A stretch of 64,000 nucleotides of DNA from Olsenella sp. An285. Lineage in GTDB: Bacteria; Actinomycetota; Coriobacteriia; Coriobacteriales; Atopobiaceae. Below the pieces are notes generated by a model. The model ran no database searches. It saw only the letters and a program-made list of their open reading frames with translations, and was not told the origin of the DNA. Below are positions 1-64,000 of the stretch, one piece after another (position 1 is the first letter of the stretch; each line of letters begins with the position of its first letter). Made by a program: the position numbers and the translations under genes. The stretch covers positions 1-64,000 of the forward strand of contig NZ_NFIZ01000003.1 in NCBI RefSeq assembly GCF_002159625.1. The letters run 5' to 3'.

Positions 1-32
1 GGCAGATGCGCAGGTAGACGCGCTGCCGAGAA

Positions 33-97
33 GTGCGCACAACGCCGGCGAGTGTACACAACGCGAACAAGTGCGCACAACGCCGAGAAGTGCGCAC
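33..97. repeat. 19-bp tandem repeat upstream of metG
   Basis: Three full units of 19 bp start at 33, 52 and 71, and a partial unit starts at 90. Each begins GTGCGCAC or GTGTACAC, which are 8-bp palindromes, followed by AACGC. The junction GAGAAGTGCGCAC resembles the GAGAAGTGCGGGC unit found after tatD. Two exact 21-bp copies lie just downstream at 151-171 and 172-192. No gene is visible in 1-249. Confidence 0.7.
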
Positions 98-249
98 GTC
101 CCGGCGGGCGCGTCGCCAACCCCGACCCGCCCGAGCCTCGCGCAAAGCCGCTCGCCGCCGCTTCGCTGCCGCTCGCCGCCGCTTCGCTGCCGCTCGCGAA
201 AGAGTACAATCGACTCCGCATGCCAACGTCCGTCATGAGGAGTCGTCAC

Positions 250-1860
250 ATGGCAGAGAAGCCTTCCTACTACGTCACCACCCCCATCTACTACGTCAAC
301 GCCGCCCCGCACCTGGGAACCGCGTACTGCACCATGCTCGCGGACGTCCAGGCGCGCTTCCGTCGCGCGGCGGGCTACGACGTCAAGTTCCTGACCGGCA
401 TGGACGAGCACGGCGAGAAGGTCGCCGAGGCCGCCGCCCAGCACGGCATGACGCCGCAGGAGTGGTGCGACTCCCAGGCCCCGCTCTTCAAGGACCTCTG
501 GCAGAAGATCGAGGTCTCCAACGACGACTTCATCCGCACGACCGAGCCGCGCCAGTACCACGCGGTCCAGTACCTCTGGGACCGCATGCTCGAGTCCGGC
601 TACCTCTACAAGGGCTCCTACGACGGCTGGTACTGCGTGCCGGAGGAGACCTACTTCACCGAGACCCAGGTGGAGAAGGCTGACGAGGAGCGCGGCACCA
701 AGGGCGAGCACCTCTGCCCGGACTGCGGCCGTCCCCTCGAGCGCGTCCAGGAGGAGTCCTACTTCTTCAAGCTCTCCGCGTTCCAGGACCGGCTCCTCGC
801 GCTCTACGACGAGCACCCCGACTTCGTGCAGCCGGACTTCCGCATGAACGAGGTGCGCAGCTTCGTCGAGGGCGGCCTTCAGGACACCTCGGTCTCTCGC
901 ACCACCTTCGACTGGGGCATCAAGGTGCCCTTTGACGACGCGCACGTGACCTACGTGTGGTTCGACGCCCTGCTCAACTACATGACCGCCGTGGGCTACA
1001 GCCTGGACGACCCGGCCTCCGCCGCCGAGTTCGCGCGCCGCTGGCCCGCGCAGACCCACCTCATTGGCAAGGACATCATTCGCTTCCACTGCATCCTCTG
1101 GCCCGCCATGCTCATGGCCATCGGCGAGGCCCTGCCCGAGCACGTCTTCGTGCACGGCTTCCTCACGGTGCGCAACGCCGAGACCGGCAAGGCCGAGAAG
1201 ATGTCCAAGTCCCGCGGCAACGCCATCGCCCCGCAGGACGTGATCGACCTTCTGGGCGTGGAGGGCTACCGCTACTACTTCATGACCGACGTCATCCACG
1301 GCGAGGACTCCGCCATCTCCTTCGAGCGCATGGAGCAGGTCTACAACGCCGACCTCGCCAACAGCTGGGGCAACCTGGTCTCCCGCGCCCTCAACATGAG
1401 CGCCAAGTACTTCGACGGCAGGACGCCCGAGCTCGCGGACGGCTGGGCCGAGAAGGACGGCGTGCTCAGGGGCGTGGCCGAGGGCATCTACGAGCGCTAC
1501 TTCGACCGCATGGCCGCCTTCGACTACGCGGGCGCCAAGGACGTGGTGATGGAGCTCGTCCACGCCGCCAACCACTACATCGAGGACTCCGCGCCCTGGG
1601 CCGTGGCCAAGGACCCGGAGCGCGCGGGCGAGCTCGCGGACATCATCACGAGCCTGCTCGAGTCCATCCGCATCTGCGCGCACCTGCTCGCCCCGTTCAT
1701 GCCCGAGACCTCGGCCGAGGTCCTTCGCCGCATGAGCCTTGGCGACGAGGCGGGCACGGACGACCTCGCCGCCGCGTGCGCGTGGGGCGGCCTTGCCGGC
1801 GGCGTCGAGGTGACCAAGGGCGACGCGCTCTTCCCGCGCCTCGACACCAAGAAGAAGTAG
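250..1860 (+). CDS. metG: Methionyl-tRNA synthetase
   Basis: Cytoplasmic class I aminoacyl-tRNA synthetase that charges tRNA-Met. The HIGH-like HLGT lies at residues 21-24 and KMSKS at 317-321. A zinc-knuckle CPDC is near residue 156, and the anticodon-binding helical domain fills the C-terminal third. The open frame extends upstream, but ATG 250 is chosen because TGAGGAG sits just before it and homologues begin in this way. At 536 aa it lacks the C-terminal tRNA-binding (EMAP-like) domain of longer MetRS forms. A candidate -10 TACAAT is at 204-209. It is followed after 5 bp by rsmA and then tatD, a common bacterial grouping. Confidence 0.95.
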   Translation: MAEKPSYYVTTPIYYVNAAPHLGTAYCTMLADVQARFRRAAGYDVKFLTGMDEHGEKVAEAAAQHGMTPQEWCDSQAPLFKDLWQKIEVSNDDFIRTTEPRQYHAVQYLWDRMLESGYLYKGSYDGWYCVPEETYFTETQVEKADEERGTKGEHLCPDCGRPLERVQEESYFFKLSAFQDRLLALYDEHPDFVQPDFRMNEVRSFVEGGLQDTSVSRTTFDWGIKVPFDDAHVTYVWFDALLNYMTAVGYSLDDPASAAEFARRWPAQTHLIGKDIIRFHCILWPAMLMAIGEALPEHVFVHGFLTVRNAETGKAEKMSKSRGNAIAPQDVIDLLGVEGYRYYFMTDVIHGEDSAISFERMEQVYNADLANSWGNLVSRALNMSAKYFDGRTPELADGWAEKDGVLRGVAEGIYERYFDRMAAFDYAGAKDVVMELVHAANHYIEDSAPWAVAKDPERAGELADIITSLLESIRICAHLLAPFMPETSAEVLRRMSLGDEAGTDDLAAACAWGGLAGGVEVTKGDALFPRLDTKKK

Positions 1861-1865
1861 CCGCC

Positions 1866-2723
1866 GTGGGAGGATCTCCGCTGGCGAGCCCGGGCGCCAC
1901 GCGCGCGCTGCTCGAGGCGTACGGGCTCGCCACCAAGCACAGCCTGGGGCAGAACTTCCTGGTGAACAACCGCGTGATCGAGAAGATCATGGACCTCGCG
2001 GAGCTTGTGCCGGACGAGCGCGTGCTCGAGGTGGGGCCGGGCATCGGCACGCTCACGCTGGCGCTGCTGTCCGAGGCCGGGCGCGTGGTCTCCGTCGAGA
2101 TGGACCGCGAGCTCGAGCCCGTGCTCTCGGCCCATGCGGCCGCGCACCCCACCTTCGCCTACCTCATGGGCGACGCCCTGCGCGTCCCTGCCGAGAAGAT
2201 CGCGGAGGCCGCGGGCGGCGAGCCCACGGCGCTGGTCTCGAACCTGCCCTACAACGTGGCGGCGACCATCATCCTGGCCTTCTTCCAGACCATGCCGGCC
2301 CTGCGCCGCGCCGTGGTGATGGTGCAGGCCGAGGTGGCAGATCGCATCTGCGCCGGCCCCGGCAGCCGCACCTACGGCGCCTACACGGCAAAGCTCGCCC
2401 TTCTCGCCCGCGTGACCGGGCGCTTTGAGGTGGGGCCCGGCAACTTCATGCCGCCCCCGCACGTGAACTCGGCGGTGGTGCGCCTTGACCGCGCCCCCAT
2501 GGTGGCGGCCGAGCTCGTGGAGCCGGTCTCCGCGGTGATCGACGCCGCGTTTGCCCAGCGCCGCAAGACCATCCGCAACTCCATGTCCGCCTCGGGCTAC
2601 GATAGGGGGGAGCTCGACGCCGCGTTCGCCGCGTGCGGGATCTCCCCCACGTGCCGGGCCGAGACGCTCGCCCCAGAGGACTTCGCGCGCCTTTACGAGG
2701 CGCTCACCCACACCAACAGCTAG
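1866..2723 (+). CDS. rsmA: 16S rRNA dimethyladenosine transferase
   Basis: KsgA/RsmA dimethylates two adjacent adenines in the 3' terminal loop of 16S rRNA during late 30S maturation. The 285-aa protein has the entry GQNFLVN, SAM motif I LEVGPGIGTLT, and the catalytic NLPYNVA motif. The C-terminal part (AQRRKTIRNS) is typical of KsgA. GTG 1866 is the first in-frame start after the metG stop, 5 bp away. The preceding AAGAAGAAG is only a weak ribosome site, so coupling to metG translation is likely. The exact start is less sure than the identity. Confidence 0.93.
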   Translation: MGGSPLASPGATRALLEAYGLATKHSLGQNFLVNNRVIEKIMDLAELVPDERVLEVGPGIGTLTLALLSEAGRVVSVEMDRELEPVLSAHAAAHPTFAYLMGDALRVPAEKIAEAAGGEPTALVSNLPYNVAATIILAFFQTMPALRRAVVMVQAEVADRICAGPGSRTYGAYTAKLALLARVTGRFEVGPGNFMPPPHVNSAVVRLDRAPMVAAELVEPVSAVIDAAFAQRRKTIRNSMSASGYDRGELDAAFAACGISPTCRAETLAPEDFARLYEALTHTNS

Positions 2724-2738
2724 GAGGACGAGAAGATC

Positions 2739-3746
2739 ATGTCCAAGATCGCGCTTGACGACCTCACGCTCGCAGACGGCGAGCTCTTCCACGACCACAA
2801 GGGCGCGGCCTGCCCGATGCCCGCGCCCCTCGCGCCCCTCGCGGACACCCACGGCCACCTCACGAGCTTCCGCGAGCACGACCCCGCGGCGGCGCTCGTG
2901 CGCGCGGCGCTTGCCGGCGTGCGCCTGCTCGTGGTGCCCGTCGACCCCATCGACGACATCCCCCGCAGGTGGGCCAGCGTGCCCGAGTTCCTCTCCTGGC
3001 TGGACGAGCAGGTCGAGACTGCCCGCGCCTGCCTCGCGGACTGCGCCGAGAAGGGCTTCGTGCCGCCCGCCTTCGAGGGCTACGACGCCCCGGACCTCCT
3101 GGACAACGTGCGCATCGTCGCGGGCGCCCACCCCTACGGCGCGGGCGTTTTCGACGACGACGTGATGGCGCGCCTGCGCGAGCTCCTGGCGAGCCCGCGC
3201 TGCGTGGGCGTGGGCGAGTTCGGCCTCGACTACGGCCCCTCCAGCAAGGTGCCCTACCCGGTCCAGGAGGAGGTCTTCCGCACCCACCTGCGGCTCGCCA
3301 AGGAGCTCGGCCTTCCCGTGCAGCTGCACATCCGCGACGCCGCCAACGACGTGCGCTGCGGCGCGCACCGCGACGCCGCCCGCATCCTCGGGGAGGAGGG
3401 CGTGCCCGAGGCCGGGTGCGAGCTGCACTGCTTCACCTCCGGCATCAGGGTGCTCGAGAGCTTCACGCGCATGGACTGCCGCATCGCCTTCGGCGGCGCG
3501 GTGACCTTCACCCGCTCCGACGACATCCGCGAGGCGGCGACCTTCTGCGCCGAGCGCTACCTCCTCACGGAGACCGACAGCCCCTACATGGCGCCCGTGC
3601 CCCTGCGCGGCGCGGAGTGCGAGCCCGCGATGGTGGGCTTCACCGCCGCCTGCGTGGCCGACGTGCGCGAGCAGGGCGGCCGCGGCACCCGCCAGGAGAC
3701 CTACGACGCCTTCTGGAACAACGCCCGCGCGCTCTACATGAGGTAG
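2739..3746 (+). CDS. tatD: TatD-family metal-dependent hydrolase
   Basis: TatD-type TIM-barrel deoxyribonuclease/hydrolase. Metal ligands are visible in order: DTHGHL near the N terminus, GEFGLDYG, QLHIRD, LHCFTSG and TETDSPYMAP. At 335 aa it is longer than the usual 255-265. The extra residues are a start of about 28 aa before the first metal motif and a segment around residues 75-110. A good AGGAGG lies at 2722-2727, overlapping the rsmA stop, and points to ATG 2739. It is probably the last gene of the metG operon, which ends in the repeat array that follows. Confidence 0.88.
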   Translation: MSKIALDDLTLADGELFHDHKGAACPMPAPLAPLADTHGHLTSFREHDPAAALVRAALAGVRLLVVPVDPIDDIPRRWASVPEFLSWLDEQVETARACLADCAEKGFVPPAFEGYDAPDLLDNVRIVAGAHPYGAGVFDDDVMARLRELLASPRCVGVGEFGLDYGPSSKVPYPVQEEVFRTHLRLAKELGLPVQLHIRDAANDVRCGAHRDAARILGEEGVPEAGCELHCFTSGIRVLESFTRMDCRIAFGGAVTFTRSDDIREAATFCAERYLLTETDSPYMAPVPLRGAECEPAMVGFTAACVADVREQGGRGTRQETYDAFWNNARALYMR

Positions 3747-3762
3747 TGATTTCGCCCCGGCG

Positions 3763-3927
3763 GCCCGCACTTCTCGCCACCGCCCGACAGCGAGCCCGCA
3801 CTTCTCGGTACCGCCCGGCAGCGAGCCCGCACTTCTCGCCACTTCCCGACAGCGAGCCCGCACTTCTCACCACTTTCCAGGTGGAAACCCGCACTCATGA
3901 GTGCGGCCGAGAAGTGCGGGCATTTTT
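3763..3927. repeat. 31-bp direct repeats ending in a hairpin with T-run
   Basis: GCCCGCACTTCTC recurs exactly every 31 bp at 3763, 3794, 3825 and 3856. Its reverse complement is at 3909-3921, so the last copies form a 13-bp stem followed by TTTTT at 3923-3927. Inside that loop is a perfect 18-bp palindrome at 3889-3906. The structure can serve as the tatD terminator, but the four direct copies exceed what a terminator needs. The rest of 3928-4137 is spacer with the palindrome listed next. Confidence 0.8.
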
Positions 3928-4063
3928 GGCTTGGGCGGCCCTCAGGTGCGGTCTGTCTCTCGTCTTTTGTGCGGGAGTGCGCTTCAGGGGTGCTGTCCCG
4001 CCCGCACTCCTTGGCCCTTCCGTGTACCCTTCCCTCGGCGCCGTCTTCCGCTTGGCGTCCCTT

Positions 4064-4087
4064 CGACTTTTGAGGCCTCAAAAGTCG
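4064..4087. repeat. AGGCCT-centred palindrome, copy 1
   Basis: This 24-bp perfect palindrome has the half-site CGACTTTTGAGG. The same core GACTTTTGAGG/CCTCAAAAGTC appears at 44408-44435 and 44476-44497, and nowhere else that I found in the window. Confidence 0.85.
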
Positions 4088-4137
4088 GGCTCCGATAGGG
4101 GCCGCGACCTCGTGGCCGCCCCGTCCCGCCGCCAGGC

Positions 4138-5325
4138 TCAGAGCCAGGGGGCGGCGTCCAGGTTGGCGCCGCTCTCGCGGGCCATCCTCCGCCACTGCGC
4201 CTCGGCGGCGAGCCGGTAAACAAGACGCGGCACCGCCGGGCGCACCGGGTCGACGCCCGCCCCCGTTCCCGAGCGGATGGCGGCGATGAGCCGGTCGATC
4301 GCCTCGGAGACGGGCCGTCGCAGCATGCCCATGCGGGGCGTCCCTTCCGTGGCGAGCGTCATGCCGCCGCCACCCACGGCCACGCCGCCCATCCAGCGCG
4401 CGCCGGCTGCCGCACAGAAGTTCTCGATGACGAGGAAGGACGGCAGGATCTGCTCCGGCTCGTAGAAGCCCATGTTGGCGAGGGCGTAGACGCGCGTGCC
4501 CGGCTCGACTGAGTCTCGCCAGCGCACGAGCAGGTCCACGAGGCCCGAGGGCGGGGCGTCCACGTAGAGCGGGTAGCCCAGGAGCACGGAATCGCAGCCG
4601 GAGAGCTCCTCTGCGTCCGCCGCCCCCGCGCGCGGGCAGGGAACGTCCACGAGCTCGGGGGCGTTCATGTTGGCCATGCGGGCGTAGACCCCGAGCGCCT
4701 CCGCCAGGTCCCCGAGGAGGTGTGCCGTGGCGGAGCCGTCCCCGCGCGGGCTCGCGTTCACGAGCGCCACGCGGCGGGGAGGGGCGCTCACCCGGCTCTC
4801 CGGCGGCGCCGGTGGGTCGACGACCGGCCCGTCCTTCTCGCCCCCCGCGTCGCGCCAGTCCCCCGGAAACCGCACCCTCCCAAGGGTTGCTCCCAGGTTT
4901 GTGGCGTTGGCCTCCGCAATGCGCCCGAGGCAGGCGCGCTCCGTCTCCGAGGAGGGGCCGTAGAGCCAGACGCGCAGGGAGGGGGCGCGGTCCGAGCGAA
5001 GGCGGTGGTGGAGCGCGCCGCCCGTCACGCGAAAGCCAGGGTGTAGGTAGCCGATGGAGCGTTCGAGCGCCCGCTTCACCAGGGGGGAGAGGCCGCCGAA
5101 GGCGTTTGCCGAGAAGAGCCACAGCTCGTCCGTCCGCGCCACGAGCGAGGGCAGGTCGCACAGCGAGTCGGGGAGGACGCAGCGGCCCGGCGTGCGGACC
5201 CAGCAGCCGAAGCAGCCCGTGCAGTCGCGCGCGGCGAGCAGCTCCTCGCGACAGACGACCTCGTCGAAGGGAACGCCCGTCGCGGCGAGCTGGTCTCTCG
5301 TGAGGTCGCAGATGATGGTCCGCAT
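4138..5325 (-). CDS. Tandem flavodoxin-fold NAD(P)H-dependent reductase-like protein
   Basis: The 395-aa protein has two flavodoxin-like halves. The N-terminal half contains the Cys cluster CTGCFGCW, seen in iron-sulfur flavoprotein and NADPH:FMN-reductase relatives. The second half restarts with RRVALVNASPRGDGS, the usual FMN-phosphate loop, and continues with LLGYPLYVDAPP. The likely role is flavin-dependent electron transfer or reduction in the cytoplasm; the substrate is unknown. The ATG at 5323-5325 is chosen over a much longer open frame because flavodoxin homology begins there (MRTIICDL). It is convergent with tatD and divergent from the comF-like gene. Confidence 0.75.
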   Translation of the reverse strand: MRTIICDLTRDQLAATGVPFDEVVCREELLAARDCTGCFGCWVRTPGRCVLPDSLCDLPSLVARTDELWLFSANAFGGLSPLVKRALERSIGYLHPGFRVTGGALHHRLRSDRAPSLRVWLYGPSSETERACLGRIAEANATNLGATLGRVRFPGDWRDAGGEKDGPVVDPPAPPESRVSAPPRRVALVNASPRGDGSATAHLLGDLAEALGVYARMANMNAPELVDVPCPRAGAADAEELSGCDSVLLGYPLYVDAPPSGLVDLLVRWRDSVEPGTRVYALANMGFYEPEQILPSFLVIENFCAAAGARWMGGVAVGGGGMTLATEGTPRMGMLRRPVSEAIDRLIAAIRSGTGAGVDPVRPAVPRLVYRLAAEAQWRRMARESGANLDAAPWL

Positions 5326-5469
5326 GCTTGCCCCCGCTCGTCGCTGGTTGCTCTGGTGAAAGACTACCCCTGGCGGCCCGTCGGGAAAACCCGGTCTCTC
5401 GCGACGTGCGTCCGCGCGTGCTACACTCGTCCAACCGGCGGCCCCCATCCACGATCGGAAGGGGGCCGC

Positions 5470-6201
5470 ATGCCCATTGGTGCCATGCTGCGCGCGGTGG
5501 GGGAGTCGCTCGCGGAGACGCTCTGGCCCACGCGCTGCGTGGGGTGCGACCAGCCGGGGGAGCTCCTCTGCGACGAGTGCCGCGCGAGCCTGCCCTGGAT
5601 AGAGCAGCGCCTTGCCTGCCCGGTCTGCGGCGCGCCCTTTGGCTTTCTCACCTGCACGGAGTGCGACGGGACCTGGCCCGTGCGGGCCACCGTTGCCGCC
5701 CTTGGCTTCCACGGCGCGCCGGCGCGCATGGTCACCTGTCTCAAGGACGCGCACGAGCTGCGCCTTGCCCCCGTGATGGCCGCCGCCATGCTCACGGCGC
5801 TCGAGGAGGCGTCCGCCTGGACCGCCGCCGACGGGCGGCCCCGCTTCGACGCCCGCTCCGTGGACGGGGTGTGCTTCGTCCCCGCCACGGCCGCCGCGTA
5901 CGCCCGGCGCGGCTTCGACCACATGGAGCTGGTGGCGCGCGGGCTCTGCGCGGCGTCCGGCCTGCCGCTCGCGGACGTCCTCGTGCGGAGGCCCGCCCGC
6001 GACCAGCGTGACCTCGGGCGCGAGGGGAGGGCGGAGAACCTCGCCGGGACCATGCGCGCCACGGAGGACCTCTCCGGGGCGAGCCTGCTTCTGCTCGACG
6101 ACGTCGCCACCACGGGGTCCTCGCTCGCCGAGGCCGCCCGTGCGCTCCGCTCCCGCGGGGCGGCGTCGGTCACCGCGTGCGTTCTGGCGCGCGTGTGGTG
6201 A
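5470..6201 (+). CDS. ComF-family phosphoribosyltransferase-like protein
   Basis: The N-terminal double zinc finger (CVGC, CDEC, CPVC, CTEC) is followed by a phosphoribosyltransferase domain with the PRPP-loop-like LLLLDDVATTGSS near the C terminus. This is the layout of ComF/GntX proteins, which are needed for DNA transfer in competent Gram-positives. The length of 243 aa is normal. ATG 5470 follows GGAAGGGGG, and a -10 TACACT is at 5422-5427. It stands alone. ComF homologues are also widespread in non-competent species, so competence is not proven here. Confidence 0.82.
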   Translation: MPIGAMLRAVGESLAETLWPTRCVGCDQPGELLCDECRASLPWIEQRLACPVCGAPFGFLTCTECDGTWPVRATVAALGFHGAPARMVTCLKDAHELRLAPVMAAAMLTALEEASAWTAADGRPRFDARSVDGVCFVPATAAAYARRGFDHMELVARGLCAASGLPLADVLVRRPARDQRDLGREGRAENLAGTMRATEDLSGASLLLLDDVATTGSSLAEAARALRSRGAASVTACVLARVW

Positions 6202-6596
6202 GCGCCGCGGTGCCGCCCGCTGCCGCCGCCCGCTGCCGGCGTCGGGCCGTGCGGCAGGTCCCCGCGTGCCCAAACGCGCACGTCAAGGTATACTCGAACC
6301 CGTCTCAACCCAGGTCTGTGGTTGCGGGCGGGCAACGCGCCCGTCCTAGTCCAGGCCAGACGAGGGCAAAGGGATCCACGTAAGCCCGGGCGTGCGCGCC
6401 CTGGCGATCATGGCTCGTCCTAGAGGTAAGTCGTACCGCCCGTCATACCTATGAGGCATCCGGCCTCGCGGGCGAGAGGGGCAAGAGTGGAGGCGCCGCG
6501 GCGCCAAAAGCAACGTCCCCGGTGCGCGGGTGTGGGGTCAAAGACCAGGTCAGCTGGGTGAGACGCATCGATGACGAGAAGGACGGGGGTCCTGAA
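6202..6596 (+). other. Long GC-rich leader/intergenic region
   Basis: About 395 bp lack a gene. A -10-like TATACT at 6289-6294 would give a leader of about 300 nt before the lipoprotein start at 6597. The leader is rich in short complementary runs, for example GGGCGGG near 6330 with CCGCCCG near 6448, and GACGAG near 6360 with CTCGTC near 6416. I could not match it to a riboswitch class, 6S RNA, RNase P RNA or tmRNA. Confidence 0.4.
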
Positions 6597-7550
6597 ATGA
6601 AGAACAGAGGCAGCAAGCGCGTGGCCGGAGCGGCCGCCGCCCTCTCACTTGTCCTGCTGGCCGGCTGCTCGGGGATGCCGCCCGAGGTCACCGGCGCGCT
6701 CGACGCCGCCTCCTCCGCCGTGGGCGGTGCCCTCGAGACGCTGGGCGCCACGGTCGACGACCTGATCGGCGGCACCTCCGTCGCCGAGGCCCGCGCCCAG
6801 CGCCGCGACGACCTGATGCAGAAGGTGGACGACGACGACCTCAAGACGCCCGGGACCCTCACGGTTGGCATCAAGCTGGGGGAGACCGCGCCGCTGGCCC
6901 TGACCGGCTCCGACGGCGAGCTCTCCGGGATCGACGTGGACACCGCCTACGCGCTTGCCGACGAGCTCGGTATCGCCAGCGTGGAGCTCGTCTCCGTCCA
7001 GAACGCGAGCGCCGCCCTCGCGGACGATTGCGACGTGGTCATGGGCGTCGGGGACACCGAGTCCGCAGACGTCATGTCCCTGGGCGACTACGCCCAGACC
7101 GCCCTCGGCGTCTTCGGCGCCACCGAGGTGAGCTCCGTGCCCATCGACGCCTCCGAGCTCGAGGGAGCAACCGTGGGCGTCCAGGGGAGCTCCGTCTCCC
7201 AGGTCGCCCTGAGGGACCTTGGCCTGAGCGTCACGGAGGAGACCTTCTCCAACCTCAACGAGGCCTTCGACGCCCTTGCCGACGGCACCGTGGACTACGT
7301 GGTCTGCGACGCGTACGCGGGTGCCTACCTCGCGTGCGTCACGGGGGCCGGCTCGTTCGCCGGCACGATCGACGCGCCCGTCACCATTGGCGTGGGCGTC
7401 CAGGCGTCCTCCTCGAGCCTCCAGGCCAACGTCAAGGAGGCCATCGAGGAGATTCAGGACAACGGCGTGGCTGCCATCGCCAAGTCCCGCTGGATCGGCC
7501 AGTTCCCCGTGCTCTCCGAGTCCTCGCAGATCGTGGTGGCGCAGCCCTAG
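6597..7550 (+). CDS. Amino-acid-type (family 3) solute-binding lipoprotein
   Basis: A 317-aa secreted lipoprotein with an N-terminal signal ending in the lipobox LAGC and a periplasmic-binding-protein type 2 fold (LTVGIKLGETAPLAL, GIDVDTAYALADELG, DYVVCDAYAG). This is the SBP_bac_3 pattern used for polar amino acids. A spacer of about 60 aa separates the lipid anchor from the domain. No permease or ATPase gene is adjacent, so it either serves a distant transporter or acts as a sensor. ATG 6597 is fixed by the signal peptide. The upstream leader is described separately. Confidence 0.82.
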   Translation: MKNRGSKRVAGAAAALSLVLLAGCSGMPPEVTGALDAASSAVGGALETLGATVDDLIGGTSVAEARAQRRDDLMQKVDDDDLKTPGTLTVGIKLGETAPLALTGSDGELSGIDVDTAYALADELGIASVELVSVQNASAALADDCDVVMGVGDTESADVMSLGDYAQTALGVFGATEVSSVPIDASELEGATVGVQGSSVSQVALRDLGLSVTEETFSNLNEAFDALADGTVDYVVCDAYAGAYLACVTGAGSFAGTIDAPVTIGVGVQASSSSLQANVKEAIEEIQDNGVAAIAKSRWIGQFPVLSESSQIVVAQP

Positions 7551-7705
7551 CCCCTCGCGCGTCTCCTACGCCCGCCGAGAATGAGCGCCCGCTCGGCACC
7601 CTTGGCGGGAGTCGTGGTGAGATTGCCCGGGCAACATTTGGGTATCAGTCTCGTAAGGGCGGCGGCGCCCCGCGCGTCGCCCAAGGCAATCGTAAGGAGG
7701 CTCGT

Positions 7706-8299
7706 ATGGTTGACATCAAGATCTCGGGTCGCAAGGTGGGTGTCTCCGACTCCCTTCGTGCCCAGGTTGAGGAGAAGGTGGGCAACGCCCTCAAGGTGTT
7801 TGACATCAATCCCATGACCTGCGATGTCGTCCTCCGCGTAGACAAGAACCCCTCCAACCCCGAGCGCAAGAGCTGCGAGGTCACGGTCTTCGTCCGCGAC
7901 AACGTGGTTCGCGTCGTGGCCAGCTCCGACGACATGTACGCCGCCATCGACGAGGCGGCGGACAAGGTCACGCGCCAGCTCCGCAAGTACAAGACGCGCG
8001 TCATCGACCGTCGCCAGCGCGTCGCCGCGGCCAAGAGCGGTACCGTGACCCAGGAGGACCTCGCCGCCCTCATCGAGCCGGGAGAGGACGAGTCCGAGGA
8101 CGATCAGCTCGTGCGCGAGAAGTACATCGACCTCTTCCCCATGACGGAGGAGGAGGCCCTCGTCCAGACAGATCTCATCGGACACGATTTCTATGTGTTC
8201 ACCAATGCCACCACCGGGCTCGTCAACGTAATTTATCATCGTAAGAATGGAGGTTACGGAATCATCAAGCCCAAGATCGAGGAAGAGAATGAGCAGTAG
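7706..8299 (+). CDS. hpf: Ribosome hibernation promoting factor, long form
   Basis: Long HPF binds the 30S subunit and dimerises 70S ribosomes into inactive 100S particles in stationary phase. The N-terminal S30AE domain (DIKISGRKVGVSDSLR onward) is joined by an acidic linker to the C-terminal dimerisation domain (PMTEEEALVQTDLIGHDFYV). The 197-aa length fits the long form of Gram-positives. AAGGAGG immediately precedes ATG 7706. Its stop overlaps the start of the DegV gene. Confidence 0.95.
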   Translation: MVDIKISGRKVGVSDSLRAQVEEKVGNALKVFDINPMTCDVVLRVDKNPSNPERKSCEVTVFVRDNVVRVVASSDDMYAAIDEAADKVTRQLRKYKTRVIDRRQRVAAAKSGTVTQEDLAALIEPGEDESEDDQLVREKYIDLFPMTEEEALVQTDLIGHDFYVFTNATTGLVNVIYHRKNGGYGIIKPKIEEENEQ

Positions 8300-9344
8300 T
8301 CAGAACTCTGCAGCAGATACCATGAGCGCCCCCGAGGAGGGGGCGCGCACCAGTGCCCAGGCGTCGCAGGAGGCTGCGCGCCTGGGCCGCGCTTATCACG
8401 CCAAGTCAAACGTCAACATCATCGTGGACTCCTGCGCCGACTTCGACCCGCGCGTGGCCGACGCCCTGGGCGTGGAGATCGTGCACTTCACCTACGTCAT
8501 GAGCGGGGAGGAGCACGAGGACGACCTCTGGCAGTCCATGAGCTCCAAGGAGTTCTACGACCGCATGCGCGCCGGCGAGACGGCCACCACCTCCGCCGTG
8601 ACCCCGGGCCACTACCTCGAGGTGTTCGAGCGCGCGGCCGAGGAGGGCACGCCCACGGTCTACCTGGCCTTCACGCGCGGCCTCTCCTCGAGCGTCGACG
8701 CGGCGCGCCAGGCGGCCGAGATGGTGCGCGAGAGCCACCCGGACTTCGAAATCTACGTCGTGGACAACGTCTGCCCCTCCGCGGCGGCGGAGCTCCTCGC
8801 GCTCGAGGCCGTCCACCAGGCGGCGAACGGCCTCACGGCAAAGGAGCTCGTGGCATGGGCCGAGGAGGCGCGCTACTACATTCACGGCTACTTCACGCTG
8901 GACTCCTTCGACGCCCTCGCGCGCGGCGGGCGCATCCCGCCGGCGGCCGCCACCGTGGGCGGAAAGCTCGACATCAAGCCCGAGCTCTCCTACGACACCA
9001 ACGGCGCCCTCACGCTGCGCGGCATGTGCCGCGGGCGCAAGAAGGCCCTGCGCGCGATCCTCGCGGACTTCAAGGCCAACTACCTCGGCGCCGAGGGCGG
9101 CGACGGCAAGCTGCCCATGGCCATCGTCTCCGCAGACGCCGAGAAGGACGCCCGCTGGCTGGCCGACCAGGTCCGCAGGGAGCCCGGCTGCGCGGACGTG
9201 CCCATCATCTACAGCTCGGTGGGCCCGGTCATCGGCGCGCACGTGGGGCCCGGCATGGTCGCCCTGCTCTTCTGGGGCAAGGACCGCCGCGAGGCCCTCT
9301 CCTTTACCGACCGCATCGCCCGTCGCGTCAAGGGCGAGAAGTAG
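8289..9344 (+). CDS. DegV-family fatty-acid-binding protein
   Basis: DegV proteins bind fatty acids; FakB members present them to the kinase FakA. The domain begins with NIIVDSCADF and shows the family signature GRIPP and the late SSVGPVIGAHVGPGMV. The 351-aa chain carries about 40 extra residues at its N terminus. ATG 8289 overlaps the hpf stop by 11 bp and follows AGGAAG; ATG 8322 is an alternative. Overlap with hpf suggests coupled translation. No fakA gene is nearby. Confidence 0.88.
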   Translation: MSSSQNSAADTMSAPEEGARTSAQASQEAARLGRAYHAKSNVNIIVDSCADFDPRVADALGVEIVHFTYVMSGEEHEDDLWQSMSSKEFYDRMRAGETATTSAVTPGHYLEVFERAAEEGTPTVYLAFTRGLSSSVDAARQAAEMVRESHPDFEIYVVDNVCPSAAAELLALEAVHQAANGLTAKELVAWAEEARYYIHGYFTLDSFDALARGGRIPPAAATVGGKLDIKPELSYDTNGALTLRGMCRGRKKALRAILADFKANYLGAEGGDGKLPMAIVSADAEKDARWLADQVRREPGCADVPIIYSSVGPVIGAHVGPGMVALLFWGKDRREALSFTDRIARRVKGEK

Positions 9345-9361
9345 CAACTGTCTGACAACGG

Positions 9362-9398
9362 AGGGTGATGAAAAGGGACGGTCCCTTTTCATCACCCT
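9362..9398. repeat. 37-bp perfect palindrome upstream of the dehydrogenase
   Basis: The left arm AGGGTGATGAAAAGGGAC (9362-9379) and its exact reverse complement (9381-9398) flank a single G. The GGGAC-N-GTCCC centre matches the centre of the AATTGGGGAC family, suggesting a shared origin or mechanism. It lies 18 bp after the degV stop and 20 bp before the next start. Confidence 0.9.
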
Positions 9399-9418
9399 GC
9401 CTGCGGAAAGGAACCACT

Positions 9419-10444
9419 TTGCAGATTCGCAAGATCGCCTTCATCGGCACCGGCATCATGGGCGCCCGCATCGCGGGCCACATCCTCGACGCCGGCTACG
9501 ACCTCACCGTCTACAACCGCACCAAGGAGAAGGCCGAGGATCTTCTCGCCCGCGGCGCCCACTGGGCGGACTCCCCGGCGCAGGCCGCGGCGGACGCGGA
9601 CCTCGTCTTCACCATGGTGGGCTACCCCACGGACGTCGAGGACGTCTACCTCTCCACGGACGGCCTCATCCGCGCCGCCAAGAAGGGCGCCTGGCTCGTG
9701 GACCTCACGACGAGCTCGCCGCAGCTCGCGCGCGACATCCACGACGCCGCCGAGGTCGAGGACAAGCACGCCTTCGACTGCCCGGTGACGGGCGGCGAGC
9801 AGGGCGCCGTCGACGGCACCCTCACGCTCATCATCGGTGCCACGGAGGAGCAGGTGGCGCCCGTGCTGCCCGTGCTCGAGTCCTTCTCGGCGCGCCGCTT
9901 CTACTTCGACCAGCCGGGCGGCGGCCAGACGGCCAAGCTCTGCAACCAGGTCTCGCTGGCGTCCTGCATGATGGGCTACGCCGACGCCCTGGCGCTCGCC
10001 CAGCAGTCCGGCATCGACGCCGCGCGCGTGCTCGAGGTCATGGCGAGCGGCACGGGCGGCTCCGGCGCCTCGAAGACCCTCGCGCCCAAGTCCCTCGAGG
10101 GCGACTTCAAGCCGGGCTTCCTCGCCGAGCACCTGCGCAAGGACATCGGCCTCGCCCTGCAGCGCTCCGAGGAGCTCGACATCACGCTCCCGGGCGCCGA
10201 GACGGCCTTCACCCTCTTTGACATGCTCTGCCAGATCGGCGGGTCCCGCATGGGCACGCAGGCGCTCACCCTCCTCTACCAGGAGGAGGAGACCTGTCGC
10301 GCCGCCGGGCTCGACTGGTCGCTCCTGGAGCAGGAGGACGAGGGCGACGGCTGCGGCTGCGGCCACGACCACGGCGGGGACCACGAGTGCTGCGGCGGCC
10401 ACGGCCACGAGCACGGCGACCACGAGTGCCACTGCCACCACTAG
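9419..10444 (+). CDS. 3-hydroxyisobutyrate-dehydrogenase-family oxidoreductase with His/Cys-rich tail
   Basis: NAD(P)-dependent beta-hydroxyacid dehydrogenase. The Rossmann motif FIGTGIMG is at the N terminus, followed by the substrate loop CPVTGGEQGA and the catalytic-lysine region GGGQTAKLCNQ. The last ~30 residues form a tail rich in His, Cys and Gly (for example CGCGHDHGG and HECHCHH) that is not part of the family fold and looks like a metal-binding tag. TTG 9419 is chosen because AAAGGA lies 6 bp upstream. An in-frame ATG at 9368 sits inside the palindrome and would add 17 residues. Substrate unknown. Confidence 0.85.
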   Translation: MQIRKIAFIGTGIMGARIAGHILDAGYDLTVYNRTKEKAEDLLARGAHWADSPAQAAADADLVFTMVGYPTDVEDVYLSTDGLIRAAKKGAWLVDLTTSSPQLARDIHDAAEVEDKHAFDCPVTGGEQGAVDGTLTLIIGATEEQVAPVLPVLESFSARRFYFDQPGGGQTAKLCNQVSLASCMMGYADALALAQQSGIDAARVLEVMASGTGGSGASKTLAPKSLEGDFKPGFLAEHLRKDIGLALQRSEELDITLPGAETAFTLFDMLCQIGGSRMGTQALTLLYQEEETCRAAGLDWSLLEQEDEGDGCGCGHDHGGDHECCGGHGHEHGDHECHCHH

Positions 10445-10449
10445 CATTT

Positions 10450-10480
10450 CTGTAAATTGGGGACTGTCCCCAATTCACAT
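10450..10480. repeat. 31-bp palindrome family (AATTGGGGAC), copy 1
   Basis: Arms AATTGGGGAC and GTCCCCAATT flank a single T. The outer flanks CTGTA/CACAT are only partly complementary. It starts 5 bp after the dehydrogenase stop, and the ribosome site of the next gene (AAGGAG) follows directly. Confidence 0.9.
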
Positions 10481-10497
10481 AAGGAGACACACCAGTT

Positions 10498-11280
10498 TTG
10501 AACGGTACCGACATTCCGCAGAGCTCCATCGCGGTGCTCATAGACTTCGAGAACCTGGCCCTGGGCACCGGCCGCAGGAACCGCCGCGGCCACCAGGAGC
10601 CGGGGCCGCTCCCCGACGTCAAGCTCATCCTCGAGCGCCTCGTGGACAAGGGGCGCATCACCGCAAAGCGCGCCTACTGCGACTGGCAGCGCTTCTCTGA
10701 TGCCGTCACTCCTCTCCACGAGCTCGGCATCGAGCTCATAGAGATCCCCGACCGCGCTTACACCGGCAAGAACTCGGCGGACATCCGCCTTGCGGTGGAC
10801 GCCATGGAGATCTGCCTCACGAAGGACCACATCGACACCTTTGCCATCCTCTCCGGAGACTCGGACTTCTCGCCGCTCGTCTCCAAGCTCAAGGAGTTTG
10901 GCAAGACGGTCATCGGCGTGGGCATGAAGGAAGCCACGAGCAGCCTTCTGGCCGAGGTCTGCGACGAGTTCATCTTCTACGAGGACATCACCCGCGGGGC
11001 CGGCATCCCGGACTTCTCCGGCAAGGTCCCGCGCGAGAAGCAGAGCTGCTACCAGCTGCTCTTTGAGACGATCGACGCGCTGCAGCGCGAGAGCGACAGC
11101 TTCATCCTGGCCTCGCGCCTCAAGGACACCATGAAGCGCAAGCGGCCGCAGTTCTCGGAGTCGAGCTACGGCTATCGTTCGTTCACGGCGCTTCTGCGCG
11201 AGGCGTCGAAGCTCGGATTCATAGAGATTCATCAGGACCCCAAGAGCGGCACGGCCGTCGTCGACGGGTTCTGCGAGTAG
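10498..11280 (+). CDS. NYN-domain RNase-like protein with C-terminal LOTUS/OST-HTH
   Basis: The N-terminal PIN-like NYN domain has acidic residues in VLIDFEN, the DIRLAVDAME helix and ILSGDSDFSPLV, which are the metal-site pattern of this nuclease family. After residue ~175 a winged-helix LOTUS/OST-HTH domain follows (YQLLFETIDAL to GFIEIHQD), a fold linked to RNA binding. The protein probably cleaves or binds RNA; the target is unknown. TTG 10498 follows AAGGAGAC. The next gene, a HEAT-like protein, starts 9 bp later and may be a partner. Confidence 0.82.
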   Translation: MNGTDIPQSSIAVLIDFENLALGTGRRNRRGHQEPGPLPDVKLILERLVDKGRITAKRAYCDWQRFSDAVTPLHELGIELIEIPDRAYTGKNSADIRLAVDAMEICLTKDHIDTFAILSGDSDFSPLVSKLKEFGKTVIGVGMKEATSSLLAEVCDEFIFYEDITRGAGIPDFSGKVPREKQSCYQLLFETIDALQRESDSFILASRLKDTMKRKRPQFSESSYGYRSFTALLREASKLGFIEIHQDPKSGTAVVDGFCE

Positions 11281-11289
11281 GGAGGTAAC

Positions 11290-11853
11290 ATGGCAGACAC
11301 CGACAGCTCTCAGGTCGCGGGCCTCGTGGAGGAGCTCTCCGGCTCCAGCAGGCGTCGCCGCCAGGAAGTGGCCCACAAGATCGCCCTCGCGGCCAAGAGC
11401 AGCCCCGAGGCGGTGGCCCCGCACGCCGCGGCCCTCATCGACGCGCTCTTCCGCCCGGAGGCCCAGACCCGCTGGGAGGTCCTGGACGCGCTCTCGAGCA
11501 TCGCGGGATACAACCCCAACCTCGTCGCGGACGCCTTCGAGGGCGCCGAGGCCTCGCTCTTCGACGACGGATCGGCAACCGTGAGGCTCGCGGCCTTCGT
11601 CTTCCTGTGCAAGCTCGGCTCCAGCTCGGAGGAGCGTTCCGACGAGGTGTGGCCGCTGCTCGACGAGGCGATCCAGTGCTACCACGGCGACGCCGAGTAC
11701 CGCGACATGCTCGCCGCCCTCCTGGGGCTCGCCCAGGGCGGTGCCTCCGCGGCGACCAAGGAGGCGCTCGCCGCGCGCGTGCGCTTTGACGCGGAGAGCG
11801 GATCTGGCTACATGAAGTCCTTCTCGGCGGAGATCCTCCAGGCCATCGGCTAG
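11290..11853 (+). CDS. HEAT-repeat-like helical protein
   Basis: The 187-aa protein is almost entirely amphipathic helices with a repeating pattern (AVAPHAAALIDALF, TRWEVLDALSSI, VRLAAFVFLCKLG), as in HEAT/ARM solenoids. No catalytic motif is visible. GGGAGG precedes ATG 11290. Its 9-bp spacing from the NYN gene implies one transcript and suggests a scaffold or regulator for that protein. Function is not assigned. Confidence 0.65.
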   Translation: MADTDSSQVAGLVEELSGSSRRRRQEVAHKIALAAKSSPEAVAPHAAALIDALFRPEAQTRWEVLDALSSIAGYNPNLVADAFEGAEASLFDDGSATVRLAAFVFLCKLGSSSEERSDEVWPLLDEAIQCYHGDAEYRDMLAALLGLAQGGASAATKEALAARVRFDAESGSGYMKSFSAEILQAIG

Positions 11854-11867
11854 GCCGGGCTTTCAGG

Positions 11868-11902
11868 AAGCTCCCAGCCTCGTGCGGCTGCTCGGGAGTT
11901 TT
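11868..11902 (+). terminator. Putative terminator after the HEAT-like gene
   Basis: AAGCTCCC and GGGAGTTTT form a stem around a loop that holds an AGCC/GGCT stem, and the run TTTT ends the structure. Confidence 0.5.
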
Positions 11903-11934
11903 CCGAGCGCGGGGAGGGGACGGGCCCGAGGGCC

Positions 11935-11940
11935 TACAAT
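11935..11940 (+). promoter_or_regulatory. -10 element candidate TACAAT
   Basis: TACAAT lies 59 bp before the start at 11999. The same -10 sequence recurs before metG (204) and at 32319 in this window. No clear -35 is visible. Confidence 0.4.
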
Positions 11941-11998
11941 CACGTGGATTGACGGGGCGCGTCGCTCGGGCAGCGCGCCCGTTGCGAGAGGAGAGCCG

Positions 11999-13042
11999 AT
12001 GGCAGGGGACGCCAAGAAGAGCGACGAGGCGAAGCAGGACGACGCCGAGCTGACGGACGAGAAGAGCGACGAGGCCCAGAAGGACGTGGAGCCCGAGGCC
12101 GAGAAGGACGCGGAGACTCCCGTGGAGCCTGATGCCGAGAAGGACGCGGAGGCCGAGAAGGACGCCCCCGCCGAGACCGCGGCGGGCTCCGACGCCCCGG
12201 CAGGGGACGTCTTTGCCCAGAAGCGCGGCATCCCCACGCTGGGCTGGGTCGCCCTCGTGGTCGTGGCGCTTGCCGTGGGCCTGCTCGTCGGGCGCTTCCT
12301 GCCCGGGGACGCCGGCGCCATCGCGCTCTCCGGCAAAACCGAGCTCGCCGCGAGCGAGCTCGACAGCGCCATCGCCGCCTACACCTACAAGGGCGAGACC
12401 GTGAAGGTCACGGCCCGCGAGGTCATCGACGAGATGGGCGGCACCGAGGACACGGCCAACGACGACGGCACCTACACCGTTCCGGCCGCGAGCGACGTCG
12501 TGACCTACGCGCAGAACCAGATCATCCTCGCCGACGCCGAGGACCGCGGCCTCACCGCCACCGACGAGGAGACCGACGAGCTCGCCGAGCAGACCTTTGG
12601 CACCGCGGACTACGACTCCATCTCCTCGACCTACGGCTACGACAGGGACTACATCGCCACCATGGCCACGATCACCAAGCTGCGCGACGCGGTGGTGGAC
12701 GTGACCCTGCCCGAGCAGCCCACCGCCCCGGACTCCCCGGAGGACGGCCAGGAGGACGTCGCCACGGCCGAGTACGCGAGCTACGTCATCGACCTTCTGG
12801 GCGACGAGTGGGACGCCGAGGCGGGCACCTGGGCGCGCACGGACGGCGAGTACTACGCCACGCTGTCGAGCTACGAGTTCACCGCCGATGCGGCGACCTA
12901 CGACGTGGCCCAGGCGGCCTACCAGGTTGCCTACGGCGCCTACTCCGACGCCTACACCGAGCTCTCCAACGAGTGGGTGGCCTACACGCGCAGCCTGCTC
13001 TCCAACGCCACGATCCAGCTCGGGTCCCTGGTGGCCTCGTAA
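11999..13042 (+). CDS. Membrane-anchored protein with acidic N-terminal repeats
   Basis: Residues 1-75 are highly charged, with repeated EKDAE/DAEKD words. A single transmembrane segment follows (LGWVALVVVALAVGLLVG), then about 250 residues outside. The outer part has a helical stretch (AQNQIILADAEDRGLTATDEE) that faintly recalls SurA/PrsA chaperone N-domains, but no PPIase core is seen. Function unknown. GAGAGGAG precedes ATG 11999. The TAATG junction with the next gene means translation is probably coupled to the PNP fusion. Confidence 0.7.
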   Translation: MAGDAKKSDEAKQDDAELTDEKSDEAQKDVEPEAEKDAETPVEPDAEKDAEAEKDAPAETAAGSDAPAGDVFAQKRGIPTLGWVALVVVALAVGLLVGRFLPGDAGAIALSGKTELAASELDSAIAAYTYKGETVKVTAREVIDEMGGTEDTANDDGTYTVPAASDVVTYAQNQIILADAEDRGLTATDEETDELAEQTFGTADYDSISSTYGYDRDYIATMATITKLRDAVVDVTLPEQPTAPDSPEDGQEDVATAEYASYVIDLLGDEWDAEAGTWARTDGEYYATLSSYEFTADAATYDVAQAAYQVAYGAYSDAYTELSNEWVAYTRSLLSNATIQLGSLVAS

Positions 13043-14232
13043 TGCGCGTCGCGATCAGCGCCTGCCTGCTTGGAGCCCCCGTCCGCTACGACGGGGGCTC
13101 CAAGCCCGTCTCTGAGGTCCGGGACCTCGCGGGCAAGGTGGACGTCCTGCGCGTGTGCCCGGAGACCGCGAGCGGCCTGCCCGTGCCGCGCCCTCCAGCC
13201 GAGCAGCGGGGCGGGCGCGTCCTGCTCTCGGACGGGCGTGACGTGACCGAGGAGTTCTCCCTCGGCGCCGAGCGCAGCCTCGACGCCACGAGACGCTCGC
13301 CGGTCTCTTTGGCCGTGCTCAAGGCAAAGAGCCCCTCCTGCGGCGTCGGACTCGTCTACGATGGAACCTACTCTGGAAGGCTTGTTCCGGGCGACGGCGT
13401 CTTCGCCGCCCGTCTGAAGAAGGAGGGGGTCTGCGTGGTTACCGAGGACACCGTGAGGGAGTGCAAGCCGAGCGTCGAGCATCCCGTGGCCATCGTGCTG
13501 GGGTCGGGCCTGGGGCACCTGGGGAGCCTCGTGCGCCCCGTCCGCCGCATCGACTACCACGACATCGACGGCTTCCCCCTGTCCGCGCGCCCCGTGGCGG
13601 GGCACCGCTTCGAGGCCACCGTGGGCACGATCGACGACGTCCCGGTGGTGGTGTATCCCGGGCGCATCCACCTCTACCAGGGCTACTCCGCGGCCGAGGT
13701 CACCGCGCTCGTGCGCCACGCTCACCATCTGGGCTGCCACGACATCGTCTTCGCCTGCGCCACGGGCGCCGTCCCGGGCATGGCGCACACCGGCCTGGGC
13801 ATCCTCACGGACCAGATCAACCTCACCGGCAGGAACCCGCTCGCGGAGTGGGACGGCCTGCGCGACGTCGAGAGCCCCTTCGTGGACATGAACGAGGCGT
13901 ACTCCCCGTACCTGCGCACGCTCGCGCGCGGCGTGGCGGACGACCTCGGCATCGCCGTGGAGGAGGGCGTCTACGCCGGCGTGCTCGGCCCGTGCTTCGA
14001 GACCCCTGCCGAGGTTGCCGCCCTGCGCGCGCTCGGCGTCTCCTACGTGGGCATGTCCACCGTCTGCGAGGTCATCATGGCAAAGGCCCTGGGCATGAGC
14101 GTGCTCGGCCTCACCCTCGCGGCCAACGAGTCCGGCGCGCCCGCGGTCTCCCACGAGAGCGTGCTCGAGGCGGCCGAGGGCCACGCGCAGGACTTCGAGG
14201 CCCTCGTGAGGGGCGTGCTGCACCTGCTGTAA
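13042..14232 (+). CDS. DUF523 domain fused to purine nucleoside phosphorylase
   Basis: Residues 1-~140 are a DUF523 domain (AISACLLGAPVRYDGG, CPE, KAKSPSCGVG). Residues ~150-396 are a trimeric-type purine nucleoside phosphorylase: GSGLGHLG (phosphate loop), RIHLYQGY, CFETPAEVAALR and YVGMSTVCEV. The usual Asn-rich base-site motif is altered: ATGAVPGM replaces TNAAGG, and LTLAANESG replaces the common TN pair, so base preference may differ. The reading frame runs without interruption through both domains. ATG 13042 shares one base with the upstream stop. The likely role is purine salvage with an added domain of unknown role. Confidence 0.88.
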   Translation: MRVAISACLLGAPVRYDGGSKPVSEVRDLAGKVDVLRVCPETASGLPVPRPPAEQRGGRVLLSDGRDVTEEFSLGAERSLDATRRSPVSLAVLKAKSPSCGVGLVYDGTYSGRLVPGDGVFAARLKKEGVCVVTEDTVRECKPSVEHPVAIVLGSGLGHLGSLVRPVRRIDYHDIDGFPLSARPVAGHRFEATVGTIDDVPVVVYPGRIHLYQGYSAAEVTALVRHAHHLGCHDIVFACATGAVPGMAHTGLGILTDQINLTGRNPLAEWDGLRDVESPFVDMNEAYSPYLRTLARGVADDLGIAVEEGVYAGVLGPCFETPAEVAALRALGVSYVGMSTVCEVIMAKALGMSVLGLTLAANESGAPAVSHESVLEAAEGHAQDFEALVRGVLHLL

Positions 14233-14266
14233 AACCTCTCGTCCCGCTGCGTTCTTCTCGCCGTGC

Positions 14267-14294
14267 GTAAACCCTTGACATGTCAAGGGTTTAC
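14267..14294. promoter_or_regulatory. MarR-type operator over the marR promoter
   Basis: A perfect 28-bp palindrome has half-site GTAAACCCTTGACA. Its centre TTGACATGTCAA is a classic MarR-family box. It covers the -35 TTGACA at 14275-14280, which is 16 bp from the -10 TATCCT at 14297-14302. Binding would block RNA polymerase. Confidence 0.8.
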
Positions 14295-14302
14295 CGTATC
14301 CT
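14275..14302 (+). promoter_or_regulatory. Promoter of the marR-ABC exporter operon
   Basis: TTGACA, a 16-bp spacer, then TATCCT. It overlaps the palindromic operator and lies 35 bp before the marR start. Confidence 0.65.
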
Positions 14303-14316
14303 TGCAGTATCAACAG

Positions 14317-14328
14317 TTGTCATGTCAA
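14317..14328. promoter_or_regulatory. Second MarR-like site at the ribosome-binding site
   Basis: TTGTCATGTCAA differs by one base from the palindrome centre TTGACATGTCAA. It runs into the AAGGAG at 14327-14332, so it may be a second operator that supports autoregulation. Confidence 0.55.
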
Positions 14329-14336
14329 GGAGTTTC

Positions 14337-14807
14337 ATGGGAGACGAGAAGAACGGGGCGGCTCTCGGGCGCTCGCTCGAGGATTTCCACATGCGCCTCA
14401 TGCGGGCCTTTCACGCCCAGCGCGCCTATCTCAAGCCGAGCGTCGACGGGCTGGGTCTCGGGCCCGGACAGGCCAAGCTGCTCGTGTACCTGGCCGTTCA
14501 CGGCCCCTCGAGCCAGCGCGAGGTCGCGGGGTTCTTCGAGACCGACCCGGCTTCGGTGAGCCGCATGTTCGACTCCCTCGAGCGCTCCGGCTTCGTGACG
14601 TCCGCGCCCGGCAGGGACCGCAGGACCAAGGCGCTCGAGCTCACCGAGCGCGGCCGCGACGCCGCCGCCAGGTGGGAGCTTGCGTGCGACGACGAGCAGG
14701 AGGTCATGCTCGGGGGCTTCTCTCCCGAGGAGGCGGCCGCGTTCGCGGACTACCTCTCTCGTGCGCGCGCCAACCTGCGCCGCGCCGCCGAGGGGAGGGA
14801 GGCCTGA
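14337..14807 (+). CDS. MarR-family transcriptional regulator
   Basis: A 156-aa winged-helix protein with the MarR core: LGPGQAKLLVYLAVHGPSSQ, then the recognition helix region DPASVSRMFDSLERSGFV and the wing GRDRRTKALELTERG. It sits first in an operon with two ABC half-exporters and overlaps the first by one base (TGATG). The palindrome over its promoter indicates autorepression. The ligand is likely a drug or substrate of the exporter; that part is inference. Confidence 0.92.
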   Translation: MGDEKNGAALGRSLEDFHMRLMRAFHAQRAYLKPSVDGLGLGPGQAKLLVYLAVHGPSSQREVAGFFETDPASVSRMFDSLERSGFVTSAPGRDRRTKALELTERGRDAAARWELACDDEQEVMLGGFSPEEAAAFADYLSRARANLRRAAEGREA

Positions 14808-16546
14808 TGGACGGGGTGAGGCTCATCGCGCACTACCTGGGGCCCTATCGCAGGGACTTTCTCATTGCCGCGCTGTGCGTCGCGGTGGAGACGTCGCTCG
14901 AGCTCGTCATCCCCATGCTCATGGCCAACGTGGTGGACGACGGGATCCTTGCGCAGAACCTCGACGCCGTGGTCTCCAACGGCGCCCTCATGGTGGTCCT
15001 CGCGTTCGTCTCCCTTGCGCTCGGCTTCCTCTACGCGCGCTTCTCTGCCCGCGCCGCCATGGGGCTCGGCGCCCGCCTTCGCGAGGCCGAGTACGCCCAC
15101 GTGCAGGAGTTCTCGTTCGCCAACATCGACGACTTCGAGTCGTCCTCGCTCGTGACGCGCCTCACCACCGACGTCACCGTCATCCAGAACGCGCTCGTCT
15201 CCGGCACGCGCCCGCTCGTGCGCGGCCCCGTGATCCTGGTCATGGGCCTCATCTTTGCGGCGGTCATGTCGGCCGAGCTCGCGGTGGTCTTCTTCGTGGT
15301 GATGCCCGTGCTCGCCGCGGCCATGTTCCTCGTGGTGCGCAGGGTGGGGCCGCTCTACCGGGTGCTCCAGGGGGCCATGGACCAGCTGAACGACGCCCTC
15401 CAGGAGGACCTCGCCGCCATCCGCGTGATCAAGGCGTACGTCCGCGAGGGACACGTCGCGGAGCGCTTTGCCACGGTCAACGGGAGGCTCGCCTCCACCG
15501 CCACCCGCACCTTCCGCACGGCGGTCCTCAACACGCCCATCTTCCAGGGGACGATGTACGTCACCTGCGTCGCCATCCTCTGGTTCGGCGGGCAGATGAT
15601 CATCGCCGGGACGCTGCAGGTGGGCACCTTCACCGGCTTCATGAGCTACGTGCTGCAGATCGTGAACTCGCTCATGATGATCTCCAACGTCTTCCTGCTG
15701 CTCGCCCGTGCGGTCACGAGCATCGAGCGCGTGGGCGAGGTCCTGGGGGAGGAGCCCACGATCGTCTCCCCGGAGGGCGCCGTCACCGAGGTGCCGGACG
15801 GCCGCGTGGAGTTCGACCACGTGAGCTTCAAGTACGCCGCGGACGCCCAGAAGAACGTCCTCGACGACGTGTGCCTCTCGTTTGCCCCGGGCTCCACGGT
15901 GGGCGTCCTCGGCGGCACGGGCTCGGGAAAGTCCACGCTCGTGCAGCTGGTCGCGCGCCTCTACGACGCCACCTCGGGCACCGTGCGCGTGGGCGGGCGG
16001 GACGTGCGCGACTACGACCTCGCGGCGCTGCGCGACGCGGTGGGCGTGGTGCTCCAGAAGAACGTGCTCTTCTCGGGAACCGTGCGCGAGAACCTCGCCT
16101 GGGGAGACGCGGACGCCACGGACGAGCAGATGCTCGAGGCATGCCGCCTCGCCCGCGCGGACGAGTTCCTGGACCGCATAGGCGGGCTCGACGGCGACCT
16201 CGGCCAGGGCGGGGCGGGCGTGTCCGGCGGGCAGAAGCAGCGCCTGTGCATCGCGCGCGCCCTGCTCAAGCACCCGCGCGTCCTCATCTTCGACGACTCG
16301 ACCAGTGCGGTGGACATGGCCACGGACGCCGCCATCCGCGAGAACCTGGCAGGCCTCACGGGCGTGACCAAGATCGTGATCGCGCAGCGCGTGGCCTCGG
16401 TCATGGACGCGGACCAGATCGTGGTGCTGGACGACGGGCGCGTCCACGCGTGCGGCACCCACGAGGAGCTCCTCGCGCGTGACAACATCTACCAGGAGAT
16501 CTACGAGTCCCAGATAGGCTCTGGGATCAGCGGGGAGGTGGCGTAG
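14807..16546 (+). CDS. ABC exporter half-transporter, degenerate-site subunit
   Basis: The N-terminal six-helix exporter domain is followed by an ATPase domain with Walker A GGTGSGKST, signature VSGGQKQR and Walker B VLIFDDSTSAVD. The residue after the Walker B aspartate is Asp rather than the catalytic Glu, as in the non-hydrolysing site of heterodimeric exporters such as BmrC/BmrD and TM287/288. The 579-aa length is normal. The ATG shares its A with the marR stop TGA. It forms a pair with the next gene. Confidence 0.92.
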   Translation: MDGVRLIAHYLGPYRRDFLIAALCVAVETSLELVIPMLMANVVDDGILAQNLDAVVSNGALMVVLAFVSLALGFLYARFSARAAMGLGARLREAEYAHVQEFSFANIDDFESSSLVTRLTTDVTVIQNALVSGTRPLVRGPVILVMGLIFAAVMSAELAVVFFVVMPVLAAAMFLVVRRVGPLYRVLQGAMDQLNDALQEDLAAIRVIKAYVREGHVAERFATVNGRLASTATRTFRTAVLNTPIFQGTMYVTCVAILWFGGQMIIAGTLQVGTFTGFMSYVLQIVNSLMMISNVFLLLARAVTSIERVGEVLGEEPTIVSPEGAVTEVPDGRVEFDHVSFKYAADAQKNVLDDVCLSFAPGSTVGVLGGTGSGKSTLVQLVARLYDATSGTVRVGGRDVRDYDLAALRDAVGVVLQKNVLFSGTVRENLAWGDADATDEQMLEACRLARADEFLDRIGGLDGDLGQGGAGVSGGQKQRLCIARALLKHPRVLIFDDSTSAVDMATDAAIRENLAGLTGVTKIVIAQRVASVMDADQIVVLDDGRVHACGTHEELLARDNIYQEIYESQIGSGISGEVA

Positions 16547-18385
16547 ATGCCCGCGCGCCAGACCGCCGCGCCCGCGCGGCCCAAGAACATGCTCGTCACC
16601 CTGCGGCGCCTGCTCGCCTACATGAGCCACGCGCGCTGGCGCCTGCTCGTGGTGGCGGCGCTCGTGTGCGTGGCGGGCCTCGCCAACCTCGTGGGCACCT
16701 ACATGATCAAGCCCGTGGTCAACGCCGTGGGGGAGGGCGACTACGAGCTCTTCGTGCGCCTCGTCGTGCTCACGGGGGCCATCTACGCGGCGGGCGTGGC
16801 GTCTGCCGCCGGGTACACCCAGACGATGGTCCGTGCCGCCCAGAAGGTGGTCTTTGACATCCGTCGCGACCTCTTCTCCCACATCGAGGGCCTGCCGCTC
16901 TCGTTCTTCGACCGCACGCGCCACGGCGACGTCATGAGCTACTTCACCAACGACGTGGACACCGTCTCCGAGGCGCTCAACAACAGCTTCGCCAACCTCG
17001 TGCAGGCGGCGGTGCAGATCGTGGGCACGCTCACGCTGCTCCTGGTGCTCGACTGGCGCCTCACGCTCATCACGATCGCGTGCGACCTGGGAATCGCCCT
17101 CTACGTGCGCTTCTCCGGCGGCAGGAGCCGGCGCTACTTCGCGCGCCAGCAGGCCGAGCTCGGCGGGCTCGACGGCTACGTGGAGGAGATGATCTCCGGC
17201 CAGAAGGTCGTCAAGGTCTTCAACCACGAGGCCGCCAACCTGGAGCGCTTCCGCGAGCTCAACGGACGCCTCCAGGAGGCGGGCACGTCCGCCCAGGCCT
17301 ACGCCTCCACCATGGTGCCGGTCACCGTGTGCGTGGGATACGTGAACTACGCCATCGTGACCATCGCGGGCGCCCTTCTCGCCCTGGGCGGCACGATGGA
17401 CGTGGGCTCCCTCGCGAGCTACCTCGTCTTCGTGCGCCAGGCGGTGGCCCCCATCAACCAGTTCACCCAGCAGGGCAACTTCCTGCTCACGGCCCTTGCC
17501 GGCGCCGAGCGCATCTTCTCTGTGATGGAGCTTGCGCCCGAGGTGGACGAGGGCGTGGTGCGCCTCGAGCACGCCGACGACGTGGAGGCCGCGCGCGTGG
17601 CCGCGGGCGCGGCCGGCTGGGCGTGGCTCATCGACGGCGAGCACGTGCCGCTTCAGGGCGACGTGCGCTTCTACAACGTGGACTTTGGCTACGAGGAGGG
17701 GCAGACCGTCCTCAAGGACCTCACGCTCTACGCCAAGCCCGGGCAGAAGATCGCCTTCGTGGGATCCACGGGCGCGGGGAAGACCACCATCACCAACCTC
17801 ATCAACCGCTTCTACGAGACGCGTTCCGGCGCGATCACCTACGACGGCATCGACGTGCGGGACATCGAGAAGACGTCGCTGCGTCGCTCGCTGGGCATCG
17901 TGCTCCAGGACACGCACCTCTTTGCCGGCACCATCGCGGACAACATTCGCTTTGGCAAGCTCGACGCCACGGACGAGGAGGTCCGGGCGGCGGCGTGCGT
18001 GGCCAACGCGGACGGCTTCATCAGCCGCCTGCCGCGCGGCTACGACACGCCCGTGGTCGCCGACGGCGCCAACCTCTCCCAGGGCCAGCGGCAGCTGCTC
18101 GCCATCGCCCGAGCCGCCGTGGCCGACCCGCCGGTGCTCATCCTCGACGAGGCCACCTCGAGCATCGACACGCGCACCGAGGCCCTCATCCAGCGCGGCA
18201 TGGACGGCCTCATGGCGGGGCGCACGGTCTTCGTGATCGCGCACCGCCTCTCCACCGTGCGCAACGCGGACGCCATCATGGTGCTCGAGCACGGGCGCAT
18301 CGTCGAGCGCGGGACCCACGAGGAGCTGCTCGCGCAGCGCGGCGAGTACTGGCAGCTCTGGACCGGCGCCAAGGAGCTGGACTAG
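16547..18385 (+). CDS. ABC exporter half-transporter, canonical-site subunit
   Basis: This 612-aa partner carries Walker A GSTGAGKTT, signature LSQGQRQ and a canonical Walker B with catalytic Glu (VLILDEATSSID). About 45 extra residues lie between the transmembrane and ATPase domains (around 350-375), as in several BmrD-like subunits. It starts directly after the stop of the first subunit. The pair probably exports drugs or lipophilic compounds under MarR control. Confidence 0.92.
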   Translation: MPARQTAAPARPKNMLVTLRRLLAYMSHARWRLLVVAALVCVAGLANLVGTYMIKPVVNAVGEGDYELFVRLVVLTGAIYAAGVASAAGYTQTMVRAAQKVVFDIRRDLFSHIEGLPLSFFDRTRHGDVMSYFTNDVDTVSEALNNSFANLVQAAVQIVGTLTLLLVLDWRLTLITIACDLGIALYVRFSGGRSRRYFARQQAELGGLDGYVEEMISGQKVVKVFNHEAANLERFRELNGRLQEAGTSAQAYASTMVPVTVCVGYVNYAIVTIAGALLALGGTMDVGSLASYLVFVRQAVAPINQFTQQGNFLLTALAGAERIFSVMELAPEVDEGVVRLEHADDVEAARVAAGAAGWAWLIDGEHVPLQGDVRFYNVDFGYEEGQTVLKDLTLYAKPGQKIAFVGSTGAGKTTITNLINRFYETRSGAITYDGIDVRDIEKTSLRRSLGIVLQDTHLFAGTIADNIRFGKLDATDEEVRAAACVANADGFISRLPRGYDTPVVADGANLSQGQRQLLAIARAAVADPPVLILDEATSSIDTRTEALIQRGMDGLMAGRTVFVIAHRLSTVRNADAIMVLEHGRIVERGTHEELLAQRGEYWQLWTGAKELD

Positions 18386-18411
18386 GGGCGGCGCGCCTTT
18401 CGGCCCGCCCC
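18385..18411 (+). terminator. GC hairpin after the exporter operon
   Basis: GGGGCGG and CCGCCCC form the stem starting at the stop codon. No T-run follows, so efficiency is uncertain. Confidence 0.4.
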
Positions 18412-18416
18412 CCCGC

Positions 18417-18555
18417 GAGGGTATGTGCAGTACCCGGTCAGGTTATGTACACTTTTCGGCTGGAGCGCTCTTCCTGCCGGCTCATCTAGCTGCGAAGACG
18501 TGAGCGCTCAAGTCTGGGGGGTGTACATACCCCACGGGTGACTGCGCATACCCTC
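18417..18555. repeat. 139-bp nested inverted repeat
   Basis: The outer arms 18417-18431 and 18541-18555 match over 15 bp with one G-T pair (GAGGGTATGTGCAGT against ACTGCGCATACCCTC). Inner arms ACCCG/CGGGT and TATGTACAC/GTGTACATA nest inside, around a loop holding two GAGCGCTC palindromes. The remaining bases to 18710 contain no recognisable gene. Confidence 0.8.
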
Positions 18556-18710
18556 ACAGGGGGCGCGCATACTCTGCAGCAGCACGCGCCCGGGAGGCAC
18601 GCTCGCGGCAGGATAGGACACGGGACCATACAGCACCCGCCCTCAGGATGCGATTTGCGGCGTGGGCGCGCGGTGTTGTATGGTCGGCCGAATAGGAGGC
18701 CCGAGGCCCG

Positions 18711-19322
18711 ATGGGAGTCGACATGGCAAAGCAGACCTGGCAGGGCGGCAACATGCTCTACCCGCTGCCCGCGGTGATGGTGAGCTGCGCAAACGAGGCG
18801 GGCGAGAAGGACATCGTCACGGTGGCGTGGGCGGGGACCGTCTGCACCAACCCTCCGATGCTCTCCATCTCCCTCAGGCCGGAGCGCCACAGCTATCACA
18901 TCGTCCGCGAGTCCGGCGAGTTCGTGGTGAACCTCGTGACGGCTCGGCTCCAGCGCGCGTGCGACTGGTGCGGCGTGCGGTCCGGCCGCGACTACGACAA
19001 GTGGGCCGAGTGCCGCCTCACTCCGGCGCCCGCGACCACGCTCGGGCTCGCTCCGGCGATCGCGGAGTCTCCCGTGAGCATTGAGTGCCGCGTGCGCGAC
19101 GTGCTGGAGCTGGGGAGCCATCACATGTTCCTGGCGGAGGTCACGGCGGTGCAGGTTGAGGAGGGGCTGCTGGACGAGCGTGGCAGGCTCGACCTGGCCC
19201 GCGCGGGCCTCACCGCCTACAGCCACGGTGAGTACTTCGAGCTGGGCCGCCGCATCGGTACGTTTGGCTACTCCGTGAGAAAGCGTCCCGCCAAGGGGGG
19301 ACGCCCCGGTCGCTCCCGCTAG
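18711..19322 (+). CDS. Flavin-reductase-like FMN-binding protein
   Basis: A 203-aa split-barrel protein of the flavin reductase/FMN-binding family. It opens with GGNMLYPLPAVMVSCA, followed by NPPMLSISLRPERHSYHIV and FVVNLVTA, the FMN-contact core. It probably reduces flavin or acts as a small flavoprotein; the partner is unknown. ATG 18711 follows AGGAGG by 11 bp. ATG 18723 with GGGAG 5 bp upstream is equally possible. Its stop overlaps the stop of the convergent flippase gene. Confidence 0.85.
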   Translation: MGVDMAKQTWQGGNMLYPLPAVMVSCANEAGEKDIVTVAWAGTVCTNPPMLSISLRPERHSYHIVRESGEFVVNLVTARLQRACDWCGVRSGRDYDKWAECRLTPAPATTLGLAPAIAESPVSIECRVRDVLELGSHHMFLAEVTAVQVEEGLLDERGRLDLARAGLTAYSHGEYFELGRRIGTFGYSVRKRPAKGGRPGRSR

Positions 19323-20785
19323 TACCCGCGCGACATGCGCCGCCTGATCGCGACGTACTCCATCACCAGCAGCACCAGCAGGATCGCCATGGAGACGAGC
19401 GAGCCCACCACGGCTCCGGCGAGCCCCGCGAAGTTCACGAGCAGCATCGCCACCGGCACCGCGAACGCAAAGGCGATGAGGTAGAGCTTGGAGACCTCCG
19501 CCTGCGCGCGCAGCACCGTGATGATCTGGTACAGGAAGTCGATGCAGGCGCAGACGCCGCCCGTCCCCACCATCACCAGGGCGAGGCTGCGGAACTGCTC
19601 GAAGTCGATGCCGTACATGACGCTCATGATGGGGATGCCGAGCCAGGCCATGAAGAGCGCCATCGCGCCCGTGATGAGCGCGATCACGCCCACCATCGCG
19701 AGCACCAAGAGGTCAAAGCGGCGGTGGCGCGACGGGTCGTCCCAGATGCGCGCCAGGCGCACGAGCTGGGGCTTGTAGATGACGCCGGCCACCATGAGGA
19801 TGGAGTGCGCCGGGAAGTAGAGCGCGTTGTAGTAGAGCTGGTTGTCGTATGAGAGCGCGCCCTCCATCGCGAACTTGGGCACGGAGTCGATGAGGTTGTA
19901 GAGGAAGAGCGCCAGGAACAGCGGGAAGCACTCCACAAAGAGGTCGCGCACGCCGCGGAAGCTGGCCGGCAGGCTCTTCTCGGTCTCAAAGAGCGCGAGC
20001 GGCACCGTGAGCAGCACGAGCGAGGCCACCCCGCCCGCCGCCATGGCAAAGCTCGCCACCGCCAGGTTGCGCGTGAGGAACAGGATGACGGAGAACGCCA
20101 CGAGCCCCAGCGCGCAGCGGGCCGCCTGGGAGAGGCCGGCCAGGTAGAGCTTGTCCTTCTGCTGGAGGCGCCCCTCGTAGACGTCTGCCAGGCCGTCCAC
20201 CGCGCGGAACACCAGCACGCCCATGCAGATGGCGAACATCTGGGGGTCGTAGCCGCGCACCTGGCACCAGAGCCAGCCCACCACCAGCATGAGGGCGCAC
20301 GTGAGGAAGCGCTGGATCTGGTAGTCCAGGAACGAGCGCATGTCGTCCAGGTCGGACACCTGGTACGTGCGCACGCCGTAGTTCGCCAGGAACAGCAGCA
20401 GGGTGCCCACCGTGAACGCCATGGAGAAGAGGCCCGCCTGCTCGGCCCCCACGAGCCACGTGCAGACCATCGTGAGCAGGGGGAAGAGCATGCCCCACGC
20501 CGCCTGGCCCGCGGTGTTGCACATGTAGTCGCGCTTGGTCTGGTGCGCCAGGTACTGCTCGGTCTGCTCGGAGAGCTTGCCGCCAAAGACCGCGCCGATG
20601 AGGCGGTTCCACCAGTCGTTGGCCGCCCGGGAGAGGAGGCCGGGCTGCCTCGCCGGTCTCTCGGCGCGCTTGCCCCGCTTCTTGGTGACCACGCCGTAGC
20701 GCGGGGTCTTGGGCGAGCCGCCCGCCGACCGCACGGGCGTCACCTCGCGTCGGCGCACAAGGCGCCTGAACGGGTTCTCTGGCAC
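19319..20785 (-). CDS. Polysaccharide-flippase-like integral membrane protein
   Basis: About 12-14 hydrophobic segments run through this 488-aa protein after a basic cytoplasmic head of ~70 residues. The layout resembles MOP-superfamily flippases (RfbX/Wzx type): paired helices near WGMLFPLLTMVCTWL, a central SDLDDMRSFLDYQ loop, and a late VGSLVSMAILLVLLVMEYV pair. It probably moves a lipid-linked glycan across the membrane, but no glycosyltransferase lies nearby. GTG 20785 is chosen because AGGAGG stands 8 bp upstream; a GTG at 20794 is too close to that site. Confidence 0.72.
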   Translation of the reverse strand: MPENPFRRLVRRREVTPVRSAGGSPKTPRYGVVTKKRGKRAERPARQPGLLSRAANDWWNRLIGAVFGGKLSEQTEQYLAHQTKRDYMCNTAGQAAWGMLFPLLTMVCTWLVGAEQAGLFSMAFTVGTLLLFLANYGVRTYQVSDLDDMRSFLDYQIQRFLTCALMLVVGWLWCQVRGYDPQMFAICMGVLVFRAVDGLADVYEGRLQQKDKLYLAGLSQAARCALGLVAFSVILFLTRNLAVASFAMAAGGVASLVLLTVPLALFETEKSLPASFRGVRDLFVECFPLFLALFLYNLIDSVPKFAMEGALSYDNQLYYNALYFPAHSILMVAGVIYKPQLVRLARIWDDPSRHRRFDLLVLAMVGVIALITGAMALFMAWLGIPIMSVMYGIDFEQFRSLALVMVGTGGVCACIDFLYQIITVLRAQAEVSKLYLIAFAFAVPVAMLLVNFAGLAGAVVGSLVSMAILLVLLVMEYVAIRRRMSRGY

Positions 20786-20962
20786 GTGACGCACCTCCTC
20801 TCGCGTTGCTCACACGCGAGATTGTACCGCCGCTTGCGGGGCGGCGCCGCGCGCCCGTCTCCCACGTGAACAACCTGTTTCCCGCCCGTTAGGTCTTGGT
20901 TGACGGGCGTTTCCCGGGGTATCTTCTAGAGAGTCGACCGCACACCCGTAAAAGGAGCAACG

Positions 20963-23665
20963 TTGGCCGAGAAGAACCTGCAGCTGGTAAGCGATTCCGC
21001 TATTATTCCCGTCCTTAACGTTCCCGGCAGCATCGCCGAGAACATGGCGCTGTTCCTGCGCCTGGTGCGCAAGGTGCTCGAGGAGTTCGACCCCAAGCTC
21101 CGCGCCACCTTCGACGTTCTTCTCGCCGACGCGATGCGCGCCAACGCTGACGAGGCCTCGGAGACCGCGGACGAGCGCGCTGCCTTCGCCGAGCTCGAGG
21201 ACATCGTGGGCCACCTGGACACGCGCTCGGCGACGCTGGTCATGCGCGCCTTCGTGGCCTACTTCCACCTTGCCAACATCTGCGAGGAGAACTACCGCGT
21301 GGGGTCGCTCCGCACGCGCGAGAGCGCGGTGGACGTCACCGAGCGCGAGGACCCGATCAACGACATCACCGTCGCCTACCGCCAGCTGGTTGACGAGTGC
21401 GGCCGCGGCCGCGCCATCGCGCTGCTGCAGCGCCTGGAGTTCCGCCCGGTCTTCACCGCACACCCCACGGAGGCGCGCCGCAAGGCGGTCGAGGGCAAGA
21501 TCCGCCGCATCGCGGGGCTGCTGGAGGAGCGCCCCGGCCTCTCGGGCGCCGCGCTCGCGGAGAACGAGCGCCGGATGCTCCAGGAGATCGACGCGCTCCT
21601 GCGCACCTCGCCCATCGCGCACAAGAAGCCCACGCCCGTCGAGGAGGCCGACACTATCGTCGACATCTTCGACAACACGCTCTTCGACATGGTGCCGGAC
21701 GTCTACCGCCGCTTCGACGACTGGGAGCTCGGCGAGAAGGCGGGCACCGTGCCGCCCGTGTGCCCGGCGTTCTTCCACCCGGGCAGCTGGATCGGCTCGG
21801 ACAGGGACGGAAACCCCAACGTCACCGCGCGCGTGAGCCGCCAGGTGGCCGAGAAGTTTCGCACCCACGTGCTCGAGCGCCTCGCGGACGCGACGCAGGA
21901 GACGGGGCGCAACCTCACCCTGGACGCCATCTCCACCCCGCCCTCGGACCAGCTCGTGAACCTCTGGAACCACCAGGTGGAGATGAGCGAGGAGCTCACC
22001 GCCCGAGCCCTGGGGATCTCCGCGAGCGAGCTCCACCGCGCCGCGATGCTCGTCATCTCCGAGCGCCTGCGCGCCACGGCGGTCCGCACGGCGGACGTCA
22101 TGTACGCCAGCGCCGACGACTACATCGCCGACCTGCGCGTCGTTCAGTCCTCGCTCGCGCGCGCCGGCGCCACGCGCGCCGCCTACGGCCCGGTCCAGCG
22201 GCTCATCTGGCAGGCACAGACCTTTGGGTTCCACCTCGTGGAGATGGAGTTCCGCCAGCACTCGCTCGTGCACCGTCGCGCGCTCGAGGACATAGAGGAG
22301 CACGGGCGCTGGGGCGAGCGCGGGGAGCTCGAGCCCATGACGCGCGAGGTGCTGGACACGTTCCGCGCCATAGCGCAGATCCAGCGGCGCAACGGGATTG
22401 ATGCCGCGCGGCGCTACATCATCTCGTTCACCAGGTCGGCAGAGGACGTGGCCAACGTCTACCGCCTCGCGCACCTGGCCTTCGCGCACGAGGCCGACGT
22501 CCCCGTGCTCGACGTCATCCCGCTCTTCGAGCAGATCGAGGACCTCGAGGGCGCCGTCGACACCCTCGACGCCGTGATCGCCCTGCCCGAGGTCCAGCGC
22601 CGCCTGGAGCAGACGGGGCGGCGCCTCGAGGTCATGCTCGGCTACTCGGACTCCTCGAAGGACGCCGGCCCCACCTCGGCCACCCTCGTGCTGCACGCCA
22701 CGCAGGAGGCCATCGCGCGCTGGGCGGAGGAGAACAGCATCGACCTCGTGCTCATGCACGGTCGCGGCGGCGCCGTGGGACGCGGCGGCGGCCCGGCAAA
22801 CCGCGCGGTGCTCTCCCAGCCCAAGGGGTCGGTCAACTGCTGCTTCAAGCTCACGGAGCAGGGCGAGGTCATCTTCGCCCGCTACGGCGACCCCACGCTC
22901 GCGCGGCGCCACGTGGAGTCAGTCGCCGGCGCCACGCTCCTCCAGTCCGCGCCCTCTATCGAGTGGCTCAACACCGAGACCGGCGAGAAGTACGCCGACC
23001 TCGCGGCGGAGCTCGACGCCGCCTCGCGCGAGCGCTACCACGACCTGCTGCACACGGAGGGCTTCGCGGAGTGGTTCTCCACGGTGACCCCGCTCGCCGA
23101 GGTTGGCCTCATGCCCATCGGCAGCCGCCCGGCCAAGCGCGGGCTGGGTGCCAAGTCCCTCGACGACCTGCGTGCCATCCCCTGGATCTTCTCGTGGAGC
23201 CAGGCGCGCATCAACCTGGCGGCCTGGTACGGCCTGGGCACGGCGTGCGAGAGGGTGGGGGACCTCGAGCGCCTGCGCGAGGCCTACGCGGAGTGGCCGC
23301 TCTTCACCACGTTCGTGGACAACGTGGAGATGTCGCTCTCCAAGGTGGACGAGCGCATCGCGCGGCTCTACCTCTCGCTGGGGGACCGCGACGACCTCGT
23401 GGAGAAGGTCCTGGACGAGATGGAGCTCACGCGGCGCTGGGTGCTCGCCATCGCGGGCGACGAGTGGCCGCTGCAGAACCGGCGCGTGCTCGGCCCCGTG
23501 ATCCGCATGAGGCTGCCGTTCGTGAACGTGCTCTCCGTGGCCCAGGCCCACGCGCTGCGCCGCCTGCGCACGGGCGACCTCTCGCCCGAGGAGCGCGACC
23601 AGCTGACCTACCTCATCCTCTGCACCGTCTCCGGCGTGGCTGCGGGCCTGCAGAACACGGGGTGA
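20963..23665 (+). CDS. ppc: Phosphoenolpyruvate carboxylase
   Basis: Carboxylates PEP to oxaloacetate, replenishing the reductive branch toward succinate and aspartate. All family motifs are present: FTAHPTEARRK with the catalytic His, GSWIGSDRDGNPNVT, GYSDSSKDAG, the glycine-rich loop GRGGAVGRGGGP, and the C-terminal QNTG. The 900 aa match the family. TTG 20963 follows AAAGGAG. Upstream, TTGGTT at 20897 and TATCTT at 20920 with a 17-bp gap form a weak promoter candidate. The second to fifth codons contain the over-represented word CGAGAAGAAC. Confidence 0.96.
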   Translation: MAEKNLQLVSDSAIIPVLNVPGSIAENMALFLRLVRKVLEEFDPKLRATFDVLLADAMRANADEASETADERAAFAELEDIVGHLDTRSATLVMRAFVAYFHLANICEENYRVGSLRTRESAVDVTEREDPINDITVAYRQLVDECGRGRAIALLQRLEFRPVFTAHPTEARRKAVEGKIRRIAGLLEERPGLSGAALAENERRMLQEIDALLRTSPIAHKKPTPVEEADTIVDIFDNTLFDMVPDVYRRFDDWELGEKAGTVPPVCPAFFHPGSWIGSDRDGNPNVTARVSRQVAEKFRTHVLERLADATQETGRNLTLDAISTPPSDQLVNLWNHQVEMSEELTARALGISASELHRAAMLVISERLRATAVRTADVMYASADDYIADLRVVQSSLARAGATRAAYGPVQRLIWQAQTFGFHLVEMEFRQHSLVHRRALEDIEEHGRWGERGELEPMTREVLDTFRAIAQIQRRNGIDAARRYIISFTRSAEDVANVYRLAHLAFAHEADVPVLDVIPLFEQIEDLEGAVDTLDAVIALPEVQRRLEQTGRRLEVMLGYSDSSKDAGPTSATLVLHATQEAIARWAEENSIDLVLMHGRGGAVGRGGGPANRAVLSQPKGSVNCCFKLTEQGEVIFARYGDPTLARRHVESVAGATLLQSAPSIEWLNTETGEKYADLAAELDAASRERYHDLLHTEGFAEWFSTVTPLAEVGLMPIGSRPAKRGLGAKSLDDLRAIPWIFSWSQARINLAAWYGLGTACERVGDLERLREAYAEWPLFTTFVDNVEMSLSKVDERIARLYLSLGDRDDLVEKVLDEMELTRRWVLAIAGDEWPLQNRRVLGPVIRMRLPFVNVLSVAQAHALRRLRTGDLSPEERDQLTYLILCTVSGVAAGLQNTG

Positions 23666-23699
23666 TCCCGGGCGCGCGGGAGCGGCTGGTGCCACGCGC

Positions 23700-24596
23700 C
23701 TAGTCGTCGACCTCCGCGGCCGGGCCGTCCGTGAGAGCCTCGCGGCACGTCGATAGTCGCTCGCGCGCCTCGTGCGGCAGCTCGGGGTAGCGAGGGTCGA
23801 TCTTCTCGAGCACGTCAAGAAGGACCTCGGACACCAGGACGCGCGTGACCCACTTCTGGTCTGCCGGAATCACGAACCAGGGGGCGTGCTCGGTCGCCGT
23901 GGCGCCGATCATCTCCTCGTAGGCCTTCTGGTACTCGTCCCACTCCATGCGCTCGGAGAGGTCGCTCTCGGAGAACTTCCAGTTCTTGGATTCGTCGTCT
24001 ATGCGCTCGAGGAAGCGCTCGCGCTGCTTGTCCGCGCTCACGTTGAGGAAGATCTTGACGATGCGGTTTCCGGTTCGCCAGAGGTAGCGCTCGAAGCCCC
24101 GGATGTCCTCGAAGCGCTCCTGGAAGTAGCGCCTCTCGCTCATGTCCGTGCAGCGGCACGGAAGCTGGTAGTCCCTCCAGAGCCCGTGGACGCGCACGAC
24201 GAGAGACTCCTCGTAGTAGGAGCGGTTGAACACGGCGATCTTGCCGCGCTCCGGCAGCGCGCCAAAGCTGCGCCAGAGAAAGCCGTGCGCGCGGTCCACG
24301 CTCGTGGGCTGCTTGAAGCTGCGCACGTCGATGCCCGTGGGGTTGATGCCGCCCAGGACGTGGCGGATGGTGGAGTCCTTGCCGGCGGCGTCCATGGCCT
24401 GAAGGACGATGACGAGGCTCTCGCGCGCCTCTGCGTAGAGGCGGTCCTGCAGGGCCTCGATGCGCGCCTTGTTGGCCTCGAGCCGCTGCTCGTACTCGGG
24501 GCGAAGCTCCGAGTCCAGCTTGAGCGAGGTGGGGAACTTCTCCAGCTTGAGGTTCTTCTCGCCCGTCACCATAAAGTCGCGGATGTCGATGCCCAT
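23700..24596 (-). CDS. ppk2: Polyphosphate kinase 2 family protein
   Basis: PPK2 enzymes transfer phosphate between polyphosphate and nucleotides. This single-domain 298-aa protein has the Walker-A-like AMDAAGKDSTIRHV, the conserved NRSYYEESLVVRVH and a lid region rich in Arg and Lys (FLERIDDESKNWKF). The length fits the class that phosphorylates AMP or ADP with polyphosphate; the preferred nucleotide cannot be told from sequence. ATG 24596 has AAGGAGG upstream. Convergent with ppc, 34 bp apart. Confidence 0.9.
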   Translation of the reverse strand: MGIDIRDFMVTGEKNLKLEKFPTSLKLDSELRPEYEQRLEANKARIEALQDRLYAEARESLVIVLQAMDAAGKDSTIRHVLGGINPTGIDVRSFKQPTSVDRAHGFLWRSFGALPERGKIAVFNRSYYEESLVVRVHGLWRDYQLPCRCTDMSERRYFQERFEDIRGFERYLWRTGNRIVKIFLNVSADKQRERFLERIDDESKNWKFSESDLSERMEWDEYQKAYEEMIGATATEHAPWFVIPADQKWVTRVLVSEVLLDVLEKIDPRYPELPHEARERLSTCREALTDGPAAEVDD

Positions 24597-24960
24597 GCTG
24601 CCTCCTTGCGTCTTTCTTCCCTTGTTCCCGATTCTTGGGCCGGTCGTACCGGGGTTCCCATGGGCGTTGCGAGAATCGGGGCCAGGGCGCCTCTGGCGAG
24701 AAGCACGTTGTCAAATGCGCGGCCATGGCACTGCGACGACGCACGCTGAGCCTGGAGAGGCGGCCTTCAACTGGGCATCTGCTGTTCTCAGCCTCAGACG
24801 GGGCCGTCCTTCTCGCCCGTTGCGGCTCCTGGTTGTGACATGGTCACGTTTTTGGCAACGCCGGAAAGGGATTTGGTGACACAGCCCTCATTTTGGCAAC
24901 GACATTGTCGCCCGATTCCCGAAAAAGTTTCCCGCATGTAACTCAATCGGCGAGCGGCGC

Positions 24961-24988
24961 TTGCATTCACGGGAGTTAGTCATATATT
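24961..24988 (+). promoter_or_regulatory. Promoter of feoA
   Basis: TTGCAT, a 16-bp spacer, then TATATT. The -10 lies within the metalloregulator-like site described next, which fits iron repression. Confidence 0.6.
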
Positions 24989-24990
24989 AC
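24975..24990. promoter_or_regulatory. Metalloregulator-like operator at feoA
   Basis: GTTAGTCATATATTAC has the same GTTAG-N6-YTAAC plan as the perfect dyad before feoB, with changes in the right half. It overlaps the feoA -10. The pattern is compatible with a DtxR/IdeR-type repressor. Confidence 0.5.
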
Positions 24991-25031
24991 TTGTGTTGAG
25001 TTGGTGAACGGTAACTTCTGAGGAGGCTCGA

Positions 25032-25265
25032 ATGGCCGCATCTGCCCAGCTTCCGCTGGCAATGGTTGGCCCCGACGAGGTGGCACGCGTGACGCGGATT
25101 CGCGGTGACGCCGACCTGCGTCAGCACCTCGCCGAGCTCGGTTTCGTGGACGGCGCGGAGGTCAAGGTGATCTCCCGCGCCGCCGGTGACGTCATCGTGA
25201 GCGTGAAGGGCGCCCGCCTTGCGCTCAACCGCTCGATGGCAAGCCGCATAAGCGTGTCGATCTAG
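25032..25265 (+). CDS. feoA: FeoA-domain protein 1
   Basis: A 77-aa SH3-like FeoA protein (VARVTRIRGDADLRQHLAELGF, then GAEVKVISR). FeoA is a small cytoplasmic accessory of the FeoB ferrous iron transporter. GAGGAGG precedes ATG 25032. It is first in the feoA-feoA cluster, under the iron-type operator. Confidence 0.9.
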   Translation: MAASAQLPLAMVGPDEVARVTRIRGDADLRQHLAELGFVDGAEVKVISRAAGDVIVSVKGARLALNRSMASRISVSI

Positions 25266-25310
25266 CGTGCGGGACGCTCGTTGCTCCCGCACGAGGAGAA
25301 AGGAAGGTCA

Positions 25311-25553
25311 ATGGCAACTCTCAAGGACGTGAAGGTGGGGGAGAGCGCGGTCGTGTCCAAGCTCGCGGGCACGGGCGCCCTCAAGCGCCGCATCATGGAC
25401 ATGGGGCTCACCAAGGGAACGGGCGTCTATGTGCGCAAGGTGGCGCCGCTGGGCGATCCCATCGAGATCACGGTGCGCGGCTACGAGCTCTCCATCAGAA
25501 AGGACGAGGCCGCCTGCGTCGAGGTCACGGACGTGGCGCAGGGCGAGCGCTAA
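25311..25553 (+). CDS. feoA: FeoA-domain protein 2
   Basis: An 80-aa second FeoA protein (LKRRIMDMGLTKGTGVYVRKVAPLGDP), closer to the classical FeoA than the first. GGAAGG precedes ATG 25311. A terminator separates it from feoB, so feoB is read from its own promoter or by read-through. Two FeoA proteins with one FeoB is a frequent arrangement in Gram-positives. Confidence 0.92.
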   Translation: MATLKDVKVGESAVVSKLAGTGALKRRIMDMGLTKGTGVYVRKVAPLGDPIEITVRGYELSIRKDEAACVEVTDVAQGER

Positions 25554-25589
25554 CACCTGACAAGGAACCCTGGCACCTTTGTCGGGACT

Positions 25590-25609
25590 CGGCCGAAGAG
25601 GCCGTTTTT
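25590..25609 (+). terminator. Intrinsic terminator between feoA and feoB
   Basis: The stem CGGCC/GGCCG with loop GAAGA is followed by TTTTT. Confidence 0.75.
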
Positions 25610-25621
25610 CTCGCCGGCAAA

Positions 25622-25637
25622 GTTAGATATCTCTAAC
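25622..25637. promoter_or_regulatory. Metalloregulator-like operator at feoB
   Basis: GTTAGATATCTCTAAC is a dyad of GTTAGA and TCTAAC around TATC. A related half-site (TTGTCTAAC) lies at 25661-25669. It stands 48 bp before the feoB start and probably controls it in response to iron or manganese. Confidence 0.6.
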
Positions 25638-25684
25638 AAATGTCACCAGATAAGTAGCATTTGTCTAACTCAGAAAGGCAAGGT

Positions 25685-28348
25685 ATGGCTGAAACCACCA
25701 TCGGTCTCGCAGGCAACCCAAACTGCGGCAAGACCACGCTCTTCAACGAGCTCACGGGCTCCAACGGCTACGTGGGCAACTGGCCGGGCGTCACCGTTGA
25801 GAAGAAGCAGGCCACGTGGCGCGCCAACCGCGACGTGACCTTCGTGGACCTCCCGGGCATCTACTCGCTCTCCCCGTACACGCCCGAGGAGGTGGTCTCC
25901 CGCGACTACGTGGTGAACGACCGCCCGGATGCGATCATCAACCTCGTGGACGTCACTAACCTGGAGCGCAACCTCTACCTCACGACCCAGCTCCTCGAGG
26001 CGGGGCGCCCGGTCGTGGTGGGCCTCAACATGTGCGACCTGCTCAATGAGAAGGGCGACGTCATCGACGCCTCCGCCCTCTCCGCGCGCCTGGGCGTGCC
26101 GGTCGTCGAGGTCTCCGCGCTGCGCAACACCAACCTCGACGTGCTGGTCAACAAGGCCGTGGCCGCCGGCAAGGCGGGCAAGGTCCAGCCGGGCGCGCCG
26201 TGCTTCTCGTCCGAGGTCGAGGGCGCGCTCGGTGAGATCGCGGGCATCGTCTCCGGCAGCTGCGACGCCAACCTCGTCCGCTGGTACTCGATCAAGGTCT
26301 TCGAGCGCGACGCCGAGGCGGTGCGCGCCCTGCACCTCTCCTCTGCCCAGCTCAACCAGGCCGAGAAGATCATCAAGGCCGTGGAGAAGTCCCGCGACGA
26401 CGACGCCGAGTCCATCATCACCTCCGACCGCTACGACTGGATCGGCGAGGTGATGGCCTCCTGCGTCAAGAAGGCGCCCAAGAAGCTCAGCATGTCCGAG
26501 AAGATCGACCGCGTGGTCACCAGCCGCGTGCTCGGTCTCCCCATCTTCGTCGTGGTGATGTTCGTCGTGTACTACATCTCCGTCTCCACGGTGGGAACCT
26601 GGGGCACGGACTGGGCGAACGACGGCGTCTTCGGCGACGGCTGGCTGTGGAACCCCTCCGACCAGGCGGCGTACGAGGTGGCGACGGAGGAGTTCGACGC
26701 CAACTACTACGGCGACAAGATCGACGGCTTCCTGGCCGCGGCCGAGGCGGACGGCATCGCCACCGACGAGGTGGGCGCCGCCGTGGAGACCCTTGCGGAG
26801 GACCCGGAGGACGCCGATGCCCAGGCCGTCGTGACCGCCTTCGCGACCGAGGCCGATGCCGCGGGCGTCGTCGCGACCGACGTGCCCATGCACGACGGCG
26901 ACGGCAACTTCATCGACGCGGACGACGAGGTGGTCACGCGCATCGACGCGGAGGGCAACCCCGTGCTCGCCGAGGGCCAGGAGCTGGCCGTCATTGATAC
27001 CGTGAGCGCCGCGGACTTCGAGGAGGCGGCGCTTGCGCAGGGCGGCGCGCCGGCGCTCGAGGACTACGGCAGCTTCGTTCCGTCGGTTCCGTCCGTGATC
27101 GAGGGCTGGCTCGTGGCCGCCGGCGCGTCCGACTTCGTGCAGGCGCTCGTCCTTGACGGCATCGTCGCCGGCGTGGGCGCGGTGCTGGGCTTCATCCCGC
27201 AGATGCTCGTGCTCTTTGTCATGCTCTGCTTCCTCGAGGACTGCGGCTACATGAGCCGCGTGGCCTTCGTCATGGACCGCGTGTTCCGTCGCTTTGGCCT
27301 CTCCGGCAAGAGCTTCATCCCCATGCTCATCTCGTCCGGCTGCGGCGTCCCCGGCGTCATGGCCACCAAGACCATCGAGAACGAGAAGGACCGTCGCATG
27401 ACGGCGATGCTCACCACCATGATCCCGTGCGGCGCCAAGACCCCGATCATCGCGCTCGTGATGGGCGTGCTCATCGGCGGCTCCGACGCCTGGTGGGTGG
27501 CGCCGATGTTCTACTTCCTGGGCCTCGCCGCCATCATCGTCTCCGCGCTCATGCTCAAGAAGACCAAGATGTTCGCCGGCGAGCCCGCCCCCTTTGTGAT
27601 GGAGCTCCCCAACTACCACTTCCCCACGCTCAAGTCCTGGTGGCTGCACGTGTGGGAGCGCATCTCCGCGTACCTCAAGAAGGCCACGACGATTATCTTC
27701 GCCGCGTCCGTGGTGGTGTGGTTCCTGCTTGAGTTCGGCTTCGCCAACTGGGAGGGCGGCAACGGCGCCTTTGGCTTCATGTCGCTCATGGAGGGCGCGC
27801 CCGAGTACTACACGGACTACTCGCTGCTCGCCATCGTGGGCAACGCCATCGCCTGGATCTTCGCGCCCCTCGGTGCGGACAGCTGGCAGGCGGCTGCCGC
27901 GTCCATCAACGCGCTCATCGCCAAGGAGAACCTGGTCTCCACCTTCGGCGTCATCTACGGCATCGGTGACGCCACCGAGAACTCCGTGACCATGTGGAGC
28001 GGCTTTGCCGGCATGTTCACCGACGCCTCGGGCATCCTGCACGTGGGCGCCATGTGCGCGTTCGTGGCCTTCAACATGCTCGACGCGCCGTGCTTCGCCG
28101 CCATCGGCACCATCCGTCGCCAGATGGACTCGCCCAAGTGGTTCTGGTTCGCGATCGGCTACCAGTGCGTCTTCGCCTGGTGCGTGGGCCTCATCATCAA
28201 CCAGCTCTGGGAGCTCTTCGTGCTGGGGAACTTCGGCCTCTGGACCGTGGTGGCGTTCGTGCTGCTCGCCGGCATGATCTTCCAGATCGCGCGCCCCATG
28301 CCCAAGACCGAGCAGACCGACGACAAGATCCTCGCCCAGCTCGCGTAG
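25685..28348 (+). CDS. feoB: Ferrous iron transport protein B
   Basis: GTP-gated Fe(II) permease, 887 aa. The N-terminal G domain shows GNPNCGKTT, DLPG and LNMCD. Membrane gate helices follow, with the conserved LEDCGYMSRVAFVMDR and SSGCGVPGVMATKT. After the first transmembrane helix (about 283-305) comes an unusually long, acidic outside loop of about 165 residues (307-473). Residues 404-415, DGDGNFIDADDE, resemble an EF-hand calcium loop. ATG 25685 is chosen after AGAAAGGCAAGG; a TTG 24 bp upstream lacks a good site. Confidence 0.95.
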   Translation: MAETTIGLAGNPNCGKTTLFNELTGSNGYVGNWPGVTVEKKQATWRANRDVTFVDLPGIYSLSPYTPEEVVSRDYVVNDRPDAIINLVDVTNLERNLYLTTQLLEAGRPVVVGLNMCDLLNEKGDVIDASALSARLGVPVVEVSALRNTNLDVLVNKAVAAGKAGKVQPGAPCFSSEVEGALGEIAGIVSGSCDANLVRWYSIKVFERDAEAVRALHLSSAQLNQAEKIIKAVEKSRDDDAESIITSDRYDWIGEVMASCVKKAPKKLSMSEKIDRVVTSRVLGLPIFVVVMFVVYYISVSTVGTWGTDWANDGVFGDGWLWNPSDQAAYEVATEEFDANYYGDKIDGFLAAAEADGIATDEVGAAVETLAEDPEDADAQAVVTAFATEADAAGVVATDVPMHDGDGNFIDADDEVVTRIDAEGNPVLAEGQELAVIDTVSAADFEEAALAQGGAPALEDYGSFVPSVPSVIEGWLVAAGASDFVQALVLDGIVAGVGAVLGFIPQMLVLFVMLCFLEDCGYMSRVAFVMDRVFRRFGLSGKSFIPMLISSGCGVPGVMATKTIENEKDRRMTAMLTTMIPCGAKTPIIALVMGVLIGGSDAWWVAPMFYFLGLAAIIVSALMLKKTKMFAGEPAPFVMELPNYHFPTLKSWWLHVWERISAYLKKATTIIFAASVVVWFLLEFGFANWEGGNGAFGFMSLMEGAPEYYTDYSLLAIVGNAIAWIFAPLGADSWQAAAASINALIAKENLVSTFGVIYGIGDATENSVTMWSGFAGMFTDASGILHVGAMCAFVAFNMLDAPCFAAIGTIRRQMDSPKWFWFAIGYQCVFAWCVGLIINQLWELFVLGNFGLWTVVAFVLLAGMIFQIARPMPKTEQTDDKILAQLA

Positions 28349-28349
28349 C

Positions 28350-28376
28350 GTGCAAAAGGGACGGGCACTTTTGCAC
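28350..28376. repeat. Palindrome with 9-bp arms after feoB
   Basis: GTGCAAAAG and CTTTTGCAC flank GGACGGGCA. The GGGAC core inside suggests kinship with the 9362 palindrome. It lies directly after the feoB stop. Confidence 0.65.
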
Positions 28377-28379
28377 ATC

Positions 28380-28417
28380 GGGCGCGCCGCCGGCTCTTCT
28401 CGTCCGGCGGCGCGCCC
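28380..28417 (+). terminator. Strong GC hairpin between feoB and its Cys-rich partner
   Basis: Perfect 14-bp arms GGGCGCGCCGCCGG/CCGGCGGCGCGCCC flank a 10-nt loop. No T-run follows, so it may attenuate rather than end transcription. Confidence 0.45.
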
Positions 28418-28438
28418 GCGCTCTAGAAAGGACCGCGC

Positions 28439-28804
28439 ATGTTTGACGCGATCGTCTTCGTGGCCGTCGTCATTGCGGTGATACTGGTGGCGGGCCGCTA
28501 CCTGCGGACGCTGCGCCGGGGCGGCTGCGGGTGCGGGTGTACCGGCGGGGGAGAGCCCCACGTCGCGCGCCCGAAGGTCGCCGACACCAACGAGGCGCAC
28601 TATCCCTATGCCGCCGACCTCATCGTCGAGGGCATGCACTGCGAGCACTGCCTCGCGGCAGTGGAGACCGCGCTCGACGGCATCGGCGGCGTGTGGGCGC
28701 GCGCGAGCCTGCCCGACCGCGTGCGCGTGCTCTCCAAGGACCCGATCGACCGCGCTTCGCTCGTCGCCGCCGTGGAGGCGGCAGGTTACCGCGTGGCGGG
28801 GTAG
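28439..28804 (+). CDS. FeoB-associated Cys-rich membrane protein fused to an HMA domain
   Basis: Residues 1-~20 form one membrane helix, followed by the Cys cluster GGCGCGCTGGGE of FeoB-associated Cys-rich proteins. The rest of the 121-aa chain is a heavy-metal-associated domain with the metal site GMHCEHC and a C-terminal AAGYRVAG. These are usually separate proteins. A membrane-tethered metal chaperone serving FeoB is a reasonable inference. AGAAAGGA precedes ATG 28439. Confidence 0.85.
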   Translation: MFDAIVFVAVVIAVILVAGRYLRTLRRGGCGCGCTGGGEPHVARPKVADTNEAHYPYAADLIVEGMHCEHCLAAVETALDGIGGVWARASLPDRVRVLSKDPIDRASLVAAVEAAGYRVAG

Positions 28805-28853
28805 GGAGCGGGCGCTCCGCCGGTTGGCGCGGACGGTATTGTCGGGCTGTCAG

Positions 28854-30017
28854 CTAGCCCGTTCGCAAGGCGAGGTACTCCGCCGCGCTCCCGAGGACGG
28901 GCATGCCGGCGGCGCGGGCGGCGTCCAGGAGTCCCGCGTTGCGGGCGTTACCGGTGCCAAAGCCGTCGAAGCAGCGGATGAGCGCCCGACAGGCGAGAAG
29001 AACCTCGCGCGCCCTCGCCGCGGAGGTCTCGCTCACGGGCTCGAAGTCACGCTCGAAGACCGTGCGCGCCGCGAGGCCGCGCGCGAGCAGGCCGTCGGCG
29101 TCGTGCTCGTGCAGCACGCCCGTGGCAAAGGGCACGCCCGCCCGCGCGAGCGCCCGGAAGCACGCCGCCCCCGTGCCGCCGCCCGCGAGCACGAAGACCT
29201 CCGGCTCGCCCTCCGGCCGGGGAAGCTCAACGCTGCCGAAGGCGGGCTCGTAGGTCCCCGGCGCGAGGTCGTAGAGCTCCGCCACGCGCTTGGCGGTGAG
29301 GACCTCGTCGGGTGCGCCCTGGTATGCGACGCTGCCGTCGCGCACGCAGATGACGTGGTCGGCGGCCTTCTGCGCGAGGTCGATCTCGTGGAGCGACGCC
29401 ACGACGGCGATGCCGCGCTCGCGCGCCTCGTGCCGCAGGAGCTGGAGGACCTCGAGCTGGGAGCGCACGTCGAGGTAGGACGTGGGCTCGTCGAGCAGCA
29501 GCACCCTCGGCTCCTGGCAGAGGGCGCGGGCCAGGAGCACGCGCTGTCGTTGCCCGTCGCTCACGTGGGCAAAGTCGCGCTCGGCGAGCTCCGCCACGCC
29601 CGTCGCCCCCATGGCGGCGCGCACGGCCTCCTCGTCCTTCTCGCCCAGGACGCCCAGGCTCCCGGTGAACGGGTAGCGCCCGGCCTCGACCACGTCGCGG
29701 CAGGTGAGGAGCTCGGTGTGCGGCCGGCCCGTGAGCATGACGGACATGGAGCGGGCGCGCTCGCGGTCGGGGACGTCCGAGAGCTCGCGTCCAAAGAGCT
29801 CCACCGTGCCGCCGAGCGCGCGGAGCTGACCCGCCACGGTGCGCAGGATCGTGGTCTTGCCCGAGCCGTTGGGCCCGATGAGCGCCACCAGCTGCCCGGG
29901 GCGCACGGCGAGACAGACGTCCCGAACCAGCGCGCGAGCGCCGTGCCCCACGTCGAGCCCCCGCAGCTCCAGCGCGTTTCTGTTAATTGGGGACTGTCCC
30001 CAATTTGCAGACGTCAT
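28854..30017 (-). CDS. FecCD-system ABC ATPase with extra C-terminal domain
   Basis: Iron/siderophore- or cobalamin-type importer ATPase. Walker A GPNGSGKTT, signature VSDGQRQR and Walker B VLLLDEPTSYLD lie in residues ~15-255. Residues ~265-387 form an added Rossmann-like domain (VFVLAGGGTGAACFRALA, then a late GMPVLGSAAEYLAL) of unknown role. ATG 30017 overlaps the permease stop (ATGA) and has GGGAGG 8 bp upstream. Codons 4-13 (SANWGQSPIN) are the 31-bp palindrome, read in frame. Confidence 0.9.
   Translation of the reverse strand: MTSANWGQSPINRNALELRGLDVGHGARALVRDVCLAVRPGQLVALIGPNGSGKTTILRTVAGQLRALGGTVELFGRELSDVPDRERARSMSVMLTGRPHTELLTCRDVVEAGRYPFTGSLGVLGEKDEEAVRAAMGATGVAELAERDFAHVSDGQRQRVLLARALCQEPRVLLLDEPTSYLDVRSQLEVLQLLRHEARERGIAVVASLHEIDLAQKAADHVICVRDGSVAYQGAPDEVLTAKRVAELYDLAPGTYEPAFGSVELPRPEGEPEVFVLAGGGTGAACFRALARAGVPFATGVLHEHDADGLLARGLAARTVFERDFEPVSETSAARAREVLLACRALIRCFDGFGTGNARNAGLLDAARAAGMPVLGSAAEYLALRTG
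29980..30010. repeat. 31-bp palindrome family (AATTGGGGAC), copy 2, translated
   Basis: Perfect inner arms at 29985-29994 and 29996-30005 lie within the first codons of the ABC ATPase gene, giving the peptide NWGQSPI on the minus strand. Confidence 0.92.
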
Positions 30018-31051
30018 CGGCCGGACCTCCCTCGGAGCATGAGGGCTATCACCACGGGCGCGCCAAAGACCGCGGTGACGGCGCTCACGGAGAGCTCGAC
30101 CGGCGAGAAGAGCGTGCGCGCGATGAGGTCGCACCCGCAGCAGAAGGCCGCCCCCGTGAGGAAGCACGCCGGTGTCACGAGGAGCGGCCGCGACGTGCCC
30201 ACGCCGCGCCGGGCGAGGTGGGGCGCCGCGATGCCCACGAACGAGACCGGGCCCGCGAAGGCTGCCACGCATCCGGAGAGCAGGCTGGATACCAGGACGA
30301 TGAGCATGCGCAGCCCGAGCACGTTCACGCCCACGCTCTGCGCGTGCGGCTCGCCCAGCTGGTAGGCGCCCAGCGGCTTGGAGAGCGCGAAGGCCGCCCC
30401 CGCCATGGCGATCACCGCCACGGCGACGATGCCCACGTCGGCCCACGTGGCGCCAGAGAAGCTGCCGCGCGACCAGTTGTCCAGGTTGACGATGCTCTGG
30501 TCGTCCGCAAAGGCCACGAGGAAGTTGGTGGCCGCCGAGCAGATGTAGCCCACCATCACGCCGGCCACGATGAGCATGCTCTGGCTTCGCACGCGCCGGG
30601 AGATGAGCAGCACGAAGCCCATGGTGACGAGCGACCCGACAAACGCCGCGCCCACGGACGCGGCCGGGCTCATGACCTGGCCCGCGCCCAGCACCACGAT
30701 CATCACCACCGCCACCACGAGCTTGGCGCCCGAGGAGACGCCCAGCACAAAGGGGTCGGCGATGGGGTTGTTGAAGAACGTCTGCAGGAGGAACCCGGAA
30801 AGCGAGAGCGCCCCGCCCAGCAGCACCGCCTCCAGCGCGCGCGGCAGGCGAATCTGCCAGATGACCTGCGCGGCGGTGGAGGCGTCGCCGGGTCCCGCCG
30901 CGAGGATGCGCGCCACCTCGGCGGGCGTGGTGCCCACGCTCCCCAGGCAGAGGCTCGCCACGAAGAGCGCGAGAAGGCCAAGAAGAACGGCGAGGTCGAA
31001 CAGCACCCACCGCCGCGTCCGGCCGCCCTTGCCGCCCGCCGCGCGCGCCAC
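30014..31051 (-). CDS. FecCD-family ABC permease
   Basis: A 345-aa integral membrane protein with about ten helices. Family marks are RLPRALEAVLLGGALSLSGFLLQTFFNNPIADPFVLGVSSGA near residues 68-110 (signature parts LPRAL and NPLADP-like) and the late FVGIAAPHLARR coupling loop. It forms a homodimer channel with the ATPase encoded next. GTG 31051 follows the binding-protein stop by one base, and no strong ribosome site is seen, so coupling is likely. Confidence 0.92.
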   Translation of the reverse strand: MARAAGGKGGRTRRWVLFDLAVLLGLLALFVASLCLGSVGTTPAEVARILAAGPGDASTAAQVIWQIRLPRALEAVLLGGALSLSGFLLQTFFNNPIADPFVLGVSSGAKLVVAVVMIVVLGAGQVMSPAASVGAAFVGSLVTMGFVLLISRRVRSQSMLIVAGVMVGYICSAATNFLVAFADDQSIVNLDNWSRGSFSGATWADVGIVAVAVIAMAGAAFALSKPLGAYQLGEPHAQSVGVNVLGLRMLIVLVSSLLSGCVAAFAGPVSFVGIAAPHLARRGVGTSRPLLVTPACFLTGAAFCCGCDLIARTLFSPVELSVSAVTAVFGAPVVIALMLRGRSGR

Positions 31052-31052
31052 G

Positions 31053-32213
31053 CTAGCCCAGCCTCCAGAGATAGGTCGCGGGCTCGTCCGAGCCCGCGAT
31101 CGCCGCGCGCAGGTCGCAGATGATGTCGGCCATGCTGGTCATCTGCTGGTAGAGGTTGGAGTCGCAGGTCCAGACGTCGCCGTTTCGCACGGCTCGAAAG
31201 TCCTCGAGCAGCGCGTTCTTCTCGACAAGGGCCTCGAGGCTGGTCACGCCGTCGTCGATCGTTCCGTTGTAGATGATGACGTCCGCGTCGCGCGCCCCCT
31301 CGTAGAAGCGCTCCATCTCAACGGTCACGGTGGTGGGGGAGGAGTCTGCGGCGCCCTCCTCGGAGAAGCTCACGTACTCGCCGCCCGCGGCCTCGATCAT
31401 CTGGCAGAAGTAGTCCCCGTCGCGCCGCGTCACGGCCGCGCCGTCCTCGTTTATGTAGAAGAAGGCCACGGTCCTGCCCGTCGGGCCCTCCTGCGAGGCG
31501 GCCTCCACGCGCTCGGCCACGTCGTCGAAGACCTCGGCGGCCTCCTCCTCGCGGCCAAAGAGCGCGCCCATGAGCTTGATCCACTCCAGGCGGCCGAGCA
31601 TGTCCTCCTCGCGGCTCGACTGCTCCATGAGCACCGTGGCGCCCAGCTCCTCGAGCTTGGTGCGCACCTCGGGGACGTGGTCGACGTTGGTGTTCTCTAT
31701 CGCCAGCGGGCAGCCCGCGGCAGCGATGAGCTCGTAGTCGGGCGCCCGGTAGATGCCGCCGTAGGCGATCGTGCCGTCCTCCAGCCGTGCGGCAAAGTCC
31801 GCCGAGGGGGAGTCCTCGGCCCGCACGGATGAGACGCCCACGGCATCGAGCGCCCCGATGGCGTCAACGAGGCAGATCATCCCGGTGGAGACCAGGTAGA
31901 CGCTCTCGAGCGGCCGGCGCACCACGGCCACGTCGCCCGGGAGCCCGCCCGGCACGTCCGCCCCCTCGGGGACAACGAGGAAGCGGTCTCCGTTGGCGAG
32001 GCTCGCGAGCCGGTAGCCCCCGTCGTAGGCGCCCAGCGTGAACTGCGTGGCGCGGACGAGGGCCACGGGCGTGGGCTCGCCGAGGCTGGCGGTGTCGGCG
32101 GCGGGGCCCAGGGGCTCGTTCTTCTCGCCCGCGTCGCAGGCGGCGAGGGGGAGGATCGTCCCCAGGGCCGCGACGGCCCCGAGCGCGTCTCTGCGCGTGA
32201 GCGAGAAGGACAT
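31053..32213 (-). CDS. Iron-type ABC substrate-binding lipoprotein
   Basis: A 386-aa binding protein, first gene of the importer operon. The signal carries a twin-arginine-like LTRRDAL and a lipobox LAAC, so export of a folded lipoprotein by Tat is possible. The fold matches family 8 binding proteins (two lobes, long connecting helix LEWIKLMGALFG). The ligand is probably a ferric chelate, haem or corrinoid; its place beside feo genes favours iron. ATG 32213 is chosen for signal-peptide fit, with GGAAGGGG upstream. Confidence 0.85.
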   Translation of the reverse strand: MSFSLTRRDALGAVAALGTILPLAACDAGEKNEPLGPAADTASLGEPTPVALVRATQFTLGAYDGGYRLASLANGDRFLVVPEGADVPGGLPGDVAVVRRPLESVYLVSTGMICLVDAIGALDAVGVSSVRAEDSPSADFAARLEDGTIAYGGIYRAPDYELIAAAGCPLAIENTNVDHVPEVRTKLEELGATVLMEQSSREEDMLGRLEWIKLMGALFGREEEAAEVFDDVAERVEAASQEGPTGRTVAFFYINEDGAAVTRRDGDYFCQMIEAAGGEYVSFSEEGAADSSPTTVTVEMERFYEGARDADVIIYNGTIDDGVTSLEALVEKNALLEDFRAVRNGDVWTCDSNLYQQMTSMADIICDLRAAIAGSDEPATYLWRLG

Positions 32214-32318
32214 GTGCGCGGACCCCTTCCTCGGCTGCCCCTTCCTGTGACCGTCTTCCATGATACGCCCGCGCGGCGCGGCGCCCTCTTGGCGCCTGCC
32301 CCGGCCCCGCGCGCCCGC

Positions 32319-32324
32319 TACAAT
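32319..32324 (+). promoter_or_regulatory. -10 element candidate TACAAT
   Basis: Lies 32 bp before the start of the small membrane protein. The same hexamer stands before metG and before the gene at 11999. Confidence 0.4.
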
Positions 32325-32355
32325 GTCCCAAAGAGCCTGCGAATGGGGGTGCCCC

Positions 32356-32727
32356 ATGGACGACCCGTTCATCCAGCGGACAGACGAGCGCTCACCGGAC
32401 TCGCCGGTCGTCCCGGACGACCCGGCCGGGCCGGGGCGCGCCGACGGGCTGGGTCTTGCCGCGAGAGTCGTCCTCGTTGCGAGCGCCGCCTGTCTCGCGC
32501 TGGGGCTTCTTGCCCTGCTGGCCGCCCGGACGGGCGTCACGGGCTACTTCGACGTGGTCCAGTCGGGCCCCGGGGGCGGCTGGCTGATCTTCTTCCTGCC
32601 CGTTGCCATGGGGTTCTCCGGGTTGCTGGCGGCGGCGTCCATCGCGCTGCTGGCGATCGCGGGGGTCCTCCTTGTGACGGGCGTGGTCCTGCTGGTCGTG
32701 AGGTGGGTCAGAAAGAGAGGGGAGTAA
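32356..32727 (+). CDS. Small two-helix membrane protein
   Basis: 123 aa. A Pro/Asp-rich head of ~35 residues is followed by two long hydrophobic segments (VVLVASAACLALGLLALLAA and ASIALLAIAGVLLVTGVVLLV), then a basic tail. Function unknown. The next gene starts 3 bp later, so it may be co-expressed with the esterase. Confidence 0.65.
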   Translation: MDDPFIQRTDERSPDSPVVPDDPAGPGRADGLGLAARVVLVASAACLALGLLALLAARTGVTGYFDVVQSGPGGGWLIFFLPVAMGFSGLLAAASIALLAIAGVLLVTGVVLLVVRWVRKRGE

Positions 32728-32730
32728 GCG

Positions 32731-33558
32731 GTGCGCATAGAGAGGGTCGAGCTTCCGCGCTCGGGCTATGGGTCCAAGGCGGCCGCGCTCACGGCCTACG
32801 TGCAGGACAACGTGGAGGCCCAGGCGGCGCGCCTGCGCCCGGGCGTCGTGATCTGCCCGGGAGGGGGCTACGCCTTCTGCTCGGACCTGGAGTGGGAGCC
32901 CGTCGCGCTGGCCCTCGTCGCTCATGGCTGCCAGGCCTTCGTCCTGGACTACACCGTGCTGGACGACGCCGAGGCCGGCCCGCTCCTGCCCGCCCCGCAG
33001 GTGGACCTCGCCCGGGCGGTGGCGACGGTGCGCGAGCGCGCGGGCGAGTGGCGCGTGGACGAGAAGAACCTCGGGCTCCTGGGCTGCTCGGCGGGGGCGC
33101 ACCTCTGCGCCAGCTACGTGGGCCTCATGAGGGACGAGGCCCTTCTCTCCCGGGCGGACGTCTCCGCCGACGCCGCCCGCGCGGACTGGCAGGTGCTCTG
33201 CTACCCCGTCATCGACCTCGACGCCGGCTGGCCGCCCGACCCCGCCTACGCGAATCGCATCTGCGACGGGGCCTCTCCGCTGCGCCGTGCCCAGGACCTG
33301 GTGGATGCGGGCACGCCGCGGACCTTCCTCTGGCACACCGCAACCGACGAGACGGTCCCCGTTCGCAACGCCTACCTTTATGCCGAGGCCCTGGCGGCGC
33401 ACGGCGTCGATCACGAGTGCCACGTCTTCCACGAGGGGCGGCACGGGCTCTCGCTCGCCACGGAGCAGTCCGCGCGCTGGGACGACTGCGTGAGGCCCCA
33501 CGTCGCGCACTGGCTCGACCTCGCGGCGGAGTGGCTCGCGGACGGGGTCCGCGGGTGA
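32731..33558 (+). CDS. Alpha/beta-hydrolase (acetyl-xylan-esterase-like)
   Basis: A 275-aa alpha/beta hydrolase of the Axe/BD-FAE type. GGGYAFCSDLEWEPVA forms the oxyanion region, GCSAG the nucleophile elbow, TATDETVP the acid and FHEGRHGLS the histidine. The likely activity is deacetylation or esterolysis of small or carbohydrate esters in the cytoplasm, since no signal peptide is seen. GTG 32731 follows GAGAGGGGAG. It overlaps the EamA gene by 4 bp. Confidence 0.85.
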   Translation: MRIERVELPRSGYGSKAAALTAYVQDNVEAQAARLRPGVVICPGGGYAFCSDLEWEPVALALVAHGCQAFVLDYTVLDDAEAGPLLPAPQVDLARAVATVRERAGEWRVDEKNLGLLGCSAGAHLCASYVGLMRDEALLSRADVSADAARADWQVLCYPVIDLDAGWPPDPAYANRICDGASPLRRAQDLVDAGTPRTFLWHTATDETVPVRNAYLYAEALAAHGVDHECHVFHEGRHGLSLATEQSARWDDCVRPHVAHWLDLAAEWLADGVRG

Positions 33559-34433
33559 GCTCGCGCGCGGGCCGCTTCGTGGCGGCGGCGTTTCTGGCGG
33601 CGTGCCTCTACGCCCTCTCCACGCCGTGCTCCAAGGCCCTGCTTGCCAACGTGGCGCCCAACATGATGGCCGCCCTGCTCTACCTGGGCGCGGGCGTGGG
33701 CATGGCGGCGCTGACGGCGGCGCGCGCCGCGGTGGGCAGGGGGTCCTCGGCCGAGGCGCCGCTCGAGCGCGCGGACGCGCCCTACGTGGCGGCGATGGTG
33801 CTGCTGGACGTCGCGGCGCCCATCCTGCTCATGGTGGGCCTTTCCCACGCCGCTCCCGAGAACGTGGCGCTGCTCAACAACTTCGAGATCGTGGCCACGG
33901 CCGTCATAGCCCTTCTCGCCTTCCAAGAGCGGGTGGCGGCGCGCACCTGGGCGGGAATCGCCGTGATCACGGTGTCCTGCGCGCTGCTCAGCCTGGAGGG
34001 GGAGGCCGCGCTGAGCTTCTCCTCCGGCTCGCTCCTGGTGCTGGGGGCGTGCCTGTGCTGGGGCGTGGAGAACAACTGCACGAGCCGCCTCTCCCAGCGA
34101 GACCCGGCGCAGGTGGTCATAGTCAAGGGACTGGGATCGGGCGCGGGGGCGCTTGCTGTCGCGCTCGTCGCGGGAGACGCCCTGCCCGCGCCCCCGGATG
34201 CCCTCGCTGCCCTTCTCCTGGGCTTCGTCGCCTACGGGCTCTCGATCTTCTTCTACGTCTACGCGCAGCGCGGGCTGGGCGCGGCGCGCACGAGCGCCTA
34301 CTACGCCGTGAACCCCTTCATCGGGGCGGTGCTCTCGCTCGTGCTGTTTAGGACGGTGCCGGGGCCGGCCTTTCTTCTGGCCCTCGCGCTCATGGCGCTC
34401 GGTGCCTGGCTGGTCACCCCGCGGGAGGGCTGA
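33555..34433 (+). CDS. EamA/DMT-family transporter
   Basis: A 292-aa protein with ten predicted helices in two EamA halves (first FVAAAFLAACLYALSTPCSK, second SLLVLGACLCWGVENNCTSR). Drug/metabolite transporters of this kind export small polar metabolites; the substrate is unknown. GTG 33555 overlaps the esterase stop as GTGA, which indicates translational coupling. It ends at the 61-bp repeat array. Confidence 0.85.
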   Translation: MSSRAGRFVAAAFLAACLYALSTPCSKALLANVAPNMMAALLYLGAGVGMAALTAARAAVGRGSSAEAPLERADAPYVAAMVLLDVAAPILLMVGLSHAAPENVALLNNFEIVATAVIALLAFQERVAARTWAGIAVITVSCALLSLEGEAALSFSSGSLLVLGACLCWGVENNCTSRLSQRDPAQVVIVKGLGSGAGALAVALVAGDALPAPPDALAALLLGFVAYGLSIFFYVYAQRGLGAARTSAYYAVNPFIGAVLSLVLFRTVPGPAFLLALALMALGAWLVTPREG

Positions 34434-34447
34434 GGCGGGTCGGTTGG

Positions 34448-34620
34448 GGTGCAAAACCACGACGCTCCGGCGGTCCAGAGTGTCCGATTCCCGCACGCCA
34501 TCGGCTGAGGTGCAAAACTAGGACGCTCTGGCGGTCGGAAACGTCCATCTTTCGCACGCCATCGGCTGAGGTGCGGCAAGACGACGTTTCCGAGTCGTAG
34601 AACGTCCATCCGCCGCACCC
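34448..34620. repeat. 61-bp hairpin array, three units
   Basis: Units start at 34448, 34509 and 34570, exactly 61 bp apart. Each opens GGTGC and closes with GCAC. Unit 3 pairs GGTGCGG with CCGCACC and ACGTT with AACGT. Unit 2 pairs AAA with TTT and GGACG with CGTCC at the same places. Stem bases change together, so the folded form seems conserved. It lies between convergent stop codons. Confidence 0.8.
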
Positions 34621-34641
34621 CAGGCGCCGGGCGAGAAGAAC

Positions 34642-36084
34642 CTACAGCCGCGGCTCCGGCTGCGTCTCGAGGTCGCGCCCCACGCGCCCGAGGCGCGCGA
34701 CGTCGGTCTCCGCCTGCCCCTCGTGCCAGTCCGCGCGCTTGGCGTGGTCCGGGTCACGAGGGTCCGCCCACAGGCGCTCGGCCACCGGGGCCCACGCGGC
34801 CGCTGCCGGCGCGGTCTTCTCGCGCAGCTGCTCGGGGGTCTCCCTCTCCACGAGGTCCGTCGAGTGCGCGCCGGTCTCCGCCACCATGCGCGGCAGGTCG
34901 TCCGGGTTCTCCAGCATGGGACAGGGGCGCAGGTGGTTGGTGTTGAACGGCTGCGACTCGTAGTACTTCATGAAGAGCGGGGAGCGCAGGGCGTCGAGCA
35001 GGCTCACGTCGTGGATGTTCACGTTGGAGTAGTGGACGAAGACGCACGGCTCCACGTCTCCCGCGGCGTTGATGTGCAGGTAGCGACGCCCGCCGGCGAT
35101 GCAGCCGCCCACGTACTCGCCGTCGTTCTGGAAGTCCATCGTGAAGAGCGGCTTCTTGCCGCGCATCTCGCGCACGAAGCGGTACATGCGCTCGCGCTGC
35201 TCGGGCGTGGGGATGAGCTCCGGCGCGCTGGCCCGGCCCACCGGCATGAAGTGGAAGTACCAGCAGAAGAGCGCGCCCTTCTCGATCATCCAGTCCATGT
35301 TCTCCTCGGTGGCGATGGCGTCCGCGTTGGCGCGCGTCCAGCAGGCGGAGATGCCAAAGGGCAGCCCGTGCTCGCGCAGGAGGTCCATCGCGCGCTCGAT
35401 CTTGGCGTAGGTGCCGTTGCCGCGGCGGGCGTCCGTGGTGTGCTCGTTGCCCTCGGCCGAGATGGCGGGCACGAAGTTGGCCACGCGGATCATGTCCTGG
35501 CAGAAGGCCTCGTCTATGAGGGTGGCGTTGGTGAAGCAGAGGAAGGCGCAGTCGGGGTACCTCTCGCAGATGCGGATGAGGTCCGCCTTGCGCACGAGCG
35601 GCTCGCCGCCCGTGTAGATGTAGACGTGCACGCCCAGCTCGCGGCCCTGGTCGATGATCGAGCAGATGTCCTCGTAGGAGAGGTTGAGCGCGTGCCCGTA
35701 CTCCGCCGCCCAGCAGCCGGTGCAGCGCAGGTTGCAGGCGCTCGTGGGGTCGAGGAGGATGGCCCAGGGGACGTTGCACCCAAGCTCGTCGCGCTTCTTC
35801 TCCTGCACGGGCCAGGCGAGCACGTTGGCGTCCACGAGGAAGCACTTGATGAGGCGGCTCGCGACCTCGGGGTTGAGGTCGAACACGCGCATCATGAGCT
35901 GGTACCAGTTGCTCCGGCTGTCGATGGCGCTCCGGAAGGCCCTGCGCTGGGTGGGGAAGACGTTGGCGGGGACGTACCTGTCAACGGTGTCCATGAGCTT
36001 GGGGATGCGCGCCTCGGGGTCCTCCGAGACGTAGTCCACGAGCTTGTTGAGGGCGGCGCGCTCCGCCGCCTGCGAGATGCCCAT
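34642..36084 (-). CDS. Radical SAM/SPASM-domain protein
   Basis: 480 aa. The radical SAM cluster CNLRCTGC follows LLDPTSA, and the SAM-binding GGEP is in YTGGEPLVRK. The C-terminal SPASM-like region has Cys in GGCIAGGRR, EPCVF and LRPCPML for auxiliary iron-sulfur clusters. Such enzymes often modify peptides or proteins. No precursor peptide or peptidase is obvious next to it, although the 50-aa gene at 36476 lies divergently. AAGGAG precedes ATG 36084. The reaction is unknown. Confidence 0.85.
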   Translation of the reverse strand: MGISQAAERAALNKLVDYVSEDPEARIPKLMDTVDRYVPANVFPTQRRAFRSAIDSRSNWYQLMMRVFDLNPEVASRLIKCFLVDANVLAWPVQEKKRDELGCNVPWAILLDPTSACNLRCTGCWAAEYGHALNLSYEDICSIIDQGRELGVHVYIYTGGEPLVRKADLIRICERYPDCAFLCFTNATLIDEAFCQDMIRVANFVPAISAEGNEHTTDARRGNGTYAKIERAMDLLREHGLPFGISACWTRANADAIATEENMDWMIEKGALFCWYFHFMPVGRASAPELIPTPEQRERMYRFVREMRGKKPLFTMDFQNDGEYVGGCIAGGRRYLHINAAGDVEPCVFVHYSNVNIHDVSLLDALRSPLFMKYYESQPFNTNHLRPCPMLENPDDLPRMVAETGAHSTDLVERETPEQLREKTAPAAAAWAPVAERLWADPRDPDHAKRADWHEGQAETDVARLGRVGRDLETQPEPRL

Positions 36085-36139
36085 TTCTGGCTCCTTCTAC
36101 GTTGCTGAGCGGTGCCTGCAGGCGCCTTTGGTCGACGCA

Positions 36140-36168
36140 TTTATACCCATCTAGGAGAAAATCCTCAA
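36140..36168 (-). promoter_or_regulatory. Promoter of the radical SAM gene
   Basis: On the minus strand TTGAGG, a 17-bp spacer, then TATAAA. The -35 lies in a perfect 12-bp palindrome CCTCAATTGAGG (36163-36174), a possible operator. Confidence 0.6.
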
Positions 36169-36174
36169 TTGAGG

Positions 36175-36475
36175 AATAGCTGCTCGTGTCTCTTCTGTGA
36201 AAGCGGGGAGAATGGCGCCTATTCCACAGAAAATCGCGAGGTGGGGAGCAATACTTGTCAGTCACGCGACGACATGCCGCCCGTGCCGGAAATCACGCCG
36301 CTCGCCGCCTTTTTTGCCTCAAAATGAACAAGATGTGAAAATCCTGTGAATCAAAATGGTTTGTGCTAGCTCCGCTAGCAAAGCGTCATTGTTTCGAGTA
36401 GATTTCTTTGCTCGGAAAGCAGAAACCTCACCGACCAGCCCGGGTCGGGAGTACCGAGTTCTCAGGGAGGACACC
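36175..36475. other. AT-richer divergent intergenic region
   Basis: About 300 bp without a long gene and clearly richer in A+T than the surroundings. It includes the small dyad GCTAGC-TCC-GCTAGC near 36365 and probably the promoter of the 50-aa gene, though no confident -35/-10 pair is seen. Confidence 0.45.
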
Positions 36476-36628
36476 ATGGGCCGCAAGCTCAACAACCTGT
36501 TCGCTAACCTCTTCTCCGGCAGCCACAAGTCCCAGGACGCTCGTCGCCGCCAGGGCAACAAGAGCTTCTCTCTCGCCCGCGCCGAGCTCGACGTCCGCTC
36601 CGGCGCCCCCAGGCTCCCGATGGCATAG
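36476..36628 (+). CDS. 50-aa basic protein of unknown function
   Basis: A short basic protein (starting MGRKLNNLFANLFSGSHKSQ, then an Arg-rich stretch) with no known domain. Support for a real gene is strong: CAGGGAGG 5 bp before ATG, codon use like neighbours, a dedicated AT-rich upstream region and a very strong terminator 26 bp after the stop. It could be a small regulator or a peptide substrate for the divergent radical SAM enzyme, but it has no Cys, so thioether bridges are excluded. Confidence 0.65.
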   Translation: MGRKLNNLFANLFSGSHKSQDARRRQGNKSFSLARAELDVRSGAPRLPMA

Positions 36629-36654
36629 CCCGGGTCCCCACCCAATACCCCCGA

Positions 36655-36690
36655 GGGACGGCGCCCCAGCGGCGCCGTCCCTTTTTCTTT
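36655..36690 (+). terminator. Strong intrinsic terminator
   Basis: Perfect 11-bp stem GGGACGGCGCC/GGCGCCGTCCC with loop CCAGC, then TTTTTCTTT. Confidence 0.92.
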
Positions 36691-36770
36691 CGCGTCATGC
36701 GGGCTCGCCGTCCGGTGGAAATCCCCACATGTGGAATAATCAGCACAGCTGATCACGGGGAGGGGAGCGC

Positions 36771-37409
36771 ATGGCGCAGGGCGAGAAGAACGGGCGGCCC
36801 GAGGGGCGGGTTGACCGCCGCGTGCGGCGGAGCCGCCGGACCATCGTGGAGGCCTTCGACCGCCTCATCATGACGCGCCCGCTCGAGGAGATTACCGTAA
36901 GCGCCGTCGCACGTGAGGCAGACGTCGATCGCAAGACCTTCTACCAGCACTTCGGCACCATCGACGGTCTTCTCGACGCCATTGCCGAGGGCTTTGTCAC
37001 CGAGCTTCTCGACGAGGTGGAGCTGGCAATGGCGGCAGACGCCGCGTCTGGCGAGGCGTCCCGCCCCCTGCGCGCCTTCTTCGTCATCCTCGCCGAGCAC
37101 CTGAACGAGAACCTTCTGCTGCGGCAGCGCTACTGCGAGCACGTGCCGCCGGAGATCATGTTCGACCACCTCTCCCGGCCGCTCGTGCGACAGGTCGTCT
37201 GCCGCGGGTTCGTGAGGGAGGGCCTCCCGGACGAGGAGCTCGAGATGCTGCTCGCGTTTTGGCTCGGCGGGCTCTTCTCGCTGTACCGGTGGTGGCTCCT
37301 CTCTGACCGGCGGATTCCGGTCGAGGAGGTCGCGGGCCGTGCCTGTCAGCTGGTGGAGAGCGGCGTCTCGCCGCTGCTGCGAGACGCCGGCGGCGCGGTG
37401 GCCCGCTAG
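36771..37409 (+). CDS. TetR-family transcriptional regulator
   Basis: 212 aa. The N-terminal helix-turn-helix matches TetR (IVEAFDRLI, ITVSAVAREADVDRKTFYQHF), and the rest is a helical ligand domain with a TetR_C_7-like end (FWLGGLFSLYRWWL). The target and ligand are unknown. GGGGAGGGGAG precedes ATG 36771. Its stop overlaps the stop of the convergent MBL-fold gene at a CTAG. Confidence 0.9.
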   Translation: MAQGEKNGRPEGRVDRRVRRSRRTIVEAFDRLIMTRPLEEITVSAVAREADVDRKTFYQHFGTIDGLLDAIAEGFVTELLDEVELAMAADAASGEASRPLRAFFVILAEHLNENLLLRQRYCEHVPPEIMFDHLSRPLVRQVVCRGFVREGLPDEELEMLLAFWLGGLFSLYRWWLLSDRRIPVEEVAGRACQLVESGVSPLLRDAGGAVAR

Positions 37410-38221
37410 AGCTCGATGACCTCGAGGTCGTCCGGCACGTAGAGGTTGCCGTGGTAGAGGGGCGCGCCCTCCGCGAGGTAGAGCTCGCGGCGACGGGCGA
37501 TGTTCCTGTCCTCCGTGTGGTAGAGCACGAGGTTCTTGACGCCGAGATTCTCGGCCAGCTCGCAGGCGTCCGCCACGGTCGAGTGGCTCTTCTCGTAGGG
37601 GTGGAACACGTCGGCCTGGGAGCGCAGGCAGAACGCCTCGTGGAGAAGCCACGTGGCGCCCTCGGCGTAGGGCCGCTCGTGCTCGGCGTAGGGCTCGTCC
37701 CCGCAGCAGGTGAGCCGGCGCCCCTCCCCGTCGAGCTCCATGGAGAACCCGAACTGCCTCGCCTTGGTCGAGCGGATGTCGAAGAACGTGACCTCGTGGC
37801 CGATGAGCCGGCGGCGCTCGCCGTCCTCGACGGTCACGAGGTGCACGTGCGTGCCGATGAAGGCGGTCTGCTTGGACGTGAGCAGCTGCTCCGCCATGGT
37901 GCCCAAGAGGCCGATGACCTCGTCGTGTCCGTAGAACCAGGCCTCCCCCTGGTAGGTGCCCTGGGCCATGCGCTGGCAGATAACGCGGACCATCCAGACG
38001 ACGCCCATCAGGTGGTCGAGGTGCTTGTGCGTGACAAAGACCTCGTGGATGTCGTGTGGGTCTATGCCGGCGAGCTTGAGCTGGCGCAGGATGCCGTTGC
38101 CGCCCCCGCCGTCAACGAGGAGGTGGCGGGCCTCGCCGTTCTTCTCGTCGCTTATGACGAAGCACGTGTTGTAGCACTCGGTCACGAGGGCGTTTCCCGT
38201 GCCCAGCAGGGTGAGTCTCAT
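37406..38221 (-). CDS. MBL-fold metallohydrolase, RNase Z-like
   Basis: A 271-aa metallo-beta-lactamase-fold protein with the zinc motif THKHLDHLMG (HxHxDH), preceded by LLVDGGGGNG, and a late YHTEDRNIARR. The order is closest to the RNase Z/ElaC group, but the flexible exosite arm is not clear, so tRNA processing is unproven. GGAAGA precedes ATG 38221, and a longer upstream frame lacks homology. Confidence 0.82.
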   Translation of the reverse strand: MRLTLLGTGNALVTECYNTCFVISDEKNGEARHLLVDGGGGNGILRQLKLAGIDPHDIHEVFVTHKHLDHLMGVVWMVRVICQRMAQGTYQGEAWFYGHDEVIGLLGTMAEQLLTSKQTAFIGTHVHLVTVEDGERRRLIGHEVTFFDIRSTKARQFGFSMELDGEGRRLTCCGDEPYAEHERPYAEGATWLLHEAFCLRSQADVFHPYEKSHSTVADACELAENLGVKNLVLYHTEDRNIARRRELYLAEGAPLYHGNLYVPDDLEVIEL

Positions 38222-38357
38222 CTTGTTTTCTTCCGGCGCGCGATCGGTCCCGGGCGTGAAGCCCGAGCCATCATAGCCGAGCGCCCGCCGGATGGCACAT
38301 GGCACGCGTACCGATTCCTCTGCCTGCGCGGTCCCCGCGCCGGGCCCGGTGCCCGGG

Positions 38358-38834
38358 CTACTTCACCGTGAGCACGGGGACGTCGACGGAGCGCAGCACG
38401 CCAAAGCTCACGCTTCCGAGCATGCCGCGCAGCGCGCCCAGGCCGCGCCGGCCCATGACCACGAGGTCGATGTCGCGGCTCGTGACGTAGTCGACGATGC
38501 CCTCGAGCGCGGAGTTGGCTATGACGGCATCGGCGACGATCTTGCACTGGGCGTCGTCGCGCGACTGGTCGATGACGTCCCGAATGTCCTGGACCGCGCG
38601 CTCCACGGCCGCGTCCATGATGCGCTCGTAGGTGGAGGGGTCGCCCATCGCGTAGGGCGTCTCCAGGCTCACGTCCCCCAGCAGCGTGGGGTTGGGCAGG
38701 GAGGCCGAGGGGATGACGGTCACCACGTGGACCTTCGCAACCTCGTAGGGGCCGGCCAGGCCAAGTGCGATGTGCAGGGCGCTCTTTGCGTGGTCGGACT
38801 CGTCGTAGGGAACCAGGATGTTCTTGAAGTACAT
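38358..38834 (-). CDS. Universal stress protein UspA-like
   Basis: A 158-aa single Usp domain. It starts YFKNILVPYDESDHAKSALH and has the ATP-site pattern VMGRRGLGALRGMLGSVS near the end, so ATP binding is likely. GAGGAGG precedes ATG 38834, and TATAAA at 38870-38875 on the minus strand is a likely -10. Roles of Usp proteins are diverse. Confidence 0.92.
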   Translation of the reverse strand: MYFKNILVPYDESDHAKSALHIALGLAGPYEVAKVHVVTVIPSASLPNPTLLGDVSLETPYAMGDPSTYERIMDAAVERAVQDIRDVIDQSRDDAQCKIVADAVIANSALEGIVDYVTSRDIDLVVMGRRGLGALRGMLGSVSFGVLRSVDVPVLTVK

Positions 38835-38994
38835 GGTTACCTCCTCTTCGAGCTTGACGCTTACCCGCGTTTATACCCGTTGGGGAGGCGGGCGTGGTGC
38901 GCTTCGGTGGGCGCGCCCGAGTATCCCGTGGGCGTATGATGCAGATGGTGCAGAAGTGCCTGTCCCCTTTCCACGCTTTGGAGGCGAGAAGAGC

Positions 38995-39831
38995 ATGCGC
39001 GTCACGGTGCTGATGGAGAACTCCACGCCGTCGAGCCGACTTGCGGCGCGGCACGGCCTGAGCCTGTGGCTCGAGCTCGAGGACGGGAGGCGCGTCCTCT
39101 TTGACATGGGTCCGGACGAGGCGTTTCTTGCCAACGCGCACGTCCTGGGCGTAGACGTTACCGCGGCGGACGCGGCCGTGCTCTCCCACGGGCACTACGA
39201 CCACGGGGGCGGCCTTCCCGCGTTTCTCGACGCGTGCGGGCGCGCCGGGCGCGAGGTGCCCGTCTACGTGCGCGACCACGCCTTCGACGAGCACGCCTCC
39301 GGCACGCCCGAACGGCATCACGCCATAGGGCTGGACCCGGCGCTCGCCGCGAACCCGTGCGTGGTCACGGTGGGCGAGAGGCGCGAGATCGCCCCGGGCC
39401 TCACGCTCTTCTCCACCATGCGGCGCGAGCACCCGGCGGCGCGCTCCAACCTGCGCCTCATGGAGCGCCGGGACGGCAGCCTCGCCCCGGACCGCTTCCT
39501 CCACGAGCAGAGCCTGCTGGTCAGGGAGGGCGGGCGGACCTTCCTGGTCTCCGGCTGCTCCCACGGCGGCATCCTCAACATCATGGACGCGGCGGAGGAG
39601 CTGGCGGGCGGCGCGCTCGACGCGGTGGTCGCCGGCTTTCACCTCATGGACCCGAGCGGCGGCGCGGTGGAGGACCCCGCGCTCACGCGCGAGCTGGCGG
39701 CGGCGCTCGCCGCGCGGCCGACGCGCTACCTCACCTTCCACTGCACCGGCACGGACGCGTTCTCCCTGCTGCGCGACGAGCTGGGCGAGCGCGTGCGCTA
39801 CCTGCACGTGGGAAGCCGCGCGGAGCTCTAG
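38995..39831 (+). CDS. MBL-fold hydrolase of the aminobenzene-phosphate-synthase group
   Basis: 278 aa with the metal motif SHGHYDHGGGL, a following His in CSHGGILNI and the late YLTFHCTGTDAF. This pattern belongs to MBL proteins annotated after methanopterin dihydropterin-6-methyl-aminobenzene-phosphate synthase, whose bacterial function is uncertain. ATG 38995 follows GGAGG by about 9 bp. A -10 TATGAT is at 38935. Confidence 0.85.
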   Translation: MRVTVLMENSTPSSRLAARHGLSLWLELEDGRRVLFDMGPDEAFLANAHVLGVDVTAADAAVLSHGHYDHGGGLPAFLDACGRAGREVPVYVRDHAFDEHASGTPERHHAIGLDPALAANPCVVTVGERREIAPGLTLFSTMRREHPAARSNLRLMERRDGSLAPDRFLHEQSLLVREGGRTFLVSGCSHGGILNIMDAAEELAGGALDAVVAGFHLMDPSGGAVEDPALTRELAAALAARPTRYLTFHCTGTDAFSLLRDELGERVRYLHVGSRAEL

Positions 39832-39884
39832 GGCAGCCGGCGGCGGGTATACTTCTGTCTCAGGTCAACGTCATCGGAGGTCTG

Positions 39885-40097
39885 ATGCAGCTCATCGGTG
39901 CGCTTCTCGCGCTGCTCGTCGTCGCGTTCGTGGTCTCGCTCGTGGTCTCGTTCCTGGTGAACATCGTCGCGGGCGCGCTCTCACTGCTGCCGGCTATCTT
40001 TGTCATCCTGGTCATCTGGTTCTTCGTGAGGGGCGGCAAGGTCCACGTGGAGTTCCCGGACCGGCCTGACCGCCGGGACCGCATCGACCGCTTCTAG
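39885..40097 (+). CDS. 70-aa membrane protein
   Basis: Two hydrophobic helices (LIGALLALLVVAFVVSLVVS and AGALSLLPAIFVILVIWFF) with an acidic/basic tail rich in Asp, Arg and Pro. CGGAGG is 4 bp before ATG, and a -10 TATACT is at 39848. Function unknown. It starts 53 bp after the MBL gene and ends 12 bp before the broken NUDIX gene. Confidence 0.7.
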   Translation: MQLIGALLALLVVAFVVSLVVSFLVNIVAGALSLLPAIFVILVIWFFVRGGKVHVEFPDRPDRRDRIDRF

Positions 40098-40109
40098 GGG
40101 GAAGAGCAC

Positions 40110-40613
40110 ATGGCAACGCCCGAGTTCATCCTGCGCCTGCGCGAGAAGATCGGCCACGACCTGCTGTGGCTCATCGGCGTGACCGCCTGCGTCGAGGACG
40201 CCGAGGGTCGCGTGCTCCTGGGCCGCCGGGCTGACACGGGGGAGTGGGCGCTCGTCTACGGGATCAACGAGCCCGGCGAGGAGCCGGCTGACACCGTGAT
40301 CCGCGAGGTCCTGGAGGAGACGGGCGTGGACGTGGTGCCCGTCGCCCTTGCGAGCGTGAAGGCCGGCCGGCGCATGACGGTGTACGCGAACGGCGACCAG
40401 ACGTAGTACCTGGACCTCGCCTTCGTCTGTCGGCTCGCCGAGGGCGGCAACGACGTCCCGCGCGTGGCGGACGACGAGAGCCTCGAGGTGGGCTGGTTCG
40501 AGCCGGACGCCCTGCCGCAGCCGCTCGCCGCCTCCACGGTCGAGCGCCTGGCCCGCATCCGCGCCTGGCGCGAGGCGGGGAGCGGGCAGGCGCTCTTCTG
40601 GTTTGGCGGCTAG
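40110..40613 (+). pseudogene. NUDIX hydrolase interrupted by an amber codon
   Basis: The frame from ATG 40110 encodes a NUDIX pyrophosphohydrolase with a complete box (G-x5-E-x7-REVLEETGV). TAG at 40404-40406 stops it after GDQT. The same frame then continues with YLDLAFVCRLAEGG to FWFGG and stops at 40613, which is the expected second half of the domain. Many homologues have Gln here (QTQYLDL), so a single CAG-to-TAG change explains it. Either a recent pseudogene, a sequencing error, or read-through. Confidence 0.85.
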
Positions 40614-40692
40614 CTCAGGCGCCGCCCCTGCTGCGCGCCTCCTGCCGAGTCCCTTCTCGTCGGGTTCTTCTCGCCGTGCGCTCTGACCGGCG

Positions 40693-41091
40693 CTACCAGC
40701 GGATCGTGTACGGCTCTGCGGTGAACGAGCAGAACGTCGCGGTCACGTTCTCCAGGGCGAAGACCTCGCAGTTGCCGTCGTCCGCGGCGTACATGGACTG
40801 CAGGTCGGGATACTCCGCGAGCACGGCCTCGCGCGCCTCCAGGCGGTCGTCGAGCACGGCGTCTGCCTCGATGCGCAGCCACGAGCCGTCCTCGCCCATG
40901 GCGCAGATGGCAACGCGCGGGTGGGCGAGCATCTGGTCGGAGACGGGCTTGACCTTGCCGGTCTGGATGTAGAGCCTGCCCTCGAACTTGGCGATGGTGC
41001 CAAACGGGCGGACCTGCGGGTTGCCGGCCTCGTCAACGGTTGCCAGGAAGTACGTGGGATTTGCCTTGAGGTAGGCAAGGACCTCGTCCAT
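40693..41091 (-). CDS. Pyridoxamine-5'-phosphate-oxidase-like FMN-binding protein
   Basis: A 132-aa split-barrel PPOX protein (TYFLATVDEAGNPQVRPFG, GRLYIQTGK). These small flavin or F420-binding proteins are common in Coriobacteriia, and their substrates are mostly unknown. AAAGGAG precedes ATG 41091. Convergent with the NUDIX pseudogene. Confidence 0.88.
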   Translation of the reverse strand: MDEVLAYLKANPTYFLATVDEAGNPQVRPFGTIAKFEGRLYIQTGKVKPVSDQMLAHPRVAICAMGEDGSWLRIEADAVLDDRLEAREAVLAEYPDLQSMYAADDGNCEVFALENVTATFCSFTAEPYTIRW

Positions 41092-41325
41092 GGGTGCTCC
41101 TTTCGCGAGCGGTCGTTGATGCTACTTTACTCCGCCTTCGGAGGGATGGGGCTCCTGCGGGTGATGGATGGTTCCCGGGGACATGCGTTTGCGCGCGGCC
41201 GGTTGCACGCGGCTGGCATGGAGACCTTTGGTTGCCCTCGCTGCCCACAACCCCTTGTTGCCGCCGCCTTTGCATGCGAGGAGTAAACTTGCCCCTTGGA
41301 ATTTGGCTTACTGGTTGGAGGACCT

Positions 41326-43311
41326 ATGAACATGAGATTGCGAGCGGCCGCCGTGGCCGCCGGGCTGGGCCTCGCCCTTGCGGTGTGCCCCTCGGTTGCT
41401 CGAGCGGACGAGCTCGTCGCTGCGCAGGGGGCGTCCGCGGATGTCGTCGTGCTGCTTTCGGAAGACGGCGTGACGTCTCCGTCTGAGGGGGAGGGCCAGA
41501 AGAATCTTGGTGCCGCGCTCTCGACCTCGGTTTCCACCGGGTCGACTGAGGAGGGCGTTGCCTCGCTCCCCGAGGGCGAGAAGAACGCTCCTCTCGTCAC
41601 GCCGGCGGAGGACGCGATCTCGTCCGACGCTGCCGAGACCGAGGTTCCCGGGAGTGGGACCCTCGATTCGAGCGAGGCTGCCAATCTCGGCCTCTCCTCC
41701 TCTGTTGCCACCGATGGCGATGAGCTCGTCTCTAACGCTGAGCCCCCTGCCGGCGAGAACACCTCTTCCGAGGAGGCGGACCTCGGCATCGAGGCAGATG
41801 TCGCCATCGAGCCCAGTGTCGAGGGTGCCGTAGAGTCCGGAGCTACGCCCGGCGCGGACGTTCCCGAGGCGCCCGTCGAGGAGGTGGAGGAGGAGCTCCC
41901 CGTCGAGCTTGCCGCCTCGTCGCTTCCCTCGGTTGGCTGGACCGGTGACACCTACTGGGACGGAACCCTCAATGCCGACGGCACGGCGCGCCCCTACACC
42001 GGCTGGGTCATAGATGACCACGACGGAGGCGGGCTGCAGCGGTACTGGGTCGTGGACGGCACCAAGTACACGGGCGGCCTCTTCGATGCCGGAGCGGACG
42101 GTTGGGGCTACGTCCTGGGCGAGGGCTGGGTGTTGCGCGGTCTTCATACCGTGGGCAACCTCATCTACCTCGCCAACAACGACGGTCGTCTGCTCGATCC
42201 GGGCTGGACGGTCACCGGCGAGTTCACAGGCGGTGAGCTCCAGCGCTACTACGTCGAGGACGACCACGCCATTCATCGCGGTTATTCGGAGAACGGTGGG
42301 TACGGCCACTACGTCACCGAGCGGGGCTACGTGGCGCGCGGCAAGACCGTCGAGAGGGACGGTACGGTTGTCCTTGCCAACAACGACGGCTGCACCGAGA
42401 AGGGCGGCTGGCTGGTGACCGACGCTTACGACGGCGGCGCCATGCAGCGCTACTACGTCGATCCCGAGACTCACGAGGCGCGAACGGGCCTCTTCTCCGT
42501 CGACGGCATCTCCTATTGCGGCGTCGCAGGGCAGGGCTACGTCCTGCGTGGGAAGATGTCCTGGAACGCCACGCACGTTCTTCTCGCCAACAACGACGGC
42601 TTCCTCGTCTCCAATCCCGGCTGGCTCGTGACCGGCGATTACGACGGCGGCGCCATGCAGCGCTACTGGATCGCGGGGATCGATGGCTGGGACGGCTTCT
42701 TCGGGGCCCTCATCGACTTCTTCGAGGCTGCTGGTGCCACGTATTACGGCGATCACGGCGAGGGCTATGTCCTGCGCAACGCCCACGTCTGGCGCGTGAG
42801 TGACGAGGACTACACGGCGGACTGGTGCCTTGCCAACAACGACGGCGCGCTAAGCGTCGACAACTCCGACTACGCGCGCCTCGTGAACAGCTATGTGGCG
42901 AGCATCGTGAGGTACTCCAACGACGACTCGCACGGCTACGACCAGACCTGGCGCTGGGGCGAGAGGGGAGACTACGACTGCTCGTCCCTCGTCATCACGT
43001 GCCTGCGCGAGGCGGGGCTTGAGACCGGCTGGGCAACCTACACCGGCAACATGCGCTCCTCGCTGACGAGCTACGACTTCGTGTGGATCTCTGATCCCTC
43101 TGAGCTCCAGCGCGGCGACATCCTGCTCAACGAGACCTATCACACGGCCATCTACCTGGGCAACGGCATGCTCGCCAACGCTTCTGGCAACGAGTTCGGA
43201 GCCGCGACCGGTGGCGAGCCCGGGGACCAGACCGGCCGCGAGATCTGGATTCGCAGCTACTACGACTATCCGTGGAACGGAGTTCTGCGTCTCAAGAGCT
43301 ACGTGGCGTAG
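41326..43311 (+). CDS. Secreted peptidoglycan amidase with cell-surface repeats
   Basis: 661 aa. A Sec signal (ending SVARA) is followed by ~170 residues of Ser/Glu/Ala low complexity. Four 65-80-residue repeats come next, each with GGWLVTxxYDGGAMQRYYV-like and ANNDG-ending words, as in many Olsenella/Atopobium surface proteins. The C-terminal domain is an NlpC/P60-like (Amidase_5) hydrolase with catalytic Cys in YDCSSLV and His in TYHTAIYL. It probably cuts peptidoglycan at the cell surface. GGAGG precedes ATG 41326. Codon use has more T at third positions than its neighbours. Confidence 0.88.
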   Translation: MNMRLRAAAVAAGLGLALAVCPSVARADELVAAQGASADVVVLLSEDGVTSPSEGEGQKNLGAALSTSVSTGSTEEGVASLPEGEKNAPLVTPAEDAISSDAAETEVPGSGTLDSSEAANLGLSSSVATDGDELVSNAEPPAGENTSSEEADLGIEADVAIEPSVEGAVESGATPGADVPEAPVEEVEEELPVELAASSLPSVGWTGDTYWDGTLNADGTARPYTGWVIDDHDGGGLQRYWVVDGTKYTGGLFDAGADGWGYVLGEGWVLRGLHTVGNLIYLANNDGRLLDPGWTVTGEFTGGELQRYYVEDDHAIHRGYSENGGYGHYVTERGYVARGKTVERDGTVVLANNDGCTEKGGWLVTDAYDGGAMQRYYVDPETHEARTGLFSVDGISYCGVAGQGYVLRGKMSWNATHVLLANNDGFLVSNPGWLVTGDYDGGAMQRYWIAGIDGWDGFFGALIDFFEAAGATYYGDHGEGYVLRNAHVWRVSDEDYTADWCLANNDGALSVDNSDYARLVNSYVASIVRYSNDDSHGYDQTWRWGERGDYDCSSLVITCLREAGLETGWATYTGNMRSSLTSYDFVWISDPSELQRGDILLNETYHTAIYLGNGMLANASGNEFGAATGGEPGDQTGREIWIRSYYDYPWNGVLRLKSYVA

Positions 43312-43347
43312 GAACCCTTCAAGTATTCTTCTCCAACGGGCGTGACG

Positions 43348-43382
43348 GCGGGGGACGGAGCTGCGGCTGCTCCGTCCCCCGC
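43348..43382 (+). terminator. Perfect 14-bp hairpin after the amidase gene
   Basis: GCGGGGGACGGAGC and its reverse complement flank a 7-nt loop, followed by ATTGTGTTGT. Confidence 0.65.
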
Positions 43383-43476
43383 ATTGTGTTGTCAGCTTTT
43401 TCGGGACCGCTGAAATACTGGTGGTAACCGGGGAATAAAAGATGCTGGTAGAAAATGCTACCTTAGAGGTGATACT

Positions 43477-43489
43477 TGACGGTCCGTCA
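43477..43489. promoter_or_regulatory. Small palindrome upstream of the ZIP gene
   Basis: TGACGGTCCGTCA overlaps a possible -35 TTGACG at 43476. It could be a metal-responsive operator for the ZIP transporter, but no matching -10 is clear. Confidence 0.35.
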
Positions 43490-43545
43490 GAGTACTGCTG
43501 ACAAAATGCGATGACGGGCGCCAGCGCCCTCAGAAGGGACACATC

Positions 43546-44355
43546 ATGCCAGAGAACCTCCCCCTCGCGCTCCAGTGGGCCGCGCTCGGATGCGGCTTCA
43601 CCTGGCTCATGACCACGGCGGGCTCTGCGGTGGTGTTCTTCTTCCGCTCCGAGCGCGAGCTCATGCACCACATCTTCCTGGGCTTCGCCGCGGGCGTGAT
43701 GGTGGCGGCGAGCGTGTGGTCGCTCCTCAACCCGGCAATCGAGCAGGCCGCCGAGCAGGGCGTTCCCGGCTGGATTCCGGCGGCGGGCGGCTTTCTGCTG
43801 GGGGTCTTCTTCCTCATGGCGCTCGACTCCGTCCTGCCGCACCTGCACGCGGGGGCCGATGACCCCGAGGGCATGCCCTCCGGGTGGAAGCGCACGACGC
43901 TGCTGGTCTCGGCGGTGACCCTCCACAACATCCCCGAGGGGATGTCCGTGGGCCTCCTCTTTGCCATGGCGGCGCAGTCCGCGGGCGCCGCGGGGGAGGC
44001 GTACCTGGGCATGGCCCTCGCCCTCGCGGTGGGCATCGGCCTCCAGAACTTTCCCGAGGGTGCGGCCATCTCGCTGCCGCTCGCGCGCGAAGGCATGACT
44101 CGGCGCCGCGCGTTTGCCATGGGCAGCCTCTCCGGCATCGTGGAGCCCATCTTTGGGGTGGCGGTGGTGCTGGCCAGCGGCTGGATCGCGCCCTTCATGC
44201 CGTGGCTTTTGGCCTTCGCCGCGGGAGCGATGATCTACGTGGTGGTCGAGGAGCTCATCCCCGAGGCCCACCTCGGCGAGCACTCCAACGTGGGGACGCT
44301 TGGCTTCATCCTGGGCTTCGTCGTGATGATGGTGCTCGACGTGGCCCTGGGGTAG
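43546..44355 (+). CDS. ZIP-family metal transporter
   Basis: 269 aa with eight helices. The metal-binding motifs HNIPEG (helix 4) and QNFPEG (helix 5) and the late VVVEELIPEAH are present. ZIP proteins import Zn(II) and sometimes Fe(II) or Mn(II). It is monocistronic between a terminator and the palindromes downstream. AGAAGGGA precedes ATG 43546. Confidence 0.93.
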   Translation: MPENLPLALQWAALGCGFTWLMTTAGSAVVFFFRSERELMHHIFLGFAAGVMVAASVWSLLNPAIEQAAEQGVPGWIPAAGGFLLGVFFLMALDSVLPHLHAGADDPEGMPSGWKRTTLLVSAVTLHNIPEGMSVGLLFAMAAQSAGAAGEAYLGMALALAVGIGLQNFPEGAAISLPLAREGMTRRRAFAMGSLSGIVEPIFGVAVVLASGWIAPFMPWLLAFAAGAMIYVVVEELIPEAHLGEHSNVGTLGFILGFVVMMVLDVALG

Positions 44356-44407
44356 GGCCGCGCCTGCGGAGCGTCTCCGCGCGCCTGTCGCCGGTCTCGT
44401 TTCTCCC

Positions 44408-44435
44408 CTCGACTTTTGAGGCCTCAAAAGTCGAG
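44408..44435. repeat. AGGCCT-centred palindrome, copy 2
   Basis: Perfect 28-bp palindrome with half-site CTCGACTTTTGAGG. Confidence 0.9.
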
Positions 44436-44475
44436 GCTTCTTGGTGGCTATCTGGGAAAACGCGGAGAGACCTCC

Positions 44476-44497
44476 GACTTTTGAGGCCTCAAAAGTC
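44476..44497. repeat. AGGCCT-centred palindrome, copy 3
   Basis: Perfect 22-bp palindrome with half-site GACTTTTGAGG, 41 bp after copy 2. Confidence 0.9.
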
Positions 44498-44540
44498 AAA
44501 GCTCCCCAGCTGCCAGCCGCGCCACTTGTGGAGAAGATGT

Positions 44541-44589
44541 GTTAGCCTAGGTTTACATCTCGTGCGCAGGAAAGTTAACGCATACTAAC
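44541..44589. promoter_or_regulatory. Two orphan metalloregulator-like sites
   Basis: GTTAGCCTAGGTTTAC (44541-44556) and GTTAACGCATACTAAC (44574-44589) follow the same 16-bp plan as the sites before feoA and feoB. No iron gene follows; gltB starts 540 bp later. Confidence 0.4.
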
Positions 44590-45128
44590 TATGCGCCGAG
44601 AAGAACAGCGACTCGAAGCCAAGCGGCTCTGTTCCGGAATCGGTGCGACGCGTTTAACCCTGCCCGAGCGGCGGCCCCTCTCCCCGCCGCGCACGGCGAA
44701 CCCTTGCGCCACCTGCCAACCCCCTCTCCGGCAGGTGGCGCCTTTGTGCCGCGACAGGGTCGGTCCGGTCCTGCCACCGGGTTCTTCTCGGCTTGCCCCG
44801 GTCCCCGGCCGCGCCCCGAGACCCTCCGCCGTGCGTCATCCCACTCCAACGAGTGGGACAACAGCCTCCAAACCCCGATTTTCGCCACGTTCAGGCCCGT
44901 TCTTACGCCCGGCAGGGTGTAAGAACGCCCCGGCCTCCGCGACGGCCCCGCGACGCCGGTCGCCCACCCCCGGGACAGGCCCACGTTTCCCGCCAGTTTC
45001 CGGCGGGCGTCTCGCAGATGGCCGGCGGGAAACGCGCTCGTGGCGGGCGCGTAGCAACTTCGTCTCCGTTTTTCTCGATCCCCAAAACGCGTCGTAGACT
45101 CCCCGTGAAGTCAAGAGAGGGGAGCCCC

Positions 45129-48100
45129 ATGGCACAGCACGGCCTCTACAGGGAGAGCTACGAGCACGACGCGTGCGGCATCGGCGCCATCGCGCACCTG
45201 CGCGGTCAGCGCAGCCACCAGACGCTCGACGACGCGCTCTCCGTCCTCGTGAACCTCGAGCACCGCGGCGGAAAGGGCCTCGAGCGCAACACCGGCGACG
45301 GCGCGGGCGTGCTCTTTCAGGTCCCGCACCGCTTCTTTCGCAAGGAGGCACAGAAGGAGGGCCAGCTCCTGCCGGACGAGGGCGACTACGGCGTGGCCAT
45401 GCTCTTCTTCCCGCACGAGGACCCCGCCGGCGTGACGGCCGCGCGCCAGGTCTTCGAGCGGGGCTGCGCCGAGTGCGGCCTGCCGCTCATGTTCTGGCGC
45501 GAGGTCCCCGTTGACCCGCACGACCTGGGGTCCACGGCGCGCGCCTGCATGCCCACCATCCTCCAGGCGTTCCTGCGCCGCCCGGAGGACGTGGAGCGCG
45601 GCATGGACTTCGAGCGCAGGCTCTACGTCTGCCGGCGCACCATCGAGCGCGCGGCGGACGCCGAGCCGGCCCTCGCCGAGAAGATCTTCTACGTGTGCAG
45701 CATGTCCAGCCGCACGATCGTCTACAAGGGCATGCTGGTTGCCACGCAGATGCGCCGCTTCTACCTGGACCTCAACGACGCGGCGGTGGAGACCGCGCTG
45801 GCGCTCGTGCACTCGCGCTACTCCACCAACACCACGCCCAGCTGGGAGCGCGCGCACCCCAACCGCTACATCATCCACAACGGCGAGATCAACACGCTGC
45901 GCGGCAACGTCTCCTGGATCCGCGCCCGCGAGCCCATGCTCTACTCGCCCGTCCTGGGCGCCGACCTCGAGCGCGTGATGCCCATCATCAACCGCGAGGG
46001 CTCGGACTCCGCGATCCTGGACAACGTGCTCGAGTTCCTCACCATGAACGGGCGGCCGCTCGACCGCGCGGTCACGCTCATGATGCCCGAGCCCTGGGAC
46101 AAGAACCCCGCGCTCGGCGAGAGGCGCCGCGCGTACGACGCCTACCAGTCCATGCTCATGGAGCCCTGGGACGGCCCGGCGGCGATCGTCTTCACGGACG
46201 GCCGCATGGTGGGGGCCGCGCTGGACAGGAACGGCCTGCGCCCGGCCCGCTACTACGTCACGAGGGACGAGCGGCTGATCCTGGCCTCCGAGGTGGGCAC
46301 CATAGACGTGGACCCCGCCAACGTGCTGCGCGCCGGCTGCCTGGGCCCCGGCGAGATGCTCGAGGTCGACCCCTCCCAGGGCCGCGTGGTCTGGAACGAC
46401 GAGATCCGCGACAGGCTCGCCAACGAGAAGCCCTATCGCGACTGGCTGGACGAGGAGACCGTCGACCTCGCCGACCTGACAGTTTGCTCAGGTCAAACTG
46501 TCAACTTGACAGATGGACCTGAGCAAACTGTCAACCCCGTGAGGATGGCGGCGCTCGGCTGGCACTACGACGACGTCGACGAGGTGGTGCGCCCCATGGC
46601 GGCCAAGGGCTCGGTGCCGCTGGCCTCCATGGGCACGGACGCTCCGCTCGCGTGCCTCTCCACCAAGACGCGCTCGTTCTTCGACTACTTCAACCAGCTC
46701 TTCGCGCAGGTGACCAACCCGCCCATCGACGCGCTGCGCGAGAGCATGGTCACGAGCACGGTGCTCTACCTCGGCAACCACGGCAACCTCCTCGAGGACT
46801 GCCGGGACACCTGCCGCCTGGTGCGCCTGCCGGGCCCCATGCTCTCGGACGACGACTTCCGCCGGATCTGCGGCATCGACCTCGTGGGCTTCCGCGTCGC
46901 GCACGTGCGGGCGGCGTACCCCCGTGCTGGAGGCGAGGGCGCCCTCGAGCGCGCCCTCGACGAGCTGGCCCGAGAGGTCGAGAAGAGCGTCCGCTCCGGG
47001 GCCAACATCGTGGTGGTCTCGGACCGCGCGGGGGAGGGAGAGGTGAGCGTGCCCTCGCTCCTGGCCCTGGGCTGCGTCCACAACCACCTCATCCGCTGCG
47101 GCCTGCGAACGCGCGCCGACCTCGTGGTGGAGACGGGCGACGCGCTCTCGGCGCACGACTTCGCGTGCCTCGTGTCCTTCTCGGCCTCCGCCATCCACCC
47201 CTACATGGCGCACGACTGCATCCGCGACCTCTGCGCCCGCGGCGAGCTCGACCTCTCTCCCGAGGAGGCGTGCGCGAGCTACGACCGCGCCGCCACGGCG
47301 GGGATCGTCTCGATCATGTCCAAGATGGGCATCTCCACCATGCAGGGCTACCACTCCGCGCAGATCTTCGAGATCCTGGGCCTCTCGGACGAGCTGGTGG
47401 AGCGCCACTTCACGTACACGGCCACGCGCGTGGGCGGCCTCACGGTGGCGGACCTCCAGCGCGAGCTCGACGCGCGCCACGACGCTGCGCTCGCGCTCGC
47501 CAAGGGCCCCGCGCCCGACCAGCTCCCCACGCTCGGCCTCACCAAGTGGCGCCCGGCGGGCGGCGAGGAGCACCTCATCGACCCGCAGGCCATCTACCTG
47601 CTGCAGCGCGCGTGCCGCGAGGGGGACTACGGGCTCTTCAGGGAGTTCTCCCGCTGGGTGCACCGCCCTGGCCGCGCCGTCACCCTGCGCGACCTCATGG
47701 ACTTCTCGCCCTCGCGCCCGCCCGTGCCGCTGGAGGAGGTGGAGCCCGTGGAGAGCATCGTGCGGCGCTTCAACACGGGCGCGATGAGCTACGGCTCCAT
47801 CAGTCGCGAGCAGCACGAGTGCCTGGCGATCGCCATGAATCGCCTGCACGGGCGCTCCAACACCGGCGAGGGCGGCGAGGACCCGGCGCGCGAGACGCCG
47901 CTGCCAAACGGGGACTCGCGCCGCTCGGCCATCAAGCAGGTGGCGTCCGGCCGCTTTGGCGTCACGAGCCGCTACCTGGTCTCGGCAGACGAGATCCAGA
48001 TCAAGATGGCCCAGGGCGCCAAGCCCGGCGAGGGCGGCCACCTGCCCGGCAAGAAGGTCTACCCGTGGATCGCGGAGGTGCGCCAGTCCACGCCCGGCGT

Positions 48101-49727
48101 GGGCCTCATCTCCCCGCCGCCGCACCACGACATCTACTCGATCGAGGACCTGGCCGAGCTCATCTTTGACCTCAAGTGCGCCAACCCCGAGGCGCGCGTC
48201 TCCGTGAAGCTCTGCGCGCTCGCGGGCGTGGGCACCATCGCCACGGGCGTGGCCAAGGGCGGGGCCGACAAGATCTTGATCTCCGGGCACAACGGCGGCA
48301 CCGGAGCAGCACCGCGCGACTCGATCTACCACGCGGGCATCCCGTTTGAGATCGGCCTCGCCGAGACCCAGCAGACGCTCCTTCGAAACGGCCTGCGCTC
48401 CCGCGTGGTGCTGGAGACGGACGGCAAGCTCATGAGCGGGCGCGACGTGGCGATGGCGGCGCTCCTGGGCGCCGAGGAGTTCGGCTTCGCCACCATGCCG
48501 CTCATAGCGTGCGGCTGCCTCATGCAGCGCGACTGCCAGCGCGACACCTGCCCGGCGGGCATCGCCACGCAGAACTGCCGCCTGCGCGGGCGCTTCTCGG
48601 GAAAGCCCGAGCACGTGGTGCGTTACATGACGTTCGTGGCGGAGGAGCTGCGCGAGATCATGGCGCAGCTGGGCTTCCGCACGGTGGAGGAGATGGTGGG
48701 GCACGCGGAGTGCCTGCGGCAGGTTCGAGTGGAGGGCGCGGCCAACTGGAAGGCCAACCGCCTGGACCTCTCCGACCTCCTGACGCCGGGCAGCTGCGAG
48801 TACGGCCGCGCCATCCCCGGGGCGGACTGCCCGCACTCCCTGCCCCAGATGGCGCCCGACCTGGAGCTCGACCGCACGCTGGACGCCACGCTCCTCGTGT
48901 CCCACACCGCGCCGGCGCGCGAGCACCTGGAGCCGGTGCGCTTCCGCGCGGACATAGACAACGTCAACCGCTGCGTGGGCACGCTCCTGGGCAGCCGCGT
49001 CACGCGCCGCCACCCGGAGGGCCTGCCCGAGGGCGCCATCACGGTCGACTGCGAGGGCTCCGCCGGTCAGAGCTTTGGCGCGTTCCTGCCGGCGGGCGTC
49101 ACGCTGGGCGTGTCCGGCGACGCCAACGACTACTTTGGCAAGGGCCTCTCGGGCGGCGTGCTCGCGGTGCGTCCGCCGGAGGCGGCCACGTACAAGTTCG
49201 ACGAGAACGTCATCGTGGGGAACGTGGCCTTCTACGGGGCCACGGGCGGCCGCGGCTTCGTGAACGGCCTCGCGGGGCAGCGCTTCTGCGTGCGCAACTC
49301 CGGCGCCACGGTGGTGGTCGAGGGCGTGGGCGCCCACGGGTGCGAGTACATGACCGGTGGGTGCGTGGTCGTGCTCGGCGAGGTGGGGCCCAACTTCGCC
49401 GCTGGAATGTCGGGCGGCGTGGCCTACGTCTACGACCGCTTTGGCACGCTCGAGCGCCGCTGCAACACGGAGCTCGTGGACCTCGTCCCGCCGGACGAGA
49501 AGGACCTCGAGCTCGTGAGGTCGCTGATCGAGGAGCACGTGCGGCGCACGCAGAGCCCGCGCGGCATCAAGATGCTCTACCAGTTCCAGAGCGCGAGCCT
49601 AAGCTTCGTGAAGGTGCTTCCGCGCGACTACGGGCGCGTGATGGCGCTCGTGCGCGAGGCGGAGGGCCGCGGGGCCAGCCGCGAGGAGGCCCTCGAGCTC
49701 GCGTTCGAGGCCATGAGGGAGGAGTAG
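45129..49727 (+). CDS. gltB: Glutamate synthase large subunit
   Basis: GOGAT large subunit, 1532 aa. It transfers the glutamine amide to 2-oxoglutarate. The N-terminal amidotransferase begins at Cys16 (HDACGIG) after a short propeptide. The FMN domain has GGCGEDP-like loops, the 3Fe-4S cysteines lie in CGCLMQRDCQRDTC, and the C-terminal GXGXG beta-helix domain is complete. Residues 451-469 are encoded by an AT-richer inverted repeat that interrupts the usual sequence in frame. ATG 45129 follows GAGGGGAG. It pairs with gltD, 3 bp downstream. Confidence 0.96.
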   Translation: MAQHGLYRESYEHDACGIGAIAHLRGQRSHQTLDDALSVLVNLEHRGGKGLERNTGDGAGVLFQVPHRFFRKEAQKEGQLLPDEGDYGVAMLFFPHEDPAGVTAARQVFERGCAECGLPLMFWREVPVDPHDLGSTARACMPTILQAFLRRPEDVERGMDFERRLYVCRRTIERAADAEPALAEKIFYVCSMSSRTIVYKGMLVATQMRRFYLDLNDAAVETALALVHSRYSTNTTPSWERAHPNRYIIHNGEINTLRGNVSWIRAREPMLYSPVLGADLERVMPIINREGSDSAILDNVLEFLTMNGRPLDRAVTLMMPEPWDKNPALGERRRAYDAYQSMLMEPWDGPAAIVFTDGRMVGAALDRNGLRPARYYVTRDERLILASEVGTIDVDPANVLRAGCLGPGEMLEVDPSQGRVVWNDEIRDRLANEKPYRDWLDEETVDLADLTVCSGQTVNLTDGPEQTVNPVRMAALGWHYDDVDEVVRPMAAKGSVPLASMGTDAPLACLSTKTRSFFDYFNQLFAQVTNPPIDALRESMVTSTVLYLGNHGNLLEDCRDTCRLVRLPGPMLSDDDFRRICGIDLVGFRVAHVRAAYPRAGGEGALERALDELAREVEKSVRSGANIVVVSDRAGEGEVSVPSLLALGCVHNHLIRCGLRTRADLVVETGDALSAHDFACLVSFSASAIHPYMAHDCIRDLCARGELDLSPEEACASYDRAATAGIVSIMSKMGISTMQGYHSAQIFEILGLSDELVERHFTYTATRVGGLTVADLQRELDARHDAALALAKGPAPDQLPTLGLTKWRPAGGEEHLIDPQAIYLLQRACREGDYGLFREFSRWVHRPGRAVTLRDLMDFSPSRPPVPLEEVEPVESIVRRFNTGAMSYGSISREQHECLAIAMNRLHGRSNTGEGGEDPARETPLPNGDSRRSAIKQVASGRFGVTSRYLVSADEIQIKMAQGAKPGEGGHLPGKKVYPWIAEVRQSTPGVGLISPPPHHDIYSIEDLAELIFDLKCANPEARVSVKLCALAGVGTIATGVAKGGADKILISGHNGGTGAAPRDSIYHAGIPFEIGLAETQQTLLRNGLRSRVVLETDGKLMSGRDVAMAALLGAEEFGFATMPLIACGCLMQRDCQRDTCPAGIATQNCRLRGRFSGKPEHVVRYMTFVAEELREIMAQLGFRTVEEMVGHAECLRQVRVEGAANWKANRLDLSDLLTPGSCEYGRAIPGADCPHSLPQMAPDLELDRTLDATLLVSHTAPAREHLEPVRFRADIDNVNRCVGTLLGSRVTRRHPEGLPEGAITVDCEGSAGQSFGAFLPAGVTLGVSGDANDYFGKGLSGGVLAVRPPEAATYKFDENVIVGNVAFYGATGGRGFVNGLAGQRFCVRNSGATVVVEGVGAHGCEYMTGGCVVVLGEVGPNFAAGMSGGVAYVYDRFGTLERRCNTELVDLVPPDEKDLELVRSLIEEHVRRTQSPRGIKMLYQFQSASLSFVKVLPRDYGRVMALVREAEGRGASREEALELAFEAMREE
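46478..46532. repeat. In-frame inverted repeat inside gltB
   Basis: Arms 46478-46494 and 46516-46532 are perfect 17-bp reverse complements (GACAGTTTGCTCAGGTC) around 21 bp. The codons used (ACA, GTT, TCA, CAA, ACT, GGA) are rare in the rest of the gene. The 57-bp insert keeps the frame. Confidence 0.9.
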
Positions 49728-49730
49728 ACG

Positions 49731-51191
<1,461 letters not shown>

Positions 51192-51193
51192 CC

Positions 51194-51433
51194 ATGGACG
51201 GCGGGCGACTCATGCTCGGCGCGGGCGAGCGTCCCGGCGCCGCCGAGAAGGGCGACGCGGGCGGTATCGTCTGGCTGGAGAATGGCGAGGAGCGCGCGTT
51301 CGAGCCGCTCCCCGAGCTCAGGAGGCCCTGGCTGGAGGAGTCGTCCGCCTGGGGCGCGGGGCCCGAGAGCGATCCCAGGGCGGACGGGCCGTCGGACGAC
51401 TCGCCCGATCCCCCGGAGCTCATCTGGCTGTAG
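51194..51433 (+). CDS. 79-aa acidic protein, uncertain
   Basis: Starts 2 bp after gltD and encodes an acidic, Pro/Asp/Ser-rich chain with no known domain. The ribosome site is weak, so translation would depend on gltD. It may be a spurious frame in GC-rich DNA. Confidence 0.4.
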   Translation: MDGGRLMLGAGERPGAAEKGDAGGIVWLENGEERAFEPLPELRRPWLEESSAWGAGPESDPRADGPSDDSPDPPELIWL

Positions 51434-51475
51434 CCCGGCGGTCGTGGCTGTGGCGATGGCGCGGCGTGGGGTGGC

Positions 51476-51537
51476 CCGGTCTTGGGCCTGTCCGGACGGT
51501 CCGGCGGGCGGAAACGTCCGCCCGCGCCCAGGACCGG
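51476..51537. terminator. Two-part hairpin at a convergent junction
   Basis: Outer 12-bp arms CCGGTCTTGGGC/GCCCAGGACCGG (one wobble) enclose a perfect 9-bp hairpin with loop AACG at 51504-51525. It can end transcription from both sides. Confidence 0.6.
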
Positions 51538-51576
51538 ACGGCTGGACGGCGCGCCCGTTCTTCTCGCCAGATGAGG

Positions 51577-52509
51577 TTAGTCGTCCGTCCCGGGACGACC
51601 GGCATAGTTGAGCCCGCCCACCAGACGGCGCAGCTCGGCCTCGCGCCTGCGGACGAGCGCCTCGGCGAGCGCGGGATAGGCGAGGCGCGCCTCGTCAAAG
51701 AGGTCGGCCACGCTCTCGTGGCGCACCTCCCCGGTGAAGGGGTCCTCCCAGGGGCGGCACTCGAGGTTGGCGGCGGGGCACTCGTTGCTGCGTCGCACGT
51801 AGTGGGCCATGGCCTCCGCGCGCGAGACGCCGCGGGCCATGCGCTCCACGGTGCCGGCGGCGCGCGAGAGCGCGGAGCGGGCAGGGTCTATGAGGCGGTA
51901 GAGGCGCTCGTAGTCGCGCACGCTGGAAACGTACTCGCGCGCGCTCACGGGCACGCCAAAGACGGCGAGCGCCATCTGCGAGAAGAGCGCGCCGCCCACG
52001 TGCTCGATGCGCTCCGTGCGCATGAGGTTGTCCGCGGCGGGCCGCTCCTCCACGGTGGCGCTGCAGCGCTCCCACAAGATCCAGGAGTCGATGTCGGACT
52101 CAATGAGCGCGTGCACCTCGCCGGAGGCTCCCTCCAGGCTGGGGTCCGCCGCGCAGAGCGCGCGCTGCTGGGAGACCACGAAGGGGTGGACGGCGCGGTC
52201 GAGCACGTAGTGACCGAGCAGGCCCAGCACGAAGGCGCGGCCGACGCGCTCGTCGGCCGGGGGCAGGTGGCTCACGCCGTCCCGCAGCGTCATGAACGCG
52301 CGCGTGACCCGACCGCTCTGGATCGTGGCGGCAAGCGAGTGGGTGCGCGCCGCGAGCGAGGGCAGCGTGGAGAAGCGCGCGAAGAGCGGGTCGGGGCCCT
52401 GGTTGCCCAGCAGGAAGGCGAGCAGCTCCTCCTCGCCCGAGACGACGTCCGCGGGCAGGGACTGAGCGACGACCTCGCCAAAGACGTGGTGCGTGATGAT
52501 AGCGGGCAT
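51577..52509 (-). CDS. Zinc-dependent phospholipase-C-like protein
   Basis: A 310-aa helical protein that begins MPAIITHHVFG and has HYVLDRAVHPFV, the His/Asp pattern of the zinc-dependent phospholipase C family found in Firmicutes and Actinobacteria. No signal peptide is seen, so a cytoplasmic or atypical role is likely. AAAGGAG precedes ATG 52509. The substrate is unproven. Confidence 0.78.
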   Translation of the reverse strand: MPAIITHHVFGEVVAQSLPADVVSGEEELLAFLLGNQGPDPLFARFSTLPSLAARTHSLAATIQSGRVTRAFMTLRDGVSHLPPADERVGRAFVLGLLGHYVLDRAVHPFVVSQQRALCAADPSLEGASGEVHALIESDIDSWILWERCSATVEERPAADNLMRTERIEHVGGALFSQMALAVFGVPVSAREYVSSVRDYERLYRLIDPARSALSRAAGTVERMARGVSRAEAMAHYVRRSNECPAANLECRPWEDPFTGEVRHESVADLFDEARLAYPALAEALVRRREAELRRLVGGLNYAGRPGTDD

Positions 52510-52605
52510 GCGCGCTCCTTTCTCGGCAACGTGACTAGGTTAGCACGCACGCGGGGGAGTAAAGTGACTCCGGAAGGACGTTGAGCAACGTTTTGAGGAG
52601 GACCC

Positions 52606-53118
52606 GTGATTCGCAAGGACCGCGAGATAACCGACCGCGCCGCGCAGCTCGCCATCATGGGCGCGTGCGACGTCTGCCGCGTGTGCCTCAACGGGATGGA
52701 CGGCTATCCCTACGTGGTGCCGCTCAACTTTGGCGAGGAGGTCTCCGGCGACGACGTGACGCTCTACTTCCACAGCGCCCGCCGCGGGCAGAAGCTCGAC
52801 CTCATCGCCCGCGACCCGCGTGCGACCTTCGAGATGGACTGCGACCACGAGCTCATCTTCTACAGCGAGCGCATGGACTGCACGATGGGCTATCGCAGCG
52901 TCATCGGGCGCGGCACGATCGAGGTGGTGTCGGACGAGGAGGAGAGGCTCCACGGCCTGCGCGTCCTCATGCGCCACTACCACGCCGAGGACTTCGACTT
53001 CTCCCTCAAGCTGCTGCCCGCGACCACGGTGCTGCGCCTGCGCGTGGAGTCGATGACCGGCAAGCGCCGCAACAACGATCGCCCCGACGCGCTCCGCTGG
53101 GTGCCGCCGGCGCGCTGA
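52606..53118 (+). CDS. NimA-like PPOX-fold flavoprotein
   Basis: A 170-aa split-barrel protein of the Nim group (CRVCLNGMDGYPYVVPLNFG, LYFHSARRGQKLDLI, MGYRSVIGRGTIEVV). Nim proteins can reduce 5-nitroimidazoles in some anaerobes, but most chromosomal members have unknown physiological roles. GTG 52606 follows GAGGAGG. Confidence 0.88.
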   Translation: MIRKDREITDRAAQLAIMGACDVCRVCLNGMDGYPYVVPLNFGEEVSGDDVTLYFHSARRGQKLDLIARDPRATFEMDCDHELIFYSERMDCTMGYRSVIGRGTIEVVSDEEERLHGLRVLMRHYHAEDFDFSLKLLPATTVLRLRVESMTGKRRNNDRPDALRWVPPAR

Positions 53119-53182
53119 GCCCCGCTCCAGGAACGAGACCTTGGGTTCTTGCATGGGAGGGGCGTGCTCGGGTGGCGCTCTC

Positions 53183-53470
53183 ATTGGGCTGGGGTGTCAA
53201 TATCGACCCGCGATTGGGTAACCTGGCGCCCGCGCGCTCTCGAACTGGCGCGCTTTGTCACAAACCGGGAACGATTGGGCATAAGGCTTTATATATTATT
53301 TTGACATTATCAACTATGTTGCCCAATCGCCTAGAGAAACTGGCGTAGGGGGCAGGGAAGGCTGCCAAATAGCATCCGTCTGTGCCCGGAGGGCATCGGT
53401 TGCATCAAGCCTTGTGCCCAATCGCCCGGGATTATCGCGGATCCGCCCGACGGGATGCCGTGCGCGGGTC
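53183..53470. repeat. ATTGGGC repeat/hairpin array A
   Basis: ATTGGGC words occur at 53183, 53213 and 53274, and reverse copies at 53320 and 53416. The pair at 53272/53320 makes a 10-bp stem around a strongly AT-rich loop. The segment after CATCAAG at 53403 aligns closely with the one at 59393-59450. CCCGACGG/CCGTCGGG closes the array near 53446-53490. No gene is present in 53119-53543. Confidence 0.75.
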
Positions 53471-53543
53471 CCCGCGGCGCGCCGTCGGGTCGGGAAGAAC
53501 CATCGAGAAGAACCGTCAGGCCGAGAAGGACGCGCGCCCGCGG

Positions 53544-54092
53544 CTACCCCTCGAAGCCGGCGTCCTCCAGAAGCGCGGAGCCGTCCGCCGCGGCGGTGGC
53601 GAGCTCGTCGCAGCGCTCGTTCTGCGGGTGGCCCGCGTGGCCCTTCACCCAGACCCACGTCACGTCGTGCGGTGCCGCGGCGGCAATGAGCCGCTGCCAG
53701 AGGTCCACGTTCTTCACGGGCTGCTTGCTCGCGGTCTTCCACCCGCGCCGCTGCCAGCCCGGAATCCACCCCTTGTTGAAGGCGTTCACCACGTACTGGG
53801 AGTCCGTCGTCATGGTGACGGCGCAGGGGCGGCGCAGCGCCTCGAGAGCGGCGATGGCGCCCATGAGCTCCATGCGGTTGTTGGTGGTGCGCCGGTAGCC
53901 GGCGGAGAGCTCGCGCTCGTGCGCGCGGCCGTCCGGCCCCACGTAGCGCAGGACCGCGCCGTAGCCACCCGGACCGGGGTTGCCGCGGGACGAGCCGTCC
54001 GACCACGCCTCAACCTGCATTCTGTAAATTGGGGACTGTCCCCAATTAACAGAGTCGTCGTGCTCCCGCGCGAATTCCTCCCAGCTCGTCAC
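53544..54092 (-). CDS. rnhA: Ribonuclease HI
   Basis: RNase HI degrades the RNA of RNA-DNA hybrids. Catalytic acids appear in order in [27 protein letters not shown] and [11 protein letters not shown] 54092 overlaps the polA stop and has GGAGG 7 bp upstream, giving 182 aa with 24 residues before the core MQVEAWSDG. That extension contains the 31-bp palindrome, read as [11 protein letters not shown]. The ATG at the core has no ribosome site, so the longer form is favoured but not proven. Confidence 0.9.
54022..54052. repeat. 31-bp palindrome family (AATTGGGGAC), copy 3, translated
   Basis: The same arms as the other copies lie within the 5' codons of rnhA if GTG 54092 is used. Its frame and peptide NWGQSPI match copy 2. 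Confidence 0.88.
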
Positions 54093-56776
54093 TACTTGGC
54101 CTCCGCCCAGTTGCTGCCGTAGGAGACCTCGGCAAGGAGCGGCACGCGCAGCGTGACCACGCCCTCCATGGTCTCGCGCACGAGCGCGCTCACGGCCTCG
54201 AGCTCGGCCTCGGGGACCTCGAGGTCCAGCTCGTCGTGAATCTGCAGCACGAGCTTGGCGGCGAGGTCTTCCTCGTGCAGGCGCTCGGCCACGCGCACCA
54301 TGGCGATCTTGATGATGTCCGCCGCGGTGCCCTGCATGGGGTGGTTCATGGCCGTGCGCTCGCCAAAGGCCACGAGCTGGCGGTTCTTCTGCTTGAACTC
54401 GCGAATGTGACGCTTGCGGCCAAAGAGGGTCTCGGCGTAGCCCAGCTCGTGGGCGCGGCGGACGGCGTCGTCCAGAAACGCTCGTACGCCGGGGTAGGCC
54501 TCGAAGTAGCGGTCGATCATCTCCTGGGCCTCGGCACGGGGAATCTTGAGGGAGGTGGCCAGGCCAAAGGCCTGCTGGCCGTAGACGATGCCAAAGTTCA
54601 CGGCCTTGGCGCGGCTGCGAAGCTGTGGCGTGACCTCCTCCACGGGCACGCCAAATACGCGCGCCGCCGTGGCGGCGTGGAAGTCGGCGCCCTCGCAGAA
54701 GGCGGCGATGAGGTGCTCGTCCCCGGAGAGGTGGGCGAGCAGGCGCAGCTCGATCTGCGAGTAGTCGCAGGCGAGAAACACGCTGCCCTCGGGCACGGTG
54801 AAGGCCTGGCGCACGCGGTGCCCCAGCTCGGAGCGGGTGGGGATGTTCTGGAGGTTGGGGTCCGAGCTCGAGAGGCGCCCGGTGGCCGTCACCGTCTGGT
54901 TGAGCGTGGTGTGGATGCGCCCGTCGCCGGCCACGAGGGCGGGGAGGGCGTCGAGGTAGGTGGACTTGATCTTGGCGCGCTCGCGGTACTCGAGGACCTC
55001 CGCCACGATGGCGTGGTGCGCCGCGAGGTCGCCCAGGACCTTGGCGTTGGTGGAGTAGAAGCCGCGCTTGGTGCGCTTGAGGCCGTAGGTGGGCAGGCCC
55101 AGCACGTCAAAGAGCACGTGGGAGAGCTGCTGCGGGGAGTCGATGTTGAAGTCCTCGCCGGCCTCGGCGTGGATCTTCTCCACCATGGCGTCGATCTCGG
55201 TGCCGAGCTCGGCGGACTGGGCGGCAAGGACCCCCGTGTCGACGCCCAGGCCCAGGCGCTCCATCTCCGCCAGCACGGGCAGGAGCGGCATCTCCATGTC
55301 GTCGAAGAGCCCGGCGGAGCCGTCCTTCTCGAGGCGCTCGCGCAGCACGGGCACGAGGCGCGCCGAGCAGACGGCGTCGAGCGCCGCGGCGGGCAGCTCC
55401 TCGGTGGGCTCGGGAAGCGCGTCGGCGAGGTAGGCCTCGGCGAGCTCGGGCACGGCGAAGCCGCCGCGCTCGGAGTCGAGCAGGTAGGCGGCAACGCCCA
55501 CGTCGAAGACGCGCGCCGGGTCCACCTCGCGCGGGGAGAGCGCCTCGGGCACGGAGGAGTCCGCGGGCGAGAGCACGTGCAGGAGCGCCTTGACGTCGCC
55601 GGCGGCCAGGCGGCCCTCGCGGAAGAGCCGCGCGAGCGCGTCGTCCGCGGCGTCGCCCTCGATGCGGCAGATCTTCTCGCCGGTGGAGGCCCACAGCACG
55701 TGGGAGAGGCCAAAGAGCGCGCCCTCGGCGCGGTCGTCGTCCATCGCGACGCCCACCCAGGCGCCCCGCGCGACGGCATCCTCGAGGGCTGCGGCGGCCT
55801 CGTCCCCCGTGACGGGGGCGGGAAGCTCGACGGCCGTCGCCGGAGCCGCCTCCTCGGGCATCGCGGCCCGGGCGGCCGCCACCGCGTCCTCTCCTGCCAG
55901 GCGCACGAGGCGCGAGGTCATGCCCGTGAAGCCCAGCGCGGAGAAGGCGCGCGCCACCTCGGCGGGGTCGAAGGTGGGGAAGCGCGCGTCGGAGAGGTCG
56001 AGCTCGATCGGCGCGTCGGTGCGGATGGTGGCCACCCTGCGGGAGACCAGGGCGTCGTCGATGTGCGCGCGCAGGTTCTCGCCCATCTTGCCCTTGACCT
56101 CGTCCGCATGGGCGATGACCTCGTCGAGGCTGCCGTACTGCACGATGAGCGCCGCGGCCTTCTTGGGGCCGATGCCCGGCACGCCGGGGATGTTGTCCGA
56201 GGTGTCGCCCTTGAGGCCGTAGAAGTCCGGCACGAGCTCGGGCGTGATGCCGTGGTAGAGGTCCTCCACGGTGGTGGGGTCCATGATCGTGACGTCCGTG
56301 ACGCCCTTCTTGGTGGAGACGATCTTCACGTGCTCGGTGGTGAGCTGGTACATGTCGCGGTCGCCGGTGAAGAGGAGCATGGTGTAGCCGGCCGCCTCGC
56401 CGCGCCGGGCGAGCGTCCCCAGGATGTCGTCGCCCTCCCAGCCCTCGAGCTCGGCCACGGGCACGTCCAGCGCGCCGAGGAGCTCCTTCACCATGGGGAA
56501 CTGCTCGTGGAGCGCCGGGTCCATGGGCGGGCGCTGGGCCTTGTACTGCGGGAGCATCTCCATGCGCACGCGCGGCTTGCCCTTGTCGAAGGCGCAGATC
56601 ACGCCGTCCGGGCGGAACGTGTCCACCATCTTGATGAACATGTTGAAGAACCCGAAGAGCGCGTTGGTTGAGCGACCGTCCGGCGCGTTCATGGGCTGGC
56701 GGATGGCGTGGAACGCGCGGTGCATGAGGGAGTTTCCGTCGATGACGGCGATGGTGCGGGCGGCAGTGTCGACCAT
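54092..56776 (-). CDS. polA: DNA polymerase I
   Basis: 894 aa with the 5' nuclease domain ([36 protein letters not shown]), a middle 3'-5' exonuclease-like domain, and the polymerase domain ([25 protein letters not shown]). The DxE exonuclease motif is replaced by VAMDDDRA and later motifs are not recognised, so proofreading is probably lost, as in many Gram-positive enzymes. It removes primers and fills gaps. Translation is coupled to rnhA, a functional partner. Confidence 0.96.
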
Positions 56777-56811
56777 GGGGGTCCTCTCGTCTCTGGTGTC
56801 GTCTCATTGTA

Positions 56812-56866
56812 GGCGAGAAGAACCCGCTCGGTGCGGCGCCGTCCACGACGCGAGGTTCTTCTCGCC
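56812..56866. repeat. Inverted pair of the over-represented word
   Basis: GGCGAGAAGAACC (56812-56824) and its exact reverse complement (56854-56866) form a 13-bp stem with a 29-nt loop upstream of polA. The rest of 56867-57125 carries CCTGTGAC/GTCACAGG dyad arms near 56961 and 57000 and the glnA ribosome site. Confidence 0.85.
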
Positions 56867-57125
56867 CGGCGTGTCAAACGTTGCAGGCAGAGGTTCTTTT
56901 CTCAGCATCTCTTGATGGACATGAGCCGGGAGGTAAACTTCTTTCTCAAGACATCTACTACCTGTGACGTTTACACGTATGAAACGGTGCGTCCGCCCTG
57001 TCACAGGACGGCTCCACGCCCGCAACGCAAACGCCCCGCGAGCTTCACGCGAGGGCAACGGTCGTGAAATAATGGCCCCGTAAAGTAATCCGCCGTAAGC
57101 CACAACGCCAAGAGAAGGGGCGCAC

Positions 57126-59216
57126 ATGGGCAAGGACAGGGTCTCACAGGAGTACGGCAGCCTGCTCTTCACGGACGCGGTGATGCAGGAGCGGCTCCCC
57201 AAGCCTACGTACAAGGAGCTTCGCCAGGTCATCGACGACGGAGCGCCGCTCGACCTCGACATCGCCAACGAGGTCGCGCACGCGATGAAGGAGTGGGCGC
57301 TCGAGAAGGGCGCCACGCACTTCGCGCACTGGTTCCAGCCGCTCACGGGCATCACGTCCGAGAAGCACGACAGCTTCCTCACGCCCATCGACGACGGTAC
57401 GATCCTCATGTCCTTCTCGGGCAAGGAGCTCGTCCAGGGCGAGCCGGACGCCTCGAGCTTCCCGAGTGGCGGCCTGCGCGCCACCTTCGAGGCGCGCGGC
57501 TACACCGCCTGGGATCCCACGAGCCCGGCCTTCATCAAGGACGAGGTCCTCTGCATCCCCACCGCCTTCGTCTCTTACACCGGCGAGGCGCTCGACAAGA
57601 AGACGCCGCTGCTGCGCTCGCAGGTGGCGCTCGAGACGCAGGCCAAGCGCGTGCTCGCCCTCTTTGGCCGCGAGCCCAAGCGCGTCTTCACCACCATCGG
57701 CCCCGAGCAGGAGTACTTCCTCGTGCGCGAGGAGGACTACGAGAAGCGCCCCGACCTCATCTACTGCGGTCGCACGCTCTTTGGCTGCGAGCCGGTCAAG
57801 GGCCAGGAGCTCGAGGAGCACTACTTCGGCGCCATCCGCCCCACGGTCAACGACTTCATGAAGGAGGTCGATGACGAGCTCTGGAAGCTCGGCATCCCCG
57901 TCAAGACCAAGCACAACGAGGTCGCGCCCGCCCAGCACGAGCTCGCGCCGATCTTCGAGCAGGGCTCGCTCGCCATCGACGACAACCTCCTCACGATGGA
58001 GAAGCTCAAGCTCATGGCCACCCACCACGGCCTGGCCTGCCTCGAGCACGAGAAGCCCTTCGAGTACGTGAACGGCTCCGGCAAGCACAACAACTGGTCC
58101 ATCTGCGCCGACGGCAAGAACCTGCTGGAGCCTGGCGCGGTTCCCTCCGAGAACCTGCAGTTCCTCGTGTTCCTCGCCGCGCTCGTCGCCGCCGTCGACG
58201 AGCACGCCGACCTGCTGCGCGCCTCCGTGGCATCCGCGGGCAACGACCACCGCCTCGGCGCCAACGAGGCGCCGCCCGCGATCATCTCGGTCTTCCTGGG
58301 CGACCAGCTCCATGAGATCGTCGAGGCCCTCATCAACAAGGAGGAGCCCGAGGTCCACGAGGCCGAGCGCATGGACCTGGGCGTCCCCGCGCTGCCTGAC
58401 CTCCTGCGCGACTCTACGGACCGCAACCGCACCTCGCCCTTCGCCTTCACGGGCAACAAGTTCGAGTTCCGCATGTGCGGCAGCCAGCAGAACCTGGCCG
58501 ATCCCAACGTTGTCCTCAACACCGCCGTGGCCGAGCAGTGCGACCGCTTTGCCACCAAGCTCGAGGGCAAGACGGGCGACGAGTTCACCAACCTCGCCCT
58601 GCGCTGGGTGCGCCACACCCTGCGCGACCACCAGCGCGTGCTCTTCGAGGGCAACGGCTACTCCGAGGAGTGGGAGCAGGAGGCGGAGCGCCGCGGGCTT
58701 CCCAACCTCAAGACCACGCCGGACGCGCTGCCGTGCATGGTCAAGCCCGAGAACGTGGCGTTCTACCAGAAGTACCACGTCCTCAACGAGGCGGAGATCC
58801 ACGCGCGCTACGTCTCCAAGGCCGAGCAGTACGCCAAGCTCCTCAACATCGAGGCCAACACCATGGTCTACATGGCCACCAACCTCTACCTGCCCGCGCT
58901 CTCCGAGTTCTCCGGCGACCTGGCCTCCACCGTGGCCACCAAGGCCGAGATTGGCATCGAGAGCCCGGTGGAGAAGGAGCTCGTGCGCACGCTGACCGAC
59001 GGCGTCGCCGCCATCCACGAGGCGGCCATCGACCTCGAGGCCAACAACGCCGCGGCGCACGCGGTCGAGGACCCGCAGGAACAGTGCAACGCCTACCGCG
59101 ACAACGTCCTTCCCTCCATGGAGCACCTGCGCTCCTGCGTCGACGCAATGGAGAAGGTATGCGGCGCCGAGTACTGGCCCGTGCCCACCTACAACGAGCT
59201 TCTGTTCTGGGTGTAG
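57126..59216 (+). CDS. glnA: Type III glutamine synthetase
   Basis: 696 aa, the length of the GlnN/type III enzyme. Signatures are [46 protein letters not shown] and the nucleotide-site [10 protein letters not shown]. It forms glutamine from glutamate and ammonia. AGAAGGGG precedes ATG 57126. It lies 6 kb from gltBD with unrelated genes between, so regulation is separate; no GlnR or PII gene is seen. Confidence 0.96.
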
Positions 59217-59341
59217 CGCCGGCCGACTAGCCCGCCGACACGAAGAATCCCACGTCGCCGCCCCGTCCCGGTCTCCCGGGCGGGGCGGTTTTGTGCGGCG
59301 GGGGCATGCCGTGGCAGGGGGGCACCGCGGGTGACGTTGCC

Positions 59342-59500
59342 CCGCCAGAATCGGGCGCGATTGGGCGACATCCTTGATGCCGGCGGGGACCCGGCATCAA
59401 GGATGTCGCCCAATCCCCGGGCGATTCTGGCGGATTTGGGCGCCCGACGGTTCTTCTCGCCCTCCAGGGGCTCCGGGGCATCAAGGGTTTTGCCCAATCG
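59342..59500. repeat. ATTGGGC repeat/hairpin array B
   Basis: A near-perfect hairpin spans 59342-59433: 25-bp exact arms 59359-59383 and 59391-59415, and outer 12-bp arms CCGCCAGAATCG/CGATTCTGGCGG. A third CATCAAGG-GCCCAATC copy lies at 59472-59491. The unit is homologous to array A at 53403. It fills the convergent glnA/HAD junction. The rest of 59217-59621 has no gene. Confidence 0.85.
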
Positions 59501-59621
59501 GGACGGCCTTCTGACAAAGGCGCGACCTCGCGGAACGCAGGGGAGGGCACATACCCAATGGGACGGGTTTTCTGGCAGCGAAGGGGGACAGGCGCCGCCG
59601 CCGGCGGGCGTTCGCGGTGGC

Positions 59622-60359
59622 CTACGCGTCGGCCTCGTTGAGGCGCGCGACGATTCTGGGCAGCTCGCGCGCGAACTCCTCCATCGACCCGCGCCACGCG
59701 GCGTCGCGCGGCCGCGCGTGGCCGACGTACGCCGTGCGCAGCCCGCAGTCCGTGCGGACGATGTCGCGGCGGGCGTCGTTGCCCACCATGAGGCACTCGT
59801 CGAGGCGCACGCCCAGCTGGTTGGCGAACTCCTGGTAGTAGCGCACGCTCGGCTTGCATCGCGTGGAGTTCGAGTAGGTGGACACGAGCGCGAAGTCGTC
59901 CGCGCCCACGCCGGCCCAGCCCATGCGCGCCCGGTCGCAGGCGAGCGAGAAGGTGGGGTTGGTGGCGAGCGCGCACGTGAGGCCGGAGGACCACACCGCG
60001 TCGATCGCCCTCCTTGCCCCCTCGACCGGGCGCGCCCCCACGACGCCGTCGGAGAACCCCGGCACGATCTCACGCTCGTAGTAGTCCACGAGGTCGTGGA
60101 TTGCGGGGTCGTCGAGCGGGATGCCGCAGGTCGAGAAGAACGTCTGGTTGAAGAGCTGCTCGTTGGTGAGGGAGTCCTGACGGTCCTGGGAGTCGATCGC
60201 GAGGAAGCTCCGCACGTAGGGGAGGCCGAGGGAGGCCGGGCTCACGCGGGCGGCCTCGCCGAGGAGCCGCGCGGCACCGGCGACGTAGCGCGCGATGAAC
60301 GCAGTGAGGTTGAGCCTCAGCAGCGTGTCGTCCAGATCGAAGAGCACGGCGCGTATCAC
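59622..60359 (-). CDS. HAD-family hydrolase
   Basis: A 245-aa haloacid-dehalogenase-like phosphatase. Motif I is FDLDDTLL, motif II ATNPT, motif III lies at RCKPSVRYY and motif IV at GNDARRDI. The alpha-helical cap between motifs I and II is of the C1 type. The substrate is unknown. GTG 60359 follows AGGGAGG. The divergent region to rpsA is AT-rich and holds promoters for both. Confidence 0.9.
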   Translation of the reverse strand: MIRAVLFDLDDTLLRLNLTAFIARYVAGAARLLGEAARVSPASLGLPYVRSFLAIDSQDRQDSLTNEQLFNQTFFSTCGIPLDDPAIHDLVDYYEREIVPGFSDGVVGARPVEGARRAIDAVWSSGLTCALATNPTFSLACDRARMGWAGVGADDFALVSTYSNSTRCKPSVRYYQEFANQLGVRLDECLMVGNDARRDIVRTDCGLRTAYVGHARPRDAAWRGSMEEFARELPRIVARLNEADA

Positions 60360-60434
60360 GGTTCCTCCCTCCTGTGCACGTAACGCGTTTTGCGGAGCCA
60401 TCCAGAAAAAATAATAGATACCCAAGCCTGTCGC

Positions 60435-60464
60435 TTGAAATACACACTCAAAAAAGGCTACCCT
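60435..60464 (+). promoter_or_regulatory. Promoter candidate of rpsA
   Basis: TTGAAA, an 18-bp spacer and TACCCT, about 145 bp upstream of the rpsA start. Confidence 0.4.
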
Positions 60465-60609
60465 ATTCTCCGTGTGAGCACAGGGCTCGCACAACCGTAT
60501 CTGTCGGCCCCCGAGAGCATGTAAGTTTCCACGTAGACGCCACGATTCCTAGGCACTGCAGGCAGCGACCATGACGACCGGGGCCCCGTTGTTCGAAAGG
60601 GGTCCACCT

Positions 60610-61809
60610 TTGAGTGAGATTCAGAACTCGTCCATCTTTGCGCTGGATGACATCTCCGACGAGGAGATGAACAACCTGATCGACGGCACCGTGACCGACT
60701 TCGACGAGGGCGACCTCGTTACCGGCACCGTCGTGAAGCTCGAGCGCGATGAGGTCCTGCTTGACATCGGCTACAAGTCCGAGGGCGTCATCCCGTCCCG
60801 CGAGCTCTCCATCCGCAAGGATGTCAACCCGGCCGACGTCGTCGCCATGGGTGACGAGATCGAGGCTCTCGTTCTCCAGAAGGAGGACAAGGAGGGTCGT
60901 CTGGTCCTCTCCAAGAAGCGCGCCGAGTACGAGCGTGCCTGGAACGCCGTCGAGGAGAAGTTCAACTCCGGCGAGACTGTCGAGGGCGAGGTCATCGAGG
61001 TCGTCAAGGGCGGCCTGATCCTCGACATCGGCCTGCGCGGCTTCCTGCCCGCCTCCCTCGTCGACCTCCGTCGCGTCAAGGACCTCAACGCCTACCTCGG
61101 CACCCGCATCGAGGCCCGCGTCATCGAGATGGACCGCAACCGCAACAACGTCGTCCTCTCCCGTCGCGTCGTCCTCGAGGAGGCCCGCAAGGCCGAGCGC
61201 CAGGAGATTCTCTCCAAGCTCCAGGTCGGCATGCGCCTCAAGGGCACCGTCTCCTCGATTGTCGACTTCGGCGCCTTCGTCGACCTCGGCGGCATCGACG
61301 GCCTCGTGCACATCTCCGAGCTCTCCTGGAACCACGTCAACCACCCCTCCGAGGTCGTCAAGGTCGGCCAGGAGGTCGAGGTCCAGGTGCTCGACGTCGA
61401 CCTCAACCGCGAGCGCATCTCCCTCGGTCTCAAGCAGACCACCGAGGACCCCTGGCGCTCCCTCGTCAAGAAGTACCCCGTCGACGCCATCGTCGAGGGC
61501 ACCGTCACCAAGCTCGTCACCTTTGGCGCGTTCGTCGACCTCGGCGAGGGCGTGGAGGGCCTCGTGCACATCTCCGAGATGGCCAAGCAGCACGTCGACC
61601 AGCCGTCCCAGGTGTGCTCCGTGGGCGATCACGTTCAGGTGAAGGTCATGGAGATCGACCTCGACCGTCGTCGTATCTCCCTCTCCATGAAGGCCGCCGC
61701 CGAGACCCTCGGCACCGAGGTCGAGGTCAAGCCGCTCCCCGAGAGCGACAAGCCGGCCGAGGAGCCCGAGGCTGAGGCCGAGACCGAGGTCAAGGCCACC
61801 GAGGAGTAA
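60610..61809 (+). CDS. rpsA: 30S ribosomal protein S1
   Basis: 399 aa with four S1 RNA-binding repeats (beginning near GDLVTGTVVKL, GETVEGEVIEV, GMRLKGTVSSI and DAIVEGTVTKL) and an acidic Glu/Ala-rich tail. The four-repeat form is usual in Actinobacteria. TTG 60610 (LSEIQNSS) has AAAGGGG 7 bp upstream. The in-frame ATG 60571 lacks a good site and would add 13 atypical residues. Codon use is strongly biased to C-ending codons, fitting high expression. Confidence 0.95.
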   Translation: MSEIQNSSIFALDDISDEEMNNLIDGTVTDFDEGDLVTGTVVKLERDEVLLDIGYKSEGVIPSRELSIRKDVNPADVVAMGDEIEALVLQKEDKEGRLVLSKKRAEYERAWNAVEEKFNSGETVEGEVIEVVKGGLILDIGLRGFLPASLVDLRRVKDLNAYLGTRIEARVIEMDRNRNNVVLSRRVVLEEARKAERQEILSKLQVGMRLKGTVSSIVDFGAFVDLGGIDGLVHISELSWNHVNHPSEVVKVGQEVEVQVLDVDLNRERISLGLKQTTEDPWRSLVKKYPVDAIVEGTVTKLVTFGAFVDLGEGVEGLVHISEMAKQHVDQPSQVCSVGDHVQVKVMEIDLDRRRISLSMKAAAETLGTEVEVKPLPESDKPAEEPEAEAETEVKATEE

Positions 61810-61836
61810 GCTCCTCCCCACATTCGATCTGCTGAG

Positions 61837-61860
61837 GGGGCCGTCCTTCCGGGCGGCCCC
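61837..61860 (+). terminator. Terminator after rpsA
   Basis: GGGGCCGTCC/GGGCGGCCCC stem, loop TTCC, then TTCTGTT, which is the edge of the next palindrome. Confidence 0.6.
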
Positions 61861-61862
61861 TT

Positions 61863-61893
61863 CTGTTAATTGGGGACAGTCCCCAATTTACAG
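61863..61893. repeat. 31-bp palindrome family (AATTGGGGAC), copy 4
   Basis: The most symmetric copy: CTGTTAATTGGGGAC and a right arm with one mismatch around a central A. It lies between the rpsA terminator and the ribosome site of the peptidase gene. Confidence 0.92.
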
Positions 61894-61911
61894 ACATCCG
61901 AGGAGGTTCCC

Positions 61912-62967
61912 ATGGCGTACGACATAGACAAGGACTACCTGCTCGACACCATGCGCGCGTGCGTCGAGGTGGAGAGCCCGGTTGGCTACTACCCCGAGAT
62001 CCACGAGTGGCTGCGCGAGGAGCTCGCTGAGATGGGCTACGAGATGCAGGTGGACAACAACGCCACCGCCTACGTGCGCGTCCCGGGCAGAAGTGCCGAG
62101 AAGACCGTGTGCCTGGGCGCTCACCTGGACACCATCGGCCTCGTGGTGCGCGGCTTCAACCCCGACGGCACCCTGAGGGTCCGGCAGCTCGGCGGCATCA
62201 ACTACCACAGTATCGAGGGCGAGACCTGCCTCGTGCACTGCCGCGACGGTCGCACCGTCGCCGGCCAGGTGATCTGCGACCACCACTCCACGCACGTGTT
62301 CGAGGACGCGCGCACGCGCGAGCGCACCGAGGACACGATGGCGGTCTCCCTCGTGGCGGACGTGAGCTGTCCCGAGGACGCACGTGCGCTGGGCGTGACG
62401 GAGGGCGCCGTGGTGGGCATGGACCCGCACTTCGAGCTCTTTGACAACGGCTACGTGATCACGCGCCACATCGACGACAAGGCCGCCGTTGCCGTGGCGC
62501 TCGACGTGCTGCGCTGGCTGGCCCAGACGGGGGAGCGGCCGGCGTACGACACGCTCTTCGCCTTTCCCATCTACGAGGAGATCGGTCGCGGCGGCTCCTG
62601 GGTGCCCGACGAGGCGAGCGAGTACGTGGCGATCGACATCACGCTCATCGGGCCCGACTACGCGGGGTCGGACGAGCACTCCGTGGGCGTGATCTGCTCG
62701 GATGCCAAGGGTCCCTACGACTGGGAGCTCACCAACACCCTCATCGCGTGCGCGGAGTCAGCGTGCACGCCCGGGCGCTGGAACACCCAGGTGTGCTTCC
62801 ACTACTCGACGGACGCGAACGCCGCCGCCCTCCACGGCAACGACATCGCGGCCGGGGCCTTTGGCATGGCCTGCATGAACTCGCACGGCCGCGAGCGCTG
62901 CCACGTTGACGCCCTCGTGGAGACCGAGCGCCTTGCCCGCGCCTACGTGATGGGCGAGGGCCGCTAG
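61912..62967 (+). CDS. M42-family metallopeptidase
   Basis: A 351-aa zinc aminopeptidase of the M42/glucanase-like group. Metal and catalytic positions: GAHLDTIG (His, Asp), HIDDKAA (bridging Asp), YEEIGRGG (catalytic Glu) and a late MNSHGRERCHVD. It cuts N-terminal residues from peptides in the cytoplasm. GAGGAGG is 5 bp before ATG 61912. Confidence 0.92.
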   Translation: MAYDIDKDYLLDTMRACVEVESPVGYYPEIHEWLREELAEMGYEMQVDNNATAYVRVPGRSAEKTVCLGAHLDTIGLVVRGFNPDGTLRVRQLGGINYHSIEGETCLVHCRDGRTVAGQVICDHHSTHVFEDARTRERTEDTMAVSLVADVSCPEDARALGVTEGAVVGMDPHFELFDNGYVITRHIDDKAAVAVALDVLRWLAQTGERPAYDTLFAFPIYEEIGRGGSWVPDEASEYVAIDITLIGPDYAGSDEHSVGVICSDAKGPYDWELTNTLIACAESACTPGRWNTQVCFHYSTDANAAALHGNDIAAGAFGMACMNSHGRERCHVDALVETERLARAYVMGEGR

Positions 62968-63070
62968 GCGCAAGGATTTCTCGGAGATGCGCGCGGCGAG
63001 AAGAACGGTGGTGTACGCGACCGGGCTAACGGGTATCAGAGCTGAGTCAACTCTGGACGAAAGGAAGATC

Positions 63071-63481
63071 ATGGCATCGGGTGACTGGCAGCGCAAGGTG
63101 GTCGAGTGGCTGAGGGGAAGGCAGGGCCCCGACGACCTCGCGGTCTTCTCAATGAACCTCGCGATCGTCGTCGTGGTGGTGAACCTCTTCGCGCGGGTGA
63201 GCTGGCTCGGCTGGATCGCCCTCGCGCTCATCGTGTACTCGATGTTCCGCATCCAGTCCAAGAACCTCGGCAGCCGCTCCCGTGAGAACGAGGCCTTCCT
63301 CAAGGCGCTCGGCCCCGCGCGCCCGTGGGTGCAGAACCCCAGGGCGGCGATGGCCGAGCTGCGCACGTACAAGCACGCCAGGTGCAGCTCGTGCAAGCAG
63401 AAGGTCCGCGTGCCGCGCGGCAAGGGCAGGCTGCGCGTCACCTGCCCCAAGTGCGGCACCAAGTTCGAGGTGAAGTCGTAA
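63071..63481 (+). CDS. Membrane protein with C-terminal zinc ribbon
   Basis: 136 aa. Two hydrophobic segments (LAIVVVVVNLFARVSWLGWI onward) are followed by a basic segment and a zinc ribbon CSSCKQ...CPKCGTKF (two CxxC pairs). Proteins of this form are common in Coriobacteriia and Clostridia but lack a defined function. GAAAGGA precedes ATG 63071. Confidence 0.75.
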   Translation: MASGDWQRKVVEWLRGRQGPDDLAVFSMNLAIVVVVVNLFARVSWLGWIALALIVYSMFRIQSKNLGSRSRENEAFLKALGPARPWVQNPRAAMAELRTYKHARCSSCKQKVRVPRGKGRLRVTCPKCGTKFEVKS

Positions 63482-63526
63482 CGCCGTGGCGCCGCAGAGC
63501 CCGCTCGCGGAAGGGGCGGGGAGCGA

Positions 63527-63582
63527 GAGGCCTCCCAGTGCTATCGTTGTTCGGGTTGGAACAACGTGCGCTGGGAGGTCTC
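63527..63582 (+). promoter_or_regulatory. Hairpin that hides a ribosome-binding site
   Basis: Outer arms 63527-63538 and 63571-63582 pair over 12 bp (one G-U), enclosing a perfect 8-bp hairpin CGTTGTTC/GAACAACG at 63545-63566. The right arm contains GGGAGG, the only ribosome site of the gene at 63585. Confidence 0.65.
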
Positions 63583-63584
63583 TT

Positions 63585-64000
63585 ATGCTCGACAGAAGGA
63601 AGTTCCTGCAGGTGACGGGTGCCGGTGCGGCCGTGCTCGCCCTTGGCGCGTGCGACGGCGCCGCTCAGTCCCAGGACGCGGAGCCCCAGGCGGACGAGCC
63701 CGAGGAGCAGCCGGCGGCGCCCGTGGAGGTCCGCGCCGTCGCCCTCAAGGGCCCCACCGCCATGGGTCTCGTGCGCTTCATGAGCGAGGTGGACAGCGGC
63801 AACCTCGCGGACAACGACTACTCGTTCCAGATCGTGGCCTCGCCGGATGAGGTGACGCCGCTCGTGGCCAAGGACGGCGTGGACATCGCCGCGGTGCCCG
63901 CTAACCTGGCCTCCGTTCTCTACAACAAGACCGAGAAGGGCGTGCGCGCCATCGCCATCAACACGCTCGGCGTGCTCTACATCTGCGAGCTGGGGGACAC
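63585..64000 (+). CDS. ABC substrate-binding lipoprotein, cut by window end
   Basis: At least 138 residues, with no stop before the window end. The signal has twin-arginine-like DRRKFLQ and a lipobox LGAC. The mature part has KGPTAMGLVRFM and VDIAAVPANLASVLYNKT, typical of the NitT/TauT/thiamine-precursor binding-protein group. Ligand unknown. GGGAGG 6 bp before ATG 63585 lies in the hairpin above. Permease and ATPase genes are expected just beyond the window. Confidence 0.85.
   Translation, partial: MLDRRKFLQVTGAGAAVLALGACDGAAQSQDAEPQADEPEEQPAAPVEVRAVALKGPTAMGLVRFMSEVDSGNLADNDYSFQIVASPDEVTPLVAKDGVDIAAVPANLASVLYNKTEKGVRAIAINTLGVLYICELGD

Follow-up and report, generated by a model that had tools for sequence, protein, structure and literature searches.

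Background

Interspersed palindromes that follow genes are usually read either as RNA hairpins or as relics of transposases. Among the described systems closest to the repeats considered here are the REPs and BIMEs of enterobacteria and pseudomonads, which bind several proteins (PMC2817692, PMC3733652), the CGTC-tagged REPs and the neisserial dRS3/NIME repeats. CGTC REPs have an 8-9 bp stem whose first two pairs are AT, a 4-5 nt loop, a CCA tail and a terminal unpaired CGTC (PMC3733652); their clusters are rare, and Actinobacteria are not among the five phyla in which CGTC repeats have been listed (Di Nocera et al. 2013, PMC3733652). The dRS3 repeat, ATTCCC-N8-GGGAAT, is combined with RS elements of 30-160 bp and is a target of phage integration (PMC3898611).

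Here we present an analysis of three tandem repeats from Olsenella sp. An285, located in a window of 64,000 nucleotides (contig NZ_NFIZ01000003.1, positions 1 to 64,000). They are members of a genus-specific family, not listed before, of palindromic DNA arrays with rigid spacing, and a literature search returned no report of such repeats for Olsenella. On balance, the observations favour DNA sites that a putative protein reads over an RNA hairpin. We put the probability at roughly 0.5 that such a candidate protein binds the arrays as DNA half-sites, lying on one face of the helix.

Results

Three tandem units between convergent genes

As the preliminary description had stated, the array lies between convergent stop codons. 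Its three tandem 61-bp units (34440-34622) occupy the gap between the stop codon at 34433 of an EamA-like transporter gene (PF00892; 33555-34433, plus strand) and that at 34642 of a radical SAM gene (PF04055, with SPASM below cut-off; 34642-36084, minus strand). The copies, at 34440-34500, 34501-34561 and 34562-34622, are 100, 75 and 62% identical to copy 1, respectively. Each unit is a 50-bp dyad made up of a 17-bp arm, a 16-bp centre and an inverted 17-bp arm. The core of unit 1 spans 34448-34497 (arm 34448-34464, 16-nt centre 34465-34480, inverted arm 34481-34497), that of unit 2 34509-34558 (arm 34509-34525, centre 34526-34541, inverted arm 34542-34558) and that of unit 3 34570-34619 (arm 34570-34586, centre 34587-34602, inverted arm 34603-34619), with CCATCGGCTGA as the 11-bp spacer both at 34498-34508 (units 1 and 2) and at 34559-34569 (units 2 and 3). 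The centre of unit 3 reads CGACTCG on the minus strand, and this unit is orthologous to one in genomes G006, G009, G016 and G028. Directly after the radical SAM stop codon lies a 10-mer resembling an uptake sequence, GTTCTTCTCG, at 34632-34641 on the minus strand.

The whole array folds better than its dinucleotide shuffles (z -3.5; 0 of 200). Single units fold weakly on the plus strand (z -0.8, -1.0 and -2.5) and more strongly on the minus strand (z -2.1, -3.2 and -4.0), so that the gain in stability over shuffled sequence, which had been proposed as a check on the fold, was found for the full array and was weak for single plus-strand units. No Rfam covariance model matched the array at its gathering score; the only match in the whole window was a raiA RNA at 6304-6562 on the plus strand, a strong one of 144.9 bits.

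It had also been claimed that units 2 and 3 differ by compensatory changes in both arms. At two positions this is so: arm position 7 is A-T in unit 2 and G-C in unit 3, and position 8 is A-T in unit 2 and C-G in unit 3, both being double changes that keep pairing. The remaining claimed positions did not bear it out. At position 9, unit 2 has a pair that unit 3 lacks; across positions 10-12 no unit pairs, save for a single G-T in unit 3 (position 11); and position 13 is G-C in unit 2 and C-C in units 1 and 3. The supposed exchange of GGACG/CGTCC for ACGTT/AACGT sets positions 13-17 against positions 15-19 and so compares two registers of what is partly one stem. In register, Watson-Crick pairs common to all three copies are confined to positions 2-5, 14-16 and 19.

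A genus-specific family of arrays

BLAST with the array turned up relatives of it, both at other places in the genome and in sister species. Units were counted with a strict pattern, GTGCR-N7-GAC-N18-GTC-N7-YGCAC, and the reversed pattern served as control. The tandem 61-bp hairpin-like copies of the preliminary description are real, the same geometry occurring 57 times in this genome against 0 for the control. Strict units number 69 in G018, 38 in G009, 21 in G008, 18 in G019 and 14 in G006. Counts in the analysis as a whole are inflated by the relatedness of the species, and degenerate copies are under-sampled, because loci were picked by strict patterns. Thirteen of 31 congeners carry strict units, seven of these with one or two, and the other 18 carry none; the reversed pattern had zero matches in every genome of the genus that was scanned. 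Outside the genus, the strict pattern matched once each in 2 of 109 family members, and a GTDB-wide scan gave, among the matches listed, mostly single chance ones. A sister type has CGGGC instead of GGTGC as its outer block on the same 17-16-17 core, with 19 strict units in G007, 17 in G013, 15 in G028 and 9 in G016.

Identical units stand at three contig ends of this genome, G000 (C2:54, C15:17683 and C18:7), and a near-identical two-unit array occurs twice on its contig C12, at 183342 and 185651, 2.3 kb apart. These cases probably reflect assembly breaks and a duplication.

Geometry of the half-sites

Each 17-bp half-site consists of two constant blocks, an outer GGTGC(GG) or CGGGC and an inner GAC, with a variable middle between them. 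When arms alone were sought in this genome, with spacing unconstrained below 70 bp, the distance from arm to arm alternated in all arrays between 33 bp inside a unit and 28 bp from one unit to the next, with a few spacings of 26, 27 or 29 bp. The 33-bp distance predominates within units in nine species, and the unit-to-unit spacing is 61 bp in 127 of 131 cases from 87 arrays.

In the CGGGC species, spacers measure 8-12, 19-22 (with one of 25), 33-34 and, once, 51 bp, and none falls at 13-18 bp. The peaks, near 11, 21-22 and 33-34 bp, are about one helical turn apart, with a Rayleigh R of 0.82 at 10.5-11 bp, the sample being 43 spacers in four species that are related to one another. With spacers of these lengths, the constant blocks come back at intervals of approximately whole turns. 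The CGGGC loci were chosen with the exact 50-bp pattern, so that an unbiased test of the geometry comes from neighbouring units alone. Within a unit, the distance read from the sequence is about 11 bp between GTGC and GAC and 21 bp between GAC and GTC, and these distances would place the constant blocks on one helical face. A motif-free search, SGACG-N16-CGTCS, met a high background from coding DNA. Tandem units resemble one another (left-left arm identity 0.70, right-right 0.64), and since they are related by tandem duplication, the fixed spacing could partly be inheritance, a point against reading the units as DNA sites.

Placement relative to genes

Arrays lie mostly downstream of genes and almost all are intergenic, with a usual start 10-60 nt past the stop codon. 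With flanks taken from our own ORF caller, not from annotation, the GGTGC arrays that have two called flanks and no ORF across them comprise 35 convergent, 40 co-directional and 3 divergent cases, to which arrays with an overlapping ORF call add one co-directional and one divergent; the CGGGC arrays with two called flanks comprise 12, 28 and 3, respectively. Adjacent gene pairs in the window itself are convergent in 10 cases, co-directional in 33 and divergent in 10.

Orthologous sites and motif turnover

The site after the radical SAM gene holds one unit in G018, two each in G006 and G009, three here, and CGGGC-type arrays in G016 and G028. One unit at this site keeps its centre, CGACTCGAAAAC, at 14-15 of 16 positions in G006, G009, G016 and G028. 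Its arms agree between types at only 19-20 of 34 positions, the outer arm being GGTGC or GGCGC in G006 and G009 and CGGGC in G016 and G028. At many other loci, arrays are common to GGTGC and CGGGC species with both flanks aligned (for example, L128, L288 and L307 with L357, L377 and L351); centre similarity there is partly due to the shared GTTCTTCTCG motif. These shared loci imply that array sites are long-lived and that the arm motif turns over. Conservation of a hairpin-capable dyad architecture is thus supported, in that the two subfamilies keep 17-16-17 and orthologous sites keep arrays while arms change. In orthologous units, mid-arm pairing is often lost.

Unrelated palindromic or tandem elements also follow the radical SAM gene, at L315 (G015), L318 (G003), L321 (G024) and L320 (G027), as well as at L317 (G005), L324 (G013) and L329 (G017), which suggests that several species-specific palindrome families replace one another at this site.

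Coupling of unit halves and strand preference

Left and right arms paired at 0.487 over positions 8-12, compared with 0.468 after right halves were shuffled within species (21/400). At position 13 the values were 0.814 and 0.763 (1/400), and at the inner positions 18-22 pairing was at or below that of the within-species shuffles. Adjacent units paired at 0.530 over positions 8-12, compared with 0.495 when shuffled (3/400), a signal exceeded by that of tandem duplication (0.70 and 0.64). A weak pairing excess remains at position 13 and between adjacent units, and it counts against DNA sites as the explanation. Swapping right halves between units of a species left the folding energy unchanged in nine of nine species (p 0.14-0.91). 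At co-directional loci, G-U on the transcribed strand was not in excess over A-C (151 versus 133, p = 0.31), and sense and antisense stability did not differ (p = 0.27). In every species, units in their native form are far more stable than after mono-shuffling, and arms conform to the species consensus.

Together, the weak coupling and the null results of the swap and strand tests imply that palindromy belongs to the species consensus rather than to single hairpins. Two earlier proposals are not supported by these results: that the copies reveal compensatory selection on the fold, since within-species shuffles and half-swaps gave little or no coupling of the halves, and that the fold acts as RNA, since the tests for a G-U excess and for a sense-strand preference gave no support to strand-specific RNA selection. 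The suggested survey of covariation over homologous arrays had a divided outcome, the dyad being kept between subfamilies and coupling within species being slight.

An uptake-sequence-like 10-mer

The 10-mer GTTCTTCTCG is the commonest of the window, with 25 copies (at 14251, 34641 (-), 56823 (-) and 56855, among others) and 85 copies at one mismatch or fewer, against 3.9 expected. This genome (G000) contains 690 copies, compared with 18 of the reversed control; about 250-700 are present in 27 of the 28 same-genus genomes searched and 100 in G026, and numbers in other families of the order are mostly near background. Over the loci analysed, intergenic DNA has 1.67 copies per kb, coding DNA 0.21 and the arrays 3.68. 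By these counts, GTTCTTCTCG looks like a DNA uptake sequence; we know of none described for the Coriobacteriia, and a literature search found no paper linking DNA uptake sequences with that class. A form of the motif, TTCTTCTCG, is present in 57 of 308 16-bp centres, about 20 times the overall rate (units bearing it lie at loci L122, L125 and L281, among others), which recalls the uptake sequences inside neisserial terminators.

Discussion

DNA-bound protein, RNA element or selfish repeat

A reading of the arrays as DNA sites fits the interchangeable halves, the fixed centre length, the turn-quantised spacers, the lack of strand preference and the turnover of the motif on both arms; fixed 16-nt loops combined with spacers about one turn apart speak for DNA rather than RNA. 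The main rival is a role as RNA at 3' ends, in which transcribed hairpins stop transcription or shield mRNA ends from exonucleases, as proposed for REPs. We regard this as possible and lean against it. The arrays lie close to stop codons and avoid divergent intergenic regions, a placement that is also typical of RNA 3' elements and counts to that extent against DNA sites; the units fold far better than mono-shuffled sequence, the full array with a z of -3.5; and similarly placed REPs are thought to work as RNA (PMC3733652). Against such a role stand the interchangeable halves, the absence of a strand-specific G-U excess, the equal stability of sense and antisense, the fixed loop length and the quantised spacers. 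Moreover, a T-rich tail is found at just 29 of 266 array ends, so that the arrays do not have the form of an intrinsic terminator (GC-rich hairpin plus T tract), although T-tailed terminator-like sites are present elsewhere in the window.

The arrays might instead be selfish REP- or MITE-like palindromes, mobilised by a transposase whose needs would dictate their geometry and merely tolerated after genes. They are indeed dispersed and multi-copy, vary between species and are tolerated mainly downstream of genes, and Y1 transposase genes occur in 28 of 31 congeners. We nevertheless consider this origin unlikely, because G019 (99% completeness, 41 analysed units) has no Y1_Tnp match, Y1_Tnp is also found in genomes that lack the array motif, the arms have neither a hairpin nor a GTAG tag, and arrays persist at orthologous sites in many species while their arms turn over, unlike recent insertions. 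Least probable of all is that tandem copies are kept foldable by compensatory mutation, with an RNA hairpin or cruciform itself under selection. In its favour are the two true double changes between units 2 and 3 (positions 7 and 8) and the fact that, at an orthologous site, the two subfamilies have different outer arms both left and right; however, unit halves show little or no coupling in shuffles and half-swaps, orthologous units are often unpaired in mid-arm, and at the level of the unit the idea is largely refuted.

If the arrays are DNA sites, each half-site would be read independently by a putative DNA-binding protein, dimeric or bridging, that sits on one face of the helix, and turnover of the motif would track shifts in the specificity of this binder. 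Bound arrays might then have an effect where genes end, parting convergent transcription units as a roadblock, say, or as a supercoiling or nucleoid site. A single protein of fast-changing specificity would in that case mark 3' gene boundaries across a genus of the Atopobiaceae. More tentatively still, the arrays may be cis sites of a genus-specific DNA-binding factor that evolves rapidly. In each genome, dozens of dispersed sites would then have switched half-site motif together, in one direction or the other between GGTGC and CGGGC, with location, centre and helical phasing unchanged. That scenario, which we think possible rather than probable, would be an instance, in bacteria, of a recognition motif at gene boundaries turning over in concert throughout the genome.

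Comparison with known repeat systems

Like the neisserial dRS3/NIME repeats, the arrays combine short inverted repeats with a variable centre, lie in intergenic DNA and belong to a genome with an abundant uptake sequence. The sequences are unrelated, and we know of no fixed 61-bp period in dRS3/NIME arrays. A layout like that of CRISPR or of integron attC sites (box-spacer-box) was rejected, there being no unique spacers or cassettes between units.

With the CGTC-tagged REPs the arrays share a conserved CGTC/GACG block, pairs in opposite orientation, the lack of a known dedicated transposase and a position near the 3' ends of convergent and co-directional genes. However, the 17-bp arm that carries this block contains none of the stem, loop and tail that define CGTC REPs, and tandem arrays, rare there, are usual here.

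The arrays are REP/BIME-like in placement but fail the tests of REP membership. They resemble REPs and BIMEs in being intergenic, multi-copy, regularly spaced, alternating in orientation and found mainly after genes. They differ in that the 17-bp arms (GGTGC/CGGGC-N8-GAC) are not hairpins, having no internal stem and no GTAG tag (REPs carry GTAG, or a GTGG-like tag, at the foot of a 20-40 bp hairpin), and in their strongly variable middle, fixed centre length and turn-quantised spacers. Nor do they fit a REP driven by a RAYT (Y1 transposase, PF01797), given the absence of a match in G019 and the presence of Y1_Tnp in motif-free genomes. In their 33/28-bp alternation, 61-bp period and almost wholly intergenic location the arrays do correspond to BIMEs, which bind DNA gyrase, IHF and Pol I; BIMEs, however, are built of REP sequences, a building block that the arrays lack. 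The family thereby helps to tell apart RNA, transposase and DNA-protein accounts of palindromes after genes, and its interchangeable halves, equivalent strands and helical spacing favour a DNA-bound protein.
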